Assembly: GCA_947631085.1 (NCBI GenBank)
Contig: CANRJY010000001.1
Location: 62,001-126,000, forward strand
DNA length: 64,000 nucleotides
From: an uncultured Clostridia bacterium
Lineage (GTDB): Bacteria; Bacillota; Clostridia; UBA1381
Reading direction: 5' to 3'
Part shown: positions 1 to 64,000 of the stretch, piece after piece
How positions within the stretch are numbered: position 1 is the first letter of the stretch
Layout of the letters: each line of letters starts with the position of its first letter
Made by a program: the position numbers and the translations under genes
The notes under the pieces: generated by a model
What the model saw: only the letters and a program-made list of their open reading frames with translations
The model's database searches: none
What the model was told of the DNA's origin: nothing

Positions 1-255
1 CGCCAGCTCGACCGCCTCGTCAATGATCCTGCGCGTAACACGCACCGCTCCTATAGGATTTTTAACCGCCTGTCCTTTATTTCCGAGGAAATACCGTCCG
101 TCCCGAAAATAGATACAAACAGGCTGTCCGAGACAAAGCCTCACCTCATACGCGCCGCTCATATCGATATTGTAAAAATACCGTCTTATTTCGCGCGGCA
201 TATAGTCCAAGATCCCCCGAAACGCGGAAACCGCCTCACAATTTGCAATGTACAT
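1..255 (-). CDS. spoIIIAA: Stage III sporulation protein AA, N-terminal part (runs off the window)
   Basis: The first 85 residues of a protein whose gene continues past base 1. They begin MYIANCEAVSAFRGILDYMP and contain an E-V-R-L-C-L-G-Q-P-V stretch, matching the EIRLRxGxP region near the N-terminus of SpoIIIAA. SpoIIIAA is the RecA-like secretion ATPase of the SpoIIIA-SpoIIQ channel that links mother cell and forespore; the Walker motifs lie further on and are not visible. The ATG at 255 follows a GGGTGAGG ribosome site. In known genomes it heads the spoIIIAA-AH operon, so the rest is expected just left of this window. The call rests on a short N-terminal match. Confidence 0.72.
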   Translation of the reverse strand, partial: MYIANCEAVSAFRGILDYMPREIRRYFYNIDMSGAYEVRLCLGQPVCIYFRDGRYFLGNKGQAVKNPIGAVRVTRRIIDEAVELA

Positions 256-320
256 CAACCTCACCCTTTCGTCTTATTCGTATATGCTATACTATTAGAG
301 CTTGGACAAAAATAGAACAA

Positions 321-347
321 AAAAATTGCCGCTCAAAGCGGCAATTT
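321..347 (-). terminator. Rho-independent terminator of the DUF3298 lipoprotein gene
   Basis: An 11-bp stem, AAATTGCCGCT / AGCGGCAATTT, with a CAA loop, starts one base after the stop codon. On the minus strand it is followed by a run of seven T, a classic intrinsic terminator separating this gene from spoIIIAA. Confidence 0.88.
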
Positions 348-348
348 C

Positions 349-1065
349 CTATTCGCCTTTTTCAAACCTATCCGCCGGCACAAGTCTCCTGTATTCCTCC
401 TTCAAATACCCCGCCAATTCATCGAGCGGCAGCTCAAACTCCACAAATCCGCGCGCGTAATACGACAGCTCATACGGCGGAAAAAATATGACGAGATTCC
501 CGTCCGAGATATAAAAATCCGACTGATGCGCCGGCGTGATTTCCGGCTTCGCCCACAGATCCTTATACTCCTCCGGATTTTCCGCGACCTGCTCGTCGAT
601 AAGGCGGTTGAGCGTATCTTTATACCCTTCTCCTTCAAACAAATCGCCGAGCGTCACGGTTTTCGCCCCCGGCGTGTCTATATTTGACGGATACCGCATG
701 GTATTCCCGTGCGCGCCGCCCAAATACACATACCGCTCCTCCACAAAGCTCACAAAATCATTTTTGTTGTATTTTACGTCCTGAGTAACGTCGAATGTAT
801 ATTTTGCCGACGTGTCCCCCGCCGTCTCCCGCGCCAATTTATCAAACTCAGCCGCGCCCGCCTCCAATCTTTCCGAAAGCTGCGCGTTAAAGCTGTCCTG
901 AAACTCCGTATCAGCGAGTCCTTCAAGCTGCAGAAGCTGAGCGTTCACTATCGAATAATCCGTTTCATACTGTTTATCGGTTATCGTAATTTTCGCCGCC
1001 TCGTCCGCGGAGCACCCGCAAAGGCAGACCGTAAGTAAAAATACGCAAAATAACAGTCGTTTCAT
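349..1065 (-). CDS. Lipoprotein with DUF3298 (RsiV-like) domain
   Basis: 238 residues. The N-terminus (MKRLLFCVFLLTVCLCGCSA) is a lipoprotein signal with a lipobox-like LCGC, so the mature protein should be anchored outside the membrane. The body begins with the beta-rich region typical of DUF4163 and ends in a DUF3298-type domain (FVSFVEERYVYLGGAHGN, then TVTLGDLFEGEGYKDTLNRL and FFPPYELSYYARGF). Related domains occur in RsiV, the anti-sigma factor that senses lysozyme, and in the peptidoglycan deacetylase PdaC. No anti-sigma segment or transmembrane helix is present here, so I infer a cell-envelope lipoprotein of unknown ligand. It has its own terminator and is separated from spoIVA by a palindromic element. 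Confidence 0.8.
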   Translation of the reverse strand: MKRLLFCVFLLTVCLCGCSADEAAKITITDKQYETDYSIVNAQLLQLEGLADTEFQDSFNAQLSERLEAGAAEFDKLARETAGDTSAKYTFDVTQDVKYNKNDFVSFVEERYVYLGGAHGNTMRYPSNIDTPGAKTVTLGDLFEGEGYKDTLNRLIDEQVAENPEEYKDLWAKPEITPAHQSDFYISDGNLVIFFPPYELSYYARGFVEFELPLDELAGYLKEEYRRLVPADRFEKGE

Positions 1066-1088
1066 GCCTACCCCCTAAAAATATCCTA

Positions 1089-1232
1089 CGCTTAAAGAAA
1101 ATCGTTCAGATTGCCGTTTTGCAGCGAGGGTGCTGTATGCAGTGTACCGCCTCGGTCGCATAGACGAGCAGGACACTTTGTGTCCGACCAGTCCCGAGTG
1201 AAAAACGGTGAGATGGGCGATTTTATTAAGCG
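1089..1232. repeat. Palindromic MITE-like element with about 40-base imperfect inverted ends
   Basis: The two ends are imperfect inverted repeats. CGCTTAAAGAAAATCG at 1089-1104 mirrors CGATTTTATTAAGCG at 1218-1232, and inside these a GCCGTTTTGCAGCGAGGG arm mirrors CCCGAGTGAAAAACGG. A smaller hairpin GGACAC-TTT-GTGTCC sits at 1171-1185. The whole 144-base stretch could fold into one long hairpin. It has no coding potential I trust and lies directly against the spoIVA stop codon. No second copy occurs in the window. Confidence 0.6.
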
Positions 1233-2711
1233 TCACAGAATGATACAAATCAATCCGCCGCTGCCCTCATTTATAATACGCTGCAGCGTCTCCCTAAGCT
1301 TGTTGCGCGATTCCTCCGGCATACGCGACAGCTTATTATGTAAACCTTCATTCACCAAATCATAAAGCGACTTGCCGAAAATATTCGACTCCCAAATTTT
1401 AACGGGATCGCTTTCAAATTCCGACAGCAGATAATGCACAAGCTCCTCCGACTGCTTCTCCGTTCCGACGATTGGGCTGACCTCGGTTTCGATATCGGCG
1501 CGCATCATATGGATAGACGGCGCGGAGGCCTTCAGTTTCACGCCGAACCTGCCGCCCTGCTTAACTATCTTCGGCTCCGCGAGCGTCAGCTCGTCGGTAG
1601 ACGGCGACACGATTCCGTAGCCCGTCTCGCGTACGCTCGCGAGAGCGTCGGCAACCTTATCATAGTCCTTCTTCATCTGCGAAAGCTCCGTCATCAGCTT
1701 CATAAGCTGCTCCTCGCCGCCTATCTCGAAGCCCGACATTTCGCCCAAAACCTTGTAGAACAAGCTTTCGGGCAGCTCCAGCCGCATCTTAACCGTTCCG
1801 TCGCCCAAATCCATACCCTCGATAAACGAGCGCTTGATAAATTCACATTCGCCCAGCTTATCTGCGAGAGAGCGGGTGTGCCGTATGCGGTTCACATCCG
1901 CGACGCTTCCCAAAATCGCGTCATAGATATCCTGTCTGAGCCAATGACCGCTCTCAAGCCCGTCTATCCACTCCGGCACGCGGATATTGATTTCCTTGAG
2001 CGGAAATTCAAACAGCACCGTCTCGATTATCGAGTGTATATCGTGCGCGTCCAGCTCCTCGCAGTTTACCGCGAGCACCGGCACATTATGCCGCCGCTCC
2101 AGCTCCGCCTTTAAATTCTGCGCCTCCTGCGAGAGCGGGTGCGTGGAATTTAAAAGCACCGCAAACGGCTTGCTTATCGCCTTAAGCTCGTCGATAACGC
2201 GGTTTTCCGCCTCGACATACGCCTCTCTTTCGATTTCGGTGATAGACCCGTCCGTCGTAACCACCAGCCCGATCGTGCTGTGTTCGGTAATGACCTTTTT
2301 CGTGCCTATTTCCGCCGCCTCGTTAAACGGGATAGGGTTATTGAACCACGGTGTGGTAACCATGCGCGGCTCGTCGTCCTCCGCGTAGCCGAGCGAGCCG
2401 TCCACGATATACCCGACGCAGTCGATCATGCGCACCTTCAAGTGAGCGTTGTCGCCGAGCGAGATCTCGACCGCCTCATTCGGGATAAACTTCGGCTCGG
2501 TCGTCATAATAGTACGTCCCGCCGCCGACTGCGGCAGCTCGTCGCGGGCGCGCTCCGCCTGATATACGTTTTCTATGTTAGGTATCACAAGCAAATCCAT
2601 AAACTTCTTTATAAAAGTGGATTTTCCCGTGCGCACAGGACCCACCACCCCGATGTAAACGTCGCCCTGGCTGCGCTGCGCTATATCGCTGTAGATATTG
2701 TACTCCTCCAA
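1233..2711 (-). CDS. spoIVA: Stage IV sporulation protein A, spore-coat morphogenetic ATPase
   Basis: SpoIVA is made in the mother cell, hydrolyses ATP and polymerises on the forespore surface as the base layer for coat and cortex assembly. The protein starts MEEYNIYSDIAQ and carries the Walker A GPVRTGKST at residues 24-32, with Lys30 where Bacillus subtilis has its essential Lys30. I chose the TTG at 2711: it lies 8 bases after AAAGGAGG and gives 492 residues, the length of the B. subtilis protein. A TTG 8 codons upstream would place the ribosome site inside the gene. The C-terminus GGLICIIL is hydrophobic, as expected for the membrane-contacting end. It is a monocistronic gene; weak sigma-E-like boxes upstream were not convincing. 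Confidence 0.97.
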   Translation of the reverse strand: MEEYNIYSDIAQRSQGDVYIGVVGPVRTGKSTFIKKFMDLLVIPNIENVYQAERARDELPQSAAGRTIMTTEPKFIPNEAVEISLGDNAHLKVRMIDCVGYIVDGSLGYAEDDEPRMVTTPWFNNPIPFNEAAEIGTKKVITEHSTIGLVVTTDGSITEIEREAYVEAENRVIDELKAISKPFAVLLNSTHPLSQEAQNLKAELERRHNVPVLAVNCEELDAHDIHSIIETVLFEFPLKEINIRVPEWIDGLESGHWLRQDIYDAILGSVADVNRIRHTRSLADKLGECEFIKRSFIEGMDLGDGTVKMRLELPESLFYKVLGEMSGFEIGGEEQLMKLMTELSQMKKDYDKVADALASVRETGYGIVSPSTDELTLAEPKIVKQGGRFGVKLKASAPSIHMMRADIETEVSPIVGTEKQSEELVHYLLSEFESDPVKIWESNIFGKSLYDLVNEGLHNKLSRMPEESRNKLRETLQRIINEGSGGLICIIL

Positions 2712-2831
2712 TTTGCGTTTCCTCCTTTTGTCCAATATATGTTATTATTTATATGCGCGCGTTTTTCGTTTATGACGGCGTGAAAATATAATATTTCCGT
2801 CTCTCCGGCGCCTTTTCGCGTCCGCGCACTG

Positions 2832-2860
2832 TTGACTAAACGAAAAAAATTGTGTATAAT
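2832..2860 (+). promoter_or_regulatory. Sigma-A promoter of DUF5662-cls
   Basis: TTGACT at 2832-2837 and TATAAT at 2855-2860 are separated by 17 bases. Transcription should start near 2867, which excludes the GTG at 2852 as translation start of the following gene. Confidence 0.85.
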
Positions 2861-2899
2861 AATGTATATATTATCGATAAAGAGGAAGCGAATAAAATC

Positions 2900-3433
2900 A
2901 TGCTGCACTTTTTCAAGCATTTTTGCACAATAACACGTCACAGACACAAGGTAATCGCAAACTGCTTCAGGGCGGGAATACCTTGGCAGGGTTTGTTCCA
3001 TGATTTATCCAAATACAGCCCGACGGAATTTCTCGAGGGCGCGAAATACTATCTCGGCGACAGAAGCCCGACCGAGGCGGCGCGCCGCGCGCAGGGCTAT
3101 TCAAAGGCATGGCTTCACCACAAGGGACTCAATAAGCATCACTTTGAATACTGGATAGACTATAATCCCGTAACGCACACCTACGGACCCGTAAAAATGC
3201 CGTTAAAATATGTAAAAGAGATGTTCTGCGACAGAGTTGCCGCCGGAAAAACCTACCTCGGCAAAAACTACACCGACGACAACCCTATACAGTATTTTCA
3301 GGGCGGCATCGCCAAAACCATCATGCACCCCGAAACGGCGGAGCTTTTGGAGGGCTGGCTGTTCCGTCTCCAGCGCGACGGCGAGGACAAAACCTTTAAA
3401 TATATAAAATCGATAAAAGAGGAAAAACAATGA
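2900..3433 (+). CDS. DUF5662 family protein
   Basis: 177 residues beginning MLHFFKHFCTITRHRHKVI, a small soluble protein rich in His, Tyr and Trp (HDLSKYSPTEF, HHKGLNKHHFEYW). I recognise it as the DUF5662 family common in Clostridia, whose function is unknown. The clustered His/Asp residues (HDLSKYSP, KHHFEYW) recall HD-type metal phosphohydrolases, which is only an inference. The ATG at 2900 is preferred over an in-frame GTG at 2852, because that codon lies inside the promoter -10 region. An AGAGGAAG sequence precedes the ATG. The stop overlaps the cls start (ATGA), so the two genes are cotranscribed and probably translationally coupled. Confidence 0.85.
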   Translation: MLHFFKHFCTITRHRHKVIANCFRAGIPWQGLFHDLSKYSPTEFLEGAKYYLGDRSPTEAARRAQGYSKAWLHHKGLNKHHFEYWIDYNPVTHTYGPVKMPLKYVKEMFCDRVAAGKTYLGKNYTDDNPIQYFQGGIAKTIMHPETAELLEGWLFRLQRDGEDKTFKYIKSIKEEKQ

Positions 3434-4965
3434 AAAAAATATACAAGCTATCCTACTCAAACAAATTTTTCGCGTTTTTTATACTTCTTATCCAGCTGGC
3501 GGTTCTGTATTTCGGCTTCCTATGGTTTCATTCCGGCGCGCTGATATACGCGAGCTACGCCCTGAGCGCCGTTCTCCTGGTATGGGAAATAAACCGCACC
3601 GAGGAGCCGACCTTCAAGCTGACATGGGTACTGCTCATAGCGGTAATACCGGTATTCGGTGCGCTTTTGTACCTGTTCCTTCAGATGTCCGGCAAAACGA
3701 TGTCTCTGGGCATCCGCGCCGGCTTGGAGCGCGCCCGCAAGCACACGGAGCTCTGCCTGCCGCAGGATGAGGCGGTAATGCAGCGAATATCGCTTCACAG
3801 TAAGGAAACCGAGGGCTTTGTAAAATATCTCCGCAAAAACGGCGGCTCGCCTGCGTTCTGCGGCACATCCGCGCAGTATTTTGACGAGGGCGAAAAAATC
3901 CTGAACGCCATGAAGCACGAAATAGAGTCGGCGAAGGATTTCATTTTCATGGAATTTTTTATAATCGACCCGCGCGGCAGACTGTGGAACGACTTTTTAA
4001 CTCTTCTGCAAAAAAAGGCTAACGAGGGCGTCGAGGTCCGCATTCTGTACGACGGCATGGGCTGTATGGGACTCCTCCCGCGCAACTACCCTGCCAAAAT
4101 GAAAAATAAAAGCCTGACCTTCAAAATTTTCGCTCCGGCGCAGCCGCTCCTCTCAACGTATCAGAACAACCGCGACCACAGAAAGATTCTTATTGTCGAC
4201 GGCAGATGCGTATTCACCGGCGGCATCAACTTAGCCGACGAGTACGCGAACTATATCGAGCGCTTCGGCTATTGGAAGGATAACGGCGTAAAGCTGACCG
4301 GCGCCGCCGCAGCCGGCTTTACCGGCATGTTCCTCGAAATGTGGAACTTTGACAACCCCGACAGCGAAAACTACGAAAAATACATAAAGGCGTCCAAGCA
4401 ATACGCGACGCAGGACTCGGGAATTGTAGTCCCCTTCGGCGACAGTCCCCTTGACGATGTTTCCGTAGGCAAGAGGGCATATATAGAGCTTTTGAACACA
4501 GCCCGCAAATACGCGCACATCACCTCCCCGTACCTCGTAATAGACAACGAAATGTACGAGGCTATGAAGTACGCGGCGCAGCGCGGTGTGGACGTAAAGC
4601 TGATTCTGCCTCACATTCCCGACAAGGTATACGCGTTTTGGCTCGCGCGGACATACTATCCCGAGCTTTTGGAAGCGGGAATAAAAATATACGAGTACAC
4701 CCCGGGCTTCATCCACGCAAAAATGTCCGTATGCGACGACGAGCGCGCGATAATCGGCACGATAAACCACGACTACCGCAGCCTGTACCTGCACTACGAA
4801 TGCGCCGCGTTCATAGAGAATCTTCCCGCGGTGCTCGACGCGGAGGAGGATTTCCAAAACACGCTACGGCAATCTGAGGAAATAACATTGGAGCGCTATA
4901 AAAGCTTTCCGTGGTACACGCGTCTTTTGGGCAGGACCATCCGCCTTGTGGCTCCGCTTCTGTAA
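3430..4965 (+). CDS. cls: Cardiolipin synthase
   Basis: 511 residues. Joins two phosphatidylglycerol molecules into cardiolipin at the cytoplasmic membrane. Two transmembrane helices lie at about residues 12-35 and 40-85 (the PLDc_N region). Both phospholipase D catalytic motifs are intact: H250-x-K252-x4-D257 (HRKILIVD) and H429-x-K431-x4-D436 (HAKMSVCD). Length matches the usual 480-515 residues. It overlaps the DUF5662 gene by 4 bases and shares its promoter. A strong hairpin follows. Confidence 0.95.
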   Translation: MKKIYKLSYSNKFFAFFILLIQLAVLYFGFLWFHSGALIYASYALSAVLLVWEINRTEEPTFKLTWVLLIAVIPVFGALLYLFLQMSGKTMSLGIRAGLERARKHTELCLPQDEAVMQRISLHSKETEGFVKYLRKNGGSPAFCGTSAQYFDEGEKILNAMKHEIESAKDFIFMEFFIIDPRGRLWNDFLTLLQKKANEGVEVRILYDGMGCMGLLPRNYPAKMKNKSLTFKIFAPAQPLLSTYQNNRDHRKILIVDGRCVFTGGINLADEYANYIERFGYWKDNGVKLTGAAAAGFTGMFLEMWNFDNPDSENYEKYIKASKQYATQDSGIVVPFGDSPLDDVSVGKRAYIELLNTARKYAHITSPYLVIDNEMYEAMKYAAQRGVDVKLILPHIPDKVYAFWLARTYYPELLEAGIKIYEYTPGFIHAKMSVCDDERAIIGTINHDYRSLYLHYECAAFIENLPAVLDAEEDFQNTLRQSEEITLERYKSFPWYTRLLGRTIRLVAPLL

Positions 4966-4975
4966 ATAAAAAGAT

Positions 4976-5017
4976 AATATGCACCTCAATAAGCGTCTGA
5001 CTTTTGAGGTGCATATT
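4976..5017. terminator. Convergent terminator between cls and aspS
   Basis: A 14-bp perfect stem, AATATGCACCTCAA / TTGAGGTGCATATT, with a 14-base loop. On the minus strand it is followed by CTTTTTATTTA, so it fits best as the aspS terminator; the plus-strand tail is poor in T, so termination of cls may be weaker. Confidence 0.8.
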
Positions 5018-5048
5018 AAATTCCCACACATAAAATAATGTTAGATTA

Positions 5049-6356
5049 TCACGGATCAAGGTGATGTATGTCTCTCGGGAACATACTCGCCTCGCGTATG
5101 TTCGCAAGTCCCAAAAGCTTCATCACAAGCCTTTCCAATCCTATACCCAAGCCTCCGTGCGGCGGCATTCCGTATTTGTGGATGTCGAGATACACCGCCA
5201 GCTCCTCCGGCTCTATTCCATATCGCTTCAGCTTCGCGACCTGCTCGTCGTAGTCGTGTATACGCTGTCCGCCGGTCGTGATCTCAAGTCCTCGGAACAG
5301 CAAGTCGAAGCTTTCCGCAAGCTTCGGGTCGTCCTTCGAGTCCATAGCGTAGAACGGACGCTTTAACCCCGGGAATTTTGTGACGAATATAAAATCGCTG
5401 TTGTACTTTTCCTTCGAATACTCGCAAAGACGCGTTTCGTCGGTCGGATCGAGATCAAATTGATTGTGCGATTTTCCGAGTATATCGAGCGCCTCGAAGA
5501 ACGTCACAGCCGGAATATCGCCGACAACCGGCAATTCGGCGTTTAGCAGCTCCAATTCATGCCGATAATTGTTTTTCAAAAACTCCACAACGTATCTGAG
5601 CATCGCCGTTTCCATCTGCATAACGTCGGTCATATCGCTGATATAGCCCATCTCGAAATCAAGACCTATATACTCGTTCAAATGGCGCGTCGAGTTATGC
5701 TTTTCCGCCCTGTAAACCGGCGCTATCTCAAAAACTCTGTCATAGAACGCGACGCACGTTTGCTTGTAAAACTGCGGACTCTGCGCCAAAAACGCGTCCT
5801 GACCGAAGTATTTCAGCTTAAATATATTCGCTCCGCCCTCCGCTCCGGCGGCGACGATTTTCGGCGTGTGGATTTCCGTAAAGTTCTGCGACAGCATGAA
5901 CTCGCGGAAGCCCGAAACAACGCCCTCGCTTATCTTGAACACCGCGCGGGTGAGCGGGTGTCTGAGTGCCACGCTTCTGTACGCCATGTTCGTTTCGAGC
6001 GAGCAGCCGAGCACCTTATCCGAAACGTGCAGCGGATATTCCGCCGCGGGCTTTGATAAAACCGTAAAGCGTTTGAGCGTTATCTCATATCCGTACGGCG
6101 CGCGCGGCTCGCGTTTTACCTCGCCCGTGATTTCAATATACGCTCCCTCGCACAACTCGGCTAAATCAGACGCGCAGTTTTTATCATGTACCGCCTGCAA
6201 TACATACTTGCCCGTGCGAAGTATCACGAACGTGAAGCCGCTCATTTTTCTCAGCTTATGAACGCACGCGCTGAACGTTATTTCCGAGCCGACCGCCTGT
6301 TCGATATCGTCCAGCGTGACCTCGCCGATAAGCTTTTTTCCGTCTATTTGCAGCAT
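5049..6356 (-). CDS. aspS: Aspartyl-tRNA synthetase, archaeal/non-discriminating type
   Basis: 435 residues, far shorter than bacterial AspRS (about 590) because the bacterial insertion domain is missing. An N-terminal OB-fold anticodon domain (about 1-105) is followed by a class II catalytic core. Archaeal-type signatures are visible: AAGAEGGANIFKLKYFGQD, AFLAQSPQFYKQ, the motif 2 VYRAEKHNSTRHLNEY and motif 3 GLGIGLERLVMKLLGL. This type often charges both tRNA-Asp and tRNA-Asn with aspartate; the mischarged Asp-tRNA-Asn is then amidated by GatCAB. It is the last gene of gatC-gatA-gatB-aspS, which strongly supports that role. GGAGGG lies 6 bases before the ATG. Whether it is truly non-discriminating cannot be proved from sequence. 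Confidence 0.93.
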   Translation of the reverse strand: MLQIDGKKLIGEVTLDDIEQAVGSEITFSACVHKLRKMSGFTFVILRTGKYVLQAVHDKNCASDLAELCEGAYIEITGEVKREPRAPYGYEITLKRFTVLSKPAAEYPLHVSDKVLGCSLETNMAYRSVALRHPLTRAVFKISEGVVSGFREFMLSQNFTEIHTPKIVAAGAEGGANIFKLKYFGQDAFLAQSPQFYKQTCVAFYDRVFEIAPVYRAEKHNSTRHLNEYIGLDFEMGYISDMTDVMQMETAMLRYVVEFLKNNYRHELELLNAELPVVGDIPAVTFFEALDILGKSHNQFDLDPTDETRLCEYSKEKYNSDFIFVTKFPGLKRPFYAMDSKDDPKLAESFDLLFRGLEITTGGQRIHDYDEQVAKLKRYGIEPEELAVYLDIHKYGMPPHGGLGIGLERLVMKLLGLANIREASMFPRDIHHLDP

Positions 6357-6370
6357 ATCTATCCCTCCGA

Positions 6371-7789
6371 TTATTTTAGTTTTTCCGTCAGCAGATCCTT
6401 GATAAGCTTCGGATTGGCTCCCTTTCCGGCAAGACGCATCGCCTGACCCATTATGAAGCCGAATACCTTCGCGTTGCCCGATTTATAGCTTTCCACGCTG
6501 TCCGCGTTGTCGACAATGACCTTGTCTATCACCGCTTCAAGCCCCGACGCGTCATTGTCCATGATAAAGCCGTTTTCCTTCGCTATTTCCTCCGGCTTGC
6601 CGCCGTTATCGAACATGATCTTCAATATATCCTTAGCCGCGTTCTTGCTGACCGTGCTACCCGACGACATTTCAACGAGCTTCGCCAAATCCGACGGAGC
6701 GAATTTCAAATCCGTCACAGCCGCACCGCTGTCGTTTAAATTTCTCAAAAGCTCGCCGAGCATCAGATTTGAAACCTGCTTGTAGTCGGGATTTATTTTG
6801 ACCGTTTCATCGTAGAAATCGGAAAAATCCTTATTTGAAATTATAAGCGAAGCGTCGTCCGAGGGCAGACCGTATGCTTTAGTGTAGCGCGCGAAACGCT
6901 TCTGCGGCATTTCGGGCATCGAGTTAACGATTTCCTCAAGCTCCTCGTCGGTAAAGAGCACCGGCGGGATATCAGGCTCGGGGAAATAACGGTAATCGTG
7001 CGCTTCCTCCTTCGAGCGCAGCGCCTTCGTGTTGCCGTGGTTGTCGTTGAAACGCCGCGTTTCCTGAACGACCGTGCCGCCGTTATCGAGTATTTCCGAC
7101 TGACGCTCGATCTCATACGCAATCGCGCGTCCTATCGCCTTTACGGAGTTCAAATTCTTAATCTCCGCGCGCGTTCCGAACACGTCCGAGCCTACGGGCA
7201 TAATTGAGATATTCACGTCAACTCTAAGCGAGCCTTGCTCCATTCTCGCGTCGCACACGCCCGCGTATTTGAGCCTTAACGCGATCTGCTCCATGAAATC
7301 CTGTACCTCCTCGATAGTGCGGAAGTCGGGCTCGGTGACGATCTCGATAAGAGGCACGCCGCAGCGGTTGTAGTCCGCGAGCGAAACGCCCTCGTAGTCG
7401 TCGTGGACGAGCTTGCCCGCGTCCTCCTCAATGTGTATTCTGTTTATGCGTATATCCTTGCCCCCGACAACGGTGATATGACCGTTCGTGCATATCGGCG
7501 ACTCAAACTGCGTTATCTGATACGCCTTCGGAAGGTCGGGATAGAAATAATTTTTTCTGTCAAACGCGCTGTACTTATTTACCGTACAGTCGGTCGCGAT
7601 ACCCGCTCTCGCCGCGAGCTTTACCGCGTTTTGATTTAAAAGCGGCAGCGTGCCGGGCATTCCCGAGCAGCGCGGACAAACGCGCGTGTTCTCCGAACCG
7701 CCGAACTCATTCTGACAGGTACAGAACACCTTAGAATCGGTCAGCAGCTCCGCGTGAATCTCCAGTCCTATAACAGGCTGATATCTCAT
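6371..7789 (-). CDS. gatB: Asp-tRNA(Asn)/Glu-tRNA(Gln) amidotransferase subunit B
   Basis: 472 residues, the normal GatB length. GatB binds the mischarged tRNA and activates the carboxyl side chain with ATP. The N-terminal hallmark YQPVIGLEIHAEL, the zinc-site cysteines (CTCQNEFG...CPRCSGMPG) and the EIVTEPDF motif are present, with the tRNA-binding YqeY-like tail at the C-terminus (FIMGQAMRLAGKGANP). The start overlaps the gatA stop by one base (TAATG), implying coupled translation. It is followed after 14 bases by aspS. Confidence 0.97.
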   Translation of the reverse strand: MRYQPVIGLEIHAELLTDSKVFCTCQNEFGGSENTRVCPRCSGMPGTLPLLNQNAVKLAARAGIATDCTVNKYSAFDRKNYFYPDLPKAYQITQFESPICTNGHITVVGGKDIRINRIHIEEDAGKLVHDDYEGVSLADYNRCGVPLIEIVTEPDFRTIEEVQDFMEQIALRLKYAGVCDARMEQGSLRVDVNISIMPVGSDVFGTRAEIKNLNSVKAIGRAIAYEIERQSEILDNGGTVVQETRRFNDNHGNTKALRSKEEAHDYRYFPEPDIPPVLFTDEELEEIVNSMPEMPQKRFARYTKAYGLPSDDASLIISNKDFSDFYDETVKINPDYKQVSNLMLGELLRNLNDSGAAVTDLKFAPSDLAKLVEMSSGSTVSKNAAKDILKIMFDNGGKPEEIAKENGFIMDNDASGLEAVIDKVIVDNADSVESYKSGNAKVFGFIMGQAMRLAGKGANPKLIKDLLTEKLK

Positions 7790-9222
7790 TATATACGCGC
7801 CTCCTTCCTGTCAAAATCGCGCTCGAAGCGGTCACATACGGCAATTATCGTCTGTTCGTCAAACGCGCGTCCCGTAAGGCTCATACCAATCGGCATACCG
7901 TTTTCGCCGTACCCGCAGGTGGTCGAGATTGCCGGAAGCCCCGCGATATTTACCGTTACCGTGCAGATGTCGGCGAGATACATTTTAACCGGATCATGCT
8001 CCTGCTCGCCGATTTTATAAGCCGTAGTCGGCGCGGTGGGAGTTAAAATAACGTTGCATTTTTCAAAAATATCAGCGTATTCCTTGCGTATCTGCGTGCG
8101 TATGCGCGTCGCGTTTTTGTAGTACGCGTCGTAGTAGCCGGAGCAGAGAGCGTAGTTTCCGAGCATTATGCGGCGCTTGACCTCGTCTCCGAAGCCCTCG
8201 CGGCGCGACGCTTTTATGAGGTCGTTGAAATCCTCGCCCAAACCCGAACGGTATCCGTACTTAATACCGTCAAACCGCGACAGATTGCTCGCCGCCTCCG
8301 CCGATGAAATAAGATAGTACGCCGAAACCGCGTATTCCAGGCTCGGGAGCGAGCATTCAACAAGCTCGCATCCCAAAGCCTTATAATAATCAGCCGCCTT
8401 TAAAACGGCTGTTTTTACCTCGTCCGTAACGCCGTCGAAAAATTCCTTCGGTATTCCGATTTTTAATTTTGAAATGTCCGTACCGGCAAGCCGAGTATAA
8501 TCGCCCTTAGATTTCGCGCTTGAGGTAGCGTCGTTGAAATCGCGCCCGTAAATGCCGTTCAGCATATAGCCCGTATCTGCCGCCGAGTTTGCGAGAACGC
8601 CAATTTGGTCGAGCGACGACGCGAACGCGATAAGTCCCCATCTCGAAACAGCGCCGTATGTCGGCTTTAACCCCGTAACGCCGCAGAACGACGCGGGCTG
8701 TCTTACCGAGCCGCCCGTGTCCGAGCCGAGAGCCGCCGCGCAAAGTCCCGCCGCGACGCTTGCCGCCGCTCCGCCCGACGAGCCGCCCGTAACGCGCGAC
8801 GTGTCGTACGGATTTTTAACTCCGCCGAAATACGAGGTCTGCGACGAGCCACCCATCGCAAACTCGTCCATGTTCGTCTTGCCGAGCATCACGATTTTTT
8901 CCTTATTTAATTTCTCCATAACGGTCGCGTCGTAAATGGGAACGAAGTCCGCGAGCATTTTCGACGCGCAGGTGGTTTTAACGCCGTTTGTGCAGATGTT
9001 GTCCTTGACGGAGATGGGCAGCCCCGTAAACGCGCCCGCGTTTCCCGAGTCGATCATCTCCTGCGCCGCCTTCGCCTGTTCGATAGCGGCGTCCTCACAG
9101 ACGGTGATATAGCTGTTTAATTCCTTATCCTTTTCCTTTATCTTATCCAAATAGCTTTGCGTAAGCTCGACCGCGCTTATTTCCTTTTTGTCAAGCTTTT
9201 CGCGCATTGTCACTAAATCCAT
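7789..9222 (-). CDS. gatA: Asp-tRNA(Asn)/Glu-tRNA(Gln) amidotransferase subunit A
   Basis: 477 residues from the ATG at 9222, which follows GGAGG by 8 bases; TTG/GTG codons three residues upstream overlap the ribosome site. GatA is the glutaminase that releases ammonia from glutamine for transfer to the tRNA-bound acid. The Ser-cisSer-Lys amidase triad is intact: Lys73 (SVKDNICTNG), Ser148 (GGSSGGAAA) and Ser172 (GSDTGGSVR). It lies 13 bases downstream of gatC and overlaps gatB by one base, as part of the four-gene aminoacyl-tRNA operon. Confidence 0.97.
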   Translation of the reverse strand: MDLVTMREKLDKKEISAVELTQSYLDKIKEKDKELNSYITVCEDAAIEQAKAAQEMIDSGNAGAFTGLPISVKDNICTNGVKTTCASKMLADFVPIYDATVMEKLNKEKIVMLGKTNMDEFAMGGSSQTSYFGGVKNPYDTSRVTGGSSGGAAASVAAGLCAAALGSDTGGSVRQPASFCGVTGLKPTYGAVSRWGLIAFASSLDQIGVLANSAADTGYMLNGIYGRDFNDATSSAKSKGDYTRLAGTDISKLKIGIPKEFFDGVTDEVKTAVLKAADYYKALGCELVECSLPSLEYAVSAYYLISSAEAASNLSRFDGIKYGYRSGLGEDFNDLIKASRREGFGDEVKRRIMLGNYALCSGYYDAYYKNATRIRTQIRKEYADIFEKCNVILTPTAPTTAYKIGEQEHDPVKMYLADICTVTVNIAGLPAISTTCGYGENGMPIGMSLTGRAFDEQTIIAVCDRFERDFDRKEARI

Positions 9223-9235
9223 ATCCAACACCTCC

Positions 9236-9514
9236 TCAGACTACCTTCGGAACTACAAACGTCGCGCCGCGCTTTATATCCGCGTTTTCGAGAATTTTCT
9301 CCGTTGGATAGGACTCGCCGTGCTCATCCCTGCGCAAATCCTTATAGTCGACCGCGTCGAGTGCGTACGGCTTTTTCGACGTATCAAATCCGCATACCTT
9401 ATCCATAACCGCGATAATATTCGTCATATCATTTGTCATCTTGTCAAGCTCCGCGTCGGTAAATTCGAGCTTGGAAAGCTCGGCTAAGTGCCTGGTAAGC
9501 TCCGTATTAAACAT
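9236..9514 (-). CDS. gatC: Asp-tRNA(Asn)/Glu-tRNA(Gln) amidotransferase subunit C
   Basis: 92 residues, first gene of the operon. GatC is a small helical and extended linker that wraps around GatA and stabilises GatAB. The helical N-terminus (LTRHLAELSKLEFTDAEL) and the C-terminal LRRDEHGES / ADIKRGATFVVPKVV stretch are typical. TTGGAGA precedes the ATG. The leader is only about 85 bases and I see no T-box features. Confidence 0.93.
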   Translation of the reverse strand: MFNTELTRHLAELSKLEFTDAELDKMTNDMTNIIAVMDKVCGFDTSKKPYALDAVDYKDLRRDEHGESYPTEKILENADIKRGATFVVPKVV

Positions 9515-9607
9515 AATTCAGTCTCCAATCTCAAAAAAATAAGACGCGTTTACCGGAAACGACCGACGGTCAATTCCGAAAACAACGTCCTTGCTGTATC
9601 TTTATAT

Positions 9608-9636
9608 AATATACCACACTTTTAAAAAGTTTGCAA
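9608..9636 (-). promoter_or_regulatory. Promoter of gatCAB-aspS
   Basis: On the minus strand TTGCAA (9631-9636), a 17-base spacer and TATATT (9608-9613). One of several promoters here with the same TTGCAA -35 box. Confidence 0.65.
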
Positions 9637-9852
9637 TAGGTAAATTTAATTTTTTGCTAAATTGTGAAATATTCATAAAAGTTTAGCTGTTTAGCTGTTT
9701 CCGATATGTAATTGTGGTTATATTCACAGCCGTTTCACACTATTTTCATCGGCGTTTTCAATAAAATTGTATAATTTTTTTACAATATATTATATAAAAA
9801 TTATGATTTTACTAAAAATTTAAAAATTTTTTAATAAAAAACAACAAAACAC

Positions 9853-9881
9853 TTGCAAAATCCTTATGTTTGTGGTAAAAT
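9853..9881 (+). promoter_or_regulatory. Promoter of rpmB
   Basis: TTGCAA (9853-9858), 17-base spacer, TAAAAT (9876-9881). The leader to the ribosome site GGAGG is about 25 bases. Confidence 0.65.
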
Positions 9882-9925
9882 TACTTCTGATGTTTTGATA
9901 TATTTCTGTTAGGAGGTGTATAGAA

Positions 9926-10114
9926 ATGGCAAAATGCGATATTTGCGGAAAGGGCGTTACCTTCGGTATAAAGGTCAGCCACTCGCACAGAAGAGCGAAC
10001 AGAGCGTGGAAACCTAACGTAAGAAAGGTTAGAGCTGTTGTTAACGGCGGTGTTAAGTCGATGAATGTATGCACACGCTGTCTGCGTTCGGGAAAGGTTC
10101 AGCGCGCGGTTTAA
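9926..10114 (+). CDS. rpmB: 50S ribosomal protein L28
   Basis: 62 residues starting MAKCDICGKGVTFGIKVSHS, with a CDIC...C-T-R-C cysteine set (Cys at about 4, 7, 52 and 55) that would bind zinc; this C+ form is common in Clostridia. It is a component of the large ribosomal subunit. TTAGGAGGTG precedes the ATG. Monocistronic, with its own promoter and terminator. Confidence 0.97.
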   Translation: MAKCDICGKGVTFGIKVSHSHRRANRAWKPNVRKVRAVVNGGVKSMNVCTRCLRSGKVQRAV

Positions 10115-10132
10115 ATTCATAAGAGATTATGG

Positions 10133-10160
10133 CAGCTTGCAAACGCAAGCTGTTTTTTCT
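10133..10160 (+). terminator. Terminator of rpmB
   Basis: Stem CAGCTTGC / GCAAGCTG with an AAAC loop, followed directly by TTTTTTCTT. Confidence 0.92.
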
Positions 10161-10231
10161 TGGCAATAAACCTCCGTTACGATATTTCTGCCCGATGAAG
10201 CAAATAATTTTGTATTTTTTTACAAATTTAT

Positions 10232-10260
10232 TTGATTTTTGAAATTTTATCTGTTATAAT
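10232..10260 (+). promoter_or_regulatory. Promoter of murA1-MBL-rlmH
   Basis: TTGATT (10232-10237), 17-base spacer, TATAAT (10255-10260), about 63 bases before the murA1 ATG. Confidence 0.75.
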
Positions 10261-10323
10261 AGAATAGTATGGATAGTAATGTCATACATCGTTTTACGAA
10301 AAAAGTATAAAAGGGGTGTATCT

Positions 10324-11604
10324 ATGGAGAAGCTCTTGATCAAAGGGGGAAAAAGGCTTACCGGCGAGGTTACGATAAGCGGCGCCAAAAATGCCGCAGT
10401 CGCGATTTTACCCGCCTGTATCCTTGTCAAAGATAAATGCCACATCGAGAACTTACCTGACATCAAAGACGTTAAGCTTTTTCTGCGCATACTTGAAGAT
10501 TTAAATGCGAAAATAACATATATCGATAAAAACACCGTTGAGATAGACTGTACAAATGTAAATTCATGCAATCCGCTCCGCGACCTCACTCGCCGGATGC
10601 GCGGTTCAAGCTATCTTATGGGCGCACTTTTGGGACGGTTTCATAAATTTTCCGTTGATCCGCCGGGAGGCTGCGACTTCGGAACACGTCCGATCGACCA
10701 GCATATAAAGAGTTTTGAAGCTCTCGGCGCCGAGATCGACATGTCAAGGGGCATGATAACCGCAAAAGCGGACGAGCTGAATGGCTCAAGTATTTTCTTT
10801 GACGTCGTAACTGTTGGCGCAACTGTAAACGCGATGCTTGCCGCGGTTCTCGCAAACGGTCTTACCGTAATAGAAAACGCGGCAAAAGAACCGCATGTTG
10901 TGGATTTGGCAAACTTTTTGAATAACATGGGCGCGAATGTCCGCGGCGCAGGTACGGACACGATAAAAATAAAAGGCGTCAAGGAGCTACACGGCGGCAC
11001 TTACGCCATTATCCCCGATCAAATCGAAGCGGGTACCTTTATGATTGCCGCCGCAGCAACAAGAGGCGACGTTACCCTCAAAAACGTTATTCCGCGCCAT
11101 CTTGAAATCATAAGCGCGAAGCTTGAGGAAGCCGGAGTTAAGGTTGAGGAGGGCGACGACAGCGTACGCGTATATGTCGAGGAAGGCACCGTGTTCAAGC
11201 GCGTAAACTTTATAGCGCGTCCGTATCCCGGATTTCCAACAGATATGCAGCCGCAGCTTGTGACGTTCCTCACGACCATAAAAGGGACAAGCACCGCCCG
11301 CGAAAGCGTTTGGGACAACCGTTTCCGCTATGTCCACGAATTAAAGCGCATGGGCGCTAATATACGCGTTGAAGGTCAGCTTGCGATTATTGACGGCGTT
11401 GAAAAGCTGTTCGGTGCAAGCGTAAAAGCGACCGACCTGCGCGCCGGCGCGGCTATGATTATAGCCGGACTTATGGCGGAAGGAACAACAGAAATCACCA
11501 ATATTTACCACATTGACAGAGGCTACGAAAATTTTGAGGATAAATTTGCGGCTTTGGGCGGCGATATAGAGCGCGTTCAGGTGATTGACGGGGAGTATGA
11601 TTAA
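10324..11604 (+). CDS. murA: UDP-N-acetylglucosamine 1-carboxyvinyltransferase (first copy)
   Basis: 426 residues. Transfers enolpyruvate from PEP to UDP-GlcNAc, the first committed step of peptidoglycan synthesis, in the cytoplasm. The catalytic Cys117 sits in [15 protein letters not shown]; the N-terminal [18 protein letters not shown] loop is typical. Cys rather than Asp at this position predicts fosfomycin sensitivity. The ATG at 10324 follows AAAGGGG; an upstream in-frame start at 10279 lacks a ribosome site. A second murA lies at 22815. This copy is in an operon with a YycJ-type hydrolase and rlmH rather than with cell-wall genes. Confidence 0.93.
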
Positions 11605-11609
11605 TCTGT

Positions 11610-12389
11610 ATGGTTACGTTTATTTCACTTATAAGCGGCTCGTCAGGCAACGCGACTTATATATCTGACGGCAAAACAAATCTGCTCATTGACTGCGGCA
11701 TGTCGGGAAAGGCGCTCAAAAACGCGCTCGCGCGGATTGACGTTCAACCCGAAAATATCAGCGCGCTGCTGATAACGCACGAGCATATTGACCACACGAA
11801 GGGCGCGGGGGTCGTATCTAGGCGGTACAATATACCCATCTACGCCACAGCCGGCACTCACGCCGCTATGGACGTCGGCGATATTGACGACGCAAACATA
11901 AGAATAATCGCCCCGAAGCTTGAATTTGAAATCGGCTCCATAGCTGTAACACCGTTTTCAATACCGCACGACGCGGCGGAACCTGTCGGCTACAGTTTCA
12001 TAGCGGGCGGCGAAAAGCTTTCGATAGCCACCGATATGGGGCATCTGCGCGACGGTATTCGCGAGGAGCTCTCGGGGAGCAAATATGTGCTGCTTGAATC
12101 GAACCATGATATCGATATGCTGCGTTACGGGAACTATCCGTATCCGCTAAAGCAGCGTATTCTAAGCGACGTGGGACACCTTTCAAACGAGCTTGCCGCA
12201 AAATTTGCGCTGCAGCTTATAAACGACGGCGCAGAGCACATAATGCTCGGTCATCTGAGCAAGGAAAACAATACGCCGGAGGTAGCTATGCTCGAAACCT
12301 ATAATGCTCTCACCGACGCGGGTGTTGACGTCGGCAGAGATGTAATTTTAAAGGTGGCGGACAGATACAATCATACGAGGTTAATATGA
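11610..12389 (+). CDS. Metallo-beta-lactamase fold hydrolase, YycJ/WalJ family
   Basis: 259 residues. The metal-binding motif THEHIDHTKG is near residue 53, preceded by LIDCGMSGK; later His residues (IPHDAAEPVG, LGHLSKENN) complete a two-metal site. The ending, with AMLETYNALTDAGV, and overall order match the YycJ/WalJ (VicX) family. These are predicted DNA/RNA exonuclease-like MBL proteins linked in Bacillus to coordinating cell division and wall synthesis. It is 5 bases after murA1 and overlaps rlmH by 4 bases. In many Firmicutes rlmH also follows yycJ, supporting the family call. The substrate is unknown. Confidence 0.87.
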   Translation: MVTFISLISGSSGNATYISDGKTNLLIDCGMSGKALKNALARIDVQPENISALLITHEHIDHTKGAGVVSRRYNIPIYATAGTHAAMDVGDIDDANIRIIAPKLEFEIGSIAVTPFSIPHDAAEPVGYSFIAGGEKLSIATDMGHLRDGIREELSGSKYVLLESNHDIDMLRYGNYPYPLKQRILSDVGHLSNELAAKFALQLINDGAEHIMLGHLSKENNTPEVAMLETYNALTDAGVDVGRDVILKVADRYNHTRLI

Positions 12390-12859
12390 ACATAAATATA
12401 ATATGCGTAGGAAAAATAAAAGAGAAATTTTTCACAGCCGCGATCGACGAATATGCAAAACGTCTGTCGCGGTTTGTTAAATTTAATATAATTGAAATAC
12501 CGGACGAAAAAATACCGGATAACGCTTCCTTCAAAGAGGAGGAACGGATAAAAGAAAAAGAAGGCAAAGCGATTTTGGCAAAAATCAGGGATTCATACGT
12601 CATATCACTCTGCATTGAAGGACAGGAGATGCCGTCTGAGGCGTTGGCTGCCAAAATAGAGGATATATCAATGCGCGCAAACGCAATAACCTTTATAATA
12701 GGCGGCTCGCTCGGTCTTTCGGACGAGGTTAAAGCCCGATCCGATTTACGGCTCAGCTTCGGCAGGATAACACTCCCCCATCAGCTTATGCGCGTGGTGC
12801 TTTCGGAGCAAATTTACCGCGCATTCAAAATTATTCACAATGAAACATATCATAAATAA
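12386..12859 (+). CDS. rlmH: 23S rRNA (pseudouridine-1915-N3)-methyltransferase RlmH
   Basis: 157 residues, full length. A SPOUT-fold SAM-dependent methyltransferase acting on the pseudouridine of helix 69 in assembled ribosomes. Signatures seen are the start MNINIICVGKIKEKFF, the SAM-knot FIIGGSLGLSDEV and the C-terminal LPHQLMRVVLSEQIYRAFKI. Start overlaps the upstream stop by 4 bases. A long stem terminator follows. Confidence 0.97.
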   Translation: MNINIICVGKIKEKFFTAAIDEYAKRLSRFVKFNIIEIPDEKIPDNASFKEEERIKEKEGKAILAKIRDSYVISLCIEGQEMPSEALAAKIEDISMRANAITFIIGGSLGLSDEVKARSDLRLSFGRITLPHQLMRVVLSEQIYRAFKIIHNETYHK

Positions 12860-12875
12860 ACCGACAAATATACCA

Positions 12876-12916
12876 AACAGCCCCAATTTGCGCAGACAGC
12901 GCAAATTGGGGCTGTT
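12876..12916. terminator. Convergent bidirectional terminator between rlmH and guaB
   Basis: A perfect 18-bp stem, AACAGCCCCAATTTGCGC and its complement, with a 5-base loop (AGACA). The flanking T tracts are short (TTCAAT on plus, TTTGGTATATTTG on minus), but the stem is unusually stable. Confidence 0.8.
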
Positions 12917-12935
12917 CAATATACGAATTTTCAAT

Positions 12936-14483
<1,548 letters not shown>

Positions 14484-14501
14484 TTATCAATAAAATAATG
14501 T

Positions 14502-15467
14502 TTATTTAAGATGTTCAATATATTCCGTCAAAACCCTCTCCAATACAGCAAAATCACTGATGGAGAAAACCTCCGCCTTCAGCTTTGACGATGCCGGAAG
14601 TCCCTTTATATACCATGCTATATGCTTGCGCGCCTCCTTTATGCCTCGGTTTTCGCCCTTTTCCTCCACGAGCAGCCTGACGTGGGCGAGTGCTTGTTCC
14701 ACGCGTTCGCGCGGCGTTGGAGCATATGAGATTTGACCGGTTTCAAGAAGCTCCGTGATTTGGCGGAAAATAAACGGATTTCCCTGTGCTCCGCGCGCTA
14801 TCATAATCGCGTCGATACCGGTTTTATCGAGCATATCCGCCGCGTCCCGAGCCGTCCATAAATCGCCGCTGCCTATTACGGGGATCTTTACTGCGTTTTT
14901 GACCTCGCGGAGTATTCCCCAATCCGCTTTTCCGCCGTAAAACTCCATGCGGGTTCTGCCGTGTACCGCGATTGCCGCCGCGCCGTTCGCTTCGAGTATT
15001 TTCGCAAATTCGACCGCGTTGACGCTGTCCGCATCCCAGCCCTTTCGGAATTTTACGGTTATGGGGACGCTCGACGATTGAACAGCCGCGCGGACTATCT
15101 CTCCCGCGAGCTTCGGATTTTTCATAAGCGCGCTGCCGTCGCCGTTATTAACTATTTTCGGCATCGGACAGCCCATGTTTATATCTATCATTTCCGTGCC
15201 TGTTTCGAGCGCCCGAGGAATGATTTCCGCGATAATATCGGGCTCCGAGCCGAATATCTGTATTGCGCACGGACGCTCGTCGGGGGAGATTTTCATAAGC
15301 TCCGCCGTCTTTTTGTCGTTATAATACAGTCCTTTGGCGCTTATCATTTCCGAATATACAAGCCCCGCGCCGTACGATTTGCATATACGGCGGAATGTCG
15401 TGTCGGTAACGCCCGCCATTGGGGCGAGGAATATATTGTTTTTAAGCTCCAAATTTCCGATTTTCAT
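14502..15467 (-). CDS. dusB: tRNA-dihydrouridine synthase (DusB family)
   Basis: 321 residues. An FMN enzyme that reduces uridines in the tRNA D-arm. The N-terminus KNNIFLAPMAGVTDTTFRR, the active-site Cys in INMGCPMPKIV near residue 100, the FMN-phosphate motif GSGDLWTARDA and the C-terminal helical tRNA-binding domain are all present. GGAGAACAGCTT precedes the ATG. It is monocistronic with a near-consensus promoter. Confidence 0.95.
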   Translation of the reverse strand: MKIGNLELKNNIFLAPMAGVTDTTFRRICKSYGAGLVYSEMISAKGLYYNDKKTAELMKISPDERPCAIQIFGSEPDIIAEIIPRALETGTEMIDINMGCPMPKIVNNGDGSALMKNPKLAGEIVRAAVQSSSVPITVKFRKGWDADSVNAVEFAKILEANGAAAIAVHGRTRMEFYGGKADWGILREVKNAVKIPVIGSGDLWTARDAADMLDKTGIDAIMIARGAQGNPFIFRQITELLETGQISYAPTPRERVEQALAHVRLLVEEKGENRGIKEARKHIAWYIKGLPASSKLKAEVFSISDFAVLERVLTEYIEHLK

Positions 15468-15496
15468 AAGCTGTTCTCCGATTTTTTATTTATATA

Positions 15497-15525
15497 ATTT
15501 TACATTTTATTCCCGCCGATGTCAA
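15497..15525 (-). promoter_or_regulatory. Promoter of dusB
   Basis: Minus strand TTGACA (15520-15525), 17-base spacer, TAAAAT (15497-15502). Confidence 0.8.
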
Positions 15526-15547
15526 TAGAGTATTGATTATTTACATC

Positions 15548-15574
15548 AAAAAAGCCGGCGTGACCGGCTTTTTT
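15548..15574 (-). terminator. Terminator of pnp
   Basis: AAAAAAGCCGG-CGTGA-CCGGCTTTTTT lies just after the pnp stop; a GC stem flanked by A and T runs, so it can act on either strand. Confidence 0.87.
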
Positions 15575-15577
15575 GTA

Positions 15578-17683
15578 TTATTTATTTTCGTTCTCCTGCT
15601 GCGCTTTGACCGCGTCCTTATGCGAAAGGCTTATTTTGCCCGTTTTTTGGTCAATATCCATAACCTTTACAAGCAGTCTGTCTCCGACGTTACAAACGTC
15701 CTCTACCTTCGCTACTCTGTGATCGGCGAGCTTCGAGATGTGGCAAAGACCGTCCTTGCCCGGCAATATCTCAACAAACGCTCCAAACGGCTGGATCGTT
15801 CTTACAAGACCGTCGTAAATTTCGCCCACCTCCGGCTCCTTTACTATAGCCTCGATAGCCGCTCTTGCCGCGTTTCCGGATTCCTGATCGGTTGCGAAGA
15901 TGTAAATCGTTCCGTCCTCCTCGATGTCGATCTTCGCGCCCGTGTCGGCTACGATACCCTGTATAACCTTGCCGCCCTGGCCGATTACTTCTCTTATCTT
16001 GTCAACGTCGATATGCATAACGTCAACCTTCGGAGCGTACGGCGACAGCTCGGCGCGCGGAGCGGAAATTGTCTTTAAGAGAATTTCGTCGATGATATAA
16101 TATCTCGCGTCACGCGTCTTTCTGAGCGCTTCCCATATTACCTCGTAAGGAAGTCCGTCATTTTTTATGTCAACCTGTATTGAGGTGATACCCTTCTTCG
16201 TTCCGGCTACCTTGAAGTCCATTTCGCCATAAAAGTCCTCAAGTCCCTGGATATCGACCATAGTAGTGAACTCGCCGTTTTCTTTGGTTATAAGACCGCA
16301 CGAAATACCCGCGACCGGAGCTTTGATCGGCACGCCCGCAGCCATAAGCGCAAGCGTCGAGCCGCACACGCTGCCCTGCGACGTCGAACCGTTTGATGAA
16401 AGCACCTCCGATACGACTCTTATCGCGTACGGGAACTCCTCCTCCGACGGAAGAACAGGCACAAGCGAACGCTCCGCGAGCGCTCCGTGACCGATTTCAC
16501 GTCTGCCCGGTCCGCGCGACGGTCTTGTCTCGCCTACCGAATATGACGGGAAGTTGTAATGATGCATATATCTCTTTTCTTCTTCCATATCTATGCCGTC
16601 AAGACGCTGATGCTCCGAAAGCGGCGCGAGTGTCGCTACGGACAATACCTGTGTCTGACCTCTCGTGAACATACCCGAGCCGTGAACTCTCGCAAGCAGA
16701 TCAACCTCAGCCGAAAGAGGTCTGATTTCATTAAGCTGTCTGCCGTCCACGCGTCTGCCCTCCAAAAGCCAGTTGCGCACGATTTCCTTCTGCATTTTAT
16801 AGAGAACCTCGCCGAACTGGTCTATCGTTTCGGGGAAACGCTCCTCCAACTCCGGCATGATTCTGTCCGTAATTTCGCCTATTCTCTCGTCGCGTACATT
16901 CTTGTCGTCGGTGTCGAGCGCGTGCTTTAAATCCTCGTACGCAAGCTCCTTGACCGCGTCGTATAAGTCATGATCGATGTCGTGCGACTCGTACTCAAAC
17001 TTTTCCTTGCCTATTTCAGCCTGTATGCCGCTTATGAAGTCGCACAAATCCTGAATAATGCTGTGCGCATACTTGATGCCCTCGAGCATTACTTCTTCCT
17101 TAACCTCGTTCGCGCCCGCCTCGATCATAACTACCTTCTGCTTCGTTCCCGCTACGGTAACGAGCATTTGGCTCTTTTCTCGCTGCTCGACGTTCGGATT
17201 TATAACGTACTCGCCGTCAACAAGTCCCAGCCATACGCCGCCTATCGGACCGTTCCACGGAATATCCGATATCGAAAGCGCTATCGACGTTCCGATCAAC
17301 GCCGCAACCTCGGGAGGATTGTCCTGATCGACAGAAAGCACCGTCGCCACAACCGTCACGTCGTTTCTCAAATCCGACGGGAACAGCGGGCGGATAGGTC
17401 TGTCAATTACGCGGCTTGTCAATATAGCCTTTTCCGAGGGCTTACCCTCTCTTTTTACATAGCCGCCCGGGATTTTGCCTACCGAGTACAGCTTTTCCTC
17501 ATAGTCGACCGACAGCGGGAAGAAGTCGATTCCCTCTCTCGGCGTTCTCGAAGCCGTTACGTTTACCATTACGGCTGTGTCGCCGTAGCGCACGAGGCAG
17601 TTTCCGTTCGCGAGCTGCGCCATTTTGCCCGTCTCGATAATAAGCGGTCTGCCCGCCAATGTTGTTTCGAATGTTTTAAACAT
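15578..17683 (-). CDS. pnp: Polyribonucleotide nucleotidyltransferase (PNPase)
   Basis: 701 residues. A trimeric phosphorolytic 3'-5' exoribonuclease of mRNA decay. Two RNase PH domains (FETTLAGRPLIIETGKMAQL and the second core FTRGQTQVLSVATLAP ... GEMDFKVAGTKKGITS), then KH (VDKIREVIGQGGKVIQGI) and S1 (VGEIYDGLVRTIQPFGAFVE) domains. I use the ATG at 17683, preceded by AAAAGGAGATAAGCAA; a longer reading frame to 17815 has no ribosome site. It follows rpsO, the classic rpsO-pnp pair, with several hairpins in between. Confidence 0.97.
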   Translation of the reverse strand: MFKTFETTLAGRPLIIETGKMAQLANGNCLVRYGDTAVMVNVTASRTPREGIDFFPLSVDYEEKLYSVGKIPGGYVKREGKPSEKAILTSRVIDRPIRPLFPSDLRNDVTVVATVLSVDQDNPPEVAALIGTSIALSISDIPWNGPIGGVWLGLVDGEYVINPNVEQREKSQMLVTVAGTKQKVVMIEAGANEVKEEVMLEGIKYAHSIIQDLCDFISGIQAEIGKEKFEYESHDIDHDLYDAVKELAYEDLKHALDTDDKNVRDERIGEITDRIMPELEERFPETIDQFGEVLYKMQKEIVRNWLLEGRRVDGRQLNEIRPLSAEVDLLARVHGSGMFTRGQTQVLSVATLAPLSEHQRLDGIDMEEEKRYMHHYNFPSYSVGETRPSRGPGRREIGHGALAERSLVPVLPSEEEFPYAIRVVSEVLSSNGSTSQGSVCGSTLALMAAGVPIKAPVAGISCGLITKENGEFTTMVDIQGLEDFYGEMDFKVAGTKKGITSIQVDIKNDGLPYEVIWEALRKTRDARYYIIDEILLKTISAPRAELSPYAPKVDVMHIDVDKIREVIGQGGKVIQGIVADTGAKIDIEEDGTIYIFATDQESGNAARAAIEAIVKEPEVGEIYDGLVRTIQPFGAFVEILPGKDGLCHISKLADHRVAKVEDVCNVGDRLLVKVMDIDQKTGKISLSHKDAVKAQQENENK

Positions 17684-17850
17684 TTGCTTATCTCCTTTTC
17701 TTTTATTTTTTCGGGAGATATGCTTTAGCATATAAATACAAAACGGGAAAATTCCCGTCCTCTGTTTATGTGCTAAAAAATCATATCCCCCATGTTTAAT
17801 TATATAACAAGGCAAACCGGCAAAAACCGGTTTGCCCGATATAACAAAAA
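17684..17850 (-). promoter_or_regulatory. rpsO-pnp intergenic region with three hairpins
   Basis: Read on the minus strand: GGCAAACCGG / CCGGTTTGCC (17811-17836), ACGGGAA / TTCCCGT (17743-17758) followed by TTTTGTATTTAT, and ATATGC-TTTA-GCATAT (17718-17733) just before the pnp ribosome site. A TATAAT-like box also lies between the first two. The first stem is probably an rpsO terminator or attenuator; the others may be RNA-processing or regulatory structures for pnp. Confidence 0.55.
17811..17836 (-). terminator. Stem-loop after rpsO, probable terminator or attenuator
   Basis: 10-bp perfect stem GGCAAACCGG / CCGGTTTGCC with a 6-base loop, 14 bases after the rpsO stop. The following TTGTTATATAATT is only moderately T-rich, so read-through into pnp is likely. 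Confidence 0.65.
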
Positions 17851-18126
17851 TTACTTTCTTAAGCCTAACTTAGCTACGAGCGCACGATATCTTTCGATAT
17901 CCTGATCTCTCAGGTAGTTCATAAGACCGCGTCTCTTACCTACCATCATCAGCAGACCTCTTCTTGAGTGGTGGTCCTTCTTGTGAGTGTTAAGATGCTC
18001 GTTGTTGAGATGGTTGATTCTCTCCGTCAAAAGCGCGATCTGAACCTCGGGAGAACCCGTGTCGCCCTCATGTGTAGCGTATTCAGCGATTATCTGCTGC
18101 TTACGTTCCTTTGTCATGATTTTCAC
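17851..18126 (-). CDS. rpsO: 30S ribosomal protein S15
   Basis: 91 residues: [10 protein letters not shown] region then [40 protein letters not shown] and a C-terminal [10 protein letters not shown]. Binds 16S rRNA helices 20-22 early in small-subunit assembly. The extra leading MKI before MTKERKQ leaves the start ambiguous: ATG at 18126 (after TAGGAGGTGAAAATC the spacing is long) or ATG at 18117. The structured leader upstream suggests S15 autoregulation. Confidence 0.96.
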
Positions 18127-18135
18127 CTCCTATGA

Positions 18136-18200
18136 TGAATTATCCCCTTACGCTGAGTGCCCGTTGGTGACTCGGCTGACCAAGCGCAGGTTTAACCTTA
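18136..18200 (-). promoter_or_regulatory. Structured rpsO leader, candidate S15-binding pseudoknot
   Basis: On the minus strand the leader reads CGC-TTGGT-CAGCC-GAGT-C-ACCAA-CGGGC-ACTC-AGCG. TTGGT (18179-18183) pairs with ACCAA (18164-18168), and GAGT (18170-18173), inside that loop, pairs with ACTC (18155-18158) outside it: an H-type pseudoknot. An outer CGC/GCG pair can close it. It lies about 20 bases upstream of the ribosome site. S15 represses its own mRNA through leader structures in several phyla; assignment here is inference. Confidence 0.5.
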
Positions 18201-18227
18201 AATTTCCAAAATAAATTATTTGCACTA

Positions 18228-18440
18228 TCAGTGCTGCTTTGTCGTTCTGTTGAAACGCTTGTTGAACTTCTCAACGCGTCCGCCTGTATCAACCAGCTTC
18301 TGCTTACCCGTGAAGAACGGATGGCACTGCGAGCAGATCTCGACCTGTATATTCTTCTTCGTCGAGCCCGTCTCTATCACGTTGCCGCAGGCGCAGGTGA
18401 TGGTGGTCGGTTCATACTTCGGATGAATACCTTCTTTCAT
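18228..18440 (-). CDS. rpmE: 50S ribosomal protein L31
   Basis: 70 residues starting [20 protein letters not shown]; the cysteines in CACGN and CSQCHPF form the zinc-binding C+ version of L31. The ATG at 18440 is 7 bases after GGAGG; the GTG immediately before it is too close to the ribosome site. It is 100 bases upstream of rpsO and may be cotranscribed with it. Confidence 0.96.
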
Positions 18441-18493
18441 CACAATTCCTCCTTTCCTAATTTAATTTTAGGCATATAAAAAACACCTTTGAT

Positions 18494-18522
18494 ATTATAT
18501 CACGGCTTTTCCTTTTTTGCAA
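18494..18522 (-). promoter_or_regulatory. Promoter of rpmE inside the end of folC
   Basis: Minus strand TTGCAA (18517-18522), 17-base spacer, TATAAT (18494-18499). The -35 box lies in the last codons of folC, and the spacer overlaps its stop codon. Confidence 0.8.
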
Positions 18523-19750
18523 GAGTTTTTTTCAAAATTTTACGCGCTTCTCCCGCCAAATACAGACTGCCGCAAATACAGATAATTTCGTCGCTTTCCG
18601 CAAAGCTTTCCGCCGCGCGGAGCGAGCGTTCGATACTGCTGTCGGTAAACACGGGAACGCCCGTACCGGAGAGTATTTCTTTAAATTTTTCGGGCTTTAA
18701 GCAGCGCGGCATATCGACGTATGTCGCGAAAACAGCCTTCGCCCCGTCCGCAATTTCGCGTATACATTCCTCATAAGCCTTATCCTCCATCATCGCCATC
18801 ACGAGAATGTATGGTTTACATAAATCATTGAGAGATTTTTTGAGCGCGCGTATTCCGTCGATATTGTGTCCTCCGTCGATTACAATTTTTTCTCCTATAA
18901 ACTCGAACCGCGCAGCCCATTCCGCGTTTGCCAAGCCGTATTCGATTGACTTGTCGCTTATTTTTATTCCCCGTTTACGCATCGCGAAAAGCGTTTCGAG
19001 CGCCACTGCGGCGTTCTGCGGCTGATATGAGCCTTTTAGGACGAGATTGTATGCTTTTCCCTCGTATATAAAGCCGCCGTCAATTATTTTCGGCGTTTTC
19101 GCTGTCACGAGCTTTGCATTCATTTGAGCGCAGGTGTTTTCTATAATGTCCGAGACAGCGGGATTGGGATATGACACAACAACTCCGTTTTCCTTTATTA
19201 TGCCGCATTTTTCGCGCGCTATTTCCTCAATCGTTTCACCGAGGTACTGCATGTGGTCAAGCCCTATCGAGGTAATAACGGAAACGACGCTTGATTTTAT
19301 GAGATTGGTCGCGTCGAGCCTGCCGCCCATGCCTGTTTCGAGCACGACAAAATCGCATTTTTGCTCGTAGAAATACAAAAAAGCGACCGCGGTCACGAAC
19401 GCGAACTCCGACACGGGCGCGCCGGCGGCGTCCATAGCGGTTTTAACGCGCTCGGTATATTCGGCGAGAGCGTCGTTTGAGATAAGTTCGCCGTTTATGC
19501 GTATGCGCTCGTTGAAAATCTCGATATAGGGCGAGGTGAAAAGCCCTGTTTTATAGCCCTCGGCGCGCAGGACCGCGTCGAGCATGGCGGCTGTCGAGCC
19601 CTTGCCGTTCGTTCCGGCGATATGAATAAATTTCGTCTTGTCCTGCGGATCTCCGAGCGCCTCCATAAGCCGCGCAAGATTGGCGTTGCCCAAAGGACGG
19701 CGGAATTTCGGGATAGAGTGTATGTAATTTAACGCTTGTTCATAGGTCAT
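18500..19750 (-). CDS. folC: Folylpolyglutamate synthase / dihydrofolate synthase
   Basis: 416 residues, standard length. Adds glutamate to dihydropteroate and extends the folate glutamate tail, in the Mur-ligase fold. The ATP loop IAGTNGKGSTAAM is near residue 48, followed by GLFTSPYIEIFNERI, the IGLDHMQYLG segment and the C-terminal FIGEKIVIDGGHNIDG. The ATG at 19750 follows AAAGAGGA; an upstream ATG at 19810 overlaps the promoter -35 box. Monocistronic. Confidence 0.96.
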   Translation of the reverse strand: MTYEQALNYIHSIPKFRRPLGNANLARLMEALGDPQDKTKFIHIAGTNGKGSTAAMLDAVLRAEGYKTGLFTSPYIEIFNERIRINGELISNDALAEYTERVKTAMDAAGAPVSEFAFVTAVAFLYFYEQKCDFVVLETGMGGRLDATNLIKSSVVSVITSIGLDHMQYLGETIEEIAREKCGIIKENGVVVSYPNPAVSDIIENTCAQMNAKLVTAKTPKIIDGGFIYEGKAYNLVLKGSYQPQNAAVALETLFAMRKRGIKISDKSIEYGLANAEWAARFEFIGEKIVIDGGHNIDGIRALKKSLNDLCKPYILVMAMMEDKAYEECIREIADGAKAVFATYVDMPRCLKPEKFKEILSGTGVPVFTDSSIERSLRAAESFAESDEIICICGSLYLAGEARKILKKTLAKKEKP

Positions 19751-19781
19751 AACGGATTCCTCTTTGTTCTGTGATATTTTT

Positions 19782-19810
19782 ATTATAACATAATTCCCGA
19801 TGTATGGCAA
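19782..19810 (-). promoter_or_regulatory. Promoter of folC
   Basis: Minus strand TTGCCA (19805-19810), 17-base spacer, TATAAT (19782-19787). Confidence 0.8.
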
Positions 19811-19813
19811 GTA

Positions 19814-19873
19814 GGGGCGGCAAATCGCCGCCCCCTATACCGCTGTCGGAGTATCGCTAAATCATAATTATCC
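19814..19873. repeat. GC-rich hairpin plus solo end of the 50.4/53.7 kb MITE-like repeat
   Basis: GGGGCGGC-AAATC-GCCGCCCC (19814-19834) is a perfect 8-bp stem. It is followed by CGCTAAATCATAATTATCC (19855-19873), nearly identical to the right end of the repeat copies at 50435-50616 and 53735-53895. No matching left end is seen, so this is a truncated or diverged relative. The hairpin is also placed to terminate the M56 gene. Confidence 0.5.
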
Positions 19874-19882
19874 AATTTCCGC

Positions 19883-22123
19883 CTAATTTGCCGAGACAAA
19901 ATCATAAATACTTCCGTCCCCGCGCAGATCCATAACCGCGCCCGTGTCGGTGTTTTGCAGCGTGACCGACGGCTTTGAGCTTTTCGAGCCTTTGAGGATC
20001 ACCTGATACGGCTCGTTAAAGCCTTCGTCGACCTTGTAAACAAGCGTGGTCTCGGAATTATCCGACATGGCGTTTGAAATGTCATAGCTTTTAAATTTTT
20101 CGAAATCGCTCCATGTCATAGCTTCGCCCTTCTGTCTCAGCTCAACTATATTTGACCAGTTGATAGTATGGTCGCCGTTCAGTACAGACATTGTGGACGG
20201 AGTAATAGCCGCTTGATTCATTGTTTCATCAGCGGAACCTTCAATTATGTACCTTCCGTCGTCAGAAACAAGCGTAATTTTATCCTTGTCTAAGGTAATT
20301 GTGCCTGTGAAGCTGTCAACACGGAAAAAGTTTTCGCTTTGTATATAGAAACTGCCGCGGATTGTATTTCCCAATACCTCCATGTCGCCGTAGCTCATTA
20401 TCCAATAATCATTTGCCGTTTCGTCAGAGTACGGTTTAACCATTACCGCTGCGTCAGATTTCGGCTTGACCGTTTCGGGATTAGCTATAATCACGCCGCT
20501 GAACTCGGCTCTGCGGGTTGTTTCGTTATACAAAATATTCGCCTGCGCAATTCTCGCCTTATCCATAAACGGCTGGGAGGTAATGTTGTAATATATCCTT
20601 ACGGAATCGGGATGATTGTAAAGATTCTCGTAGTGATCTATTTCGTAAAGCATATACGCATCGTTGTCATGTTCCGATGTGATGAAAAATTCAAGCGGTT
20701 TGCCGTTTATGTCTATGCTGACGGCTATTTCGGTATAATCAGGCGTTATCGGAACGATATTGTTTATATACCCGTGCAGATTTTCTCCAAGCACCGCTCC
20801 GTCCTGCTTTACCGTGAACAGTCCCTCAACATCGCTGCCGTCGGTGAAGGTCCTTATGTATTTGGTCATTTTCACCTCGAACTGAGCTTCCTTATGCTCC
20901 GGCTCGGCTTCGTCCGTGTACGCTTTAAAATCGGCGCTGAAGCCAGTGTATACGGGCGAGTGTACGATAACCGCTTTTCCGTCAGTATGGCACATCTGAG
21001 CCGCTACATAGCTTCCGGCAGTATCCTCGGTTTTTGTTCCGTCGGCGGTTATTGTAACCGTTGACGTTTTGAACTCCTTTTCCGCAAAACCGGCGTAAGT
21101 GAAGTTAGCTGTTTCCAATATTTTTATCTGCGCCTCATCGGAGTTTACTCCGCCGGCGAACGCGGCTGACGCCGCTATTGTTACCGCCGTCAGGCATACG
21201 CCCAGCGCTGCTGTGAATTTTGTTGATTTTCTCGTTTTCATCATATTTCCAATTCTCCTTTTCAAATTTTTCTCGTTTCCGCAAAGACACACTCCCGAGT
21301 TTACGCCGCCCTCGCGCATCAGTCCAAGGATAAGCCGACCGTAATCGCGCCGCCGCTTGTCGGAGAAGGTTTTCATCACGACCTCGTCGCACGACAGCTC
21401 GCAGTACATGTCGATTCCGCGCGTCAGAAGGTACGCCGCAGGGTTCATGAAATGTATAATTTTCACCAGCTCCGCCGCTGTTTTGATAAGCATATCGCGG
21501 CGGCGGACGTGGGTCAGCTCGTGCAGAAGCACCGCTTCAAGCTCGCTCTCGCTGAGCTTCACCGACGGAACGTATACCGTCGGGCGGATAATTCCCGCCG
21601 TAAACGGAGTCGCCGCGCCGTTAAAGCATTTCAATTCAGCTTTCGTTTTCCCTTTTATCCTTTCAAATACGGCGCGTACATCCTCCGGCGGCTCGGCTGC
21701 GATTTCGCGGCATATCCGGCTGAAACGGGCGGTATCGAATACGCGCTTTACAAGCAGCGCGCCCGCACCCGCCACCCATACGCATGACAGTATCAGCCAT
21801 ATGTCCGCGGACTGCGATTTTTCACCGATCGGCTCGATTACGGAGGGATTTACCGTTGTTTCCGCAGTGTCAGCCGCGTCCGTTCCCATGCCTTCAGCCG
21901 TTTCCGTCGTCTCGATTTGCTCCGTCTGCGGCTTGATATATCGCTCAACGCGGAAGCTTATTCCGGTGTGTATCGGCAGCAGGAAAAACAGTATCGGCAG
22001 CGCCGCGATAAAGTATTTGAGCCGCTCCGACAGTATCCTCCGTCCGAGCGCCGCGAATACCGCGCTAAGCAACAGCGCGCCCGTTCCGGCTATGCTCAGC
22101 GTTAAAATTTTTTCAAAAATCAT
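19883..22123 (-). CDS. M56 (BlaR1-type) membrane metallopeptidase with unknown extracellular domain
   Basis: 746 residues. N-terminal membrane helices (about 3-22, 36-54, 108-125) surround a cytosolic zinc protease site, H201-E-L-T-H205 with third ligand Glu242 (CELSCDE). A further helix at about 303-322 leads to a 420-residue outer domain. In BlaR1/MecR1 the outer part is a penicillin-binding sensor; here I see no SxxK-SxN-KTG set, so the signal is unlikely to be a beta-lactam bound covalently. It lies 12 bases after the BlaI-type repressor gene. The expected mechanism is ligand sensing outside, then protease-driven inactivation of the repressor. The ligand is unknown. Confidence 0.85.
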   Translation of the reverse strand: MIFEKILTLSIAGTGALLLSAVFAALGRRILSERLKYFIAALPILFFLLPIHTGISFRVERYIKPQTEQIETTETAEGMGTDAADTAETTVNPSVIEPIGEKSQSADIWLILSCVWVAGAGALLVKRVFDTARFSRICREIAAEPPEDVRAVFERIKGKTKAELKCFNGAATPFTAGIIRPTVYVPSVKLSESELEAVLLHELTHVRRRDMLIKTAAELVKIIHFMNPAAYLLTRGIDMYCELSCDEVVMKTFSDKRRRDYGRLILGLMREGGVNSGVCLCGNEKNLKRRIGNMMKTRKSTKFTAALGVCLTAVTIAASAAFAGGVNSDEAQIKILETANFTYAGFAEKEFKTSTVTITADGTKTEDTAGSYVAAQMCHTDGKAVIVHSPVYTGFSADFKAYTDEAEPEHKEAQFEVKMTKYIRTFTDGSDVEGLFTVKQDGAVLGENLHGYINNIVPITPDYTEIAVSIDINGKPLEFFITSEHDNDAYMLYEIDHYENLYNHPDSVRIYYNITSQPFMDKARIAQANILYNETTRRAEFSGVIIANPETVKPKSDAAVMVKPYSDETANDYWIMSYGDMEVLGNTIRGSFYIQSENFFRVDSFTGTITLDKDKITLVSDDGRYIIEGSADETMNQAAITPSTMSVLNGDHTINWSNIVELRQKGEAMTWSDFEKFKSYDISNAMSDNSETTLVYKVDEGFNEPYQVILKGSKSSKPSVTLQNTDTGAVMDLRGDGSIYDFVSAN

Positions 22124-22135
22124 TTCTTCTTCCTT

Positions 22136-22501
22136 TTACTCTCCGTCGAGCAAATCCATAAGCTCGTCGATTTTCTCATCCGAAAGCTTTCCTCCGTATA
22201 ACGCTGCAAACAGGCTGCGTTTTGAGCCGTGATGGATTTCGTCGAGAAACTCGCGCGTCAGCTCATTTTTGTACTCCGAGCGCGAAATCAGCGCGCGGTA
22301 CAGATTGGTTTTGCCCTCTTTTTTGCTTTCCAAAAATCCCTTGGCGCACAGACGGTTCATAAACGTGCCGACCGTATTATACGCCCAATTCTTGTTTTCC
22401 GACAGCCTTGCATGCACGAGCGGAACGCTTATCCACTTGTCGCTGTCCCATACCACCTCCATGACCTCGGTTTCCGCTTCCGAAATTTTATTAGCGCTCA
22501 T
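22136..22501 (-). CDS. BlaI/MecI/CopY family transcriptional repressor
   Basis: 121 residues from MSANKISEAETEVMEVVWDS. A winged-helix DNA-binding domain (SVPLVHARLSENKNWAYNTV, then TFMNRLCAKGFLESKKEGKT) is followed by a helical dimerisation tail, the standard Penicillinase_R layout. The ATG at 22501 follows AAAGGAATGAATTTT; two upstream in-frame ATGs lack a ribosome site. Two TACA-N3-TGTA dyads in its promoter suggest autorepression. The adjacent M56 protease is its presumed antagonist. No beta-lactamase gene is nearby, so the regulon is elsewhere or is the operon itself. Confidence 0.93.
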   Translation of the reverse strand: MSANKISEAETEVMEVVWDSDKWISVPLVHARLSENKNWAYNTVGTFMNRLCAKGFLESKKEGKTNLYRALISRSEYKNELTREFLDEIHHGSKRSLFAALYGGKLSDEKIDELMDLLDGE

Positions 22502-22524
22502 AAAATTCATTCCTTTCATCAATT

Positions 22525-22540
22525 TTTATACCGGTATAAA
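22525..22540. promoter_or_regulatory. Perfect 16-base palindrome in the blaI-like leader
   Basis: TTTATACCGGTATAAA lies between the BlaI-type dyads and the ribosome site. It could be a site for another regulator or an RNA stem; it does not match the TACA-N3-TGTA operators. Confidence 0.4.
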
Positions 22541-22544
22541 CTCC

Positions 22545-22580
22545 TACACTTTGTAGGATAATTATATACTACACTATGTA
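22545..22580. promoter_or_regulatory. Twin BlaI-type operators
   Basis: TACACTTTGTA (22545-22555, within the longer dyad CCTACACTTTGTAGG) and TACACTATGTA (22570-22580) fit the TACA/TGTA dyad of BlaI and MecI. Their centres are 25 bases apart. One overlaps the promoter spacer, the other lies just downstream of the -10 box. Confidence 0.85.
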
Positions 22581-22594
22581 GGAGTAAATGTCAA
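22566..22594 (-). promoter_or_regulatory. Promoter of the BlaI/M56 operon
   Basis: Minus strand TTGACA (22589-22594), 17-base spacer, TAGTAT (22566-22571). A TATAAT a few bases further is at a poor 22-base distance. Overlaps both operators. Confidence 0.7.
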
Positions 22595-22714
22595 GAGGTT
22601 TTTATAAATTTATTAAAATAAATCTTAATTTATAAACTTATTTTACCGCATTATATTTATTGTGTTACAATGATGTTAAATTTATGATATTTCCTTTTAA
22701 ATCAAATTCTTTTG

Positions 22715-22723
22715 TGCTATAAT
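22715..22723 (+). promoter_or_regulatory. Extended -10 promoter of murA2-ftsQ
   Basis: TGC-TATAAT, an extended -10 element, with only a weak -35 region upstream. Confidence 0.6.
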
Positions 22724-22814
22724 GTCTTAATGGAAAAGTAACACAAAGTCGGCGCCTTCCATATTATAAAGTTATAAACATATAATTATGTATTTATAAT
22801 GTGAGGTGTTGAAT

Positions 22815-24065
22815 TTGAGCAAATTTATTATAAACGGCGGAAATCCGATACATGGCGAAATTGACGTTCAGGGCGCGAAAAACGCGGTGCTGCCTATTTT
22901 GGCGGCGACTATCCTCGCAGACGGCGAAAGCGTTATACATAACTGTCCCAAGCTTCGCGACGTTGATAAAACCGATCTCGTTTTAGAGGAACTCGGCTGC
23001 ACGGTCAGACGCGAGGGCGGAACGGTTTACATAAATCCGAACGGACTTTGCGGGTGCAGAATATGCGAAGAGCTTATGCGTCAGATGCGCTCGTCGATAA
23101 TCTTCCTCGGCGCGATCGTTTCCCGCTGCGGGGAAGCCGTAGTCAGTATGCCCGGCGGCTGCCCGATAGGGCTGCGTCCGATCGATCTGCACCTTAAAGC
23201 TCTTCGGGAGCTCGGCGTTGAAATATCGGAAAAGCACGGATACATACATTGTACATCGAACGGCATACGCGGCGCCAATATCCATCTTGATTTCCCGAGC
23301 GTCGGCGCTACCGAAAATATAATGCTCGCGGCTGTGATTTCCGATGGAGTGACTACCGTGTCTAACGCGGCGCGCGAGCCGGAAATCGTGGATCTTCAGA
23401 ATTTTCTGAACTCTATGGGAGCCGAAATCGCAGGAGCGGGCGGCAATATAATAAGGATAAAAGGCGTTGACAAGCTTCACGGCTCAGAGTACGCGATAAT
23501 GCCCGACAGAATAGTAGCCGCGACATATCTTGCGGCAGCGGCGATCACAGGCGGCGAGATTTTACTGAATAAAGCAGAACCGCGCGATATGGGCGCAATT
23601 TTGCAGGTGCTTCGCGAAATGGGTCCTGATGTCAAAATCGGCGGAGATAAAATATATCTCAAATCAAAGGGGCTTCTGCGAAGCGTACACACGGTAAGAA
23701 CCATGCCGTATCCGGGATTTCCGACCGATATACAGTCGCCGTTTATGGCTCTTGCATCGCTTGCGCGCGGAACAAGCGTATTTGTGGAAAACATATTTGA
23801 AAACCGTTTTCAGCATGTTGACGAGCTGGTGCGCATGGGCGCGGATATCAAGGTCGAAGGCAGGAGCGCGGTCGTACGCGGAGTTGAAGGACTTCAGGGC
23901 GCTAACGTTGTATCGCGCGAGCTTCGCGGCGGGGCGGCTCTCGTTGTTGCGGCTCTCGCTGCCGAAGGGCAAACCGTTATAAGCGGCATTGAGTATATAG
24001 ACAGAGGATATGAAAATATAGAAAATTATTTGGGCTCGTGCGGCGCCGATATAAAGCGCGCGTGA
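22815..24065 (+). CDS. murA: UDP-N-acetylglucosamine 1-carboxyvinyltransferase (second copy)
   Basis: 416 residues, starting MSKFIINGGNPIHGEIDVQG. Catalytic Cys116 lies in MPGGCPIGLRPIDLHLK, so it should be active and fosfomycin-sensitive. Start chosen is the TTG at 22815, 6 bases after GAGGTG; GTG at 22806 overlaps the ribosome site. Being next to ftsQ and ftsZ, this is probably the housekeeping copy of a dispersed division/cell-wall cluster. It differs clearly from the copy at 10324, so the pair is not a recent duplication. Confidence 0.93.
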   Translation: MSKFIINGGNPIHGEIDVQGAKNAVLPILAATILADGESVIHNCPKLRDVDKTDLVLEELGCTVRREGGTVYINPNGLCGCRICEELMRQMRSSIIFLGAIVSRCGEAVVSMPGGCPIGLRPIDLHLKALRELGVEISEKHGYIHCTSNGIRGANIHLDFPSVGATENIMLAAVISDGVTTVSNAAREPEIVDLQNFLNSMGAEIAGAGGNIIRIKGVDKLHGSEYAIMPDRIVAATYLAAAAITGGEILLNKAEPRDMGAILQVLREMGPDVKIGGDKIYLKSKGLLRSVHTVRTMPYPGFPTDIQSPFMALASLARGTSVFVENIFENRFQHVDELVRMGADIKVEGRSAVVRGVEGLQGANVVSRELRGGAALVVAALAAEGQTVISGIEYIDRGYENIENYLGSCGADIKRA

Positions 24066-24102
24066 GCAAAACGGCAGTATAATTCGGAAGGGTTGTTGCA
24101 CA

Positions 24103-25002
24103 ATGGACAAAAGGAATAACGAAAAAGGCAAAAAACCGGTAAGGAGCGTAACCAAAACAAATTCCGATTACGATTGGGACACGTTTGACAGAAAAACAGC
24201 TAATCAGCCCGCCGCAAAAAAGCCTATCACAGAGCTTGAGCGCAAGCAGCGCTATCATCAGATGATGAAACGCAAACGGCTTAAAATGCAGCGCATACGC
24301 GCGGCTGTTATTCTTGCGCTCGTAATTATTGCCCTTATACTGGTTATTTTCCTGACGCCGCTTTTTGACATTCGCTCGATAACCTATGAAGGCAACTCCA
24401 TAGTCACCAACGAGCAGCTCGACGCGAAACTCGGCGATTTGGTCGGACAGAATATATTCAAAGCCGGCAGCGGCGCAGTCCGCAAGCGTCTTTCCGATAT
24501 AGCTTATATTGAGGATGCGGATGCCTCGAAGAGACTTCTGCCGCCTTCGGTAAAGGTAACTATACGCGAATGTATTCCGGCGGCGTATTTTATGCTCGAC
24601 GGTAAGACCATAACAGTCGATTCATCCCTCAAAGTCATCGATGATACCGATAAATTCGATTCCAACCCCATTCCGGCGCTTGTCGGAGTGAAAATAAAAA
24701 GCTGTTCCGTCGGAAAAACGCTCTCGTGCGAGGATTCGGAACAGGAAAGCGCGTTGCTCACATGTCTTGACACAATGGAGAAAACCGGCACCATTCCAAA
24801 TGTTATAAGTATAGATATGACGGAAATGACCGGAATAGAATTTAATTATGACAATAGAATACAAGCGCTGTGCGGCACTCCGGTAGACCTTGAACGCAAG
24901 CTGCGGCTGTTCAAGGAGACAGTCACAAACAGCAACCTTGCCTCAAACGCGCGCGGAACAATAGATTTAAGCGTTACGGGCAAAGCCGTGTATACGCCTT
25001 AA
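24103..25002 (+). CDS. ftsQ: Cell division protein FtsQ/DivIB
   Basis: 299 residues. A basic cytoplasmic tail (1-65), one transmembrane helix (about 68-87) and a POTRA domain (FDIRSITYEGNSIVTNEQLD) followed by the beta domain. It is a bitopic divisome protein that links FtsL/FtsB and regulates septal wall synthesis. It lies 37 bases after murA2 and before ftsZ, the normal dcw order. Divergent C-terminal residues are usual for this family. Confidence 0.9.
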   Translation: MDKRNNEKGKKPVRSVTKTNSDYDWDTFDRKTANQPAAKKPITELERKQRYHQMMKRKRLKMQRIRAAVILALVIIALILVIFLTPLFDIRSITYEGNSIVTNEQLDAKLGDLVGQNIFKAGSGAVRKRLSDIAYIEDADASKRLLPPSVKVTIRECIPAAYFMLDGKTITVDSSLKVIDDTDKFDSNPIPALVGVKIKSCSVGKTLSCEDSEQESALLTCLDTMEKTGTIPNVISIDMTEMTGIEFNYDNRIQALCGTPVDLERKLRLFKETVTNSNLASNARGTIDLSVTGKAVYTP

Positions 25003-25090
25003 TGGTTATTTTGCATAAATTACTTCTAAACTTTATATAAATTATTGGTAATAAATAAAATTATACCTGTAAATTTAGTAAAAATAACTA

Positions 25091-25118
25091 TTGAATATTT
25101 TCAAAAAAATAGTATAAT
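25091..25118 (+). promoter_or_regulatory. Promoter of ftsZ
   Basis: TTGAAT (25091-25096), 16-base spacer, TATAAT (25113-25118), about 62 bases before the ATG. Confidence 0.75.
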
Positions 25119-25179
25119 AAAATATATATGTGTGTACTTCTCTGTTTTACGGAGTTTATGCTACGAAGGAGGATATAAT

Positions 25180-26385
25180 ATGAGTGTTATGCCAATAGAC
25201 TTAGAGGAAAACAATGTCATGGAAGGCGCCAGAATAAAAGTAATAGGCGTCGGCGGCGGCGGAAACAACGCTGTTGACCGCATGATAGAGGCAGGCATCA
25301 CAAAAGCGGAGTTTATCTGTGTCAATACTGACGCACAGCAGCTCGCAAATGTACTCGCGCCAACTGTTCTGCAGCTCGGCAGAAAGCTGACAAACGGTTT
25401 GGGAGCCGGTGCAAAGCCGGAAATCGGCAGACAGGCGGCTGAAGAAACAAAGGATGAAATCAAAAACCTCGTTAAGGATACCGACATGGTGTTTGTAACG
25501 GCGGGAATGGGCGGCGGAACAGGTACCGGCGCGGCTCCTATTATTGCCGAGGCGGCAAAATCCGCAGGTGTTCTTACGGTTGCCGTTGTAACAAAGCCGT
25601 TTTACTTTGAGGGTCCTCAGAGAATGAGAAACGCTGAAGAGGGCATTAAGAACCTTTCCGAAAAAGTTGACGCTATTGTTACTATCCCCAACGATCTGCT
25701 CTTAAAAATTGCCGACAAAAAGGTTACTATATCGGATTCCTTCAAGCTTGCCGACGACGTTCTCCGTCAGGGTGTACAGGGTATTATCGAAGTTATCACG
25801 CAGCGCGGTATTATGAATTGCGACTTTGCGGATGTTCGCACAATTATGAAGGACAGCGGCGTTGCACATATGGGTATCGGCATAGGCAAGGGCGAAAATG
25901 CTGCGTCCGACGCCGTAAGAGCCGCTATCGAAAGCCCGCTGCTTGAAACAAGCATCGCAGGCGCTGAAAACGTATTACTTAATATCACCGGCGGCACGGA
26001 GTTCTCGCTTGTCGATATGGGCGAGGTTTCAAGCATTGTCCGCGATATGGTTTCGGAAGAAGCTAATATCATAGTCGGAACAGCCGTTGATGAAACGCTC
26101 AAGGATGAAATAAAGGTTACTCTTATCGCAACCGGACTTGACGGAGCTGCAAGACGCGCAAAGGATAATGCCGCTCAGAGCGACCCGCTCAAGAGACGTC
26201 CCCCGATGTTCGCGCAGACCGGCAGACTTTCGTCGGAAAGACCGTCATCATCTTCATCGTCGGAGAGACGCCAGCCCTCCAGCTTCACATCCTCGCTTGA
26301 CGAGGACGATGCTATTTTCTCAAGGAGACTGAAGCCCGGAATGAGCAATATAGACGTTCCCAACTTCTTTAAGCAGGGTAAATAA
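25180..26385 (+). CDS. ftsZ: Cell division protein FtsZ
   Basis: 401 residues. The tubulin-like GTPase that forms the Z ring. GTP-binding GGGGNNAVDRMIEAG, the tubulin signature GGGTGTGAAPIIAE and the T7-loop region NCDFADVRTIM are intact. A Ser-rich linker (about residues 335-370) leads to the C-terminal peptide IDVPNFFKQGK, which binds FtsA/SepF-type partners. The ATG at 25180 follows GAAGGAGGATATAAT; a longer frame from 25045 would cover the promoter. No ftsA lies next to it, as in many Clostridia. Confidence 0.98.
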   Translation: MSVMPIDLEENNVMEGARIKVIGVGGGGNNAVDRMIEAGITKAEFICVNTDAQQLANVLAPTVLQLGRKLTNGLGAGAKPEIGRQAAEETKDEIKNLVKDTDMVFVTAGMGGGTGTGAAPIIAEAAKSAGVLTVAVVTKPFYFEGPQRMRNAEEGIKNLSEKVDAIVTIPNDLLLKIADKKVTISDSFKLADDVLRQGVQGIIEVITQRGIMNCDFADVRTIMKDSGVAHMGIGIGKGENAASDAVRAAIESPLLETSIAGAENVLLNITGGTEFSLVDMGEVSSIVRDMVSEEANIIVGTAVDETLKDEIKVTLIATGLDGAARRAKDNAAQSDPLKRRPPMFAQTGRLSSERPSSSSSSERRQPSSFTSSLDEDDAIFSRRLKPGMSNIDVPNFFKQGK

Positions 26386-26396
26386 TGAATAGGATT

Positions 26397-26432
26397 TAAA
26401 AAGCTGAGAGCTTGATGCTCCCAGCTTTTTAT
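26397..26432 (+). terminator. Terminator of ftsZ
   Basis: AAAAAGCTG-A-GAGC / GCTC-C-CAGCTTTTT stem-loop ending in a T run. Confidence 0.88.
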
Positions 26433-26447
26433 TTATCAGTATATTAT

Positions 26448-26475
26448 TTAACAGCGTCTGTCAATGGATTATGTT
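26448..26475 (+). promoter_or_regulatory. Possible promoter of eno
   Basis: TTAACA (26448-26453), 16-base spacer, TATGTT (26470-26475). Both boxes are 5/6 matches. Confidence 0.45.
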
Positions 26476-26524
26476 CCCTGACGATTTTAAAATGAATAAT
26501 TTCCCATTTTTTCGGGAAGACTAA

Positions 26525-27811
<1,287 letters not shown>

Positions 27812-27843
27812 TTGGGGGACACTAAATTTTTAGTGTCCCCCAA
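27812..27843 (+). terminator. Terminator of eno
   Basis: TTGGGGGACACTAAA / TTTAGTGTCCCCCAA, a 15-bp perfect stem with a 2-base loop, begins directly after the eno stop codon. The tail GCTTTGT is a weak T tract. Confidence 0.75.
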
Positions 27844-27969
27844 GCTTTGTAAAATCCGCGCATAAAATGTTATAAATCTTGAGTTTTTCTAATATAAATA
27901 AAAAATGCGCTATTGCGCCGAACGGGATTTGGTGGTATAATTATAAAAAACGGAAAAGGAGAGATTTTT

Positions 27970-28590
27970 ATGAAGGTTTTACTTATCAACGGAAGCCCGC
28001 GCAAGGAGGGCTGCACATATACCGCGCTTTGCGAGGTGGCAAAGACGCTCGAGGAAAACGGCGTTGAGACGGAGCTTTACTGGGTAGGCGCCAAGCCCGT
28101 AGCGGGCTGTATCGCGTGCGGAAAATGCGCCGAGACGGGTAAATGCGTATTCGATGACGACGGCGTCAACGAGCTTGTCGCGAGAATAGACGAATTTGAC
28201 GGATTTGTATTCGGTTCGCCCGTCTATTACGCAAGCCCGAGCGGTCAGATAGAGTCGTTCCTCGACAGATTTTTCTACGCGGGCAGCGGCTTTGACGGCA
28301 AGCTCGGCGCGGCTGTGGTAAGCTGCCGCAGAGGCGGCGCGTCGGCTTCGTTCGACGCTTTGAACAAATATTTCACAATGAATTCCATGCCTGTGGTTTC
28401 GTCGCAGTATTGGAATCAGGTACACGGCAACACTCCCGACGAGGTAAAAAGAGACGAGGAAGGTATGCAGACGATGCGTACTCTCGGAAGAAACATGGCG
28501 TGGCTTTTAAAATGTATTGAAAAGGGCCGCGAAAACGGAATTGATTTTCCTGAACGCGAACCTGTTGTCAGAACAAATTTTATAAAATGA
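27970..28590 (+). CDS. NADPH-dependent FMN reductase / iron-sulfur flavoprotein family
   Basis: 206 residues, flavodoxin-like fold. The FMN phosphate loop is at the start (MKVLLINGSPRKEGCTYTAL). A C-IAC-GKC-AETGKC cysteine cluster at about residues 48-60 resembles the compact 4Fe-4S site of Methanosarcina-type iron-sulfur flavoproteins. FGSPVYYASPSGQ is the second flavin loop. The ATG at 27970 follows AAAAGGAGAG. It is a monocistronic redox protein of unknown partner; such proteins are common in anaerobes. Confidence 0.87.
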   Translation: MKVLLINGSPRKEGCTYTALCEVAKTLEENGVETELYWVGAKPVAGCIACGKCAETGKCVFDDDGVNELVARIDEFDGFVFGSPVYYASPSGQIESFLDRFFYAGSGFDGKLGAAVVSCRRGGASASFDALNKYFTMNSMPVVSSQYWNQVHGNTPDEVKRDEEGMQTMRTLGRNMAWLLKCIEKGRENGIDFPEREPVVRTNFIK

Positions 28591-28592
28591 AT

Positions 28593-28618
28593 AAGGACGC
28601 CGTATGGCGTCCTTTTTA
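28593..28618. terminator. Bidirectional terminator between the FMN reductase and hpf
   Basis: AGGACGCC-GTAT-GGCGTCCT followed by TTTTTATT on plus; both genes end into it. Confidence 0.87.
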
Positions 28619-29158
28619 TTATTCAACCGATTCAATAATCGCGTATTTTCCGTCACGTCTTGCATATACGACGTTCATCTCGTCCGTTTCGACATTCTTG
28701 AATACGAAGAAGCTGTGTCCGAGCAGATTCATCTGCAAAATCGCTTCCTCCGCGCTCATCGGCTTTACCTGGAAACGCTTTCTCTTTACAATCTCAAACT
28801 CGCTGTCATCGTCTCCGCCGGTATAGTCCTGTCCGCTTATCAGCATACTGTCAAGAGTTGCCGAATGCTTGATTTTCTTTTCAAGGCGCGTTTTATTCCT
28901 TCTTATTTGACGCTCGATCACATCAACGATTTTATCCGTCGCCGCCAAAACATCCGTATCCGTCGCCTCGGCTCTGTATATCATGCCGCCCGCATAGATA
29001 GCCGCCTCGATATATTCATTATCCTTGATTGTTCCAATCACAACGCGCGCTTCAGACTCATCTTTGAAGAATTTATCAAGCTTTCCGAGCTTTTTTTCGA
29101 TATAGCTTCTGATTTTATCCGTTACCGTTATTTTCCTTCCAATTATTGTGAACTTCAT
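28619..29158 (-). CDS. hpf: Ribosome hibernation promoting factor, long form
   Basis: 179 residues. The N-terminal YfiA-like domain (KFTIIGRKITVTDKIRSYIE, 1-100) binds the 30S decoding region. A linker leads to the C-terminal dimerisation domain (VKRKRFQVKPMSAEEAILQM, about 120-179) that joins two ribosomes into 100S dimers in stationary phase. The length identifies the long HPF of Firmicutes. AGAGGAGG precedes the ATG. Monocistronic. Confidence 0.95.
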   Translation of the reverse strand: MKFTIIGRKITVTDKIRSYIEKKLGKLDKFFKDESEARVVIGTIKDNEYIEAAIYAGGMIYRAEATDTDVLAATDKIVDVIERQIRRNKTRLEKKIKHSATLDSMLISGQDYTGGDDDSEFEIVKRKRFQVKPMSAEEAILQMNLLGHSFFVFKNVETDEMNVVYARRDGKYAIIESVE

Positions 29159-29203
29159 AATCCGTCCCTCCTCTTATGGTTTTCATGGTTTCCCCTGTTA
29201 TAT

Positions 29204-29231
29204 AATATATACCACTATTTTTTAAATTCAA
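29204..29231 (-). promoter_or_regulatory. Possible promoter of hpf
   Basis: Minus strand TTGAAT (29226-29231), 16-base spacer, TATATT (29204-29209); other A/T-rich -10 choices overlap. Confidence 0.45.
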
Positions 29232-29297
29232 ACATTTTCTTTGTGGAGTTTCAACATTTTTTCGTCATAATTAATTTGTTTTTGGTAAAGTTTTTTC

Positions 29298-29326
29298 TTG
29301 CTAAAATGTGCATTATATAGTATAAT
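29298..29326 (+). promoter_or_regulatory. Promoter of the fused glycosyltransferase gene and fumarase alpha
   Basis: TTGCTA (29298-29303), 17-base spacer, TATAAT (29321-29326). Confidence 0.7.
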
Positions 29327-29359
29327 ATCTTATTATAATAAAAGATATGAGGTGTAATA

Positions 29360-32300
29360 ATGTTAGCAATTCTAATGATCACGGCGGCATTCGCGCTGCT
29401 TGGTTATTCCGTATGGAGATTTTATCTTGACGACGGATTGAAAAAAATGAAAAAAAGCGACACAAACGCGGTATATATAATCGTCATAATGGCTGCCGCA
29501 TTTATAGTACGCGCTGTTTGCGCTTTTAAATATCACGGTCACAGTACCGATATGAGCTGCTTTTCCGGTTGGTCCGGAATGCTGTTCAGCGACGGTATTC
29601 CGGCTTTTTATCACTCCGACGCATTCCACGACTATCCGCCCGGATATATGTATATTCTGTATCTGATAGGAGCGATCCGTCATTTTCTCAATCTTTCGGG
29701 CGGCGCTAACGATTTCGTTGTCAAGCTTCCCGCCATTATAGTTGATCTGCTTTCCGGATTTTTTGTGTACAAGCTCGCCGGAAAAAAATTCAACGTTAAA
29801 ATCTCAGCTCTTTTCGCGGCGCTGTACCTGTTCAATCCGGCGGTTATACTGAACAGTTCTCTTTGGGGGCAGGTCGATACGGTCTACACTTTTTTGATCG
29901 CCGTTATGATTTATATGATTTCCGAAAAGCAAATGATTAAATCATATTTTATATTCGCACTGTGTATATTCATAAAACCGCAGGCGTTTATTTTCACACC
30001 TCTTATTATATACGGTATTATCGAAAACGTGTTTCTTCCCAAATTCAACAAGGACGCGTTTGTTAAAAATCTTTTGTTCGGTCTTTGCGCTATCGCGATG
30101 ATATTCGTTTTGGCAATTCCGTTCGGTATAGGCAACGTTATACAGCAATACACAATTACTCTGTCACAGTACCCGCATCTGACCGTCAACGCGTTCAATA
30201 TATGGGGCGCTTTCGGGCAGAACTGGACTGATCTGAACCCGTTCACTACCGTTCTCGGATATATAATACTCGCGGCGATAGTTGCGTTTGTGACATATAT
30301 CTTCTTTAAAAGCAAGGACAAGTCTAAATACTATTTTGCCGGAGCGCTTCTCGCGTTTTCGACATTTATGCTGTCAACAAAAATGCATGACCGCTACGCA
30401 TTCCCTATGATGCTGCTCATGCTTCTCGCGTTGATTGAAACGCCGCGCGCACGCAATTACGCGCTTTATATAATGCTGACGCTCTCACAGTTTTTCAACA
30501 CGGCGTGGGTACTGTTCATATACGAGCAGGATATAAACCTGTATTTCAAGAGTCCGGTTATCGTCGCGGCGTCATTTGTCAACATCGCGCTGTACGCGTA
30601 TTTTATATACATCTCGCTCACGCAGTACGCGCAAAATAAAATCGCGGTTTACGCTGCGGCTTCTTCTAAAGTCAACAAACCAGGTAAGACACAGCTGACA
30701 AAGAAATCGTCCAATCAGGCGAAGGAAACCGCTTCTGTAGGATTTACGCCCGCAAAGAGCAAGGTTTTATCAAAGCTTACGCGCGCCGATATAATAGCGA
30801 TGGTCGTTATAACAGCCGTATATTCCTGTATAGCTCTCTATGACCTCGGCGATATGTACGCTCCGCAAACGCATGTGTCTCTTACGGACAACCCCGTCAC
30901 GGTCGATTTGGGCGCCGACAAAGAAATCTCTCAGCTAAAGTTTTACCTCGGCTCGGAGCGAATATACGATGGTCATCCGCTCGATCTTGAATTTAGAGAC
31001 AGCTCAAATAATGTCGTTCACAACGAGCATTACACTTCCGGCTCCGTATTCCGCTGGGAGGAGCATAAAGACATAAATACAACCGCAAGATATATTACTC
31101 TCTCGACAGAGGGTACGGACAGAATGGAAATTAACGAGCTGGCGCTTTTGGACGCTTCCGGAAATCTCATTTTGCCGGCGAACGCGTCCGATACGACCGT
31201 AGAGGCTATGTTTGATGAGCAGGAAATGGTTCCTGAACGTCAGACCTTCAGAAACAGCACTTATTTTGACGAGATTTATCACGGACGAACAGGCTACGAA
31301 TTTGTCCACAGCCTCCCTGTATATGAATGGACCCATCCGCCGCTCGGCAAGGTATTTATCGCGCTGGGTATTTTGATATTTGGTATGTGTCCGTTCGGCT
31401 GGCGAATCGTGGGAACCGTATTTGGTATGATAATGGTACCGATTATCTATATGTTCGCGAAACGTTTCTTTAACAAGACCTGGCTTGCGATAGTAACGTG
31501 TCTGCTGTTCACGTTCGACTTCATGCACTTCGCCCAAACACGAATTGCAACAATTGACGTGTACGTTACATTCTTTATAATGCTGATGTATTTGTTCATG
31601 TATAAATACACGACCATGAGCTTCTACGATACGCCATTAAAAAAGACGTTCGTTCCACTCGCCCTATCCGGCATTTCATTCGGATTGGCCTTTGCAAGCA
31701 AATGGACGGGACTTTACGCGGGAGCCGGACTGGCTATCATATTCTTCCTGACGCTCTACCGGCGCTACAGCGAATATCTGAAGGCTAAAAAACGTCCTAA
31801 GGAATACAAATATATTATCGATTCGTTCACTCCGAATATGCTTAAAACACTTGGCTGGTGCTGTATATTCTTCGTAGCGGTCCCGATAGTGATTTACTGC
31901 ATGTCATACATTCCGTATCTGCAGACGCCAAATTCCGAGGGCTTAAAAACGATTTTGCAAAATCAGGAATCGATGTATGTGTACCACAGCAAAACGGTTC
32001 TCGGTTCGACCCACAGCTTCTCGTCGCTTTGGTATGAATGGATCATAATGAAGCGCCCGATCTGGTACTACTCCGGCACGGTTTCCGACGGTATCAAGGA
32101 GGGCATAAGCTCATTCGGCAATCCGCTTGTATGGTGGCTCGGTATTCCCGCGTTTATCTACATGGTATATATCGCAATCAAGAAAAAGGATAAAAGAGCG
32201 CTGTTTCTCGTAATCGCGTATTTATCGCAGCTTGTGCCGTGGATACCGATTAAAAGACTCACATATATATACCACTACTTCCCCTGCGTTCCTTTTATCA

Positions 32301-32506
32301 CAATGATGATCGGCTATTCAATATATCTGATATACAAGGAAGCAAAGGAAAATAACAAAAAGAAGGTTATATACGGAGCGTTTGTCTATTCGGCGCTTGT
32401 TATAGTATTGTTTGCGATGTTCTACCCCGTTCTGTCGGGTCAGCCGTGTTCGGTTGATTATGTTAACCATTTCCTGAAGTGGTTCGACAGTTGGGTGCTT
32501 ATATAA
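29360..32506 (+). CDS. Giant GT-C glycosyltransferase: Gpi18-like half fused to PMT-like half
   Basis: 1048 residues. The N-terminal part (1 to about 430) is polytopic with the HDYPPGYMYILYLIG and NSSLWGQVDTVYTF motifs of Gpi18-like (COG5542) mannosyltransferases. A Lys/Ser linker (430-475) and a helix lead to a likely beta-sandwich (about 500-625). From about 635 a PMT-family (GT39) catalytic half starts with the acidic motif FDEIYHGRTGYEF and EWTHPPLGKVF, then multiple helices. PMT enzymes transfer a sugar from a polyprenyl phosphate to protein or glycan outside the membrane. The two halves suggest that two sugar transfers, or one ancestral tandem, reside in one chain. TGAGGTGTAATA precedes the ATG. 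The sugar and acceptor cannot be read from sequence. Confidence 0.8.
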   Translation: MLAILMITAAFALLGYSVWRFYLDDGLKKMKKSDTNAVYIIVIMAAAFIVRAVCAFKYHGHSTDMSCFSGWSGMLFSDGIPAFYHSDAFHDYPPGYMYILYLIGAIRHFLNLSGGANDFVVKLPAIIVDLLSGFFVYKLAGKKFNVKISALFAALYLFNPAVILNSSLWGQVDTVYTFLIAVMIYMISEKQMIKSYFIFALCIFIKPQAFIFTPLIIYGIIENVFLPKFNKDAFVKNLLFGLCAIAMIFVLAIPFGIGNVIQQYTITLSQYPHLTVNAFNIWGAFGQNWTDLNPFTTVLGYIILAAIVAFVTYIFFKSKDKSKYYFAGALLAFSTFMLSTKMHDRYAFPMMLLMLLALIETPRARNYALYIMLTLSQFFNTAWVLFIYEQDINLYFKSPVIVAASFVNIALYAYFIYISLTQYAQNKIAVYAAASSKVNKPGKTQLTKKSSNQAKETASVGFTPAKSKVLSKLTRADIIAMVVITAVYSCIALYDLGDMYAPQTHVSLTDNPVTVDLGADKEISQLKFYLGSERIYDGHPLDLEFRDSSNNVVHNEHYTSGSVFRWEEHKDINTTARYITLSTEGTDRMEINELALLDASGNLILPANASDTTVEAMFDEQEMVPERQTFRNSTYFDEIYHGRTGYEFVHSLPVYEWTHPPLGKVFIALGILIFGMCPFGWRIVGTVFGMIMVPIIYMFAKRFFNKTWLAIVTCLLFTFDFMHFAQTRIATIDVYVTFFIMLMYLFMYKYTTMSFYDTPLKKTFVPLALSGISFGLAFASKWTGLYAGAGLAIIFFLTLYRRYSEYLKAKKRPKEYKYIIDSFTPNMLKTLGWCCIFFVAVPIVIYCMSYIPYLQTPNSEGLKTILQNQESMYVYHSKTVLGSTHSFSSLWYEWIIMKRPIWYYSGTVSDGIKEGISSFGNPLVWWLGIPAFIYMVYIAIKKKDKRALFLVIAYLSQLVPWIPIKRLTYIYHYFPCVPFITMMIGYSIYLIYKEAKENNKKKVIYGAFVYSALVIVLFAMFYPVLSGQPCSVDYVNHFLKWFDSWVLI

Positions 32507-32516
32507 GAGGTACGCT

Positions 32517-33359
32517 ATGAGAATAATTAATTCGGATGAAATTGTAAAGGCCGTGCGCGATATGTGTATCCGCGCGAACTGTCATATTAACTGCGACATA
32601 AAATCCGCGCTTGAAAACGGAGTTAAAACAGAAAAATCGGATGTGTCGCGCGGAGTGCTTGAAAATCTCCTTAAAAACGCTGATATAGCCGATAAAAAAG
32701 AAGTGCCGATTTGCCAGGACACGGGTATGGCTGTGTTTTTCGCGGAAATCGGAAACGAGGTTTTAATTGAGGGCGACACGCTCAACGACGCGATAAACAA
32801 AGGCGTGTCGCGCGGATATATCGACGGATATCTGCGGAAATCGGTCGTTGGCGATCCCTTGGACAGAATCAACACCAAGGACAATACGCCGGCTGTGATT
32901 TACTGTAAATTTATAAAGGGCGATAAAATAAAACTCACATTCGCTCCTAAGGGCTTCGGCAGCGAAAACAAGAGCGCGCTTAAAATGCTAAACCCGTCCG
33001 ACGGGCTTGACGGAATCACGGATTTTGTCACGGAAACCGTTCGCAAAGCCGGCGCAAATCCTTGTCCGCCGATGGTTGTGGGCATCGGAATAGGCGGCAC
33101 GGCGGATATGGCGATGGTGCTCGCGAAAAAAGCGCTTACGCGCGACATAACCATTCCCAATTCCAAGCCGTTTTACGCCGATTTGGAAAAAAAGCTGCTG
33201 GAAAGAATAAATAAATTAGGCATAGGCCCACAGGGCATGGGCGGAACGACCACCGCGCTCGCGGTAAACATTGAAACCCATCCCACACACATAGCCGGAC
33301 TTCCGGTAGCTGTAAATATAAGCTGTCATGCGACAAGGCACGCATCTGTCATAATTTAA
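32517..33359 (+). CDS. Class I fumarate hydratase, alpha subunit
   Basis: 280 residues, the TtdA/FumA N-terminal type. It holds the 4Fe-4S cysteines ([46 protein letters not shown]), one in each conserved block. Catalyses fumarate to malate together with a beta subunit. The beta gene normally follows directly, but here a terminator and convergent M42 genes follow, so the partner must be elsewhere. It lies 10 bases after the glycosyltransferase gene and is presumably cotranscribed. Confidence 0.9.
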
Positions 33360-33372
33360 GCTTATGCAAATC

Positions 33373-33396
33373 AAAACCGCTCTTTTGAGCGGTTTT
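33373..33396. terminator. Bidirectional terminator between fumarase alpha and the M42 cluster
   Basis: AAAACCGCTC-TTTT-GAGCGGTTTT with T runs on either strand. Confidence 0.88.
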
Positions 33397-33400
33397 CATT

Positions 33401-34387
33401 TTATTTCCAATTTTCCTTCGCAAGAGCCGTCACTAAATCTATACATGCTTTTATATCATCTGCCGAAGCGGTTTCCGACGGCGAATGTATATATCTTGTC
33501 GGCAGAGATATTCCGCCGGTTTTTACGCCCGCACCGCTAAGATGAATCGCTCCGGCGTCCGTGCCGCCGTCTGTCATTATTTCAAGCTGATAAGGTATAC
33601 CGTTTTCGCGCGCCGTTTCCGTTATCATCGAGCGTACATATGAATCGCACAAAACCGATCTGTCCATTACCTTTACGGCAGCGCCGCCGCCCATTTTTAC
33701 GTCCATGACCGGAGCGTTCGGCGTGTCACCCGTATCGGTCACGTCAACAGCCACCGCGTAATCCGGCTCTATCGAAAACGCGGCTGTTTTCGCTCCGCGC
33801 AATCCCACTTCCTCCTGAGATGTAAAAACAAAATATAAATCGTTTTCACTTTCTCCTACGCGCTTAAGGGCTTCCATGAGTATATAACAGCCCGCTCGGT
33901 TGTCAAGCGCCTTGGATATGACTATGCCGTTTCCCTCGTGATATTCTCCCCTAAACACAGCCATATCTCCTATTGTGATTCTTTTCTCCGCGTCGGCTTT
34001 ATCCTTTGCGCCGATATCGATATATAGCTTATCGATCGTCGGCTTTTTATCGAACGCTTCCTCCTCGCTTCCGATAACTCCGACCGTTTCGTTCAAAAAT
34101 TCTACGCGGCGGTGAGCCAATTCCTTTATACACAATCCTCCAACGGCGCCGAAACGTATAAATCCGTTATCGTCGATCGCTCTTGCGATAACTCCGATTT
34201 CGTCCATATGCGCCGCAAACATGATTTTTCTTCCCGCGCCCTTTTTGTGAGCTACGAGATTGCCGAGCGAATCTGTTTTTACGTCATCGCAGTAATTTTT
34301 TATCTCTTTTTCTATAAAATCTCTCACAAATTCCTCGTGTCCTGACGGGGCGTTTATCCCTGTCAGCGTTTTCAGCAATTTCATCAT
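33401..34387 (-). CDS. M42 family metallo-aminopeptidase, third of three
   Basis: 328 residues. M42 enzymes are cobalt or zinc aminopeptidases that build 12-subunit tetrahedra degrading peptides in the cytosol. All active-site motifs are intact: AHMDEIGV (His and Asp), ALDNRAG (bridging Asp), SQEEVGLRGAK (catalytic Glu plus metal Glu), AVDVTDTGD (metal Asp) and RYIHSPSE (metal His). It overlaps the second M42 gene by 4 bases and ends the operon. Substrate preference (Glu/Asp, Leu or Lys type) cannot be told. Confidence 0.92.
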   Translation of the reverse strand: MMKLLKTLTGINAPSGHEEFVRDFIEKEIKNYCDDVKTDSLGNLVAHKKGAGRKIMFAAHMDEIGVIARAIDDNGFIRFGAVGGLCIKELAHRRVEFLNETVGVIGSEEEAFDKKPTIDKLYIDIGAKDKADAEKRITIGDMAVFRGEYHEGNGIVISKALDNRAGCYILMEALKRVGESENDLYFVFTSQEEVGLRGAKTAAFSIEPDYAVAVDVTDTGDTPNAPVMDVKMGGGAAVKVMDRSVLCDSYVRSMITETARENGIPYQLEIMTDGGTDAGAIHLSGAGVKTGGISLPTRYIHSPSETASADDIKACIDLVTALAKENWK

Positions 34388-35403
34388 ATAAAATCCCCCG
34401 CTTTCTTCAAAATAAGGACTGTCAAATCTTTCAGCGCTTCAATATCGCCGCGTTGCGCCGCACATACGGGAGTATGAGAATATCTGCAGGCAACGGCAGC
34501 CGTTACGGCGCGCGTTCCGGATCCCGACATAATAACTCCGCCTCCGCAGCTTGTACCGACAGACGACTCATTTATCTGCACCTTAATATCCTCAGCTTTT
34601 GCCGCAGCCGCGATTTTATCCGTCACGGCTCTGTCAAAAATCGCCCTGCTGTCCATAAGCGACAGAACAGCGCCGTTTCCGAGGACAGCGCCGCGTTCGG
34701 TTTTTTCGACTCCGTATGTATCAGCCGCGCAGACCGAGCCTAAAACAACGGCAAAATCCGGTTTTACCGCGTATGCCGCGATCTGCGCTCCGCGCATTCC
34801 TATCTCCTGCTGAACCGTAAAGCAGGCGTAAACATCATCCTCGTAATCATACTTAAGCGCCTCCATAAGAGCGTAACACGCTATACGGCTGTCGAGCGCC
34901 TTTCCCTTAACGCAATCGCCGAGATTTCCGCATTCCGTATCAAAAGCGGCATAGTCGCCCAAGTGAATTTTTTTCAGAGCGTCCTTTTTCGACTTTGCTC
35001 CGATATCGATAAAAAGCTCGGACGGAGCCACCGTAGTTTCGCGTTCTTTCTTTTTCTGCAGGTGTATCGCTTTCATTCCGATTACGCCTCTGACCTTATC
35101 CCCGCCTATGCGCACGCGTTTTGACACGAGCACCCGCTCGTCTATCGCGCCGACAAGCTTGAATTTCAGATATCCCTCGTCCGTCACGCCGGAAATAATA
35201 AGTCCGGGTTCATCCATGTGGCACACAACCATAATACGCCTTTTTCCAATCCTTCCCCGCTTCAGCGCGGTAACGCCGCCCATTGTATCTACGGAAATTT
35301 CATCGGCATATCGGCTGATATATTCAATTATGTAATCCCGTACACATTTCTCGTTTCCGCTTACGCCGTCAAGCTCGGACAGTATTTTTACAGTTTCAGC
35401 CAT
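34384..35403 (-). CDS. M42 family protein lacking key active-site residues (probable pseudo-peptidase)
   Basis: 339 residues with the complete M42 fold. His62/Asp64 (CHMDEPGL), bridging Asp171 (ALDSRIA) and the C-terminal His (RYSHTPV) are kept. However, the catalytic Glu is Gln199 (TVQQEIGMRG against TSQEEVGLRG in the neighbour), and the metal Asp is Gly222 (AVVLGSVCAAD against AVAVDVTDTGD). The general base and one metal ligand are therefore missing, so normal peptidase activity is unlikely. The frame is intact and overlaps both neighbours (16 bases upstream, 4 downstream), arguing for a maintained structural or regulatory subunit. Confidence 0.88.
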   Translation of the reverse strand: MAETVKILSELDGVSGNEKCVRDYIIEYISRYADEISVDTMGGVTALKRGRIGKRRIMVVCHMDEPGLIISGVTDEGYLKFKLVGAIDERVLVSKRVRIGGDKVRGVIGMKAIHLQKKKERETTVAPSELFIDIGAKSKKDALKKIHLGDYAAFDTECGNLGDCVKGKALDSRIACYALMEALKYDYEDDVYACFTVQQEIGMRGAQIAAYAVKPDFAVVLGSVCAADTYGVEKTERGAVLGNGAVLSLMDSRAIFDRAVTDKIAAAAKAEDIKVQINESSVGTSCGGGVIMSGSGTRAVTAAVACRYSHTPVCAAQRGDIEALKDLTVLILKKAGDFI

Positions 35404-36416
35404 GATATATCCTCCCGTAAGTCTTCAATGAAGCAGGTTATCAGCTTCGCTACAGCCTCCGCGTCCGACAAAGCCAAAGTTTCAACGGACGTATGCATAT
35501 ACTTGAGCGGTATCGACAACAGCGCCGTAGGCACTCCCGCGCGCGATACCTGCATCACCCACGCGTCAGTACCGGTGTTGCCTCCGTCTATTTCGGGCTC
35601 GGCTTTTATTTTATTTTTTTCAGCCGTTTCAAACAATCTTTTCGCCATTTTGGGATGAATATTCGGTCCCATCGATATGGTCAGCCCCTCGCCGACTTTA
35701 AAGGCGTTCTCGGAATTGTCGGGCGTTATTCCGTGCGTCACGTCAACGGCTATCGCCATATCCGGCTCTATCCCGTAAATTGCCGTTTTCGCGCCTCGGC
35801 AGCCGACCTCCTCCTGCACAGCCGCCACGGCGTATACATCGGCATGTAAATCCGCGCTTTTAAGCTTTTTCATAGCTGTGATCAACGCGGCAACGCTTGC
35901 CCTATCGTCAAGCGACTTTCCGCTGAACTGCCTCGAGCCGAGCTCTCCCACGGACTGCGCCAGCGTTATACTGTCGCCGACGGCGGCGAGCGATTTTGCC
36001 GTTTTTCCGTCATAGCCTATGTCTATCGCCATATCCCTGATTTTTGCGGTTTTGCCTGCTTCGAGCATAGACGCGGGTTTTATCCCTATCACTCCGTTTA
36101 AGTCGCGCCTGCCGTGAACTATGACCTCCGTTGACGGCAAAGTCCTTTCGTCAACTCCGCCCACCGGCGCGAACGTAAGAAAACCGTCGTCGGTTACCGA
36201 TGTCACGATAAGTCCTATTTCGTCCATATGCGCCTCTATCATAATTTTCGGCGAGTTTGGCTTACCGCATTTTTTCACGGCAATAACATTCCCGAGCGCG
36301 TCCGTGCGGACCTCGTCGGCATATTTTTCAAACAATTCCGCTATTTTATCGCTTATTCTGTATTCAAAGCCTGATATGCCCCGCATATCGCTGAGCTGCT
36401 TTATAAGTTTTTTCAT
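35388..36416 (-). CDS. M42 family metallo-aminopeptidase, first of three
   Basis: 342 residues. Catalytic set intact: EAHMDEIGL, KSLDDRAS, AVQEEVGCRGAK, AVDVTHGITPD and KYMHTSVET. Its GITPD and VGEGLTISMGPNIH wording differs from the third copy, so the three genes are old paralogues. The start lies 2 bases after murD and the end overlaps the pseudo-subunit gene by 16 bases, implying tight co-expression. Confidence 0.92.
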   Translation of the reverse strand: MKKLIKQLSDMRGISGFEYRISDKIAELFEKYADEVRTDALGNVIAVKKCGKPNSPKIMIEAHMDEIGLIVTSVTDDGFLTFAPVGGVDERTLPSTEVIVHGRRDLNGVIGIKPASMLEAGKTAKIRDMAIDIGYDGKTAKSLAAVGDSITLAQSVGELGSRQFSGKSLDDRASVAALITAMKKLKSADLHADVYAVAAVQEEVGCRGAKTAIYGIEPDMAIAVDVTHGITPDNSENAFKVGEGLTISMGPNIHPKMAKRLFETAEKNKIKAEPEIDGGNTGTDAWVMQVSRAGVPTALLSIPLKYMHTSVETLALSDAEAVAKLITCFIEDLREDISWLKL

Positions 36417-36418
36417 AG

Positions 36419-37792
36419 TTACTTCAATCCGTTCACAATTTCTTTAAATAAATTACCGCGTTCCTCAAAATTTTTAAACATATCAAAGCTTGTGCTTGCC
36501 GGCGACAATATTACAACGTCGCCCTCATGCGCGCGGCTTCTCGCGGTCTCCACCGCATCCTGATATGTCTTTGCCCGTATGATTTCCACATCCGCGCCTT
36601 TGCCTGTTTTTGCGGTTTCCTTTTTGAGCGCTTCCTCAATCTTATCCGACGTCATGCCGATAAGTATAAGCGTTTTCACATGTTCGGCGATTGACTGGCC
36701 TATCTCGTCGTAAGGTATCCCTTTATCCTTACCTCCGGCGATAAGTATAACTTTATCCGGAAATACCCTTAGCGTATTTATCGTCCTGTTCGGACTTGAA
36801 TCGATAGAGCTGTTGTAATAGCTTACTCCGCCGAGCTTTCTCACAAGTTCTATTCTGTGCTCGACGCCGCCAAATTCCTTTGCGGTTGAAACTATTATAT
36901 CATCATCCACAAGACCTTCCACAGCGGCTATAGCCGTCATGTAATTTTCCACATTATGCATGCCAGGGATTTTTATGTCATTTATATTAAGCACCGCCGT
37001 ATCGCCGCGCATGATCGTGTCTCCGCTAAGGTACACGTCCGCTTTAGTTTTGCGCGAAAAGCGTTTTATTACGCCCTTTGCGTCTCCTGTATTTTTCACG
37101 CTGTCAGCGTTGTCCGCATTTGTGACAAGTATGCCGTTTTCGTTCTGATAAAGAAAAATATTCTTTTTCGCGTCGATATACTCCTGATAATCGGTATGAT
37201 AATCGAGATGATTTGGGCTGAGATTGGTTATAACCGCTATTTCCGGCGATTTTCTCATGGTATGAAGCTGGAATGACGATAATTCCAAAATAACCCAGTC
37301 GTCCGGTTTCATCTTTTCCGCGTCGGTAAGAAGCGGATTTCCGATATTTCCGCCAAGCCACGTTTTATATCCCGCCTTTGTCATCATGCGGTGAATCAGA
37401 GTGGTTGTGGTGGTTTTCCCGTCGCTGCCCGTTACGGCTATTATGTGCGACGGACATAAATCAAAAAATACTTCCATCTCCGATGTGACTTCCGCTCCGC
37501 GCTCGCGCGCCTCATTTAATTCCGGAACGTCATAGCGCAGTCCCGGGGTTCTGAAAATCACGTCTCCCGTGAGATTTTTGAGATAGCTTTCTCCGAGACT
37601 GAATTTAACTCCCAGCTCCGCAAGCTCTCCGTATGTCTCACCCAATTTTTCTCTGTCGCGCTTATCGCACGCCGTCACGTTAGCGCCGAGCGACACGAGA
37701 TATTTTATAAGCGGCAGATTTGAAATGCCTATACCTATAACAGTGACCGCGCAGCCGTTCATTCTGCGCTTAAACTCCTCAATTTTATTCAT
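36419..37792 (-). CDS. murD: UDP-N-acetylmuramoyl-L-alanine--D-glutamate ligase
   Basis: 457 residues. Adds D-Glu to UDP-MurNAc-L-Ala using ATP. N-terminal Rossmann segment (VTVIGIGISNLPLIKYL), ATP loop AVTGSDGKTTTTTLI near residue 115, Mur-ligase NLSPNHLDYH, and C-terminal VILSPASTSFDMFKNFEERG. ACGGAGGATGG precedes the ATG. It is located within a protease/transporter operon rather than with mraY, ftsW and murG, showing a dispersed dcw cluster. Confidence 0.96.
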   Translation of the reverse strand: MNKIEEFKRRMNGCAVTVIGIGISNLPLIKYLVSLGANVTACDKRDREKLGETYGELAELGVKFSLGESYLKNLTGDVIFRTPGLRYDVPELNEARERGAEVTSEMEVFFDLCPSHIIAVTGSDGKTTTTTLIHRMMTKAGYKTWLGGNIGNPLLTDAEKMKPDDWVILELSSFQLHTMRKSPEIAVITNLSPNHLDYHTDYQEYIDAKKNIFLYQNENGILVTNADNADSVKNTGDAKGVIKRFSRKTKADVYLSGDTIMRGDTAVLNINDIKIPGMHNVENYMTAIAAVEGLVDDDIIVSTAKEFGGVEHRIELVRKLGGVSYYNSSIDSSPNRTINTLRVFPDKVILIAGGKDKGIPYDEIGQSIAEHVKTLILIGMTSDKIEEALKKETAKTGKGADVEIIRAKTYQDAVETARSRAHEGDVVILSPASTSFDMFKNFEERGNLFKEIVNGLK

Positions 37793-37821
37793 TTTACCAT
37801 CCTCCGTTTTATAAATCAGCC

Positions 37822-38385
37822 CTACAGCAACAAATACGCCGCTCCGCCGATTACTCCGGCGGCAGCCATAACTATTATCTGATTAGGCTTGAAAATTCTC
37901 AATACAATAAGCGACGCGATAAAAATTGCCGCCGCGATAAAATCCATCTTATCCGCCGCAAACGACACAACGCCGTCTGCCCAAAGCGCCTGAATCATTA
38001 TGGAAAGACCCGCAGACGCTATCATCGCGACCACCGCCGGACGAAGCCCGTTCATCACGCCCTTCATCACCGACATTTCACGGTATTTATAATATATTTT
38101 CGCAAGGACAATAGCCACCACGGTCGACGGGAGAATACATCCAAGTGTCGCCGCAAGCGCGCCTGCTGCTCCCGCTATTCGCATTCCGACGAACGTCGCG
38201 GCATTTATCGCTATCGGTCCCGGGGTCATCTGCGATATAGTCAGCACGTCGGTAAATTCGGTCATTGTGAGCCAGCCGTGCAGCTTAACTATCTGCGAAT
38301 CAATCAGCGGAAGCGCGGCATAACCGCCGCCAAAGCTGAAAAGTCCGATTTGCAGGAAGCTCAGGAGCATCTGAACGTATATCAT
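37822..38385 (-). CDS. Short-chain chromate transporter, second subunit
   Basis: 187 residues, a half-size CHR protein with six or so predicted helices. The conserved SFGGGYAALPLI and SQMTPGPIAINAATFVG motifs are present. Known short CHR proteins work as pairs of opposite topology. The ATG at 38385 follows GGGGGAGGAGAA and overlaps the first subunit stop (ATGA). The substrate may be chromate or another oxyanion; detoxification is inferred from family only. Confidence 0.9.
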   Translation of the reverse strand: MIYVQMLLSFLQIGLFSFGGGYAALPLIDSQIVKLHGWLTMTEFTDVLTISQMTPGPIAINAATFVGMRIAGAAGALAATLGCILPSTVVAIVLAKIYYKYREMSVMKGVMNGLRPAVVAMIASAGLSIMIQALWADGVVSFAADKMDFIAAAIFIASLIVLRIFKPNQIIVMAAAGVIGGAAYLLL

Positions 38386-38957
38386 TTCTCCTCCCCCTTC
38401 CCGGGGCGCATAAACAGCGCGCCTAAAACGCCGCATATGATTATTATGAATACCACGTTTATATCAAACACAGCCGCTGCCGCAAACGCGGCAATCATTA
38501 TAAGTACCGGAAAAATGCGTTTATCCTTTATCACATTGTGCGCCATCGTTATAACAACATCGAGTATAACCGCGGCCACAGCCGCCTGCATTCCCTTTAA
38601 AACCGCGCTGACAATGACATTATCGCGGAAAGCTATGTAGAACACCGATACCACCGACATTATGACAAACGGCGGCAGAACGGTGCCGAGAACCGTCACA
38701 AGCGCCCCCGCTATTCCCGCCATACGATAACCTATCAAAAGCGAGGCGTTTATCGCGAGCGGACCCGGGGTGGACTGCGCTATCGCAACAAGGTCAAGCA
38801 TTTCCTCCTCGTCAATCCATCCCAGTCCCTCCACAAATTTTTTCTGAAGCAGCGGCACTATAACATATCCTCCGCCGAATGTAAAAGCGCTTATCTTCAA
38901 TGTGGAAAAAAACAATGTCAGAAATAATTTCAGCTTATTTAATTTCTGCGTTTCCAA
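38382..38957 (-). CDS. Short-chain chromate transporter, first subunit
   Basis: 191 residues, half-size CHR membrane protein with TFGGGYVIVPLLQKKF and AQSTPGPLAINASLLIG. Paired with the following overlapping gene to make the complete transporter. It starts 23 bases after ymfH-like and belongs to the same eight-gene operon. Confidence 0.9.
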   Translation of the reverse strand: METQKLNKLKLFLTLFFSTLKISAFTFGGGYVIVPLLQKKFVEGLGWIDEEEMLDLVAIAQSTPGPLAINASLLIGYRMAGIAGALVTVLGTVLPPFVIMSVVSVFYIAFRDNVIVSAVLKGMQAAVAAVILDVVITMAHNVIKDKRIFPVLIMIAAFAAAAVFDINVVFIIIICGVLGALFMRPGKGEEK

Positions 38958-38980
38958 ATAATGTCACTCCTACATTCGAA

Positions 38981-40270
38981 TTATACCGGATTTACAACCG
39001 ACAAAACTGACAGCTCTTTTCTGAAGTGCTCCGCGAAGCGCTTTTTTACATCCTCAAATGTTACGCTCTTATAAACGTCGTAATAGTTGAAATAATCTAT
39101 ATCCATAAATTTAAGCTGCATAAATGTGGCCGCATATTCTTCAACATCATTTTGACCGCGGATGTAATTTCCCCATACCACCTTTTTGATACGGTTAAAC
39201 GTGCTCTCATCAAGTCCTTCCTCTCTCACGCGTTCTATTTCATCGAGAATTATATCATATACCCTTTTTGGATCACGCGACTCTCCTTCTATTGAAGAAA
39301 ACGCATATGACGGCTGCATTGTGTAATCGGGAGCGAAGCTCGCGTTAATCAGCCCTTCCTCATAAAGCCTTTTATATACCGGCGAGCTTTTGCCGAAAAG
39401 CATTTTTAGCAATATGCTCATTTCTATATTCTTTTTCAGCAGCTTATCTCCGCCGTAGCCTATATCGTTATCCTTGAAGCCGAGCATAAATAAAGGCTGC
39501 GCCACGCTCAAGGATTTTTCCATATACTGACTTGCGACCGTTTCCGGCTCGTCGGGATAGATTTTCTTTATCTCCTCTTTAAACGGCTCGTTTTTCTTTA
39601 CTCCCTTTTCAATAGTTGCCAAAATCTCGTCGGGATCTATATTTCCCACGACTACTATTGCCATATTCGAAAGATTGTAGAATGTGTTGTAGCACTTGTA
39701 CAAAAGCTCTGCCGTAATATGGCTTATACTCTCAACCGTGCCCGCGATTTCCTTTTTTACGGGATTGTTATGGTACAGGCATGAAAGAAAGTCAAAGAAT
39801 ACCTGCCAGCCGCCGTTATCATCATACATGCGTATTTCCTGACCGATTATACCCTGCTCCTTCTGCACGCTCTCAGGCGTAAAATACGGGCTTTGAACAT
39901 AGTCGAGAAGCGTCGCGAGATTTTCGTTTATATTAGCCGTCGCCGAAAATAAATACGCGGTTTGATTAAACGAGGTAAACGCGTTAGCGTTGCCGCCGTA
40001 TTTGGAAAACTTGTCAAACACGTTGCTGCCGTCTGGCTGATCGAACATTTTATGCTCGAGATAATGCGCGATGCCGTCCGGAACCTCGGTTGCCTCGCTC
40101 TCGCCCGGGACGATGAATTTCGAATCCACCGAGCCGTAGCGCGTGCCGAAAATCGCGTAGCTTGAGCTGTAATCCTTTTTCGGGATTATATAAATTCCCA
40201 GTCCCGAGGAATGAACGCCGCTGTACAGCGTTTCTCCGGTCATTTCATTTACTCTTTTATTCAGTTTCAT
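38981..40270 (-). CDS. ymfH: M16 family peptidase, YmfH type (catalytic)
   Basis: 429 residues. The inverted zinc motif HxxEH is intact (H69-YL-E72-H73), with the downstream Glu helix EQGIIGQEIRMYDD. Pairs with the preceding gene, which lacks this motif: one catalytic and one non-catalytic half, the usual M16B heterodimer plan. In Bacillus the YmfF/YmfH pair has been connected with the 5-aminopentanol modification of EF-P; that link is by family only. Starts at the base after the ymfF-like stop. Confidence 0.87.
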   Translation of the reverse strand: MKLNKRVNEMTGETLYSGVHSSGLGIYIIPKKDYSSSYAIFGTRYGSVDSKFIVPGESEATEVPDGIAHYLEHKMFDQPDGSNVFDKFSKYGGNANAFTSFNQTAYLFSATANINENLATLLDYVQSPYFTPESVQKEQGIIGQEIRMYDDNGGWQVFFDFLSCLYHNNPVKKEIAGTVESISHITAELLYKCYNTFYNLSNMAIVVVGNIDPDEILATIEKGVKKNEPFKEEIKKIYPDEPETVASQYMEKSLSVAQPLFMLGFKDNDIGYGGDKLLKKNIEMSILLKMLFGKSSPVYKRLYEEGLINASFAPDYTMQPSYAFSSIEGESRDPKRVYDIILDEIERVREEGLDESTFNRIKKVVWGNYIRGQNDVEEYAATFMQLKFMDIDYFNYYDVYKSVTFEDVKKRFAEHFRKELSVLSVVNPV

Positions 40271-41536
40271 TTACGCGTCCTCCCCTGTAAGAAAATACAC
40301 CGTGTCAAGCTCGACCTTTTGCGATACGGCTATGACCTGTTCCTTTGTGACAGCCGCTATCTCCGCTTTCGCGCGCTCTATATCGCGGTCTGTTCCCGAT
40401 AAAAGCTCTCCGAGATAAAAGCCCTGCAGCATTCGCTGATCGTCGCAGCACTCCTCGTATGTGTTGGTTATATCGATAATGCTCGACTCAAGCTCTGTGT
40501 CCGTGACGTTTCCGTTCTTGATTTCCTCAAGCTGACGAACAGTTTCATCATACGCGGTTTGGAAATTTCCAAACTCAATACCCGCGTTCACAAGCATTAT
40601 TCCCTTATATTTGTCAAGCTGGCTCGACGCGTAATACGCAAGGCTCAGCTTTTCGCGGACATTGTTGAAAAGCTTGGAATGGGTTCCCGACCCGAACACG
40701 CTGTTGAATACGCAAAGAGCCGGATAATCCTCGTCCGTCGGCGCAACGCCGGTACGGAAGCCTATGGAAAGCTTACCCTGGGTCACGTTCATTTTTTCGG
40801 TCACTCTGTTTATTTCCCCGCCGCGTTTAAACAGTTTTGCAGACGGAATTTGAGCCGATTTAAACGTCATTTTGTCCGTGTATTTTCTTATTGCGATTTC
40901 AGCGGCGTCTATATCAGCCTCGCCGCAGATAAATATGTTTATCGCGGACGATGTTATTATTTTGCCGTAGTGCTCCGTGAGGGACGCCGGCGTAACGGCT
41001 TCAATCCCTTCAACGGTTCCGAGCCTTGAAAGGGCGTAAACATCGCCTTTGCACATTTCCTCCGCGCAGCGCACAGACGCGTATACACGCTTGTCGTTCA
41101 TAACCGACGCTATCCTGTCCTGCGCATTTTTCTTTTCCTGATTTATAACATCCGCGTCAAAAACTCCGTTCTTAATATTCGGTTCGAACAGCACCGACAT
41201 TATAAGCGATAAAAGCTCCGCGACGAGTTTTTCTCCCTGCGGCGCAAATTTATCGGATATCGTTTCCAAGTCAAAATACAAAATCTGATCGTCGCCGCGC
41301 TTGATAACGGACGCTCCCATCGATGCGCCGTACAGATTCTCAAGATATCTCGCGATCTCCTCCTGGCTCGGATATTTCCCGCATCCGCGCTTTAATACAT
41401 AAGGCAAAAGCGCGTTTAACGATATTTCCGCCTCGTTAAGAGGACGGTGGATATACACGCCTATCGTAGTGGTTTTAAGCTTTGTCATCGGTATATAACA
41501 AAGACTGATATTTTCATTTATTTGCTTTTTTATCAT
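40271..41536 (-). CDS. ymfF: M16 family peptidase-like protein, YmfF type (non-catalytic)
   Basis: 421 residues. Has the M16 fold (TTTIGVYIHRPLNEAEISLN, then GKYPSQEEIARYLENLYGAS) but no HxxEH at the expected place. C-terminal M16 repeat visible (NRVTEKMNVTQGKLSIGFRT). Known M16B pairs use such a partner to shape the chamber. It is first in an operon ymfF-ymfH-chrA1-chrA2-murD-M42 x3. ACAGGAGGAAACGTT precedes the ATG, and a good promoter lies just upstream. Confidence 0.85.
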   Translation of the reverse strand: MIKKQINENISLCYIPMTKLKTTTIGVYIHRPLNEAEISLNALLPYVLKRGCGKYPSQEEIARYLENLYGASMGASVIKRGDDQILYFDLETISDKFAPQGEKLVAELLSLIMSVLFEPNIKNGVFDADVINQEKKNAQDRIASVMNDKRVYASVRCAEEMCKGDVYALSRLGTVEGIEAVTPASLTEHYGKIITSSAINIFICGEADIDAAEIAIRKYTDKMTFKSAQIPSAKLFKRGGEINRVTEKMNVTQGKLSIGFRTGVAPTDEDYPALCVFNSVFGSGTHSKLFNNVREKLSLAYYASSQLDKYKGIMLVNAGIEFGNFQTAYDETVRQLEEIKNGNVTDTELESSIIDITNTYEECCDDQRMLQGFYLGELLSGTDRDIERAKAEIAAVTKEQVIAVSQKVELDTVYFLTGEDA

Positions 41537-41560
41537 AACGTTTCCTCCTGTTCTTAATAT

Positions 41561-41589
41561 AGTTTACTCTATTTTCGAGGAAAAGTCAA
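41561..41589 (-). promoter_or_regulatory. Promoter of the ymfF-M42 operon
   Basis: Minus strand TTGACT (41584-41589), 17-base spacer, TAAACT (41561-41566), lying between the gpr stop and the ymfF-like start. Confidence 0.75.
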
Positions 41590-41591
41590 TA

Positions 41592-42434
41592 TCAAGCGGT
41601 ATAGCTTTCAATTTCCTGTAATGTAAAACCTTTGTGCAGGGCAAGATTGATACCGTTCGCGACGGTTTTTGCCATACGCTCTATCACAACGTCTATATCC
41701 TTGGTCGTGACCATAAGCGGTGCAAGCTCCTGCGGGATTTCGTCCTTTGATATGGTTCCGGCGTCTATTACGGTCGGCACGCCTATCGCGATAACATCCG
41801 TGCCGAGCGTTTCGCGGTTCAGTCCTTCCCTGTTGTTACCTACGCCCGAACCCGGCTGAATACCGGTATCGGTTATCTGAATCGTGGTGCTTACCCTGCG
41901 TATATCGGCGGCCGCAAGCGCGTCCACTGCTATAATCAGGTTCGGCTTGAGCGGTTTTGCAATATTCTTTACAATTTTTACCGTTTCAAGCCCCGTAGTG
42001 CCGAGCACCCCGGGCGTTATTGCGCAGACGTTTCCCATATTTTCTCCAAACATTCGCTTCATATGATGCGTGACGAGCAGCCGCGACACAACCTCTGTCC
42101 CGAGCGCGTCAGGCGTTATATCGCGGTTTCCGAGACCTGCAACAAGAGTTAAGCTGTTTTCGTCTATATGCGCCATTTTATTGATTTCATCCGCAATTAT
42201 TTTGCAGACGTTCTCGTAATCCTCGACGCTGTATTTTAAATTCGGAGCCTCTATCGTAATATAATTTCCCTTCAGCTTCCCGAGAGCTTTTTCACCCTCG
42301 TCATTTATTATTTTGACCTCCGTAACAGTGATATCGCCGCAATGTCTGACCCGCGATTCCACGCCGTTGACCTCGCCGGCTTTTTTTGACAGCTCATGCG
42401 CCTCCAAAGCCAGGTCTGTTCGTATATTTACCAT
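41592..42434 (-). CDS. gpr: Germination protease GPR
   Basis: 280 residues. GPR degrades small acid-soluble spore proteins when spores germinate; it is made as a zymogen in the forespore. The N-terminus NIRTDLALEAHEL is the conserved start that resembles SASP cleavage sites and is self-processed in known enzymes. TLVAGLGNRDITPDALGTEV, ITPGVLGTTGLET and QPGSGVGNNREGLNRETLG are GPR signatures. The ATG at 42434 follows AAAGGAG; a longer frame to 42563 runs through a terminator. A sigma-G-like promoter lies just upstream. The pro-region is short, as in other Clostridia. Confidence 0.96.
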   Translation of the reverse strand: MVNIRTDLALEAHELSKKAGEVNGVESRVRHCGDITVTEVKIINDEGEKALGKLKGNYITIEAPNLKYSVEDYENVCKIIADEINKMAHIDENSLTLVAGLGNRDITPDALGTEVVSRLLVTHHMKRMFGENMGNVCAITPGVLGTTGLETVKIVKNIAKPLKPNLIIAVDALAAADIRRVSTTIQITDTGIQPGSGVGNNREGLNRETLGTDVIAIGVPTVIDAGTISKDEIPQELAPLMVTTKDIDVVIERMAKTVANGINLALHKGFTLQEIESYTA

Positions 42435-42457
42435 GTAAATCAACTCCTTTTTTGGAT

Positions 42458-42487
42458 TAGTTTGGGCAAAAAAAGGAATTTTATACA
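42458..42487 (-). promoter_or_regulatory. Sigma-G-type promoter of gpr
   Basis: Minus strand TGTATA (42482-42487), 17-base spacer, CAAACTA (42458-42464), close to the forespore consensus TGAATA-N17-CATACTA. The predicted start gives a short leader ending at the ribosome site. gpr is a known sigma-G gene, which supports the match. Confidence 0.6.
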
Positions 42488-42518
42488 AAAAATCAAGGAA
42501 TATAAAATTCCTTGATTT
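42475..42518 (-). terminator. Nested double terminator upstream of gpr
   Basis: Read on minus: AAATCAAGGAAT / ATTCCTTGATTT forms a 12-bp stem followed by TTTTTTG. The segment GGAATTTTATA within it can instead pair with a downstream TATAAAATTCC, followed by TTTTTTTG. The two stems exclude each other, and both end the operon that finishes with the 649-residue membrane protein. Confidence 0.85.
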
Positions 42519-42525
42519 ATATCTT

Positions 42526-44475
42526 TTATTGAATTTCATAAAGCTCCGTTCCGTTTTCATCATAGATTCTGTTAAGCTGATTGAAAACGTTTTGGTTTAT
42601 ATTGTATTCCGATTTTTCAGCCGGACCGTATAAAATATACTTAATATTGTTTTCTTCCGCTATGCTCTTAAGCTCGGTAATACTTCCGCTTTCATAAAGC
42701 TCTCTGAGCACCGATTCACGATTTGTATATTCGCTTCCGATACCATGAGTCCATATAAAATTATTCGGCCCCACAAATATTGTCCTGCCGGCAAGCACAT
42801 ATACGCTGTTAAGATGTCCCGTGTTTGTGGCGAATACCGCATGCGGATCGGTATTTTCTTTAACAAATTCCGCAAATTCCATATCCGCGTCGCTGAATGT
42901 CTGATATTCCGCTCCCGAATTAAATTCGCGTCCTATGGTCAGTATGCCGGACGTAAACAGGCAAATGCCAACCATCACTGCCATTACTTCTCTTCCCTTT
43001 ATCTCATTCATCCGCTCATATATACGGACAAAAAATTCCGCCGCGGCAACTACCGCTATCATATATGCCACGAAAAATATTTTATTGTTGTCATAATCAA
43101 GCGGTTGGAATTGAAACAAATCAGCTATAATAAATACAACCAATCCCGCAAGCATAAATCTTTTCATTCCGCGTTCCGCATTCAGAAATGCCGGAATAAG
43201 CGCAAGGAATACTATACCCCAATTCTTAATCCAAAACCAAAGGAACGGATCATTTTCGTTTACCCAGTCGTACTTAAATTTTAAGAAGCTGCCTTCGCTC
43301 GCCTGTTGGAAAGTCCAAAAAATAAGCTGAGGCATAGCCATGACGATTGTTATAGCTCCGAATATTACCCAATTTTTCACATATTGTTTTTTTTCATCAA
43401 CGCTTTTTTCATCAATAAGATACAGGAAAAACATTACCGCGCATACTATACCGAAAGCCATAAACGAATGAGTGTGAATCATCGGCAGACAACCGGCAAA
43501 TACGCCTATAATTATAAACGCGCGCGTCCTCTTTGTTTTTATTGCGTCGATTAACAGCCAAAATGCCGGCATGAGCATACACCATCCGGCCATTGTTGTA
43601 CGCTGCGGAATTATCATGTCGCATATTGTGTTTGCCCAACGAATATTATGATCATTGTAATTGGTAGGGGTCTGATAGTACTCAGTGAATATTTTTGTAA
43701 ACGCTGTCGAATCAGCTTTTGCGCCTTCAAAGAAGTAAGCAAATCCAAATCCGCCGTTAAAGAAAAACATAAGCGTTGCCAGTATCGACACTGTTTTTCT
43801 TCCCGTAGCTTTATACGACATAAAGTAAAATCCTATTACAAGTAAAAACGCAAACACATAGCTCGGCAGCAAAATCGCCCACCTAAGAGGCAAACCGAAC
43901 AGATACAGCGACGACGAAAGAAGATTGATCAGGAACGGATAGCAAAGCTTCGTACCCGACAAAATATTGTAATTCGGCGGGAACGTTCCCTGTTCGGCAA
44001 AGCTTGTTATCATACCCGAATGGATTGCAAGGTCGCCGTAAGTACACTGTCCCGACGCAACGCCGCCGTCAACGGGCGCGTATATATGGTTTGTCATGAG
44101 CAAGCATATAATCAATGTTACGGGCAGTATCAGCAGCAAAAAGATTTTATGCGTCATACCGGAATTTTCGATTGCTTCGGCTGTTTTATTTTTTTCAGAA
44201 CCCTTTTTTAATCGCGGTATTCCCGCCGAAATTTTGTTCCTTCCCCGCAAATACAATACGGCGTACGGAACTGCGGTCAGTACGATTAATATAATATGGC
44301 TCAGATAGGTGAAATCGAAAATCATAGCTACGGGCAGCATTCCTGTCATAAGAATAACGTTTCCGAAGATTCCGCCGAACCATATTTTAAAATATAAATC
44401 TCTGTTTTTAAACAGCATGTCCGCATACAAAAATCCCATAAAAAGGAAGTACGCGTAAATTAATATTCCAAGCAT
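42526..44475 (-). CDS. Large polytopic membrane protein, GT-C-like, function unknown
   Basis: 649 residues with roughly a dozen transmembrane helices and a soluble C-terminal end (about 535-649). An extracytoplasmic loop with GGVASGQCTYGDLAIHSGM and FPPNYNILSGTKLCYPFLIN, and a later IPQRTTMAGW, follows the plan of GT-C superfamily (lipid-linked sugar) glycosyltransferases such as DUF2298-like proteins. The end domain (FAEFVKENTDPHAVFATNTG, then KYILYGP) resembles the C-terminal part of such enzymes. I do not recognise a named family. It starts 25 bases after the thioredoxin-like lipoprotein, last in the dprA-topA-trmFO operon. Confidence 0.6.
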   Translation of the reverse strand: MLGILIYAYFLFMGFLYADMLFKNRDLYFKIWFGGIFGNVILMTGMLPVAMIFDFTYLSHIILIVLTAVPYAVLYLRGRNKISAGIPRLKKGSEKNKTAEAIENSGMTHKIFLLLILPVTLIICLLMTNHIYAPVDGGVASGQCTYGDLAIHSGMITSFAEQGTFPPNYNILSGTKLCYPFLINLLSSSLYLFGLPLRWAILLPSYVFAFLLVIGFYFMSYKATGRKTVSILATLMFFFNGGFGFAYFFEGAKADSTAFTKIFTEYYQTPTNYNDHNIRWANTICDMIIPQRTTMAGWCMLMPAFWLLIDAIKTKRTRAFIIIGVFAGCLPMIHTHSFMAFGIVCAVMFFLYLIDEKSVDEKKQYVKNWVIFGAITIVMAMPQLIFWTFQQASEGSFLKFKYDWVNENDPFLWFWIKNWGIVFLALIPAFLNAERGMKRFMLAGLVVFIIADLFQFQPLDYDNNKIFFVAYMIAVVAAAEFFVRIYERMNEIKGREVMAVMVGICLFTSGILTIGREFNSGAEYQTFSDADMEFAEFVKENTDPHAVFATNTGHLNSVYVLAGRTIFVGPNNFIWTHGIGSEYTNRESVLRELYESGSITELKSIAEENNIKYILYGPAEKSEYNINQNVFNQLNRIYDENGTELYEIQ

Positions 44476-44500
44476 AATCCTTTACCCCCGAATATCCCGA

Positions 44501-44953
44501 TTATTTGCCGAGCGCGGCTTTTATATCCGCTTCAAGCGTCGCCATGTCGGACGTTTTAAATCTGAAGGCGGAAATGTTGTTTGTGGTATCAAGCATTATG
44601 AGCGCGGGTGTTTGTCCCTCTACGGAGAAATTTGTCGCCGCTTCGGGATTTTCGTCAACATTTGTTATAACGAAATTGACCTTGCCGTCATATTTTTTCT
44701 GAAGCTCCTCGACAGTCTTCGTCGCCTCGTCATAATTCGCGTCCTTTGCCGATACAAAATACATAAATGTCGGAGTTACCTTTTCCTCCTCAGTCGGAGC
44801 CGTATTCCGCTGCGGAGCGCCGCTGTCGGATATTTCAACCGAAGTGGGACCGTCCGCGCCGCCTATAGCGCCGCCATCCTTCTTCCCACAAGCCGCGAGC
44901 ATGGGAATTACCATCATTACCGCCAAAATTGCCGAAATTACTCTTTTCATCAT
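44501..44953 (-). CDS. Thioredoxin-like lipoprotein with a GGADGPTS motif
   Basis: 150 residues. Lipoprotein signal with lipobox LAAC (Cys22). After it comes [17 protein letters not shown], which recalls the GGADGPT signature of sodium-pumping decarboxylase beta subunits but here sits in a soluble linker. The rest ([49 protein letters not shown]) has thioredoxin-like strand order with the cis-Pro region TPALIM, but no CxxC, so it is not a standard disulfide enzyme. Start overlaps trmFO by 4 bases. Confidence 0.7.
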
Positions 44954-46269
44954 TGTTCATTCTCCTTTAATATGTTTTCTGTTATTTCAAGCGCTCGACG
45001 CGCCGTTTTTGCGTATCTTTCCTGTTTTTTTCTGATTCTTTCCGAAAGCCCTTCCATTATGCCGAAGTTTGCGTTCATGGGCTGGAGCTTTGTTATGCTT
45101 TTATCTGAAATATATAATGGCAGCGAGCCTATCGCCGTGCGTCTGTCGGGCTCGTACATAGGCTTGTCCTCTATGAGCGCCGCCATATTGTATCCCGCCA
45201 AAATGCCGCTCGACGCAGACTCCACATAGCCCTCCACGCCCGTTATTTGTCCGGCAAAAAATACCTTCGGATATTTTTCCGTCTGATAATATTTGTTAAG
45301 CACCCTCGGCGCGTCGATATAAGTGTTTCTGTGCATCACGCCGTAACGTGCGAACTCCGCGTTTTCAAGCCCGGGTATCATAGAAAACACCCTTTTCTGC
45401 TCTCCGAATTTCAGATTTGTCTGAAAGCCCACGAGGTTATAAAGCGTCCCCTCCCTGTTGTCCTGACGGAGCTGAACCACCGCGTACGAGTCGTCCTTCC
45501 CCGTTTTCGGATCAACAAGCCCGACGGGCTTTAACGGCCCGAACGTCAGCGTTTCAAATCCGCGCTTCGCCATTACCTCTACCGGCATACAGCCCTCGAA
45601 TACCTTCTGATTTTCAAATGTCTTTAACGGAACGGTCTCCGCGTTTACGAGAGCGTTGTAAAATTCCGTATACTCTTCTTTAGTCATCGGGCAGTTTACA
45701 TAATCTGCCGTACCTCTGTCATATCTCGCAGCCTTGAACGCGCGCGTCATATCTATGCTTTCGGCTGTTACGATCGGTGCCGCCGCATCATAGAAATAGA
45801 GCGATTCGCCTCCGGTCAAATCCGCGATTGCATCCGCGAGAGCGTCCGAGGTAAGCGGTCCCGTCGCGATTATTGTGTACTCGTCGGTATCAATTCGAGT
45901 GACCTCTCCGTTTTCGACCGTGACAAGCGGATGTTTTTTGAGCTTTTTCGTTATGTAGTCCGAAAAAATCTCCCTGTCCACCGCCAGCGCCCCTCCCGCC
46001 GGTACGCGGCTTACATCAGCCGCTTCCATCATAATAGAGCCGAAAAGACGCATTTCCTCTTTTAGAAGCCCACACGCGTTTTCGATTCTCTCGGCTTTGA
46101 GCGAATTGGAACACACAAGCTCGGCAAAATTTTCATTCGAATGAGCGGGCGAAAACTTAACCGGCTTCATCTCACATAGTGTGACGGATATTCCGCGCTT
46201 TATAAGCTGCCATGCCGCCTCGCAGCCCGCGAGACCGGCGCCGATGATTTTTACGTTTGTTTCAGTCAT
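44950..46269 (-). CDS. trmFO: tRNA m5U54 methyltransferase, folate- and FAD-dependent (TrmFO)
   Basis: 439 residues. Makes ribothymidine 54 in the tRNA T-loop with methylene-tetrahydrofolate. FAD loop [15 protein letters not shown] at the N-terminus, then [11 protein letters not shown] (conserved Cys), [13 protein letters not shown] and [15 protein letters not shown] near the C-terminus. It overlaps topA and the lipoprotein by 4 bases each; topA-trmFO adjacency is usual in Firmicutes. Confidence 0.97.
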
Positions 46270-48365
46270 TTTTTCTCACTCGTTATTTTGCGCTCATAAT
46301 TGCAGTCCTCGTTTTGACAGTAAATCTTTCTGCCGCGTCCCTCTTTTTTGAGCAGCAGTCCGCCGCACTTCGGGCATCGCTCATCCTTGAGCGGCATATC
46401 CCACAACATAAAATCGCATTTTGGGAGATGCTCGCAAGCGTAATAGGTCTTGCCTTTCTTTGAATGCTTCACAAGTATCTCTCCGCCGCATTTCGGGCAC
46501 ATCGCTCCCGTACCCTCGCGTATCGGCTTTGTGTTTTTGCACTCGGGATAACCCGGGCATGCGAGGAATTTTCCGAATTTACTGAGCTTATATACCATTT
46601 TCCGTCCGCATTTCTCGCAGATAACATCGGATTCCTCGTCCTTTATCTTGATTTTCTCAACGTTCTTTACCGCGCTTTCGAGATTCTTTTCAAACGGCGG
46701 GTAGAAGTCGCTTAAAACCTTTTTCCACTCTACCGAGCCCTCCTCGACCTCATCAAGCTCGGTTTCCATTCCGGCAGTAAAATCAACGTCAACTATATCG
46801 GAAAAGTTATTTTTCATTATGTCGGTCGTAACCATACCGAGCTCCGTCGGGATAAGCTGTTTTTTGCTTCTCGAAACGTAGCCGCGCGAAACTATCGTTG
46901 AAATAGTCGGCGCGTATGTGGACGGTCTGCCGATGCCGTTTTCCTCAAGCTCCTTTATGAGCGTCGCGTCTGTGAAACGGGGAGGCGGCTGTGTAAAGTG
47001 CTGTTTTTCCTCCAAATCCTTAAGCTCCAGCTTCTCCTTTTCGCTGAGCGACGCCAAAACCTTGTCGGACTTGCTCTTTTCGGTCTTTGTATCGGTCGCT
47101 TCCTCATATACGAGCGTGAAGCCCTTGAATTTTATCGCCGAGCCGCTCGCACGGAAGGTGTGACCGTTTGCGTCTATCGAAACCTGAACCGTGTCATAGA
47201 CAGCGTTCGCCATCTGGCTTGCCGCGAAGCGCTCCCAAATGAGCTTATACAGTCTGTACTGGTCGTTCGTCAGCTTGTCCTTAATATCGATCGGTCTTAT
47301 GTTTATCGACGTTGGACGGATAGCCTCGTGCGCGTCCTGCGCGTCCTTTTTAGCCTTGTATTTACGCGGCTGAACATATTCAGCGCCGTAGTTATCCGTC
47401 AGGAACGCTACCGCTTCTCTCTGAGCGTCGTCGGCAATTCTTAAAGAGTCGGTACGCATATATGTGATAAGACCGACAGTGCCGAGTTTGCCGCCGAGGT
47501 TCACGCCCTCATAAAGAGTCTGAGCGACCTGCATCGTCTTTGCCGCCTGGAAATTGAATTTACGCGACGCGTCCTGCTGCAGCGTACTCGTCGTAAACGC
47601 AGGCTGCGGCTTTCTCGTCTGCTCGCCGCGCTTTATGGAGTCAACGATAAATTCCGCTTTTTTCAAATCGTCGGTCACCTTTTTTGTTTCCTCAGCGTTT
47701 GAAAGCTTTGTTTCCTTGCCGTTTTCGCCGTAATATTTCGCCGTGAAGCTCTTTTTTGACTTAGGGTCGGTAAGCTCCGCCTCGATCGACCAGTATTCCT
47801 CAGGCGTGAAATTTTCTATTTCCTCCTCGCGGTCGCAGATAAGCCTTGTCGCGACGGACTGCACGCGTCCCGCGCTCAAGCCTTTTTTTACCTTATCCCA
47901 CAAAATAGGGCTTATTTTATAGCCCACGATCCTGTCCAAAATCCTGCGCGCCTGCTGGGCGTTCACGAGATCCATATCAATGCTTCTCGGCTCCTTTATC
48001 GCGCTTTTTACCGCCGATTTTGTGATCTCGTTAAACGTCACTCGGCATTTGGATTCTGCGTCTATATTAAGCGCGCGCGCCAAGTGCCAGCTTATTGCCT
48101 CTCCCTCGCGGTCAGGGTCGGTCGCGAGATAGATCTTATCCGCTTTTTTGGCTTCCTTCTTAAGCTGCGTCAGAAGCTCTCCCTTGCCGCGTATTGTTAT
48201 ATATCTCGGCTCGAAGCCGTTTTCGACGTCAACGCCGAGCTGGCTTTTGGGCAAATCTATTATATGTCCCATAGATGCGAGCACCTTATAATCGCTGCCC
48301 AAATACTTTTTTATTGTTCCCGCCTTTGCCGGCGACTCTACAATTAAAAGCTTTTTTGCTGCCAT
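46266..48365 (-). CDS. topA: DNA topoisomerase I
   Basis: 699 residues. Type IA topoisomerase relaxing negative supercoils. Toprim domain ([37 protein letters not shown]), active-site Tyr in [11 protein letters not shown] and three C-terminal Cys4 zinc ribbons (CEKCGRKM..., CPKCGGEI..., CPKCGGLL...). The ATG at 48365 follows AATGGAGG by 5 bases; the ATG at 48377 lies upstream of that site. Preceded by dprA, the classic dprA-topA-trmFO order. Confidence 0.97.
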
Positions 48366-48388
48366 ATTGTCCTCCATTTACACATGTA

Positions 48389-49582
48389 TTATTTTATTTC
48401 AAACCGGTTTCCCGGCAGTCTTTTCACGATCATGCTCAATTCAAGCATAGTAAGAGTTATATTGACCTTGCTTACGGGCTTATCGAGCGCCCTCGCAATC
48501 TCGTTTGCCGTCATGCTCTTTTCAAGGAGCAGCTTCGCAACGGCTCGCTCGTCGTCGGTCATATCTTTGTCATCCGGCATTTTCTTCTTGACCTCGGGTT
48601 TTGGTGTTTCATCCGCCGCGCTTCGGGTAGCCGGACGAACCGCCTCCACCGCTCTTTGCGTAAATACCGGAATATCGACAGGCGATGTTTTCCTTTTCAC
48701 GACCGGCTTCGGAAACGACGACACACCAAAGTCCGATAGGACATCCTCTGCTCTGTTTACGAGCTTAGCCCGAAGCTGAATTACATTTTTATCGCCGACG
48801 TAGCTGTCGTTAAACACGTCTCCGGGGACCGCGAAAAGTCTGCGCCCGATATGAAGCGCTTCCCTCGCGGTTATAAGGCTTCCGCTTTTCTCCGGCGCCT
48901 CCGTTACAAGCACGCCTTTTGACAAACCGGCGATAATTCTGTTTCTCTCCGGAAAACTCCATCGGCTCGGCGGCATACCCGGCGGATACTCTGAAATTAC
49001 ACAGCCGTTTCTGCATATCTCATAGTATAAGGATGTATTTGATTTCGGATATATCACGTCAATACCGCTGCCGAGGACGGCTATGGTTTTGCCTCCCTCG
49101 TCGAGCGCCGCCCATGCCGCCGCGGCGTCTATTCCCTCAGCCATTCCGCTCACGACGGTAACTCCTCTGCGGGCAAACTCGGAGCATATGCCGCGCGTTA
49201 CGGTTTTGCCGAATGTGCTAAGTCTTCTTGTCCCGACCACCGCTATGGTAAACAGGCTGTTCCAGTCCAACAGCTCGCCTTTTATATATAATACGCATGG
49301 CGGTCTGGGAATATTACGGAGTATGTCCGGATAATCGTCGCTGTCGTAGACCACAATTTCAACTCCCGCTTTTTTCGCGCGTTCGACTGTGTTGACAGCC
49401 TTGGTGAGGCGTTTGTCGGTAAGCTCGGAAAGAAGCCTCGCTCCCAATTCCTTGACCTCCGAATAGTCCGAAGCAGAATAAACTGCCTCGACAGAGCCGA
49501 AGCGCTCAAGAAGCATTTCAATTCTTGTAGGCGTTGCTCCGCCCTTTAGTGTTAGCCACAGCCAGTATAAAATGTGTTCCAT
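48389..49582 (-). CDS. dprA: DNA-processing protein DprA
   Basis: 397 residues. Loads RecA on incoming single-stranded DNA during transformation. The Rossmann core is typical: FTIAVVGTRRLSTFGK, VSGMAEGIDAAAAWAAL, TIAVLGSGIDVIYPKSN, ISEYPPGMPPSRWSFPERNR, KSGSLITAREAL. A C-terminal winged-helix domain follows an acidic linker. The ATG at 49582 follows GCGGAGG; a frame starting 6 codons earlier has no better site. First gene of dprA-topA-trmFO. Confidence 0.96.
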   Translation of the reverse strand: MEHILYWLWLTLKGGATPTRIEMLLERFGSVEAVYSASDYSEVKELGARLLSELTDKRLTKAVNTVERAKKAGVEIVVYDSDDYPDILRNIPRPPCVLYIKGELLDWNSLFTIAVVGTRRLSTFGKTVTRGICSEFARRGVTVVSGMAEGIDAAAAWAALDEGGKTIAVLGSGIDVIYPKSNTSLYYEICRNGCVISEYPPGMPPSRWSFPERNRIIAGLSKGVLVTEAPEKSGSLITAREALHIGRRLFAVPGDVFNDSYVGDKNVIQLRAKLVNRAEDVLSDFGVSSFPKPVVKRKTSPVDIPVFTQRAVEAVRPATRSAADETPKPEVKKKMPDDKDMTDDERAVAKLLLEKSMTANEIARALDKPVSKVNITLTMLELSMIVKRLPGNRFEIK

Positions 49583-49626
49583 ATTTATCCGCCTCCGCAA
49601 CCGTCTTTTTTTACGGTACTACAAAA

Positions 49627-50409
49627 TCAGGAATTTGTCAACCCCTTTTTTCTTATCGACTCATACATAAGTATCGCCGCGGCGACGGACACGTTGAGCG
49701 ACTCGGCCTTTCCGAAAATGGGGATCTTTACTTTTTTGCAAAGCCGCAAAACCGCGTCGCTGAGCCCGTTTGCCTCATTTCCGACGGCGATTATAACGGG
49801 ATTTGACATATCCGCGTCACGGTAATCGACCGAATCATCGGAAAGAGCGCCGCCGATTATTTTAAATCCCTTTTCCTTGTATTTTTTCAAATCCTCAGCC
49901 GATTTGGCGGGAATTATTTCTATATTGAAGAACGACCCCATGCTCGCGCGAACCGTTTTGGGACTGTACAGATCCGCACAGCCGTCGGATAATATGACGC
50001 CGCCGAAGCCCGCCGCGTCGGCCGTGCGGATTATAGTGCCGAGATTTCCCGGATCGTTCACGCCGTCGCAATAGACGTACGATTTTGTAATATCGGGCAA
50101 AAAACCGCCCGTATCGCGCATTTTTATAACAGCGAGAATGCCCTGCGGCGTGGTCGTGTCGCAAAGCGCGGGAAAAAGCGCGTCCGAAATTTTCAAAATT
50201 TCCGTATTTTCAGGATAAGAGAAGCTTTCATTATCATAAAACCAATCCGACACGGCGATAAAACGAATATCGCTCTTCGCCGCGATCGCGTCCGAAACGG
50301 ATTTGATCCCCTCGACGGTATACACGCCGTTTTTGTACCGCGATTTTTTGGCGGAGAGGGATTTGATGTATTTGTATTTTTGGTTTGATGTTGATTTTAT
50401 TTCGAGCAT
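49627..50409 (-). CDS. TrmH/SpoU family RNA 2'-O-methyltransferase
   Basis: 260 residues. An N-terminal substrate-binding domain (ITSxxNxxxK pattern as IKSTSNQKYKYIKSLSAKKS) then a SPOUT knot with the three motifs VNDPGNLGTIIRTADAAGFG, IAVGNEANGLSDAV and IPIFGKAESLNVSVAAAIL. Likely methylates a ribose in 23S rRNA, as the YsgA/RlmB-like members; exact site not determinable. GCAAGGAGACAATT precedes the ATG. A repeat element lies just upstream. Confidence 0.92.
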   Translation of the reverse strand: MLEIKSTSNQKYKYIKSLSAKKSRYKNGVYTVEGIKSVSDAIAAKSDIRFIAVSDWFYDNESFSYPENTEILKISDALFPALCDTTTPQGILAVIKMRDTGGFLPDITKSYVYCDGVNDPGNLGTIIRTADAAGFGGVILSDGCADLYSPKTVRASMGSFFNIEIIPAKSAEDLKKYKEKGFKIIGGALSDDSVDYRDADMSNPVIIAVGNEANGLSDAVLRLCKKVKIPIFGKAESLNVSVAAAILMYESIRKKGLTNS

Positions 50410-50434
50410 AATTGTCTCCTTGCAATTTTTGTAT

Positions 50435-50616
50435 GGATAAATTATGATTTATCTGCGTATCGTAATGTGTCGCACAAACCCCTCCGACGCCTTCGGCGCC
50501 ACCTCCCCTAGTAGGGGAGGCTTACCTAGTGCGGCGCTCCACGAAAGGCTCCCCTACTAGGGGAGCTGTCAGCGAAGCTGACTGAGGGGTTTATTGCGCT
50601 AAATCACAATTTATCC
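50435..50616 (+). repeat. MITE-like interspersed repeat, copy 1
   Basis: 182 bases bounded by inverted ends GGATAAATTATGATTTA and TAAATCACAATTTATCC (16 of 17 paired). Inside are two palindromes, CTCCCCTAGTAGGGGAG and CTCCCCTACTAGGGGAG, flanked by ACCCCTCCGACGCC and GAGGGGTTT arms and a GTCAGCGAAGCTGAC palindrome. Almost the same sequence recurs in inverse orientation at 53735. No coding capacity. It would fold into a large cruciform or RNA hairpin. Confidence 0.85.
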
Positions 50617-50631
50617 ACCAAAAAACACCAT

Positions 50632-50658
50632 AAGGGCTGTCATGACTTGACAGCCCTT
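50632..50658 (-). terminator. Stem-loop after aconitase, probable terminator
   Basis: AAGGGCTGTCA-TGACT-TGACAGCCCTT, 11-bp perfect stem, 14 bases after the aconitase stop; on minus the T run (TTTTTT) comes after ATGGTG. Confidence 0.75.
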
Positions 50659-50672
50659 TTTCTTCTATATTT

Positions 50673-52607
50673 TTACGCGTTCTGCTTCGTGTAATTGAGC
50701 AGTCCGCCGGCGTAGAGCATATCCTTTTGTCTCTGCGAAAAATCGGTCACGCATTCGAATTTGAAGCCTTTTGTTCTGTCCTCACATACGATTTTGCCGT
50801 TGTCGTTTTTGATCTGCTCTCCGATGTGCTCTATTACTATTTCGTCCGTTTGGTCTATCCTGTCGTAGTCCGCCTCATTCGCGAACGTCATCGGCACAAT
50901 TCCCGCGTTAATCAGGTTTGCCATATGTATTCTCGCGAATGATTTCGTGATTACCGCCTTTACGCCGAGATATAAAGGAGCGAGAGCCGCATGTTCTCTC
51001 GACGAGCCCTGTCCGTAGTTCGAGCCGCCGATTATAACGCTTTTGCCCATTTCAAGAGCGCGGTCATGGAATTTCTCGTCGCATACCGCGAAGCAATATT
51101 CCGAAATCTTCGGAATATTCGAACGGAGCGGTAAAATTTTCGCGCCGGCTGGCATGATGTGATCCGTAGTGATATTGTCGCCGACCTTCAGGCTTACCTT
51201 CGCGTCTATCGTTTCCTCCAAAGGCTCGGATACGGGGAACGGCTTGATGTTCGGGCCGCGCAATACCTCGACGCTGTCCATCTCCTCGGCGGGAACGGGA
51301 GCGGCTATCATGTTGTCGTTTATCGTAAACCTCTCGGGCAGTTTAAACTCGGGCATTTCACCAAGCGTTCTCGGGTCGGTGAACACGCCCGCCAATGCCG
51401 ACGCGGCAGCCGTTTCGGGCGATACGAGATAGATCTGTCCGTCCTTTGTGCCGCTTCTGCCTTCGAAGTTTCTGTTAAAGGTTCTGAGCGATATACCCTT
51501 CGAATTAGGCGACTGTCCCATGCCTATGCACGGACCGCACGCGCTTTCGAGTATTCTCGCGCCGGCGTCTATCATATCCGACAGGGCGCCGTTCTGCGCG
51601 AGCATATTGAGCACCTGCTTAGAGCCCGGCGCGATTGAAAGCGATACGTCGGGGTGGACGGTCTTTCCTTTTAAAATATGCGCTACCTTGAGCATATCTA
51701 AAAGCGACGAGTTTGTGCATGAGCCTATGCAGACCTGGTCTATCTTCATTCCGCTCAGATCCTCGGCGGTTTTTACGTTATCAGGCGAATGCGGGCAAGC
51801 CGCGAGCGGGACAAGCTCGGAGAGGTTTATGTTTATTTCCTCGTCGTAAACGGCGTCCGCGTCGGCTGAGAGCGGAACATATACGCCCTCTCTGCCCTGC
51901 GCCTTCAAAAATCCCTTTGTTACCTCGTCCGACGGGAATATAGATGTCGTCGCGCCAAGCTCCGCGCCCATGTTCGTGATGGTCGCGCGCTCGGGTACGG
52001 ACAGCGTTTTAACGCCCTCGCCGCAGTATTCTATAACCTTGCCGACGCCGCCTTTGACGGACATACGCTTTAAAACCTCGAGAATAACGTCCTTCGCGGC
52101 AACCCAGGGCTGTAATTTTCCGGTAAGATTTACCTTTACTACCTTCGGGCATGTGATATAGTATGTGCCGCCGCCCATCGCAACGGCTACGTCCATGCCG
52201 CCCGCGCCTATGGCGATCATGCCGATACCGCCGCCTGTCGGGGTATGGCTGTCCGAGCCGATAAGCGTCTTGCCGGGTATGCCGAAGCGCTCAAGATGTA
52301 CCTGATGGCATATTCCGTTGCCGGGACGCGAGAAATATATTCCGTGCTTTTTCGCGACGCTTCCGATAAAGCGGTGGTCGTCCGCGTTCTCGAAGCCGCT
52401 CTGGAGCGTGTTGTGGTCGATATACGCAACAGAACGCTCGGTCTTGACGCGCGGCACGCCCATAGCCTCAAATTCGAGGTACGCCATTGTGCCTGTAGCG
52501 TCCTGAGTGAGCGTCTGGTCGATTTTAATTCCTATCTCCGTACCCTTCACCATCTCACCCTCAACGAGGTGAGCGGAAAGGATTTTTTCGGTTAATGTAA
52601 GTCCCAT
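50673..52607 (-). CDS. acn: Aconitate hydratase
   Basis: 644 residues, the compact aconitase/isopropylmalate-isomerase-like type rather than the 900-residue AcnA. Isomerises citrate to isocitrate. The 4Fe-4S cysteines are in CIGSCTNSS and ACGPCIGMGQSP; GSDSHTPTGGGIGM and the C-terminal swivel GSNYGQGSSREHAALAP are conserved. The ATG at 52607 follows GGGAGGAATTATT. No citrate synthase or isocitrate dehydrogenase gene lies nearby, so the context does not show whether it serves a TCA arm or glutamate synthesis. Homoaconitase-like specificity is not excluded. Confidence 0.93.
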   Translation of the reverse strand: MGLTLTEKILSAHLVEGEMVKGTEIGIKIDQTLTQDATGTMAYLEFEAMGVPRVKTERSVAYIDHNTLQSGFENADDHRFIGSVAKKHGIYFSRPGNGICHQVHLERFGIPGKTLIGSDSHTPTGGGIGMIAIGAGGMDVAVAMGGGTYYITCPKVVKVNLTGKLQPWVAAKDVILEVLKRMSVKGGVGKVIEYCGEGVKTLSVPERATITNMGAELGATTSIFPSDEVTKGFLKAQGREGVYVPLSADADAVYDEEININLSELVPLAACPHSPDNVKTAEDLSGMKIDQVCIGSCTNSSLLDMLKVAHILKGKTVHPDVSLSIAPGSKQVLNMLAQNGALSDMIDAGARILESACGPCIGMGQSPNSKGISLRTFNRNFEGRSGTKDGQIYLVSPETAAASALAGVFTDPRTLGEMPEFKLPERFTINDNMIAAPVPAEEMDSVEVLRGPNIKPFPVSEPLEETIDAKVSLKVGDNITTDHIMPAGAKILPLRSNIPKISEYCFAVCDEKFHDRALEMGKSVIIGGSNYGQGSSREHAALAPLYLGVKAVITKSFARIHMANLINAGIVPMTFANEADYDRIDQTDEIVIEHIGEQIKNDNGKIVCEDRTKGFKFECVTDFSQRQKDMLYAGGLLNYTKQNA

Positions 52608-52778
52608 AATAATTCCTCCCTGATACGCGCGTGAATAAATTCGACGCATTTTTCTTCTTATATATTTTATACCATCAGACAGGCTTTGTCAATTACCGAA
52701 CGCACCAAACCGAACACGATTTCATATGATATTATTGTATAAAATAGCTGTAAATACTATCAGAAGGAAGTGTTAGCC

Positions 52779-53099
52779 TTGTACAATATGATTATTTTAT
52801 GCTTTACATATATTTTTATCGCCGCGGTGATGTGCGTTTTCGGGTATTTCCGCGCGCGGCGAATGACAAATTCCGTAGAAATAGAGGCGCGCGACTGCGA
52901 GAACGAGCTTGAATATGTGCTCAGATGTCTTATGCTCAAATACCCCTACAGAGAAATCGACGTGTTTTACGAGCCGTCATGCGACGGTACGCTTGAAATA
53001 CTTCAAAAAATGAGCGCGGACTATCCGAGGATCGTGATATGCTCTAACGACGATTTCAGCTCATTTTCGCCAACGCCCGTTTCAGAGGTACTGCGATAA
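52779..53099 (+). CDS. Small membrane protein with a truncated GT2-like segment
   Basis: 106 residues. One transmembrane helix (about 4-22), then ENELEYVLRCLMLKYPYREI, FYEPSCDGTLEILQKMSADY, which follows the start of a GT2 glycosyltransferase fold (the VVDDGSTDGTxEIL region) but lacks the DxD and all later parts. The start is probably TTG at 52779, 9 bases after AGAAGGAAG; GTG 52770 and ATG 52788 are alternatives. The end overlaps the convergent bioY by 44 bases. I recognise no named family; it is either a mini-protein or a degraded remnant. Confidence 0.5.
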   Translation: MYNMIILCFTYIFIAAVMCVFGYFRARRMTNSVEIEARDCENELEYVLRCLMLKYPYREIDVFYEPSCDGTLEILQKMSADYPRIVICSNDDFSSFSPTPVSEVLR

Positions 53100-53634
53100 A
53101 CGCCGCGGCGGCGCATTTTATTAAATCAAGCGGTATGAACGGCACGACCGCCATGGCGAGCGTTTCGAGCCACGACGCTCCGAGGGACAGCTTCATATAC
53201 GCCGTGCCGAGCAGGTAAACTATTGTCATGCCGACAAAAACGGCTGTCAGTCCGTACGCGGTCATCTTCTTGACGGAGCTGTCCTTTTTCCCGAAGCGGT
53301 TTAACGCTTTGACGGCGTAATTTTTAACAAGCGACATAAGCGGAGCGCTCACGAGAAACGCAAGGATATATCCGCCCGTCGGACCGAACAGTTTACCTAC
53401 GCCGCCCACGCCGCCCGAGAATACGGGAAGTCCTATCGCTCCAAGCAAAACGTAAACGAGTATAGCGAAAAACGCTTCGGCGGGCGTTAACAGAAACGCG
53501 ATAAGGTTTACAATTAAGGTTTGCAGCGTTATCGGCGACGGCCCTATGGGTATGGATATGTATGCCGACGCGCATAAAAGCGCGGTCAGCAATGCAATTT
53601 TTGTAATGGACGCGGATGTGATTTTTGTTTTCAT
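53056..53634 (-). CDS. bioY: BioY, biotin-specific S component of an ECF transporter
   Basis: 192 residues with six predicted helices. Typical BioY wording: ISIPIGPSPITLQTLIVNLI, LVYVLLGAIGLPVFSGGVGG, FGPTGGYILAF. Binds biotin in the membrane and works with EcfT/EcfA elsewhere, or alone. GGAGGAAATACC precedes the ATG. A consensus promoter overlapped by a BirA-type operator indicates repression when biotin is plentiful. Confidence 0.95.
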   Translation of the reverse strand: MKTKITSASITKIALLTALLCASAYISIPIGPSPITLQTLIVNLIAFLLTPAEAFFAILVYVLLGAIGLPVFSGGVGGVGKLFGPTGGYILAFLVSAPLMSLVKNYAVKALNRFGKKDSSVKKMTAYGLTAVFVGMTIVYLLGTAYMKLSLGASWLETLAMAVVPFIPLDLIKCAAAAFIAVPLKRALAKMS

Positions 53635-53666
53635 GGTATTTCCTCCGTGGTATAGAATATGGGTAT

Positions 53667-53695
53667 ATTATATAGGAGAAATTATGAATTGTCAA
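53667..53695 (-). promoter_or_regulatory. Consensus promoter of bioY
   Basis: Minus strand TTGACA (53690-53695), 17-base spacer, TATAAT (53667-53672); perfect in both boxes. Confidence 0.9.
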
Positions 53696-53723
53696 CCTTT
53701 TTCTGATAAAATCGGTTTACAAT
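53688..53723 (-). promoter_or_regulatory. BirA (biotin repressor) operator
   Basis: On minus: ATTGTAAACC, 16 bases, GGTTGACAAT; the two 10-base arms are inverted repeats with one mismatch. This is the TTGTWAACC-N14-16-GGTTWACAA form bound by BirA. It overlaps the -35 box, so binding would block RNA polymerase. Confidence 0.85.
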
Positions 53724-53734
53724 TTGTTGCGTAT

Positions 53735-53895
53735 TAAATTATGATTTAGCGCAATAAACCCCTCAGTCAGCTTCGCTGACAGCTCCCCTAGTAGGGGAGC
53801 CAAATGTGTAAGCCTCCCCTACTAGGGGAGGTGGCGCCGCAGGCGTCGGAGGGGTTTGTGCGCCGCATTGCGATATGCCGCTAAATCATAATTTA
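53735..53895 (-). repeat. MITE-like interspersed repeat, copy 2 (inverse orientation)
   Basis: About 161 bases between TAAATTATGATTTA and TAAATCATAATTTA. The body matches copy 1 in reverse complement, including CTCCCCTAGTAGGGGAG, CTCCCCTACTAGGGGAG and the GTCAGCTTCGCTGAC arm; the centre between the palindromes is shorter. Its right end overlaps the spoIVB stop codon. Confidence 0.85.
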
Positions 53896-54882
53896 CCCGT
53901 CCGTCATATACTTCGCCAATACCCCGTAGCCGCGCAGCGGATCGTTTACGAATACATGCGTCACGGCCCCGACAAGCATACCGTTTTGTATAATGGGAGC
54001 GCCGCTCATACCCTGCACTATTCCGCCGGTTACGGAAATAAGCGATTCGTCCGTCACTCTCAGAGTTATGCTTTTTGCCGAGCGGTTATCCGATATTTTT
54101 GTTATGCTTATATTATATCTTCTCACTCCGCCTCCAATATCGGCGAGTATATAAGCCGCGCCCTCGCTCACCTCTTCGGGGGATGCTATCGGTATTGCCT
54201 CACCCGTTTCGGCAGCTTCATATATTCCGAAAATTCCGTTTTTAGCATTTTTCGTTATTTTTCCCGTCGGGGCGCCGTCAAAACTGCCCTCAAGCTCGCC
54301 CGCCCGTCCGCGCTCGCTTTTTCTCACGGATAATATTTTGCAATTCAGAATATTCCCCGATTTAACGGTTAAAATATTACCGGTATCAACATCGCATATG
54401 CCGTGACCGAGCGCCGCAAAGGCGTTTGTTTCGGGATCGTAATATGTCATTGTTCCTATCCCCGCGGTACTGTCGCGCACCCATAAACCGAGCTTATACC
54501 CGTTATCGGTTTTCTGCGGCACTGCGCAAAGCTCCTCGCTTTCCCGAGAGCGCCGCACAGAGAGCGTAACTCCGTTCGGATTTCTGTTTACAATCTCCGC
54601 AAGCTGCTCGCAGGTATTGAGCTCCTCGCCGTTGGCGCTGATTATTCTGTCGCCGATTTTTACGCCGCATTTCTCAGCCGGAGCGGAGCTGCCGTTTACC
54701 TCGTTCATTCCAATCACAAGCAGTCCGTCCGTATACAGTTTAACCCCGACAGCTTTGCCGGACGGGATCACATACGTTTGCGCGGCACGCGCAGGAAAGC
54801 TCAAGGCGCATACGAACAGCACAGCTAAAAACATTATTTTCGTATTTTCCCGAAAGAATTTTACTTTATTTGTTTGCAAAAG
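53893..54882 (-). CDS. spoIVB: SpoIVB serine peptidase
   Basis: 329 residues. Secreted from the forespore, it activates the SpoIVFB protease that releases sigma-K. An N-terminal membrane anchor/signal, then a PDZ domain (LVIGMNEVNGSSAPAEKCGV, KIGDRIISANGEE) and the S55 protease with His160 (FAALGHGICDVDTG) and Ser293 (QGMSGAPIIQNG). The C-terminal HVFVNDPLRGYGV is a family hallmark. Start may be TTG 54882 (8 bases after GGTGG) or GTG 54891. Its stop lies in a repeat end, and spo0A, which usually follows, is absent here. Confidence 0.95.
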   Translation of the reverse strand, partial: LLQTNKVKFFRENTKIMFLAVLFVCALSFPARAAQTYVIPSGKAVGVKLYTDGLLVIGMNEVNGSSAPAEKCGVKIGDRIISANGEELNTCEQLAEIVNRNPNGVTLSVRRSRESEELCAVPQKTDNGYKLGLWVRDSTAGIGTMTYYDPETNAFAALGHGICDVDTGNILTVKSGNILNCKILSVRKSERGRAGELEGSFDGAPTGKITKNAKNGIFGIYEAAETGEAIPIASPEEVSEGAAYILADIGGGVRRYNISITKISDNRSAKSITLRVTDESLISVTGGIVQGMSGAPIIQNGMLVGAVTHVFVNDPLRGYGVLAKYMTDG

Positions 54883-54988
54883 CTTCACCACCCTTCTCGG
54901 TTTTAAGTTTGCCTTATCGCCGTTTGATTATACTCTAAAACTTCATGCAAAAATGGTCTAAAAAAACATAGCCAAACACAAAAAAGTG

Positions 54989-54997
54989 TGGTATAAT
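54989..54997 (+). promoter_or_regulatory. Extended -10 promoter of pcrA
   Basis: TGG-TATAAT, 33 bases before the pcrA ATG; the -35 region is weak. Confidence 0.6.
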
Positions 54998-55029
54998 AGA
55001 GATACTATCAAATAAATAAGGAGATAAAA

Positions 55030-57213
55030 ATGAACAAAATTTTGGAAAATCTGAATGACAAGCAGCGTGAAGCGGTGCTCTCAACCGAAGGAGCCGTACT
55101 CGTTCTCGCGGGCGCAGGCAGCGGGAAAACCACAGTGCTTGTAAACAGAATAGCCTATTTAATTGACGAAAAACGTATCCCGCCGTATAAAATCCTCGCA
55201 ATTACCTTTACAAATAAGGCGGCGAACGAAATGAAGGAGCGCATCGAGCGGCTTCTCGGCGATATTTCCGGCAATCTGTGGGCGGGAACCTTCCATTCCG
55301 TCTGCGTCAGGATACTTCGAAGCTGCATCGACAGGCTCGGCTATGACCGCGATTTCGTGATATATGACACAGCCGATACACGCACGCTTATGAAAGGCTG
55401 CATGAAGGAGCTTGACATAAACGAGGAAAAATTCACGCCCCGCGGAGTTTTGTCCGTTATAAGCAACGCCAAAAACGATATGATGGACGCGGCGACATTC
55501 GAAAACGTGTATAAAAACGACTACCGCATGAGCATAATCGCTGAGCTTTACAAGCTTTATCAAAAGAAGCTGAAAAATAACAACGCGCTGGATTTCGACG
55601 ATATAATTCTTCTGACCGTCCGCATTCTGAGCGAAAATCCCGATGTGCTTGAGCGGTATCAGCAGCGTTTCGAATACATAATGGTTGACGAGTACCAGGA
55701 CACAAACAATTCTCAGTATGTGCTGATAAGCCTGCTGGCGCAGGGCTGCGGAAATATATGCGTCGTAGGCGACGACGACCAAAGCATATACCGTTTCCGC
55801 GGAGCGAACGTCGGCAACATTCTCAGCTTCCGCGAGGACTATCCCGACGCAAAGGTAATAAAGCTCGAACAAAATTATCGCTCCACGCAGACGATTCTCG
55901 ACGCGGCAAACGCCGTAATCGCCAACAACAAGGGCAGAATGGACAAATCTCTTTGGACAGACAAGGGCGCCGGCGCCAAAATACGCGTTTCCACAAGCGA
56001 AAACGAATACGAGGAAGGGCGCTTTATCGCGCGCGAAATCAGAAAGCACTACGAGGAAACGGGGCATTTCGGCGACTGCGCTGTGCTCTACAGAACGAAC
56101 GCACAGTCACGCGTTATTGAGGAAATGCTTATGCGCGAGGCTGTTCCCTATCGAGTCCTCGCGGGGCTGCGCTTCTATGACAGGAAAGAAATTAAAGATA
56201 TCGTCGCTTATCTGCGGGTTATACACAACCCCAGCGACGACGTAAGCCTCGTGAGGATCATAAATGAACCAAAGCGTAAAATAGGCGGCGCGACTGTTGA
56301 AAAAATCCGGCGTCTGGCGGACGAGAACGAATGCAATATGTTCGAAATAGCGGAAAATTCGGCTGATTATCCGGAGCTGCGCTCGGCGCATTCGAAGCTT
56401 GCGGATTTCGCCGCTCTGATGCATTCGCTCATAAAGCTCAAGGACGCGGTACCTCTTACCGAGCTCGTCGCGCGGACGCTTAACGACACCGGCTATATGG
56501 CGGCTCTGACGGTCGATAAGTCCACCGAAAACCAAACCCGTATTGAAAATTTGGAGGAATTTATGTCCGTCGCAAAGGAATTTGACAGTGATGACGAAAA
56601 CAACGGAACGCTCGGCGAATTTCTCGAGGGCGTGTCACTTATATCCGATATTGACGCATACGACGAAGAACAGGACGCGGCTGTGCTGATGACGATACAC
56701 AGCGCGAAGGGCTTGGAATTTCCCGTAGTGTTCCTAAGCGGGCTTGAAGAAGGTTTATTCCCGGGTATGCGCTCGATAGGCGACGCGGAAAGCATCGAAG
56801 AGGAGCGGCGGCTCTGCTACGTCGCGATAACGCGCGCGAAGGAAAAGCTGTATATTACAAAAACCTCGCGGCGCACGATATACGGACAGACAATCCCGTC
56901 GCAGCCGTCGCGTTTTTTCAAAGAAATACCGAAAAAATATTTAGAAGAAAAATCCTCTGTGCGCAATTCTTCTCTCGGAGGAATGTTCGGAATAAATCCG
57001 ATACCGCAGAGCACAGCCGCCGGTATGACTCAAGACCGTAAGGAAGACGAAAGCAGCTTTAAAGCCGGCGATATCGTGGAGCACCGCAAATTCGGACGCG
57101 GCACAGTAATATCCGCAAAGCAGTTCGGAAAGGACGCGATACTTGAAATAGACTTCGATTCCATAGGCAGAAAGCAGCTCATGGCAGTTTTCGCCAAGCT
57201 TAAAAAGCTGTAA
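55030..57213 (+). CDS. pcrA: ATP-dependent DNA helicase PcrA/UvrD
   Basis: 727 residues. SF1A 3'-5' helicase for repair and plasmid/rolling-circle replication. Motifs in order: LNDKQREAV (Q motif), GAGSGKTT (I), ITFTNKAANEM (Ia), VDEYQDTN (II), GDDDQSIYRFRGA (III), LEQNYRST (IV), TIHSAKGLEFPVVFL (V), VAITRAKEKLYIT (VI). The C-terminal Tudor-like domain (DIVEHRKFGRGTVI) contacts RNA polymerase in Bacillus. AAGGAGATAAAA precedes the ATG. Monocistronic. Confidence 0.97.
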   Translation: MNKILENLNDKQREAVLSTEGAVLVLAGAGSGKTTVLVNRIAYLIDEKRIPPYKILAITFTNKAANEMKERIERLLGDISGNLWAGTFHSVCVRILRSCIDRLGYDRDFVIYDTADTRTLMKGCMKELDINEEKFTPRGVLSVISNAKNDMMDAATFENVYKNDYRMSIIAELYKLYQKKLKNNNALDFDDIILLTVRILSENPDVLERYQQRFEYIMVDEYQDTNNSQYVLISLLAQGCGNICVVGDDDQSIYRFRGANVGNILSFREDYPDAKVIKLEQNYRSTQTILDAANAVIANNKGRMDKSLWTDKGAGAKIRVSTSENEYEEGRFIAREIRKHYEETGHFGDCAVLYRTNAQSRVIEEMLMREAVPYRVLAGLRFYDRKEIKDIVAYLRVIHNPSDDVSLVRIINEPKRKIGGATVEKIRRLADENECNMFEIAENSADYPELRSAHSKLADFAALMHSLIKLKDAVPLTELVARTLNDTGYMAALTVDKSTENQTRIENLEEFMSVAKEFDSDDENNGTLGEFLEGVSLISDIDAYDEEQDAAVLMTIHSAKGLEFPVVFLSGLEEGLFPGMRSIGDAESIEEERRLCYVAITRAKEKLYITKTSRRTIYGQTIPSQPSRFFKEIPKKYLEEKSSVRNSSLGGMFGINPIPQSTAAGMTQDRKEDESSFKAGDIVEHRKFGRGTVISAKQFGKDAILEIDFDSIGRKQLMAVFAKLKKL

Positions 57214-57242
57214 AAATCCGCAGGAGTTTATCCTGCGGATTT
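57214..57242. terminator. Convergent terminator between pcrA and the MBL gene
   Basis: AAATCCGCAGGA-GTTTA-TCCTGCGGATTT, perfect 12-bp stem between the two stop codons; its last two bases overlap the end of the minus-strand gene. Confidence 0.83.
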
Positions 57243-58167
57243 ATTTATCGCTTGTTACTTTTATATCGTTGTTTTCAAGTGTCACAACAATATTGCCTCT
57301 CTCGTCCGTGCGGTAAATCTCGGTTCCCGCCGAACGTATTCTTCCCATTATTGTGCTGCTCGGATGCCCGTACTCGTTATCAAACTGAACCGATACGACG
57401 GCATACTTCGGCTTTACCGCATCCAGCAGCTCCCATGAGGTCGAGGAATAGCTGCCGTGATGCCCGACTTTGATTACGGACGCGCTTAAATCACGTCCGG
57501 ATGCTATTATATCCGCTTCCTCCGCGTATTCGGCGTCCGCCATGTACAAAATTGAGTTCGCGCCATGCGTTATTTTTAAAACGATCGACGTGTTGTTTAT
57601 CTCGTCACTCGGGTTTAGCGGTCCCAAAATTTCGATCCGAGCGTCTCCCAGCGAAAACGTATCTCCCGGATTCGGCACCGATATGGTCAATCTGTTTTTC
57701 TGTACTTTTTCTTTAAATATCCCAAATACCTTAGAATCATAAGAATCCGTTGAGCACAGCACATTTTCGACCTCGCACGCGTCAAACACGCCTTGAAGTC
57801 CTCCTATATGATCCTCGTGCGGATGCGTTGCTATCATATATTTGAGCTTCTTTATGCCCCGCGTCCTCAAATACCCCGCCACAACGGGAGCATCCGCGAC
57901 ATTTCCGCCGTCGATAATCATAGCTTCTCCTCCGCACATAACTATCGACGCGTCAGCCTGTCCCACATCGAGAAAATGCGCTTCAAGCGCACCCTCGGCT
58001 GTGAGAGCCGTCTGTTCCGTGCTTTCGGAAGCGCTTTTAATCTCATTTATATAGCTTTCTATCCTTTCGGGCAGTCCCCTATCCGCTATAAACCACGCCG
58101 CCGCCATAACCGCTATAATTGTGAACGCGCTTATAACTCCCTTTGATCTTCTGTGCCTTTTTCTCAT
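57241..58167 (-). CDS. ComEC/Rec2-like metallo-beta-lactamase domain protein
   Basis: 308 residues. One N-terminal transmembrane helix (about 10-28), then an MBL fold: HFLDVGQADASIV, THPHEDHIGGL (metal motif), HGANSILYMADAEYAEE and KVGHHGSYSSTSWELL, SVQFDNEYGHPSS. These are the marks of the ComEC C-terminal nuclease-like domain found alone. Secreted or surface-anchored; free-standing homologues are thought to degrade DNA or a phosphodiester, but substrate is unproven. Overlaps the upstream LTA-synthase-like gene by 4 bases. Confidence 0.87.
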   Translation of the reverse strand: MRKRHRRSKGVISAFTIIAVMAAAWFIADRGLPERIESYINEIKSASESTEQTALTAEGALEAHFLDVGQADASIVMCGGEAMIIDGGNVADAPVVAGYLRTRGIKKLKYMIATHPHEDHIGGLQGVFDACEVENVLCSTDSYDSKVFGIFKEKVQKNRLTISVPNPGDTFSLGDARIEILGPLNPSDEINNTSIVLKITHGANSILYMADAEYAEEADIIASGRDLSASVIKVGHHGSYSSTSWELLDAVKPKYAVVSVQFDNEYGHPSSTIMGRIRSAGTEIYRTDERGNIVVTLENNDIKVTSDK

Positions 58168-60134
58168 TTCAGCTGCTCCGTTAGCTCGTCGGGTTTCTGC
58201 GTCATTATATGATATTCAAGCTTTGCATACTGACTGAGCATAGGTATATCATCGTCGCCGATCGATTTCAATTCGCCGGCGGTATTGAAATATCCTCTCT
58301 CGTTTATCTGTGGAATTTCCTGCTTTATGCCGTCAAGGATCACGCCTACTTTACTCTTCGGCAGCCTCGCGGCCTCAAGCATATAATTTGACAGGAAGCA
58401 CGGACTCGTTTTCAGGTCTGTCCGTTCTTCAATATCATAATTTGCCCATATCAAAAACGGCACCTTGTATCTTTTCTGAATGTCCTCAGGCGGCAGTTGT
58501 TCAAGCTCGTCCCCCAACAGCTCTTCATAAAATTCCTGCTCGACCGCAGGCTGATGATCTCCGAACATCACGAGCAAAACAGGCTCTTTCCAGCTTTTTA
58601 AACGGTATACAAACTCCTCAAACGCGATGTCGCTTTCCCTTATCAGGGACAAATACTGCTCCGCAGCCGGATACGATCCCGCAAGATTTTTTATTTTTAT
58701 ATCCTCCATAAGCTTTGGATCCTGATAGGTATACCCTCCGTGATTTTGTATCGTCACATCAAATATAAACATGCGCTCCTCGGGATTTTTCTTCTCGAGC
58801 ATATTCATCACGGCGCTGTAGGATGTTCTGTCGCTCACATAATTGCGAACGTATTTAAGCTCGCCCGGGTTTAAGTATTCCTCAAGATTTTCTATGCTTA
58901 TAAACTCGTCAAAGCCCAAATATTTATATACCTTTTCCCGATTCCAGCCGTGAGCGTAAAACGGGTGCAGCGCCATATTTTTATAACCCAACTCCGTCAG
59001 ATGACGGCACAGAGATTCGGGACGGTCGTGGTTTATATACTGCAGGTACGGTTCGGTACCCCTCGGAAGCAGCCCCATACTCATACCCGTAAAAAATTCA
59101 AATTCGGTATTGCATGTATTACCCCCGAACGGCGACACGAGAAGCTCACCCTTCACGGCATTGTTTTTAATCTCCCTGAAAAACGGCATATAATCCTTGT
59201 CTGTTTCAAGATTTCCGAGCACTCCGAGATCCGCGAAGCTTTCATTCATTATAACGACGATATTAGGCTTGTCCTCCGGAGGCGAAAACGTTTCGGCGGC
59301 AGTATCTTTAAGCAGCTGCTGCATCTCCTCCTTTGAATATCCGTCGGGCTTCTCAAGCTTCATCCGACAAAGGTTTACATAAAAGCTATACAAAACACCG
59401 TGAGTGTTATTTGCATGATATTGATCAAAATCGTCCATGCTGACCATTGAAATATCTATTTTCGATATTGGAATGACCGCCGCCGCGCACATCACGGCTC
59501 CGCAGCCGAATGCAATCAAACGCTTTTTCCATGCCTTAAACGGAAAACCGTACCCGAAAACGCATATAAGCGATATAAGAAAAACAAGAAGAACGGTTAC
59601 AATAACTATTTGATACTGCATTTCAAACTCATAATTTTCGGCGACGTTCGCGGCAGTCTGAACAGCGAGAAAATCGCCCGGACTAAGCGGCGTGCCTCGC
59701 AGATAATTTACAACGAAGCTTGCCAAATTGAAAATATACGATAAAACGAGAGTTGTAACCGCCGACCATCTCATGCTTTGAGTGACGGTAAAAACAGCCG
59801 CCATAACGGCGAAATACAGCAATACGTTTATAAAGTATATTTGCATCAGAAACTCCGCGGAGCCCGACAAAATCATGGAAATATGCATACAGAAAAAAGG
59901 GGTGAGCGCGAAAAGTCCTATTCCTATCCCTTGCTTGACACGCGGCATAAGATTGAATTTAAAAGAAATCACCGCCCACGTTCCGAGAGAAATTGCGTAC
60001 GCTAAAATATACTGAAAATAATCGAACTCATCTTCTATCACAAACGCGGAGGTGTTCACGCTTATAAAAGTCCACATTGTAAGCGCCAAAACGCTTGCGA
60101 ATATGACCTGCGGTATTTTTGACAGCTTTATCAT
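58164..60134 (-). CDS. LTA synthase family (sulfatase-fold) membrane protein
   Basis: 656 residues. About five transmembrane helices (to residue 225), then an extracellular alkaline-phosphatase-fold domain. Metal Glu298 (VVIMNESFADLG), nucleophile Thr340 (FGGNTCNTEFEF) and FGDHQPAVEQEF are conserved with LtaS-type phosphoglycerol transferases. It could polymerise or decorate a glycerol-phosphate glycan. GGGGAG precedes the ATG. The following MBL gene overlaps it. Whether it is a true LTA synthase or another phosphoglycerol/phosphoethanolamine transferase is not certain. Confidence 0.87.
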   Translation of the reverse strand: MIKLSKIPQVIFASVLALTMWTFISVNTSAFVIEDEFDYFQYILAYAISLGTWAVISFKFNLMPRVKQGIGIGLFALTPFFCMHISMILSGSAEFLMQIYFINVLLYFAVMAAVFTVTQSMRWSAVTTLVLSYIFNLASFVVNYLRGTPLSPGDFLAVQTAANVAENYEFEMQYQIVIVTVLLVFLISLICVFGYGFPFKAWKKRLIAFGCGAVMCAAAVIPISKIDISMVSMDDFDQYHANNTHGVLYSFYVNLCRMKLEKPDGYSKEEMQQLLKDTAAETFSPPEDKPNIVVIMNESFADLGVLGNLETDKDYMPFFREIKNNAVKGELLVSPFGGNTCNTEFEFFTGMSMGLLPRGTEPYLQYINHDRPESLCRHLTELGYKNMALHPFYAHGWNREKVYKYLGFDEFISIENLEEYLNPGELKYVRNYVSDRTSYSAVMNMLEKKNPEERMFIFDVTIQNHGGYTYQDPKLMEDIKIKNLAGSYPAAEQYLSLIRESDIAFEEFVYRLKSWKEPVLLVMFGDHQPAVEQEFYEELLGDELEQLPPEDIQKRYKVPFLIWANYDIEERTDLKTSPCFLSNYMLEAARLPKSKVGVILDGIKQEIPQINERGYFNTAGELKSIGDDDIPMLSQYAKLEYHIMTQKPDELTEQLK

Positions 60135-60199
60135 TAAGTCTCCCCAATTCGTTAAAAATAATTTACCAAGTTACATTGTACCACAAATCACATTCTTTT

Positions 60200-60787
60200 T
60201 CAAGCACTAATTTTTGCAAACAGGAATTTCATAACTGCGGTCGTCAAATATCCCTCGGCGGCCGCGGCGGCGCAGAACACCGCGAAAATTATGACCGTGA
60301 ACAGTATATACGCTCCGAGTGTTCCTCTCCCTGCTCTCCGATTCGAAGAAAATCCCGCGCTTACCGCGCTGTAGAAAAGAAACGCCGGCACCGCCGCGAG
60401 TATCGGCGGAAGCTGCGCCGCCATAATAAGTACCCCCGCGGCTCCGTAGCATTTTACAAACGATGCCGCCGTAAAGCCTATAATAAATCCCTTACGGGCT
60501 ATAACCGCCGCCGAAAGAAGCATACCGAACCGAAAGAATCCCGCAATAAACATAATCGCAAGCATTATCGAATTTCCGATAAGTGCGCGTTTGAAAATTT
60601 CCGTTCCGTCTCTGCCCTGCAGCGCGCTTTGAGCAAAGCTTTCAAGATACCCCCGAAGCCCCTCCTGCGCGTCGGCTCCGATTTTAAAAAGATAAACGCT
60701 GCCTATCACCACGCCGGCAAGCAGCGCGAGCGTTGACAATACCATAAAAACCGCGTTTTTCTTCTCCGTTGTTTTTTTCTCCTCCAT
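60200..60787 (-). CDS. spoIIM: Stage II sporulation protein M
   Basis: 195 residues, five predicted helices. SpoIIM anchors the SpoIID-SpoIIP peptidoglycan-remodelling complex during engulfment. Recognised from VVIGSVYLFKIGAD, the FKRALIGNSIMLAIMFIAGF block, RKGFIIGFTAASFVKCYGAA, and the C-terminal helix. The ATG at 60787 follows AAGGGAGGCGG; an ATG 11 codons earlier lacks a ribosome site. Divergent from the arabinanase gene. Confidence 0.9.
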   Translation of the reverse strand: MEEKKTTEKKNAVFMVLSTLALLAGVVIGSVYLFKIGADAQEGLRGYLESFAQSALQGRDGTEIFKRALIGNSIMLAIMFIAGFFRFGMLLSAAVIARKGFIIGFTAASFVKCYGAAGVLIMAAQLPPILAAVPAFLFYSAVSAGFSSNRRAGRGTLGAYILFTVIIFAVFCAAAAAEGYLTTAVMKFLFAKISA

Positions 60788-60864
60788 GCTTCCGCCTCCC
60801 TTGTAAGAATATTCGGACATACAGTTTTTTATGTGTTAATTTTAGATATTTATAGCAAAACATC

Positions 60865-60893
60865 TTTACTTTTAGCCTATGATTTGATATAAT
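60865..60893 (+). promoter_or_regulatory. Promoter of the arabinanase locus
   Basis: TTTACT (60865-60870), 17-base spacer, TATAAT (60888-60893), about 21 bases before the ribosome site. Confidence 0.65.
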
Positions 60894-60927
60894 ATTTATA
60901 ATAATGTATAATCGGAGGATTATGTGT

Positions 60928-63240
60928 ATGTGCAGATTTAACAAATTTATTATAGCCTCGCTGATCGCGGTTTCCGCTTTCGGGAGCGGAGCTTTTGCGG
61001 CGAAATACGAGGGCGCGGCGAGGTATAGCGTCACCTTCGACGAGGGCGGCGGCGCGTACGAGCTTATGGACGGCGCGGTGCTCGCTGACGGAATTGACGG
61101 CAAGGCGGTAAAGCTTGACGGCGCGAAAAATCAGTACGTAAAGCTTGCCGATAATATTACGGAAGGACTGACCGGCGATTACTCAATATCGGTCGATGTG
61201 TACCCCGAAAACGAAGCGTCGTTTGCGCGCGTATTCGACCTTGCGAGCGACCAGAATAATTTTATGTACTTCACCACCTGGGGCGGCGGAGTGCCGAAGT
61301 TCCGCTACAAGGGCGACGATCTGTATTCGGACGGCGTTTTCTTTAAGATCGGCGAATGGAACCACGCCGTTATCACGCGAAACGGCGGCGAGGCGCGGTT
61401 GTACATAAACGGCGAAATCGCGGCTTCGTCAAGATCGTTTGTAAACGATTTGGGGCTTTTGGGCAAAACGGGACAAAACTATCTCGGCAAGTCGCAGCAG
61501 CCGCAGGACGTGTATTTCACGGGCATGATCGACAACTTCGAAATACGCGATTACGCGCTTACCGAAAAGGAAGTCAAAATGGCGTCAAACGCGGACACGG
61601 TCGAGGTCAAGGCGGGATTTGATTATGCGTCCGGCGGAAGCGTTAAATCTTACGCCGAGGTTAAAAATTACAAGAATACGCCCATGCGCTGCTCGCTTGT
61701 GAGCGCGGTTTACGATAAGGACGGTCGTCTTGTTTCGGTAAAAACGACGAATAGCATCACTCTCGCGCCAGGTGAAACGGCTGACGGCATGGCGAACACG
61801 ATTGAGATAAACGATGACACGCACATGACCGCCGCGTATCTGTACACCGACGCAAGCGGTATCGAGCACGTCGCGTCGGAGGTAATTATGAAGGGCAGAT
61901 ACAACATTGAGCCGCTCCCCGTTGACACGCTCGACAACACCGTCGGCGTGCATGATCCGAGTATTTTCAAAGACCCGAAAAGCGGTACATATTACGTCTA
62001 TTCCACGGGCATGATCGACATTTTCAAATCCGACGACTTGAAAACGTGGACTAAAACAGTGAACACGCTCCCCGAAGTGCCGCAGTGCGTATACGACGCG
62101 TACAAGCACGACGATAAATCGCAGTACTCCAACATTTGGGCGCCCGATATGTACTATGACGAGAGCGATACAACTACTCCCTATCATCTAACCTGCTCGT
62201 ACTCGGACGCGTTCGGGCAGAACAATTCGGCGATAATCCTGTTTAAATCTGCGTCGCCGGAGGGACCATGGGAAAACGGACAGATCATATTCCAGAGCAA
62301 GAGCGGCGATCCGGAGCTCGGCAGAGTAAACGCGATCGACTCAAATATCTGCGTTGACCACGAGACAGGGCAAAAATACATGGTTTACGGCTCGTTTTGG
62401 GAAGGCATACATATTAAGGAGCTAAACGACGATTACACGGTTAAAGACCCGAACACCGTCGGCACGCGTATTATGAGCCGTTTCTGCGGAATAGGCGGTC
62501 CGGAAGGTCCGTATATTGTCTACAACGAGGACACCGGTTACTATTATCTTTTCACGTCTTACGACAGCCTGTCCGACACATATCAAATACGCGTGGCGCG
62601 CTCGAAGAGCATAACAGGCCCGTATGTTGACGAGAACGGCAACAACGTTGACCGCTTTGACGATCCCGAAAGCGAGGCTAACAACACCTACGGCTACAAG
62701 CTGATCGGCTCGTACCAGTTCCCTATGGGTACGACGTACTACGGACCGGGTCACAACAGCGTACTGCATGACGGAGATAAATGGTTTTTGGTACATCACA
62801 TAAGAACAGTAAAGGGCGGCTATGCGACGCTCAATGTCCGCCCAATGTACTGGAACAAGGACGGCTGGCCCGTTGTAACGCCCGAGCGGTATCAGGACAG
62901 TGCTAGCGGCGACGGCAATAACTTAAGCGCCGACAATATCGCCGGACAGTGGGATTATATCTCAATCGGCGACAACACAAACGCCATGCTCACATCAAAA
63001 AAACTTGTGCTTAACGCCGATAAAACACTGACACTCGGAGACATTTCGGGAACGTGGAGCTATACCGAGGGCGGCACGGACGTTATAACACTGACGCTCG
63101 GAGACGAGGTTATAACCGCGTTTGTAACTCTCGCCTGCGACAGTGAAACGAGCGCGCAGACGATACAGTTCACCGGCACAAATCAAAACAACGTAACAAA
63201 ATGGGGCAAGAAAGCGATAAGCTCCGTTGTATATAAATAA
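60928..63240 (+). CDS. Secreted GH43 endo-1,5-alpha-L-arabinanase with LamG domain
   Basis: 770 residues. A signal peptide (to about 25) is followed by a LamG/concanavalin-like domain (about 30-210), a linker domain (about 215-325), the GH43 five-bladed propeller and a C-terminal beta domain (about 650-770) of the AbnA/Abn2 type. GH43 residues: catalytic base Asp343 (GVHDPSIF), Asp471 (AIDSNICV), acid Glu526 (GGPEGPYI). Cuts arabinan side chains of pectin. ATG 60928 is 9 bases after GGAGG; two in-frame ATGs upstream are too close. Followed by another LamG gene. Confidence 0.9.
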   Translation: MCRFNKFIIASLIAVSAFGSGAFAAKYEGAARYSVTFDEGGGAYELMDGAVLADGIDGKAVKLDGAKNQYVKLADNITEGLTGDYSISVDVYPENEASFARVFDLASDQNNFMYFTTWGGGVPKFRYKGDDLYSDGVFFKIGEWNHAVITRNGGEARLYINGEIAASSRSFVNDLGLLGKTGQNYLGKSQQPQDVYFTGMIDNFEIRDYALTEKEVKMASNADTVEVKAGFDYASGGSVKSYAEVKNYKNTPMRCSLVSAVYDKDGRLVSVKTTNSITLAPGETADGMANTIEINDDTHMTAAYLYTDASGIEHVASEVIMKGRYNIEPLPVDTLDNTVGVHDPSIFKDPKSGTYYVYSTGMIDIFKSDDLKTWTKTVNTLPEVPQCVYDAYKHDDKSQYSNIWAPDMYYDESDTTTPYHLTCSYSDAFGQNNSAIILFKSASPEGPWENGQIIFQSKSGDPELGRVNAIDSNICVDHETGQKYMVYGSFWEGIHIKELNDDYTVKDPNTVGTRIMSRFCGIGGPEGPYIVYNEDTGYYYLFTSYDSLSDTYQIRVARSKSITGPYVDENGNNVDRFDDPESEANNTYGYKLIGSYQFPMGTTYYGPGHNSVLHDGDKWFLVHHIRTVKGGYATLNVRPMYWNKDGWPVVTPERYQDSASGDGNNLSADNIAGQWDYISIGDNTNAMLTSKKLVLNADKTLTLGDISGTWSYTEGGTDVITLTLGDEVITAFVTLACDSETSAQTIQFTGTNQNNVTKWGKKAISSVVYK

Positions 63241-63264
63241 ATTCAAAATAAAGGAGAGAAAAAC

Positions 63265-64000
63265 ATGAACAAACTGACAAGAAAACTGTTAAGCGGCTTG
63301 CTCTCGGTTTCGATGCTTCTCGCGGCTATTCCCGCCGTCGTATCGGCTGACGAGCCCGCGGACTCGCTGCTGTTTAACGCGACGTTCGACGAAGCCGAAA
63401 CGGGTACAGGCTCGTTTGCGGCGACAGCGGGCGGAACCGTCACCGAAAAGGGCGCTGTTTCGTATGTTGAGAGCTTCGAGGGAAACAAGGCTCTTAAAAT
63501 CGAAACAAACGCGGCGGGCAATTACCTTGAGCTGCCGAAGGGCATTTTAAACGGCAAGACCGCGGCGACATTCAGCTTTATGCTCAAGCCCGCGTCGGGC
63601 TGGCCTTTTATGACGACTCCGGTCGCTTCACAGACGTATCTCAGCGAAAAATACCTCGGTATGCTCGCGACCGACACGACTCTTACAGCCGAGCGCTACA
63701 ATAACAGCGGAACTCGTTTAAGCTCCGTTATCGCGAACGGCGACTATTCGACATGGCAGTACATAACCGTCGTATTCGAAGCGAACGGCACAAAGCTGTA
63801 TGTAAACGGCTCTCTCGCGAAGTCAGACACAGCGGCGGTCGATATCTCCGCTCTGTTCACTGCCGACGCGTCCACATGGATAGGACACGGCAACTGGGGC
63901 GACGGCGAAGGCTTCGCGGGAAGCGTTGACAATTTCAGTATCTACGGCAAGGCTCTGTCCGAAGCGGAAATAACAACTCTCGCGGCTGACGCGGAGGAAT
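63265..64000 (+). CDS. Secreted LamG-domain protein, 5' part (runs off the window)
   Basis: At least 245 residues. Signal peptide MNKLTRKLLSGLLSVSMLLA... cut near VSA-DEP, then a LamG/concanavalin-like domain (LLFNATFDEAETGTGSF ... STWQYITVVFEANGTKLYVN ... GSVDNFSIYGKALSEAEI). A catalytic part probably follows beyond the window; given its neighbour, another arabinan- or pectin-active enzyme is likely but not seen. AAGGAGAGAAAAAC precedes the ATG, 24 bases after the arabinanase stop, so they form an operon. Confidence 0.85.
   Translation, partial: MNKLTRKLLSGLLSVSMLLAAIPAVVSADEPADSLLFNATFDEAETGTGSFAATAGGTVTEKGAVSYVESFEGNKALKIETNAAGNYLELPKGILNGKTAATFSFMLKPASGWPFMTTPVASQTYLSEKYLGMLATDTTLTAERYNNSGTRLSSVIANGDYSTWQYITVVFEANGTKLYVNGSLAKSDTAAVDISALFTADASTWIGHGNWGDGEGFAGSVDNFSIYGKALSEAEITTLAADAEE

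Follow-up and report, generated by a model that had tools for sequence, protein, structure and literature searches.

A conserved M42 pseudoenzyme subunit in a three-gene peptidase operon of Clostridia, a probable loop donor to its active paralogue

The window analyzed here is a stretch of 64,000 nucleotides from an uncultured Clostridia bacterium (assembly GCA_947631085.1, contig CANRJY010000001.1, positions 62,001–126,000). On its minus strand, murD (36419–37792) is immediately followed by the M42 genes C (35388–36416), B (34384–35403), and A (33401–34387). The C–B overlap measures 16 nt and the B–A overlap 4 nt (ATGA), which confirms the trio of overlapping M42 genes proposed in the initial annotation. 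All three proteins pass the curated cut-off of Pfam PF05343 (23.2 bits), with scores of 306.7 for A, 276.7 for C, and 239.3 for B, and a profile search of the genome found no M42 genes other than these three. The spacing is equally tight across the order: the median C–B distance is −16 nt (50 nt or less in 86/86 pairs), and the median B–A distance is −4 nt (within 50 nt in 81/87 pairs). A murD homologue was observed at 80 of the 96 order-level loci and at 27 of the 60 class-level loci, some of the absences perhaps being due to contig ends; in the inspected loci it lies directly upstream of the trio on the same strand, forming a conserved murD–M42 operon.

Proteins A and C retain the catalytic Glu and all metal ligands (HDDEEDH), with QEEVG at the catalytic-Glu block and AVDVT at the metal-Asp block, in agreement with their earlier description as intact. 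In B, the former block reads FTVQQEIGMRGA, with Gln199 (codon cag, 34807–34809) at the position of the catalytic Glu, E212 of TET2; the latter reads AVVLGSVCAADT, with Gly222 (codon ggc, 34738–34740) at the metal-binding Asp/Glu position, D235 of TET2. The codons bear out both substitutions as initially annotated. The accompanying statement that all other residues of B are intact holds for His62, Asp64, Asp171, Glu200, and His310, but not for the third active-site motif, GTDA/GNDA, replaced by GTSC at residues 283–286. Set against catalytic M42 peptidases, B is therefore without the general-base Glu (E212) and, from the set H68, D182, E213, D/E235, and H323, without D235. The AF2 model of B nevertheless has a confident M42 fold (pLDDT 92.9), with a Foldseek TM-score of 0.93 to 9qr6 (dodecameric TETs). 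The defect is no sequencing accident, since it is shared by the nearest relative, whose B is 71% identical and carries QLEVG and LGS at the two blocks, and by 43 further genomes; with the same loss in 45 genomes, an artefact of sequencing or assembly is ruled out.

The trio was traced in an order-level sample of 95 genomes from four families and in a class-level sample of 60 further genomes. M42 matches were found in all but two of the 95 order genomes, and the order loci retrieved carry the C–B–A trio unless a contig end truncates them; genus g11 is arranged differently, with A placed upstream of C rather than following B. The C–B–A arrangement recurs among the 60 class-level genomes, the gene in the A slot being degenerate or unrecognised in 10 of them. 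In a tree of 444 sequences, A, B, and C form three clean clades (support 99, 100, and 100). Judged by these sequences, they are separate, ancient orthologous groups throughout the class, and the separation of the clades across the class implies that the duplication is older than the class itself.

In 106 genomes, B has a full active site, HDDEEEH, whose D235 position is filled by Glu; these comprise the whole class-level sample, the remaining three families of the order, and nine genera in the family to which the window belongs. Another 45 genomes, from eight genera, have lost the catalytic Glu (below, dead B), and its place is taken by Arg in 20, His in 11, Lys in 7, Ser in 3, and Gln, Leu, Tyr, or Cys in one each. 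All five metal ligands are kept in only 3/45 dead B proteins; the other 42 have lost ligands, which differ by genus. In the B tree, dead B forms one clade (43 full-length rows, SH-aLRT 99), and in the tree of A and C, constructed with B excluded, the 42 complete dead-B genomes again form one clade (SH-aLRT 99). As the clade is single in both trees, B died once and was inherited in that state through eight genera; several independent losses are ruled out. A DNA-pattern search of 398 genomes of the phylum, with a sensitivity of about 50% (22/45 in the order), found no second dead-B lineage with a kept loop. Separately, Glu200, a metal ligand that follows the catalytic Glu in the EE pair, is present in 42/45 dead B proteins, and may retain a structural metal-binding or fold role.

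Within the dead clade, a full-length B is present at every locus uncut by a contig end, with zero frameshifts or losses. The median within-genus dN/dS over 28 pairs is 0.196 for B, 0.115 for C, and 0.127 for A; the corresponding values in live lineages, from three pairs only, are 0.111, 0.062, and 0.102. Identity within genera is 0.59 for B versus 0.69 and 0.72 for A and C, so that B is the faster-evolving protein. Dead B is thus under clear, yet somewhat relaxed, purifying selection, and is a conserved pseudoenzyme subunit, not a decaying gene. The initial annotation had proposed a search for the trio in other genomes and a dN/dS estimate, and had considered that the dead copy might be confined to a single genome under relaxed selection; dead B is found in 45 genomes of 8 genera, at dN/dS of about 0.2.

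The part of dead B that has changed least is not its active site. Its most conserved 11-mer is GVIGMKAIHLQ (residues 106–116), with a mean entropy of 0.27 bits versus 0.59 in live B, while the substrate pocket is the least conserved region, and conservation drops most at active-site positions, 283, 284, 199, 222, 310, 62, and 171 among others. The 11-mer belongs to an invariant flexible loop (residues 106–121, GVIGMKAIHLQKKKER; 35041–35088, minus strand) containing His114 and equivalent to the Pro-Pro-His motif (H123) of TET2. Its codons vary synonymously in dead B (CAT in 31 and CAC in 14 genomes for His114; all four codons for Gly109), hence selection on the loop acts on the protein. Residues 111–120 are the least certain part of the AF2 model (pLDDT 61), and because of this low confidence the loop is probably mobile.

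The loop His is present in 151/151 B proteins. In C, it is found in 99/100 genomes with live B (the 101st C is truncated there), versus 6/45 with dead B. The C loop is shorter by at least three residues in 45/45 dead-B genomes versus 0/100 live-B genomes, in which it is full-length or almost so; in the window, residues 111–120 of C (36057–36086, minus strand) form a degenerated, shortened chamber loop, KPASML, in place of the ancestral AKPPHLQ, and the loop His is gone. Column by column, C has departed furthest from its ancestral state in the dead clade at the loop Pro and the loop His, which rank first and third in the order-only comparison. The active site of C is intact in all 147 C proteins, one of which lacks two site residues by truncation. 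The loop is never present in A, and no matching change of A is seen in the dead clade. The sole exception among the 100 live-B genomes is L113 (G080), where the loop His of C is lost (KSPAVL) beside an intact B. The loss of the C loop and that of the B site fall on the same single stem branch and are hence one coincidence, the 45 genomes being no independent replicates; a Fisher test on loop state was excluded as evidence, because its rows share one event. Independent weight comes from the long maintenance that followed, that is, an invariant loop in dead B and a varied, shortened loop in live C.

We assign a probability of about two in three to the reading that B is a pseudoenzyme subunit pairing with the active C and completing the site of C in trans with its loop. 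Under this proposal, each M42 subunit would extend a flexible, His-bearing loop into the active site of its neighbor, and B and C of the ancestral trio would both have been active and swapped loops. In the ancestor of the eight genera, B would have lost its catalytic Glu and, later, most of its pocket; it would have been retained as its loop still completed the site of C, by holding the substrate or polarizing water, while the loop of C, its client site in B being dead, would then have shortened and lost its His. If B and C formed homo-oligomers, C would be expected to keep its loop and B to lose it; the reverse is observed, as would be natural if B and C were adjacent and their loops reciprocal. 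We infer that they would form a B:C heteromer in a TET-like particle, with the loop acting in trans; the reciprocal loop signature, the overlapping genes, and the precedent of YtoP–YsdC bear on this heteromer indirectly. Counter-points are the six dead-clade C proteins whose shortened loop retains a His and the C of G080, without its loop His although B is live. The dead copy had been initially annotated as a structural or gating partner of both active paralogues in a bacterial hetero-TET. A conserved pseudoenzyme with evolutionary signs of a heteromer is retained from that description; the generic structural or gating role is less favored than that of a loop donor in trans, given the kept B loop and the lost C loop, and the signature links B with C but not with A, which has no loop and no matching change.

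Other readings of dead B have to be weighed against this one. Glu200, the three copies with all five ligands, and the His or Lys that replaces the catalytic Glu in some copies might be taken as signs of a working peptidase that uses other residues as the base and for metal binding, a substitution also contemplated in the initial annotation. However, the Glu position is held by R, H, K, S, Q, L, Y, or C, no consistent substitute catalytic residue is seen across dead B proteins, metal ligands are gone in 42/45 in a genus-specific pattern, and the GND motif is gone as well, which makes a working enzyme very improbable. It is just as hard to believe that B is a dying gene conserved through shared ancestry, with a coincidental change in the C loop: B does evolve faster than A and C, but there is no frameshift or loss in the complete loci of the 45 genomes, dN/dS is about 0.2, and the loop is better conserved in dead than in live B. 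Somewhat less remote, although still improbable, is an inert homo-oligomer serving a different function (peptide binding, chaperone, or regulation), independent of C and A. The intact fold and purifying selection are compatible with it; the strict operon position of B, with C and B close-set in all 86 pairs, the coincidence of the C loop loss with the death of B, and the poor conservation of the substrate pocket count against it.

That B serves a mixed TET particle as an inert component for structure or gating, its loop conserved for chamber packing, is an unlikely reading but one with more in its favor. The pocket of B decays while the fold stays, loop–loop contacts are also seen in TET2 (PMC8993905), and TET2 and TET3 of Pyrococcus horikoshii assemble mixed dodecamers in vitro (PMC4220976); the B loop might accordingly be conserved for assembly or gating instead of catalysis in C. 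This reading gives no account of why the active C lost its own loop His at the death of B, while the His of B is invariant. Finally, the loop-less A could borrow the loop of B, although no shift of A is seen in the dead clade. Where A has degenerated, the loop His is kept in both B and C, in line with a B–C pairing that does not involve the site of A.

The trio shares with M42/TET aminopeptidases (PhTET1–3, TmPep1050, MJ0555, YsdC) the fold, the chamber loop with its His, and, in A and C, the catalytic and metal-binding residues; A, without the long loop, is TmPep1050-like. It differs in that B has no catalytic Glu and, in 42/45 cases, has lost metal ligands, and in that the loop is kept asymmetrically between paralogues. 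In mitochondrial processing peptidase, the alpha subunit is non-catalytic, and its loop works on the substrate handled by the beta subunit, which is the catalytic one. The conserved flexible loop of that enzyme belongs to alpha (PMC3772902); the function of the inert subunit's loop is similar to that proposed here, whereas the fold family (M16) and the loop itself are unrelated, and the enzyme is a dimer in the form of a closed clam-shell rather than a TET particle. The chamber loop of Pyrococcus TET2 bears a conserved Pro-Pro-His, whose His improves substrate binding and may sit beside the active site of the adjacent subunit (PMC8993905); as between cis and trans action of this His, trans has only been suggested for TET2. 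The TET2–TET3 particle resembles our proposal in combining paralogous subunits, but both are active there, mixed in vitro, with no inert subunit. In Bacillus subtilis cells, crosslinking has shown the M42 paralogues YtoP and YsdC as a heteromer (PMC10090944; PDB 9a5r); this Gram-positive pair is likened to B and C by analogy, and is not reported to contain a pseudoenzyme. A literature search pairing M42 with pseudoenzyme found nothing relevant.

The genes TM1048–TM1049–TM1050 of Thermotoga maritima are treated in the literature as separate enzymes. TM1048 (presumably PDB 1vho) is probably C-like, as a phmmer score suggests; TM1049 (PDB 2fvg) is B-like, with Glu at the D235 position and an RPIHLQ loop, but is catalytically intact; and TM1050 (PDB 3isx/4p6y) is A-like, with a short loop. 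Descriptions and assays of M42 peptidases have mostly treated them as homo-oligomers. Should dead B complete the site of C, assays of C alone would mislead, and the many tandem M42 genes in these bacteria and in Thermotoga would merit study as heteromers. The natural experiment, in which the B site dies, the C loop decays, and the B loop stays, bears on whether a TET loop serves its own site or that of its neighbor, and reduces this question to a test by a few point mutants.

A broader reading, to which we give roughly even chances, is that of a class-wide machine of three M42 paralogues, whose subunits may give up catalysis and yet be retained: one lineage would have made B the dedicated loop donor of C, others would independently have made A a pseudoenzyme, and C is active everywhere. 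We know of no earlier M42/TET peptidase with obligate inert subunits; if this reading is true, the trio would be the first, and would provide evolutionary evidence for a trans-acting loop His.

The gene in the A slot downstream of B is degenerate at loci L192, L207, L211, L197, L200, L204, and L208, and also at L182 and L194, e.g., SSQGELGGRGAR, STQNTLGGRGAR, and FSAQRRFAAKG. At the degenerate-A loci of other families, B and C keep their active sites and loop His; in several of these families, the degenerate A probably represents a recurrent pseudoenzyme in the A slot. Locus L213 has no recognisable A. The trio proteins of L063 and L064 (genomes G063 and G055) are identical, though the genomes are assigned to different genera, and G055 has a second trio; for these two reasons the G055 bin is probably contaminated. 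In the window's own family, the reduced genome G056 (L084) has a live B next to an A that is degenerate (NDSKEDF).
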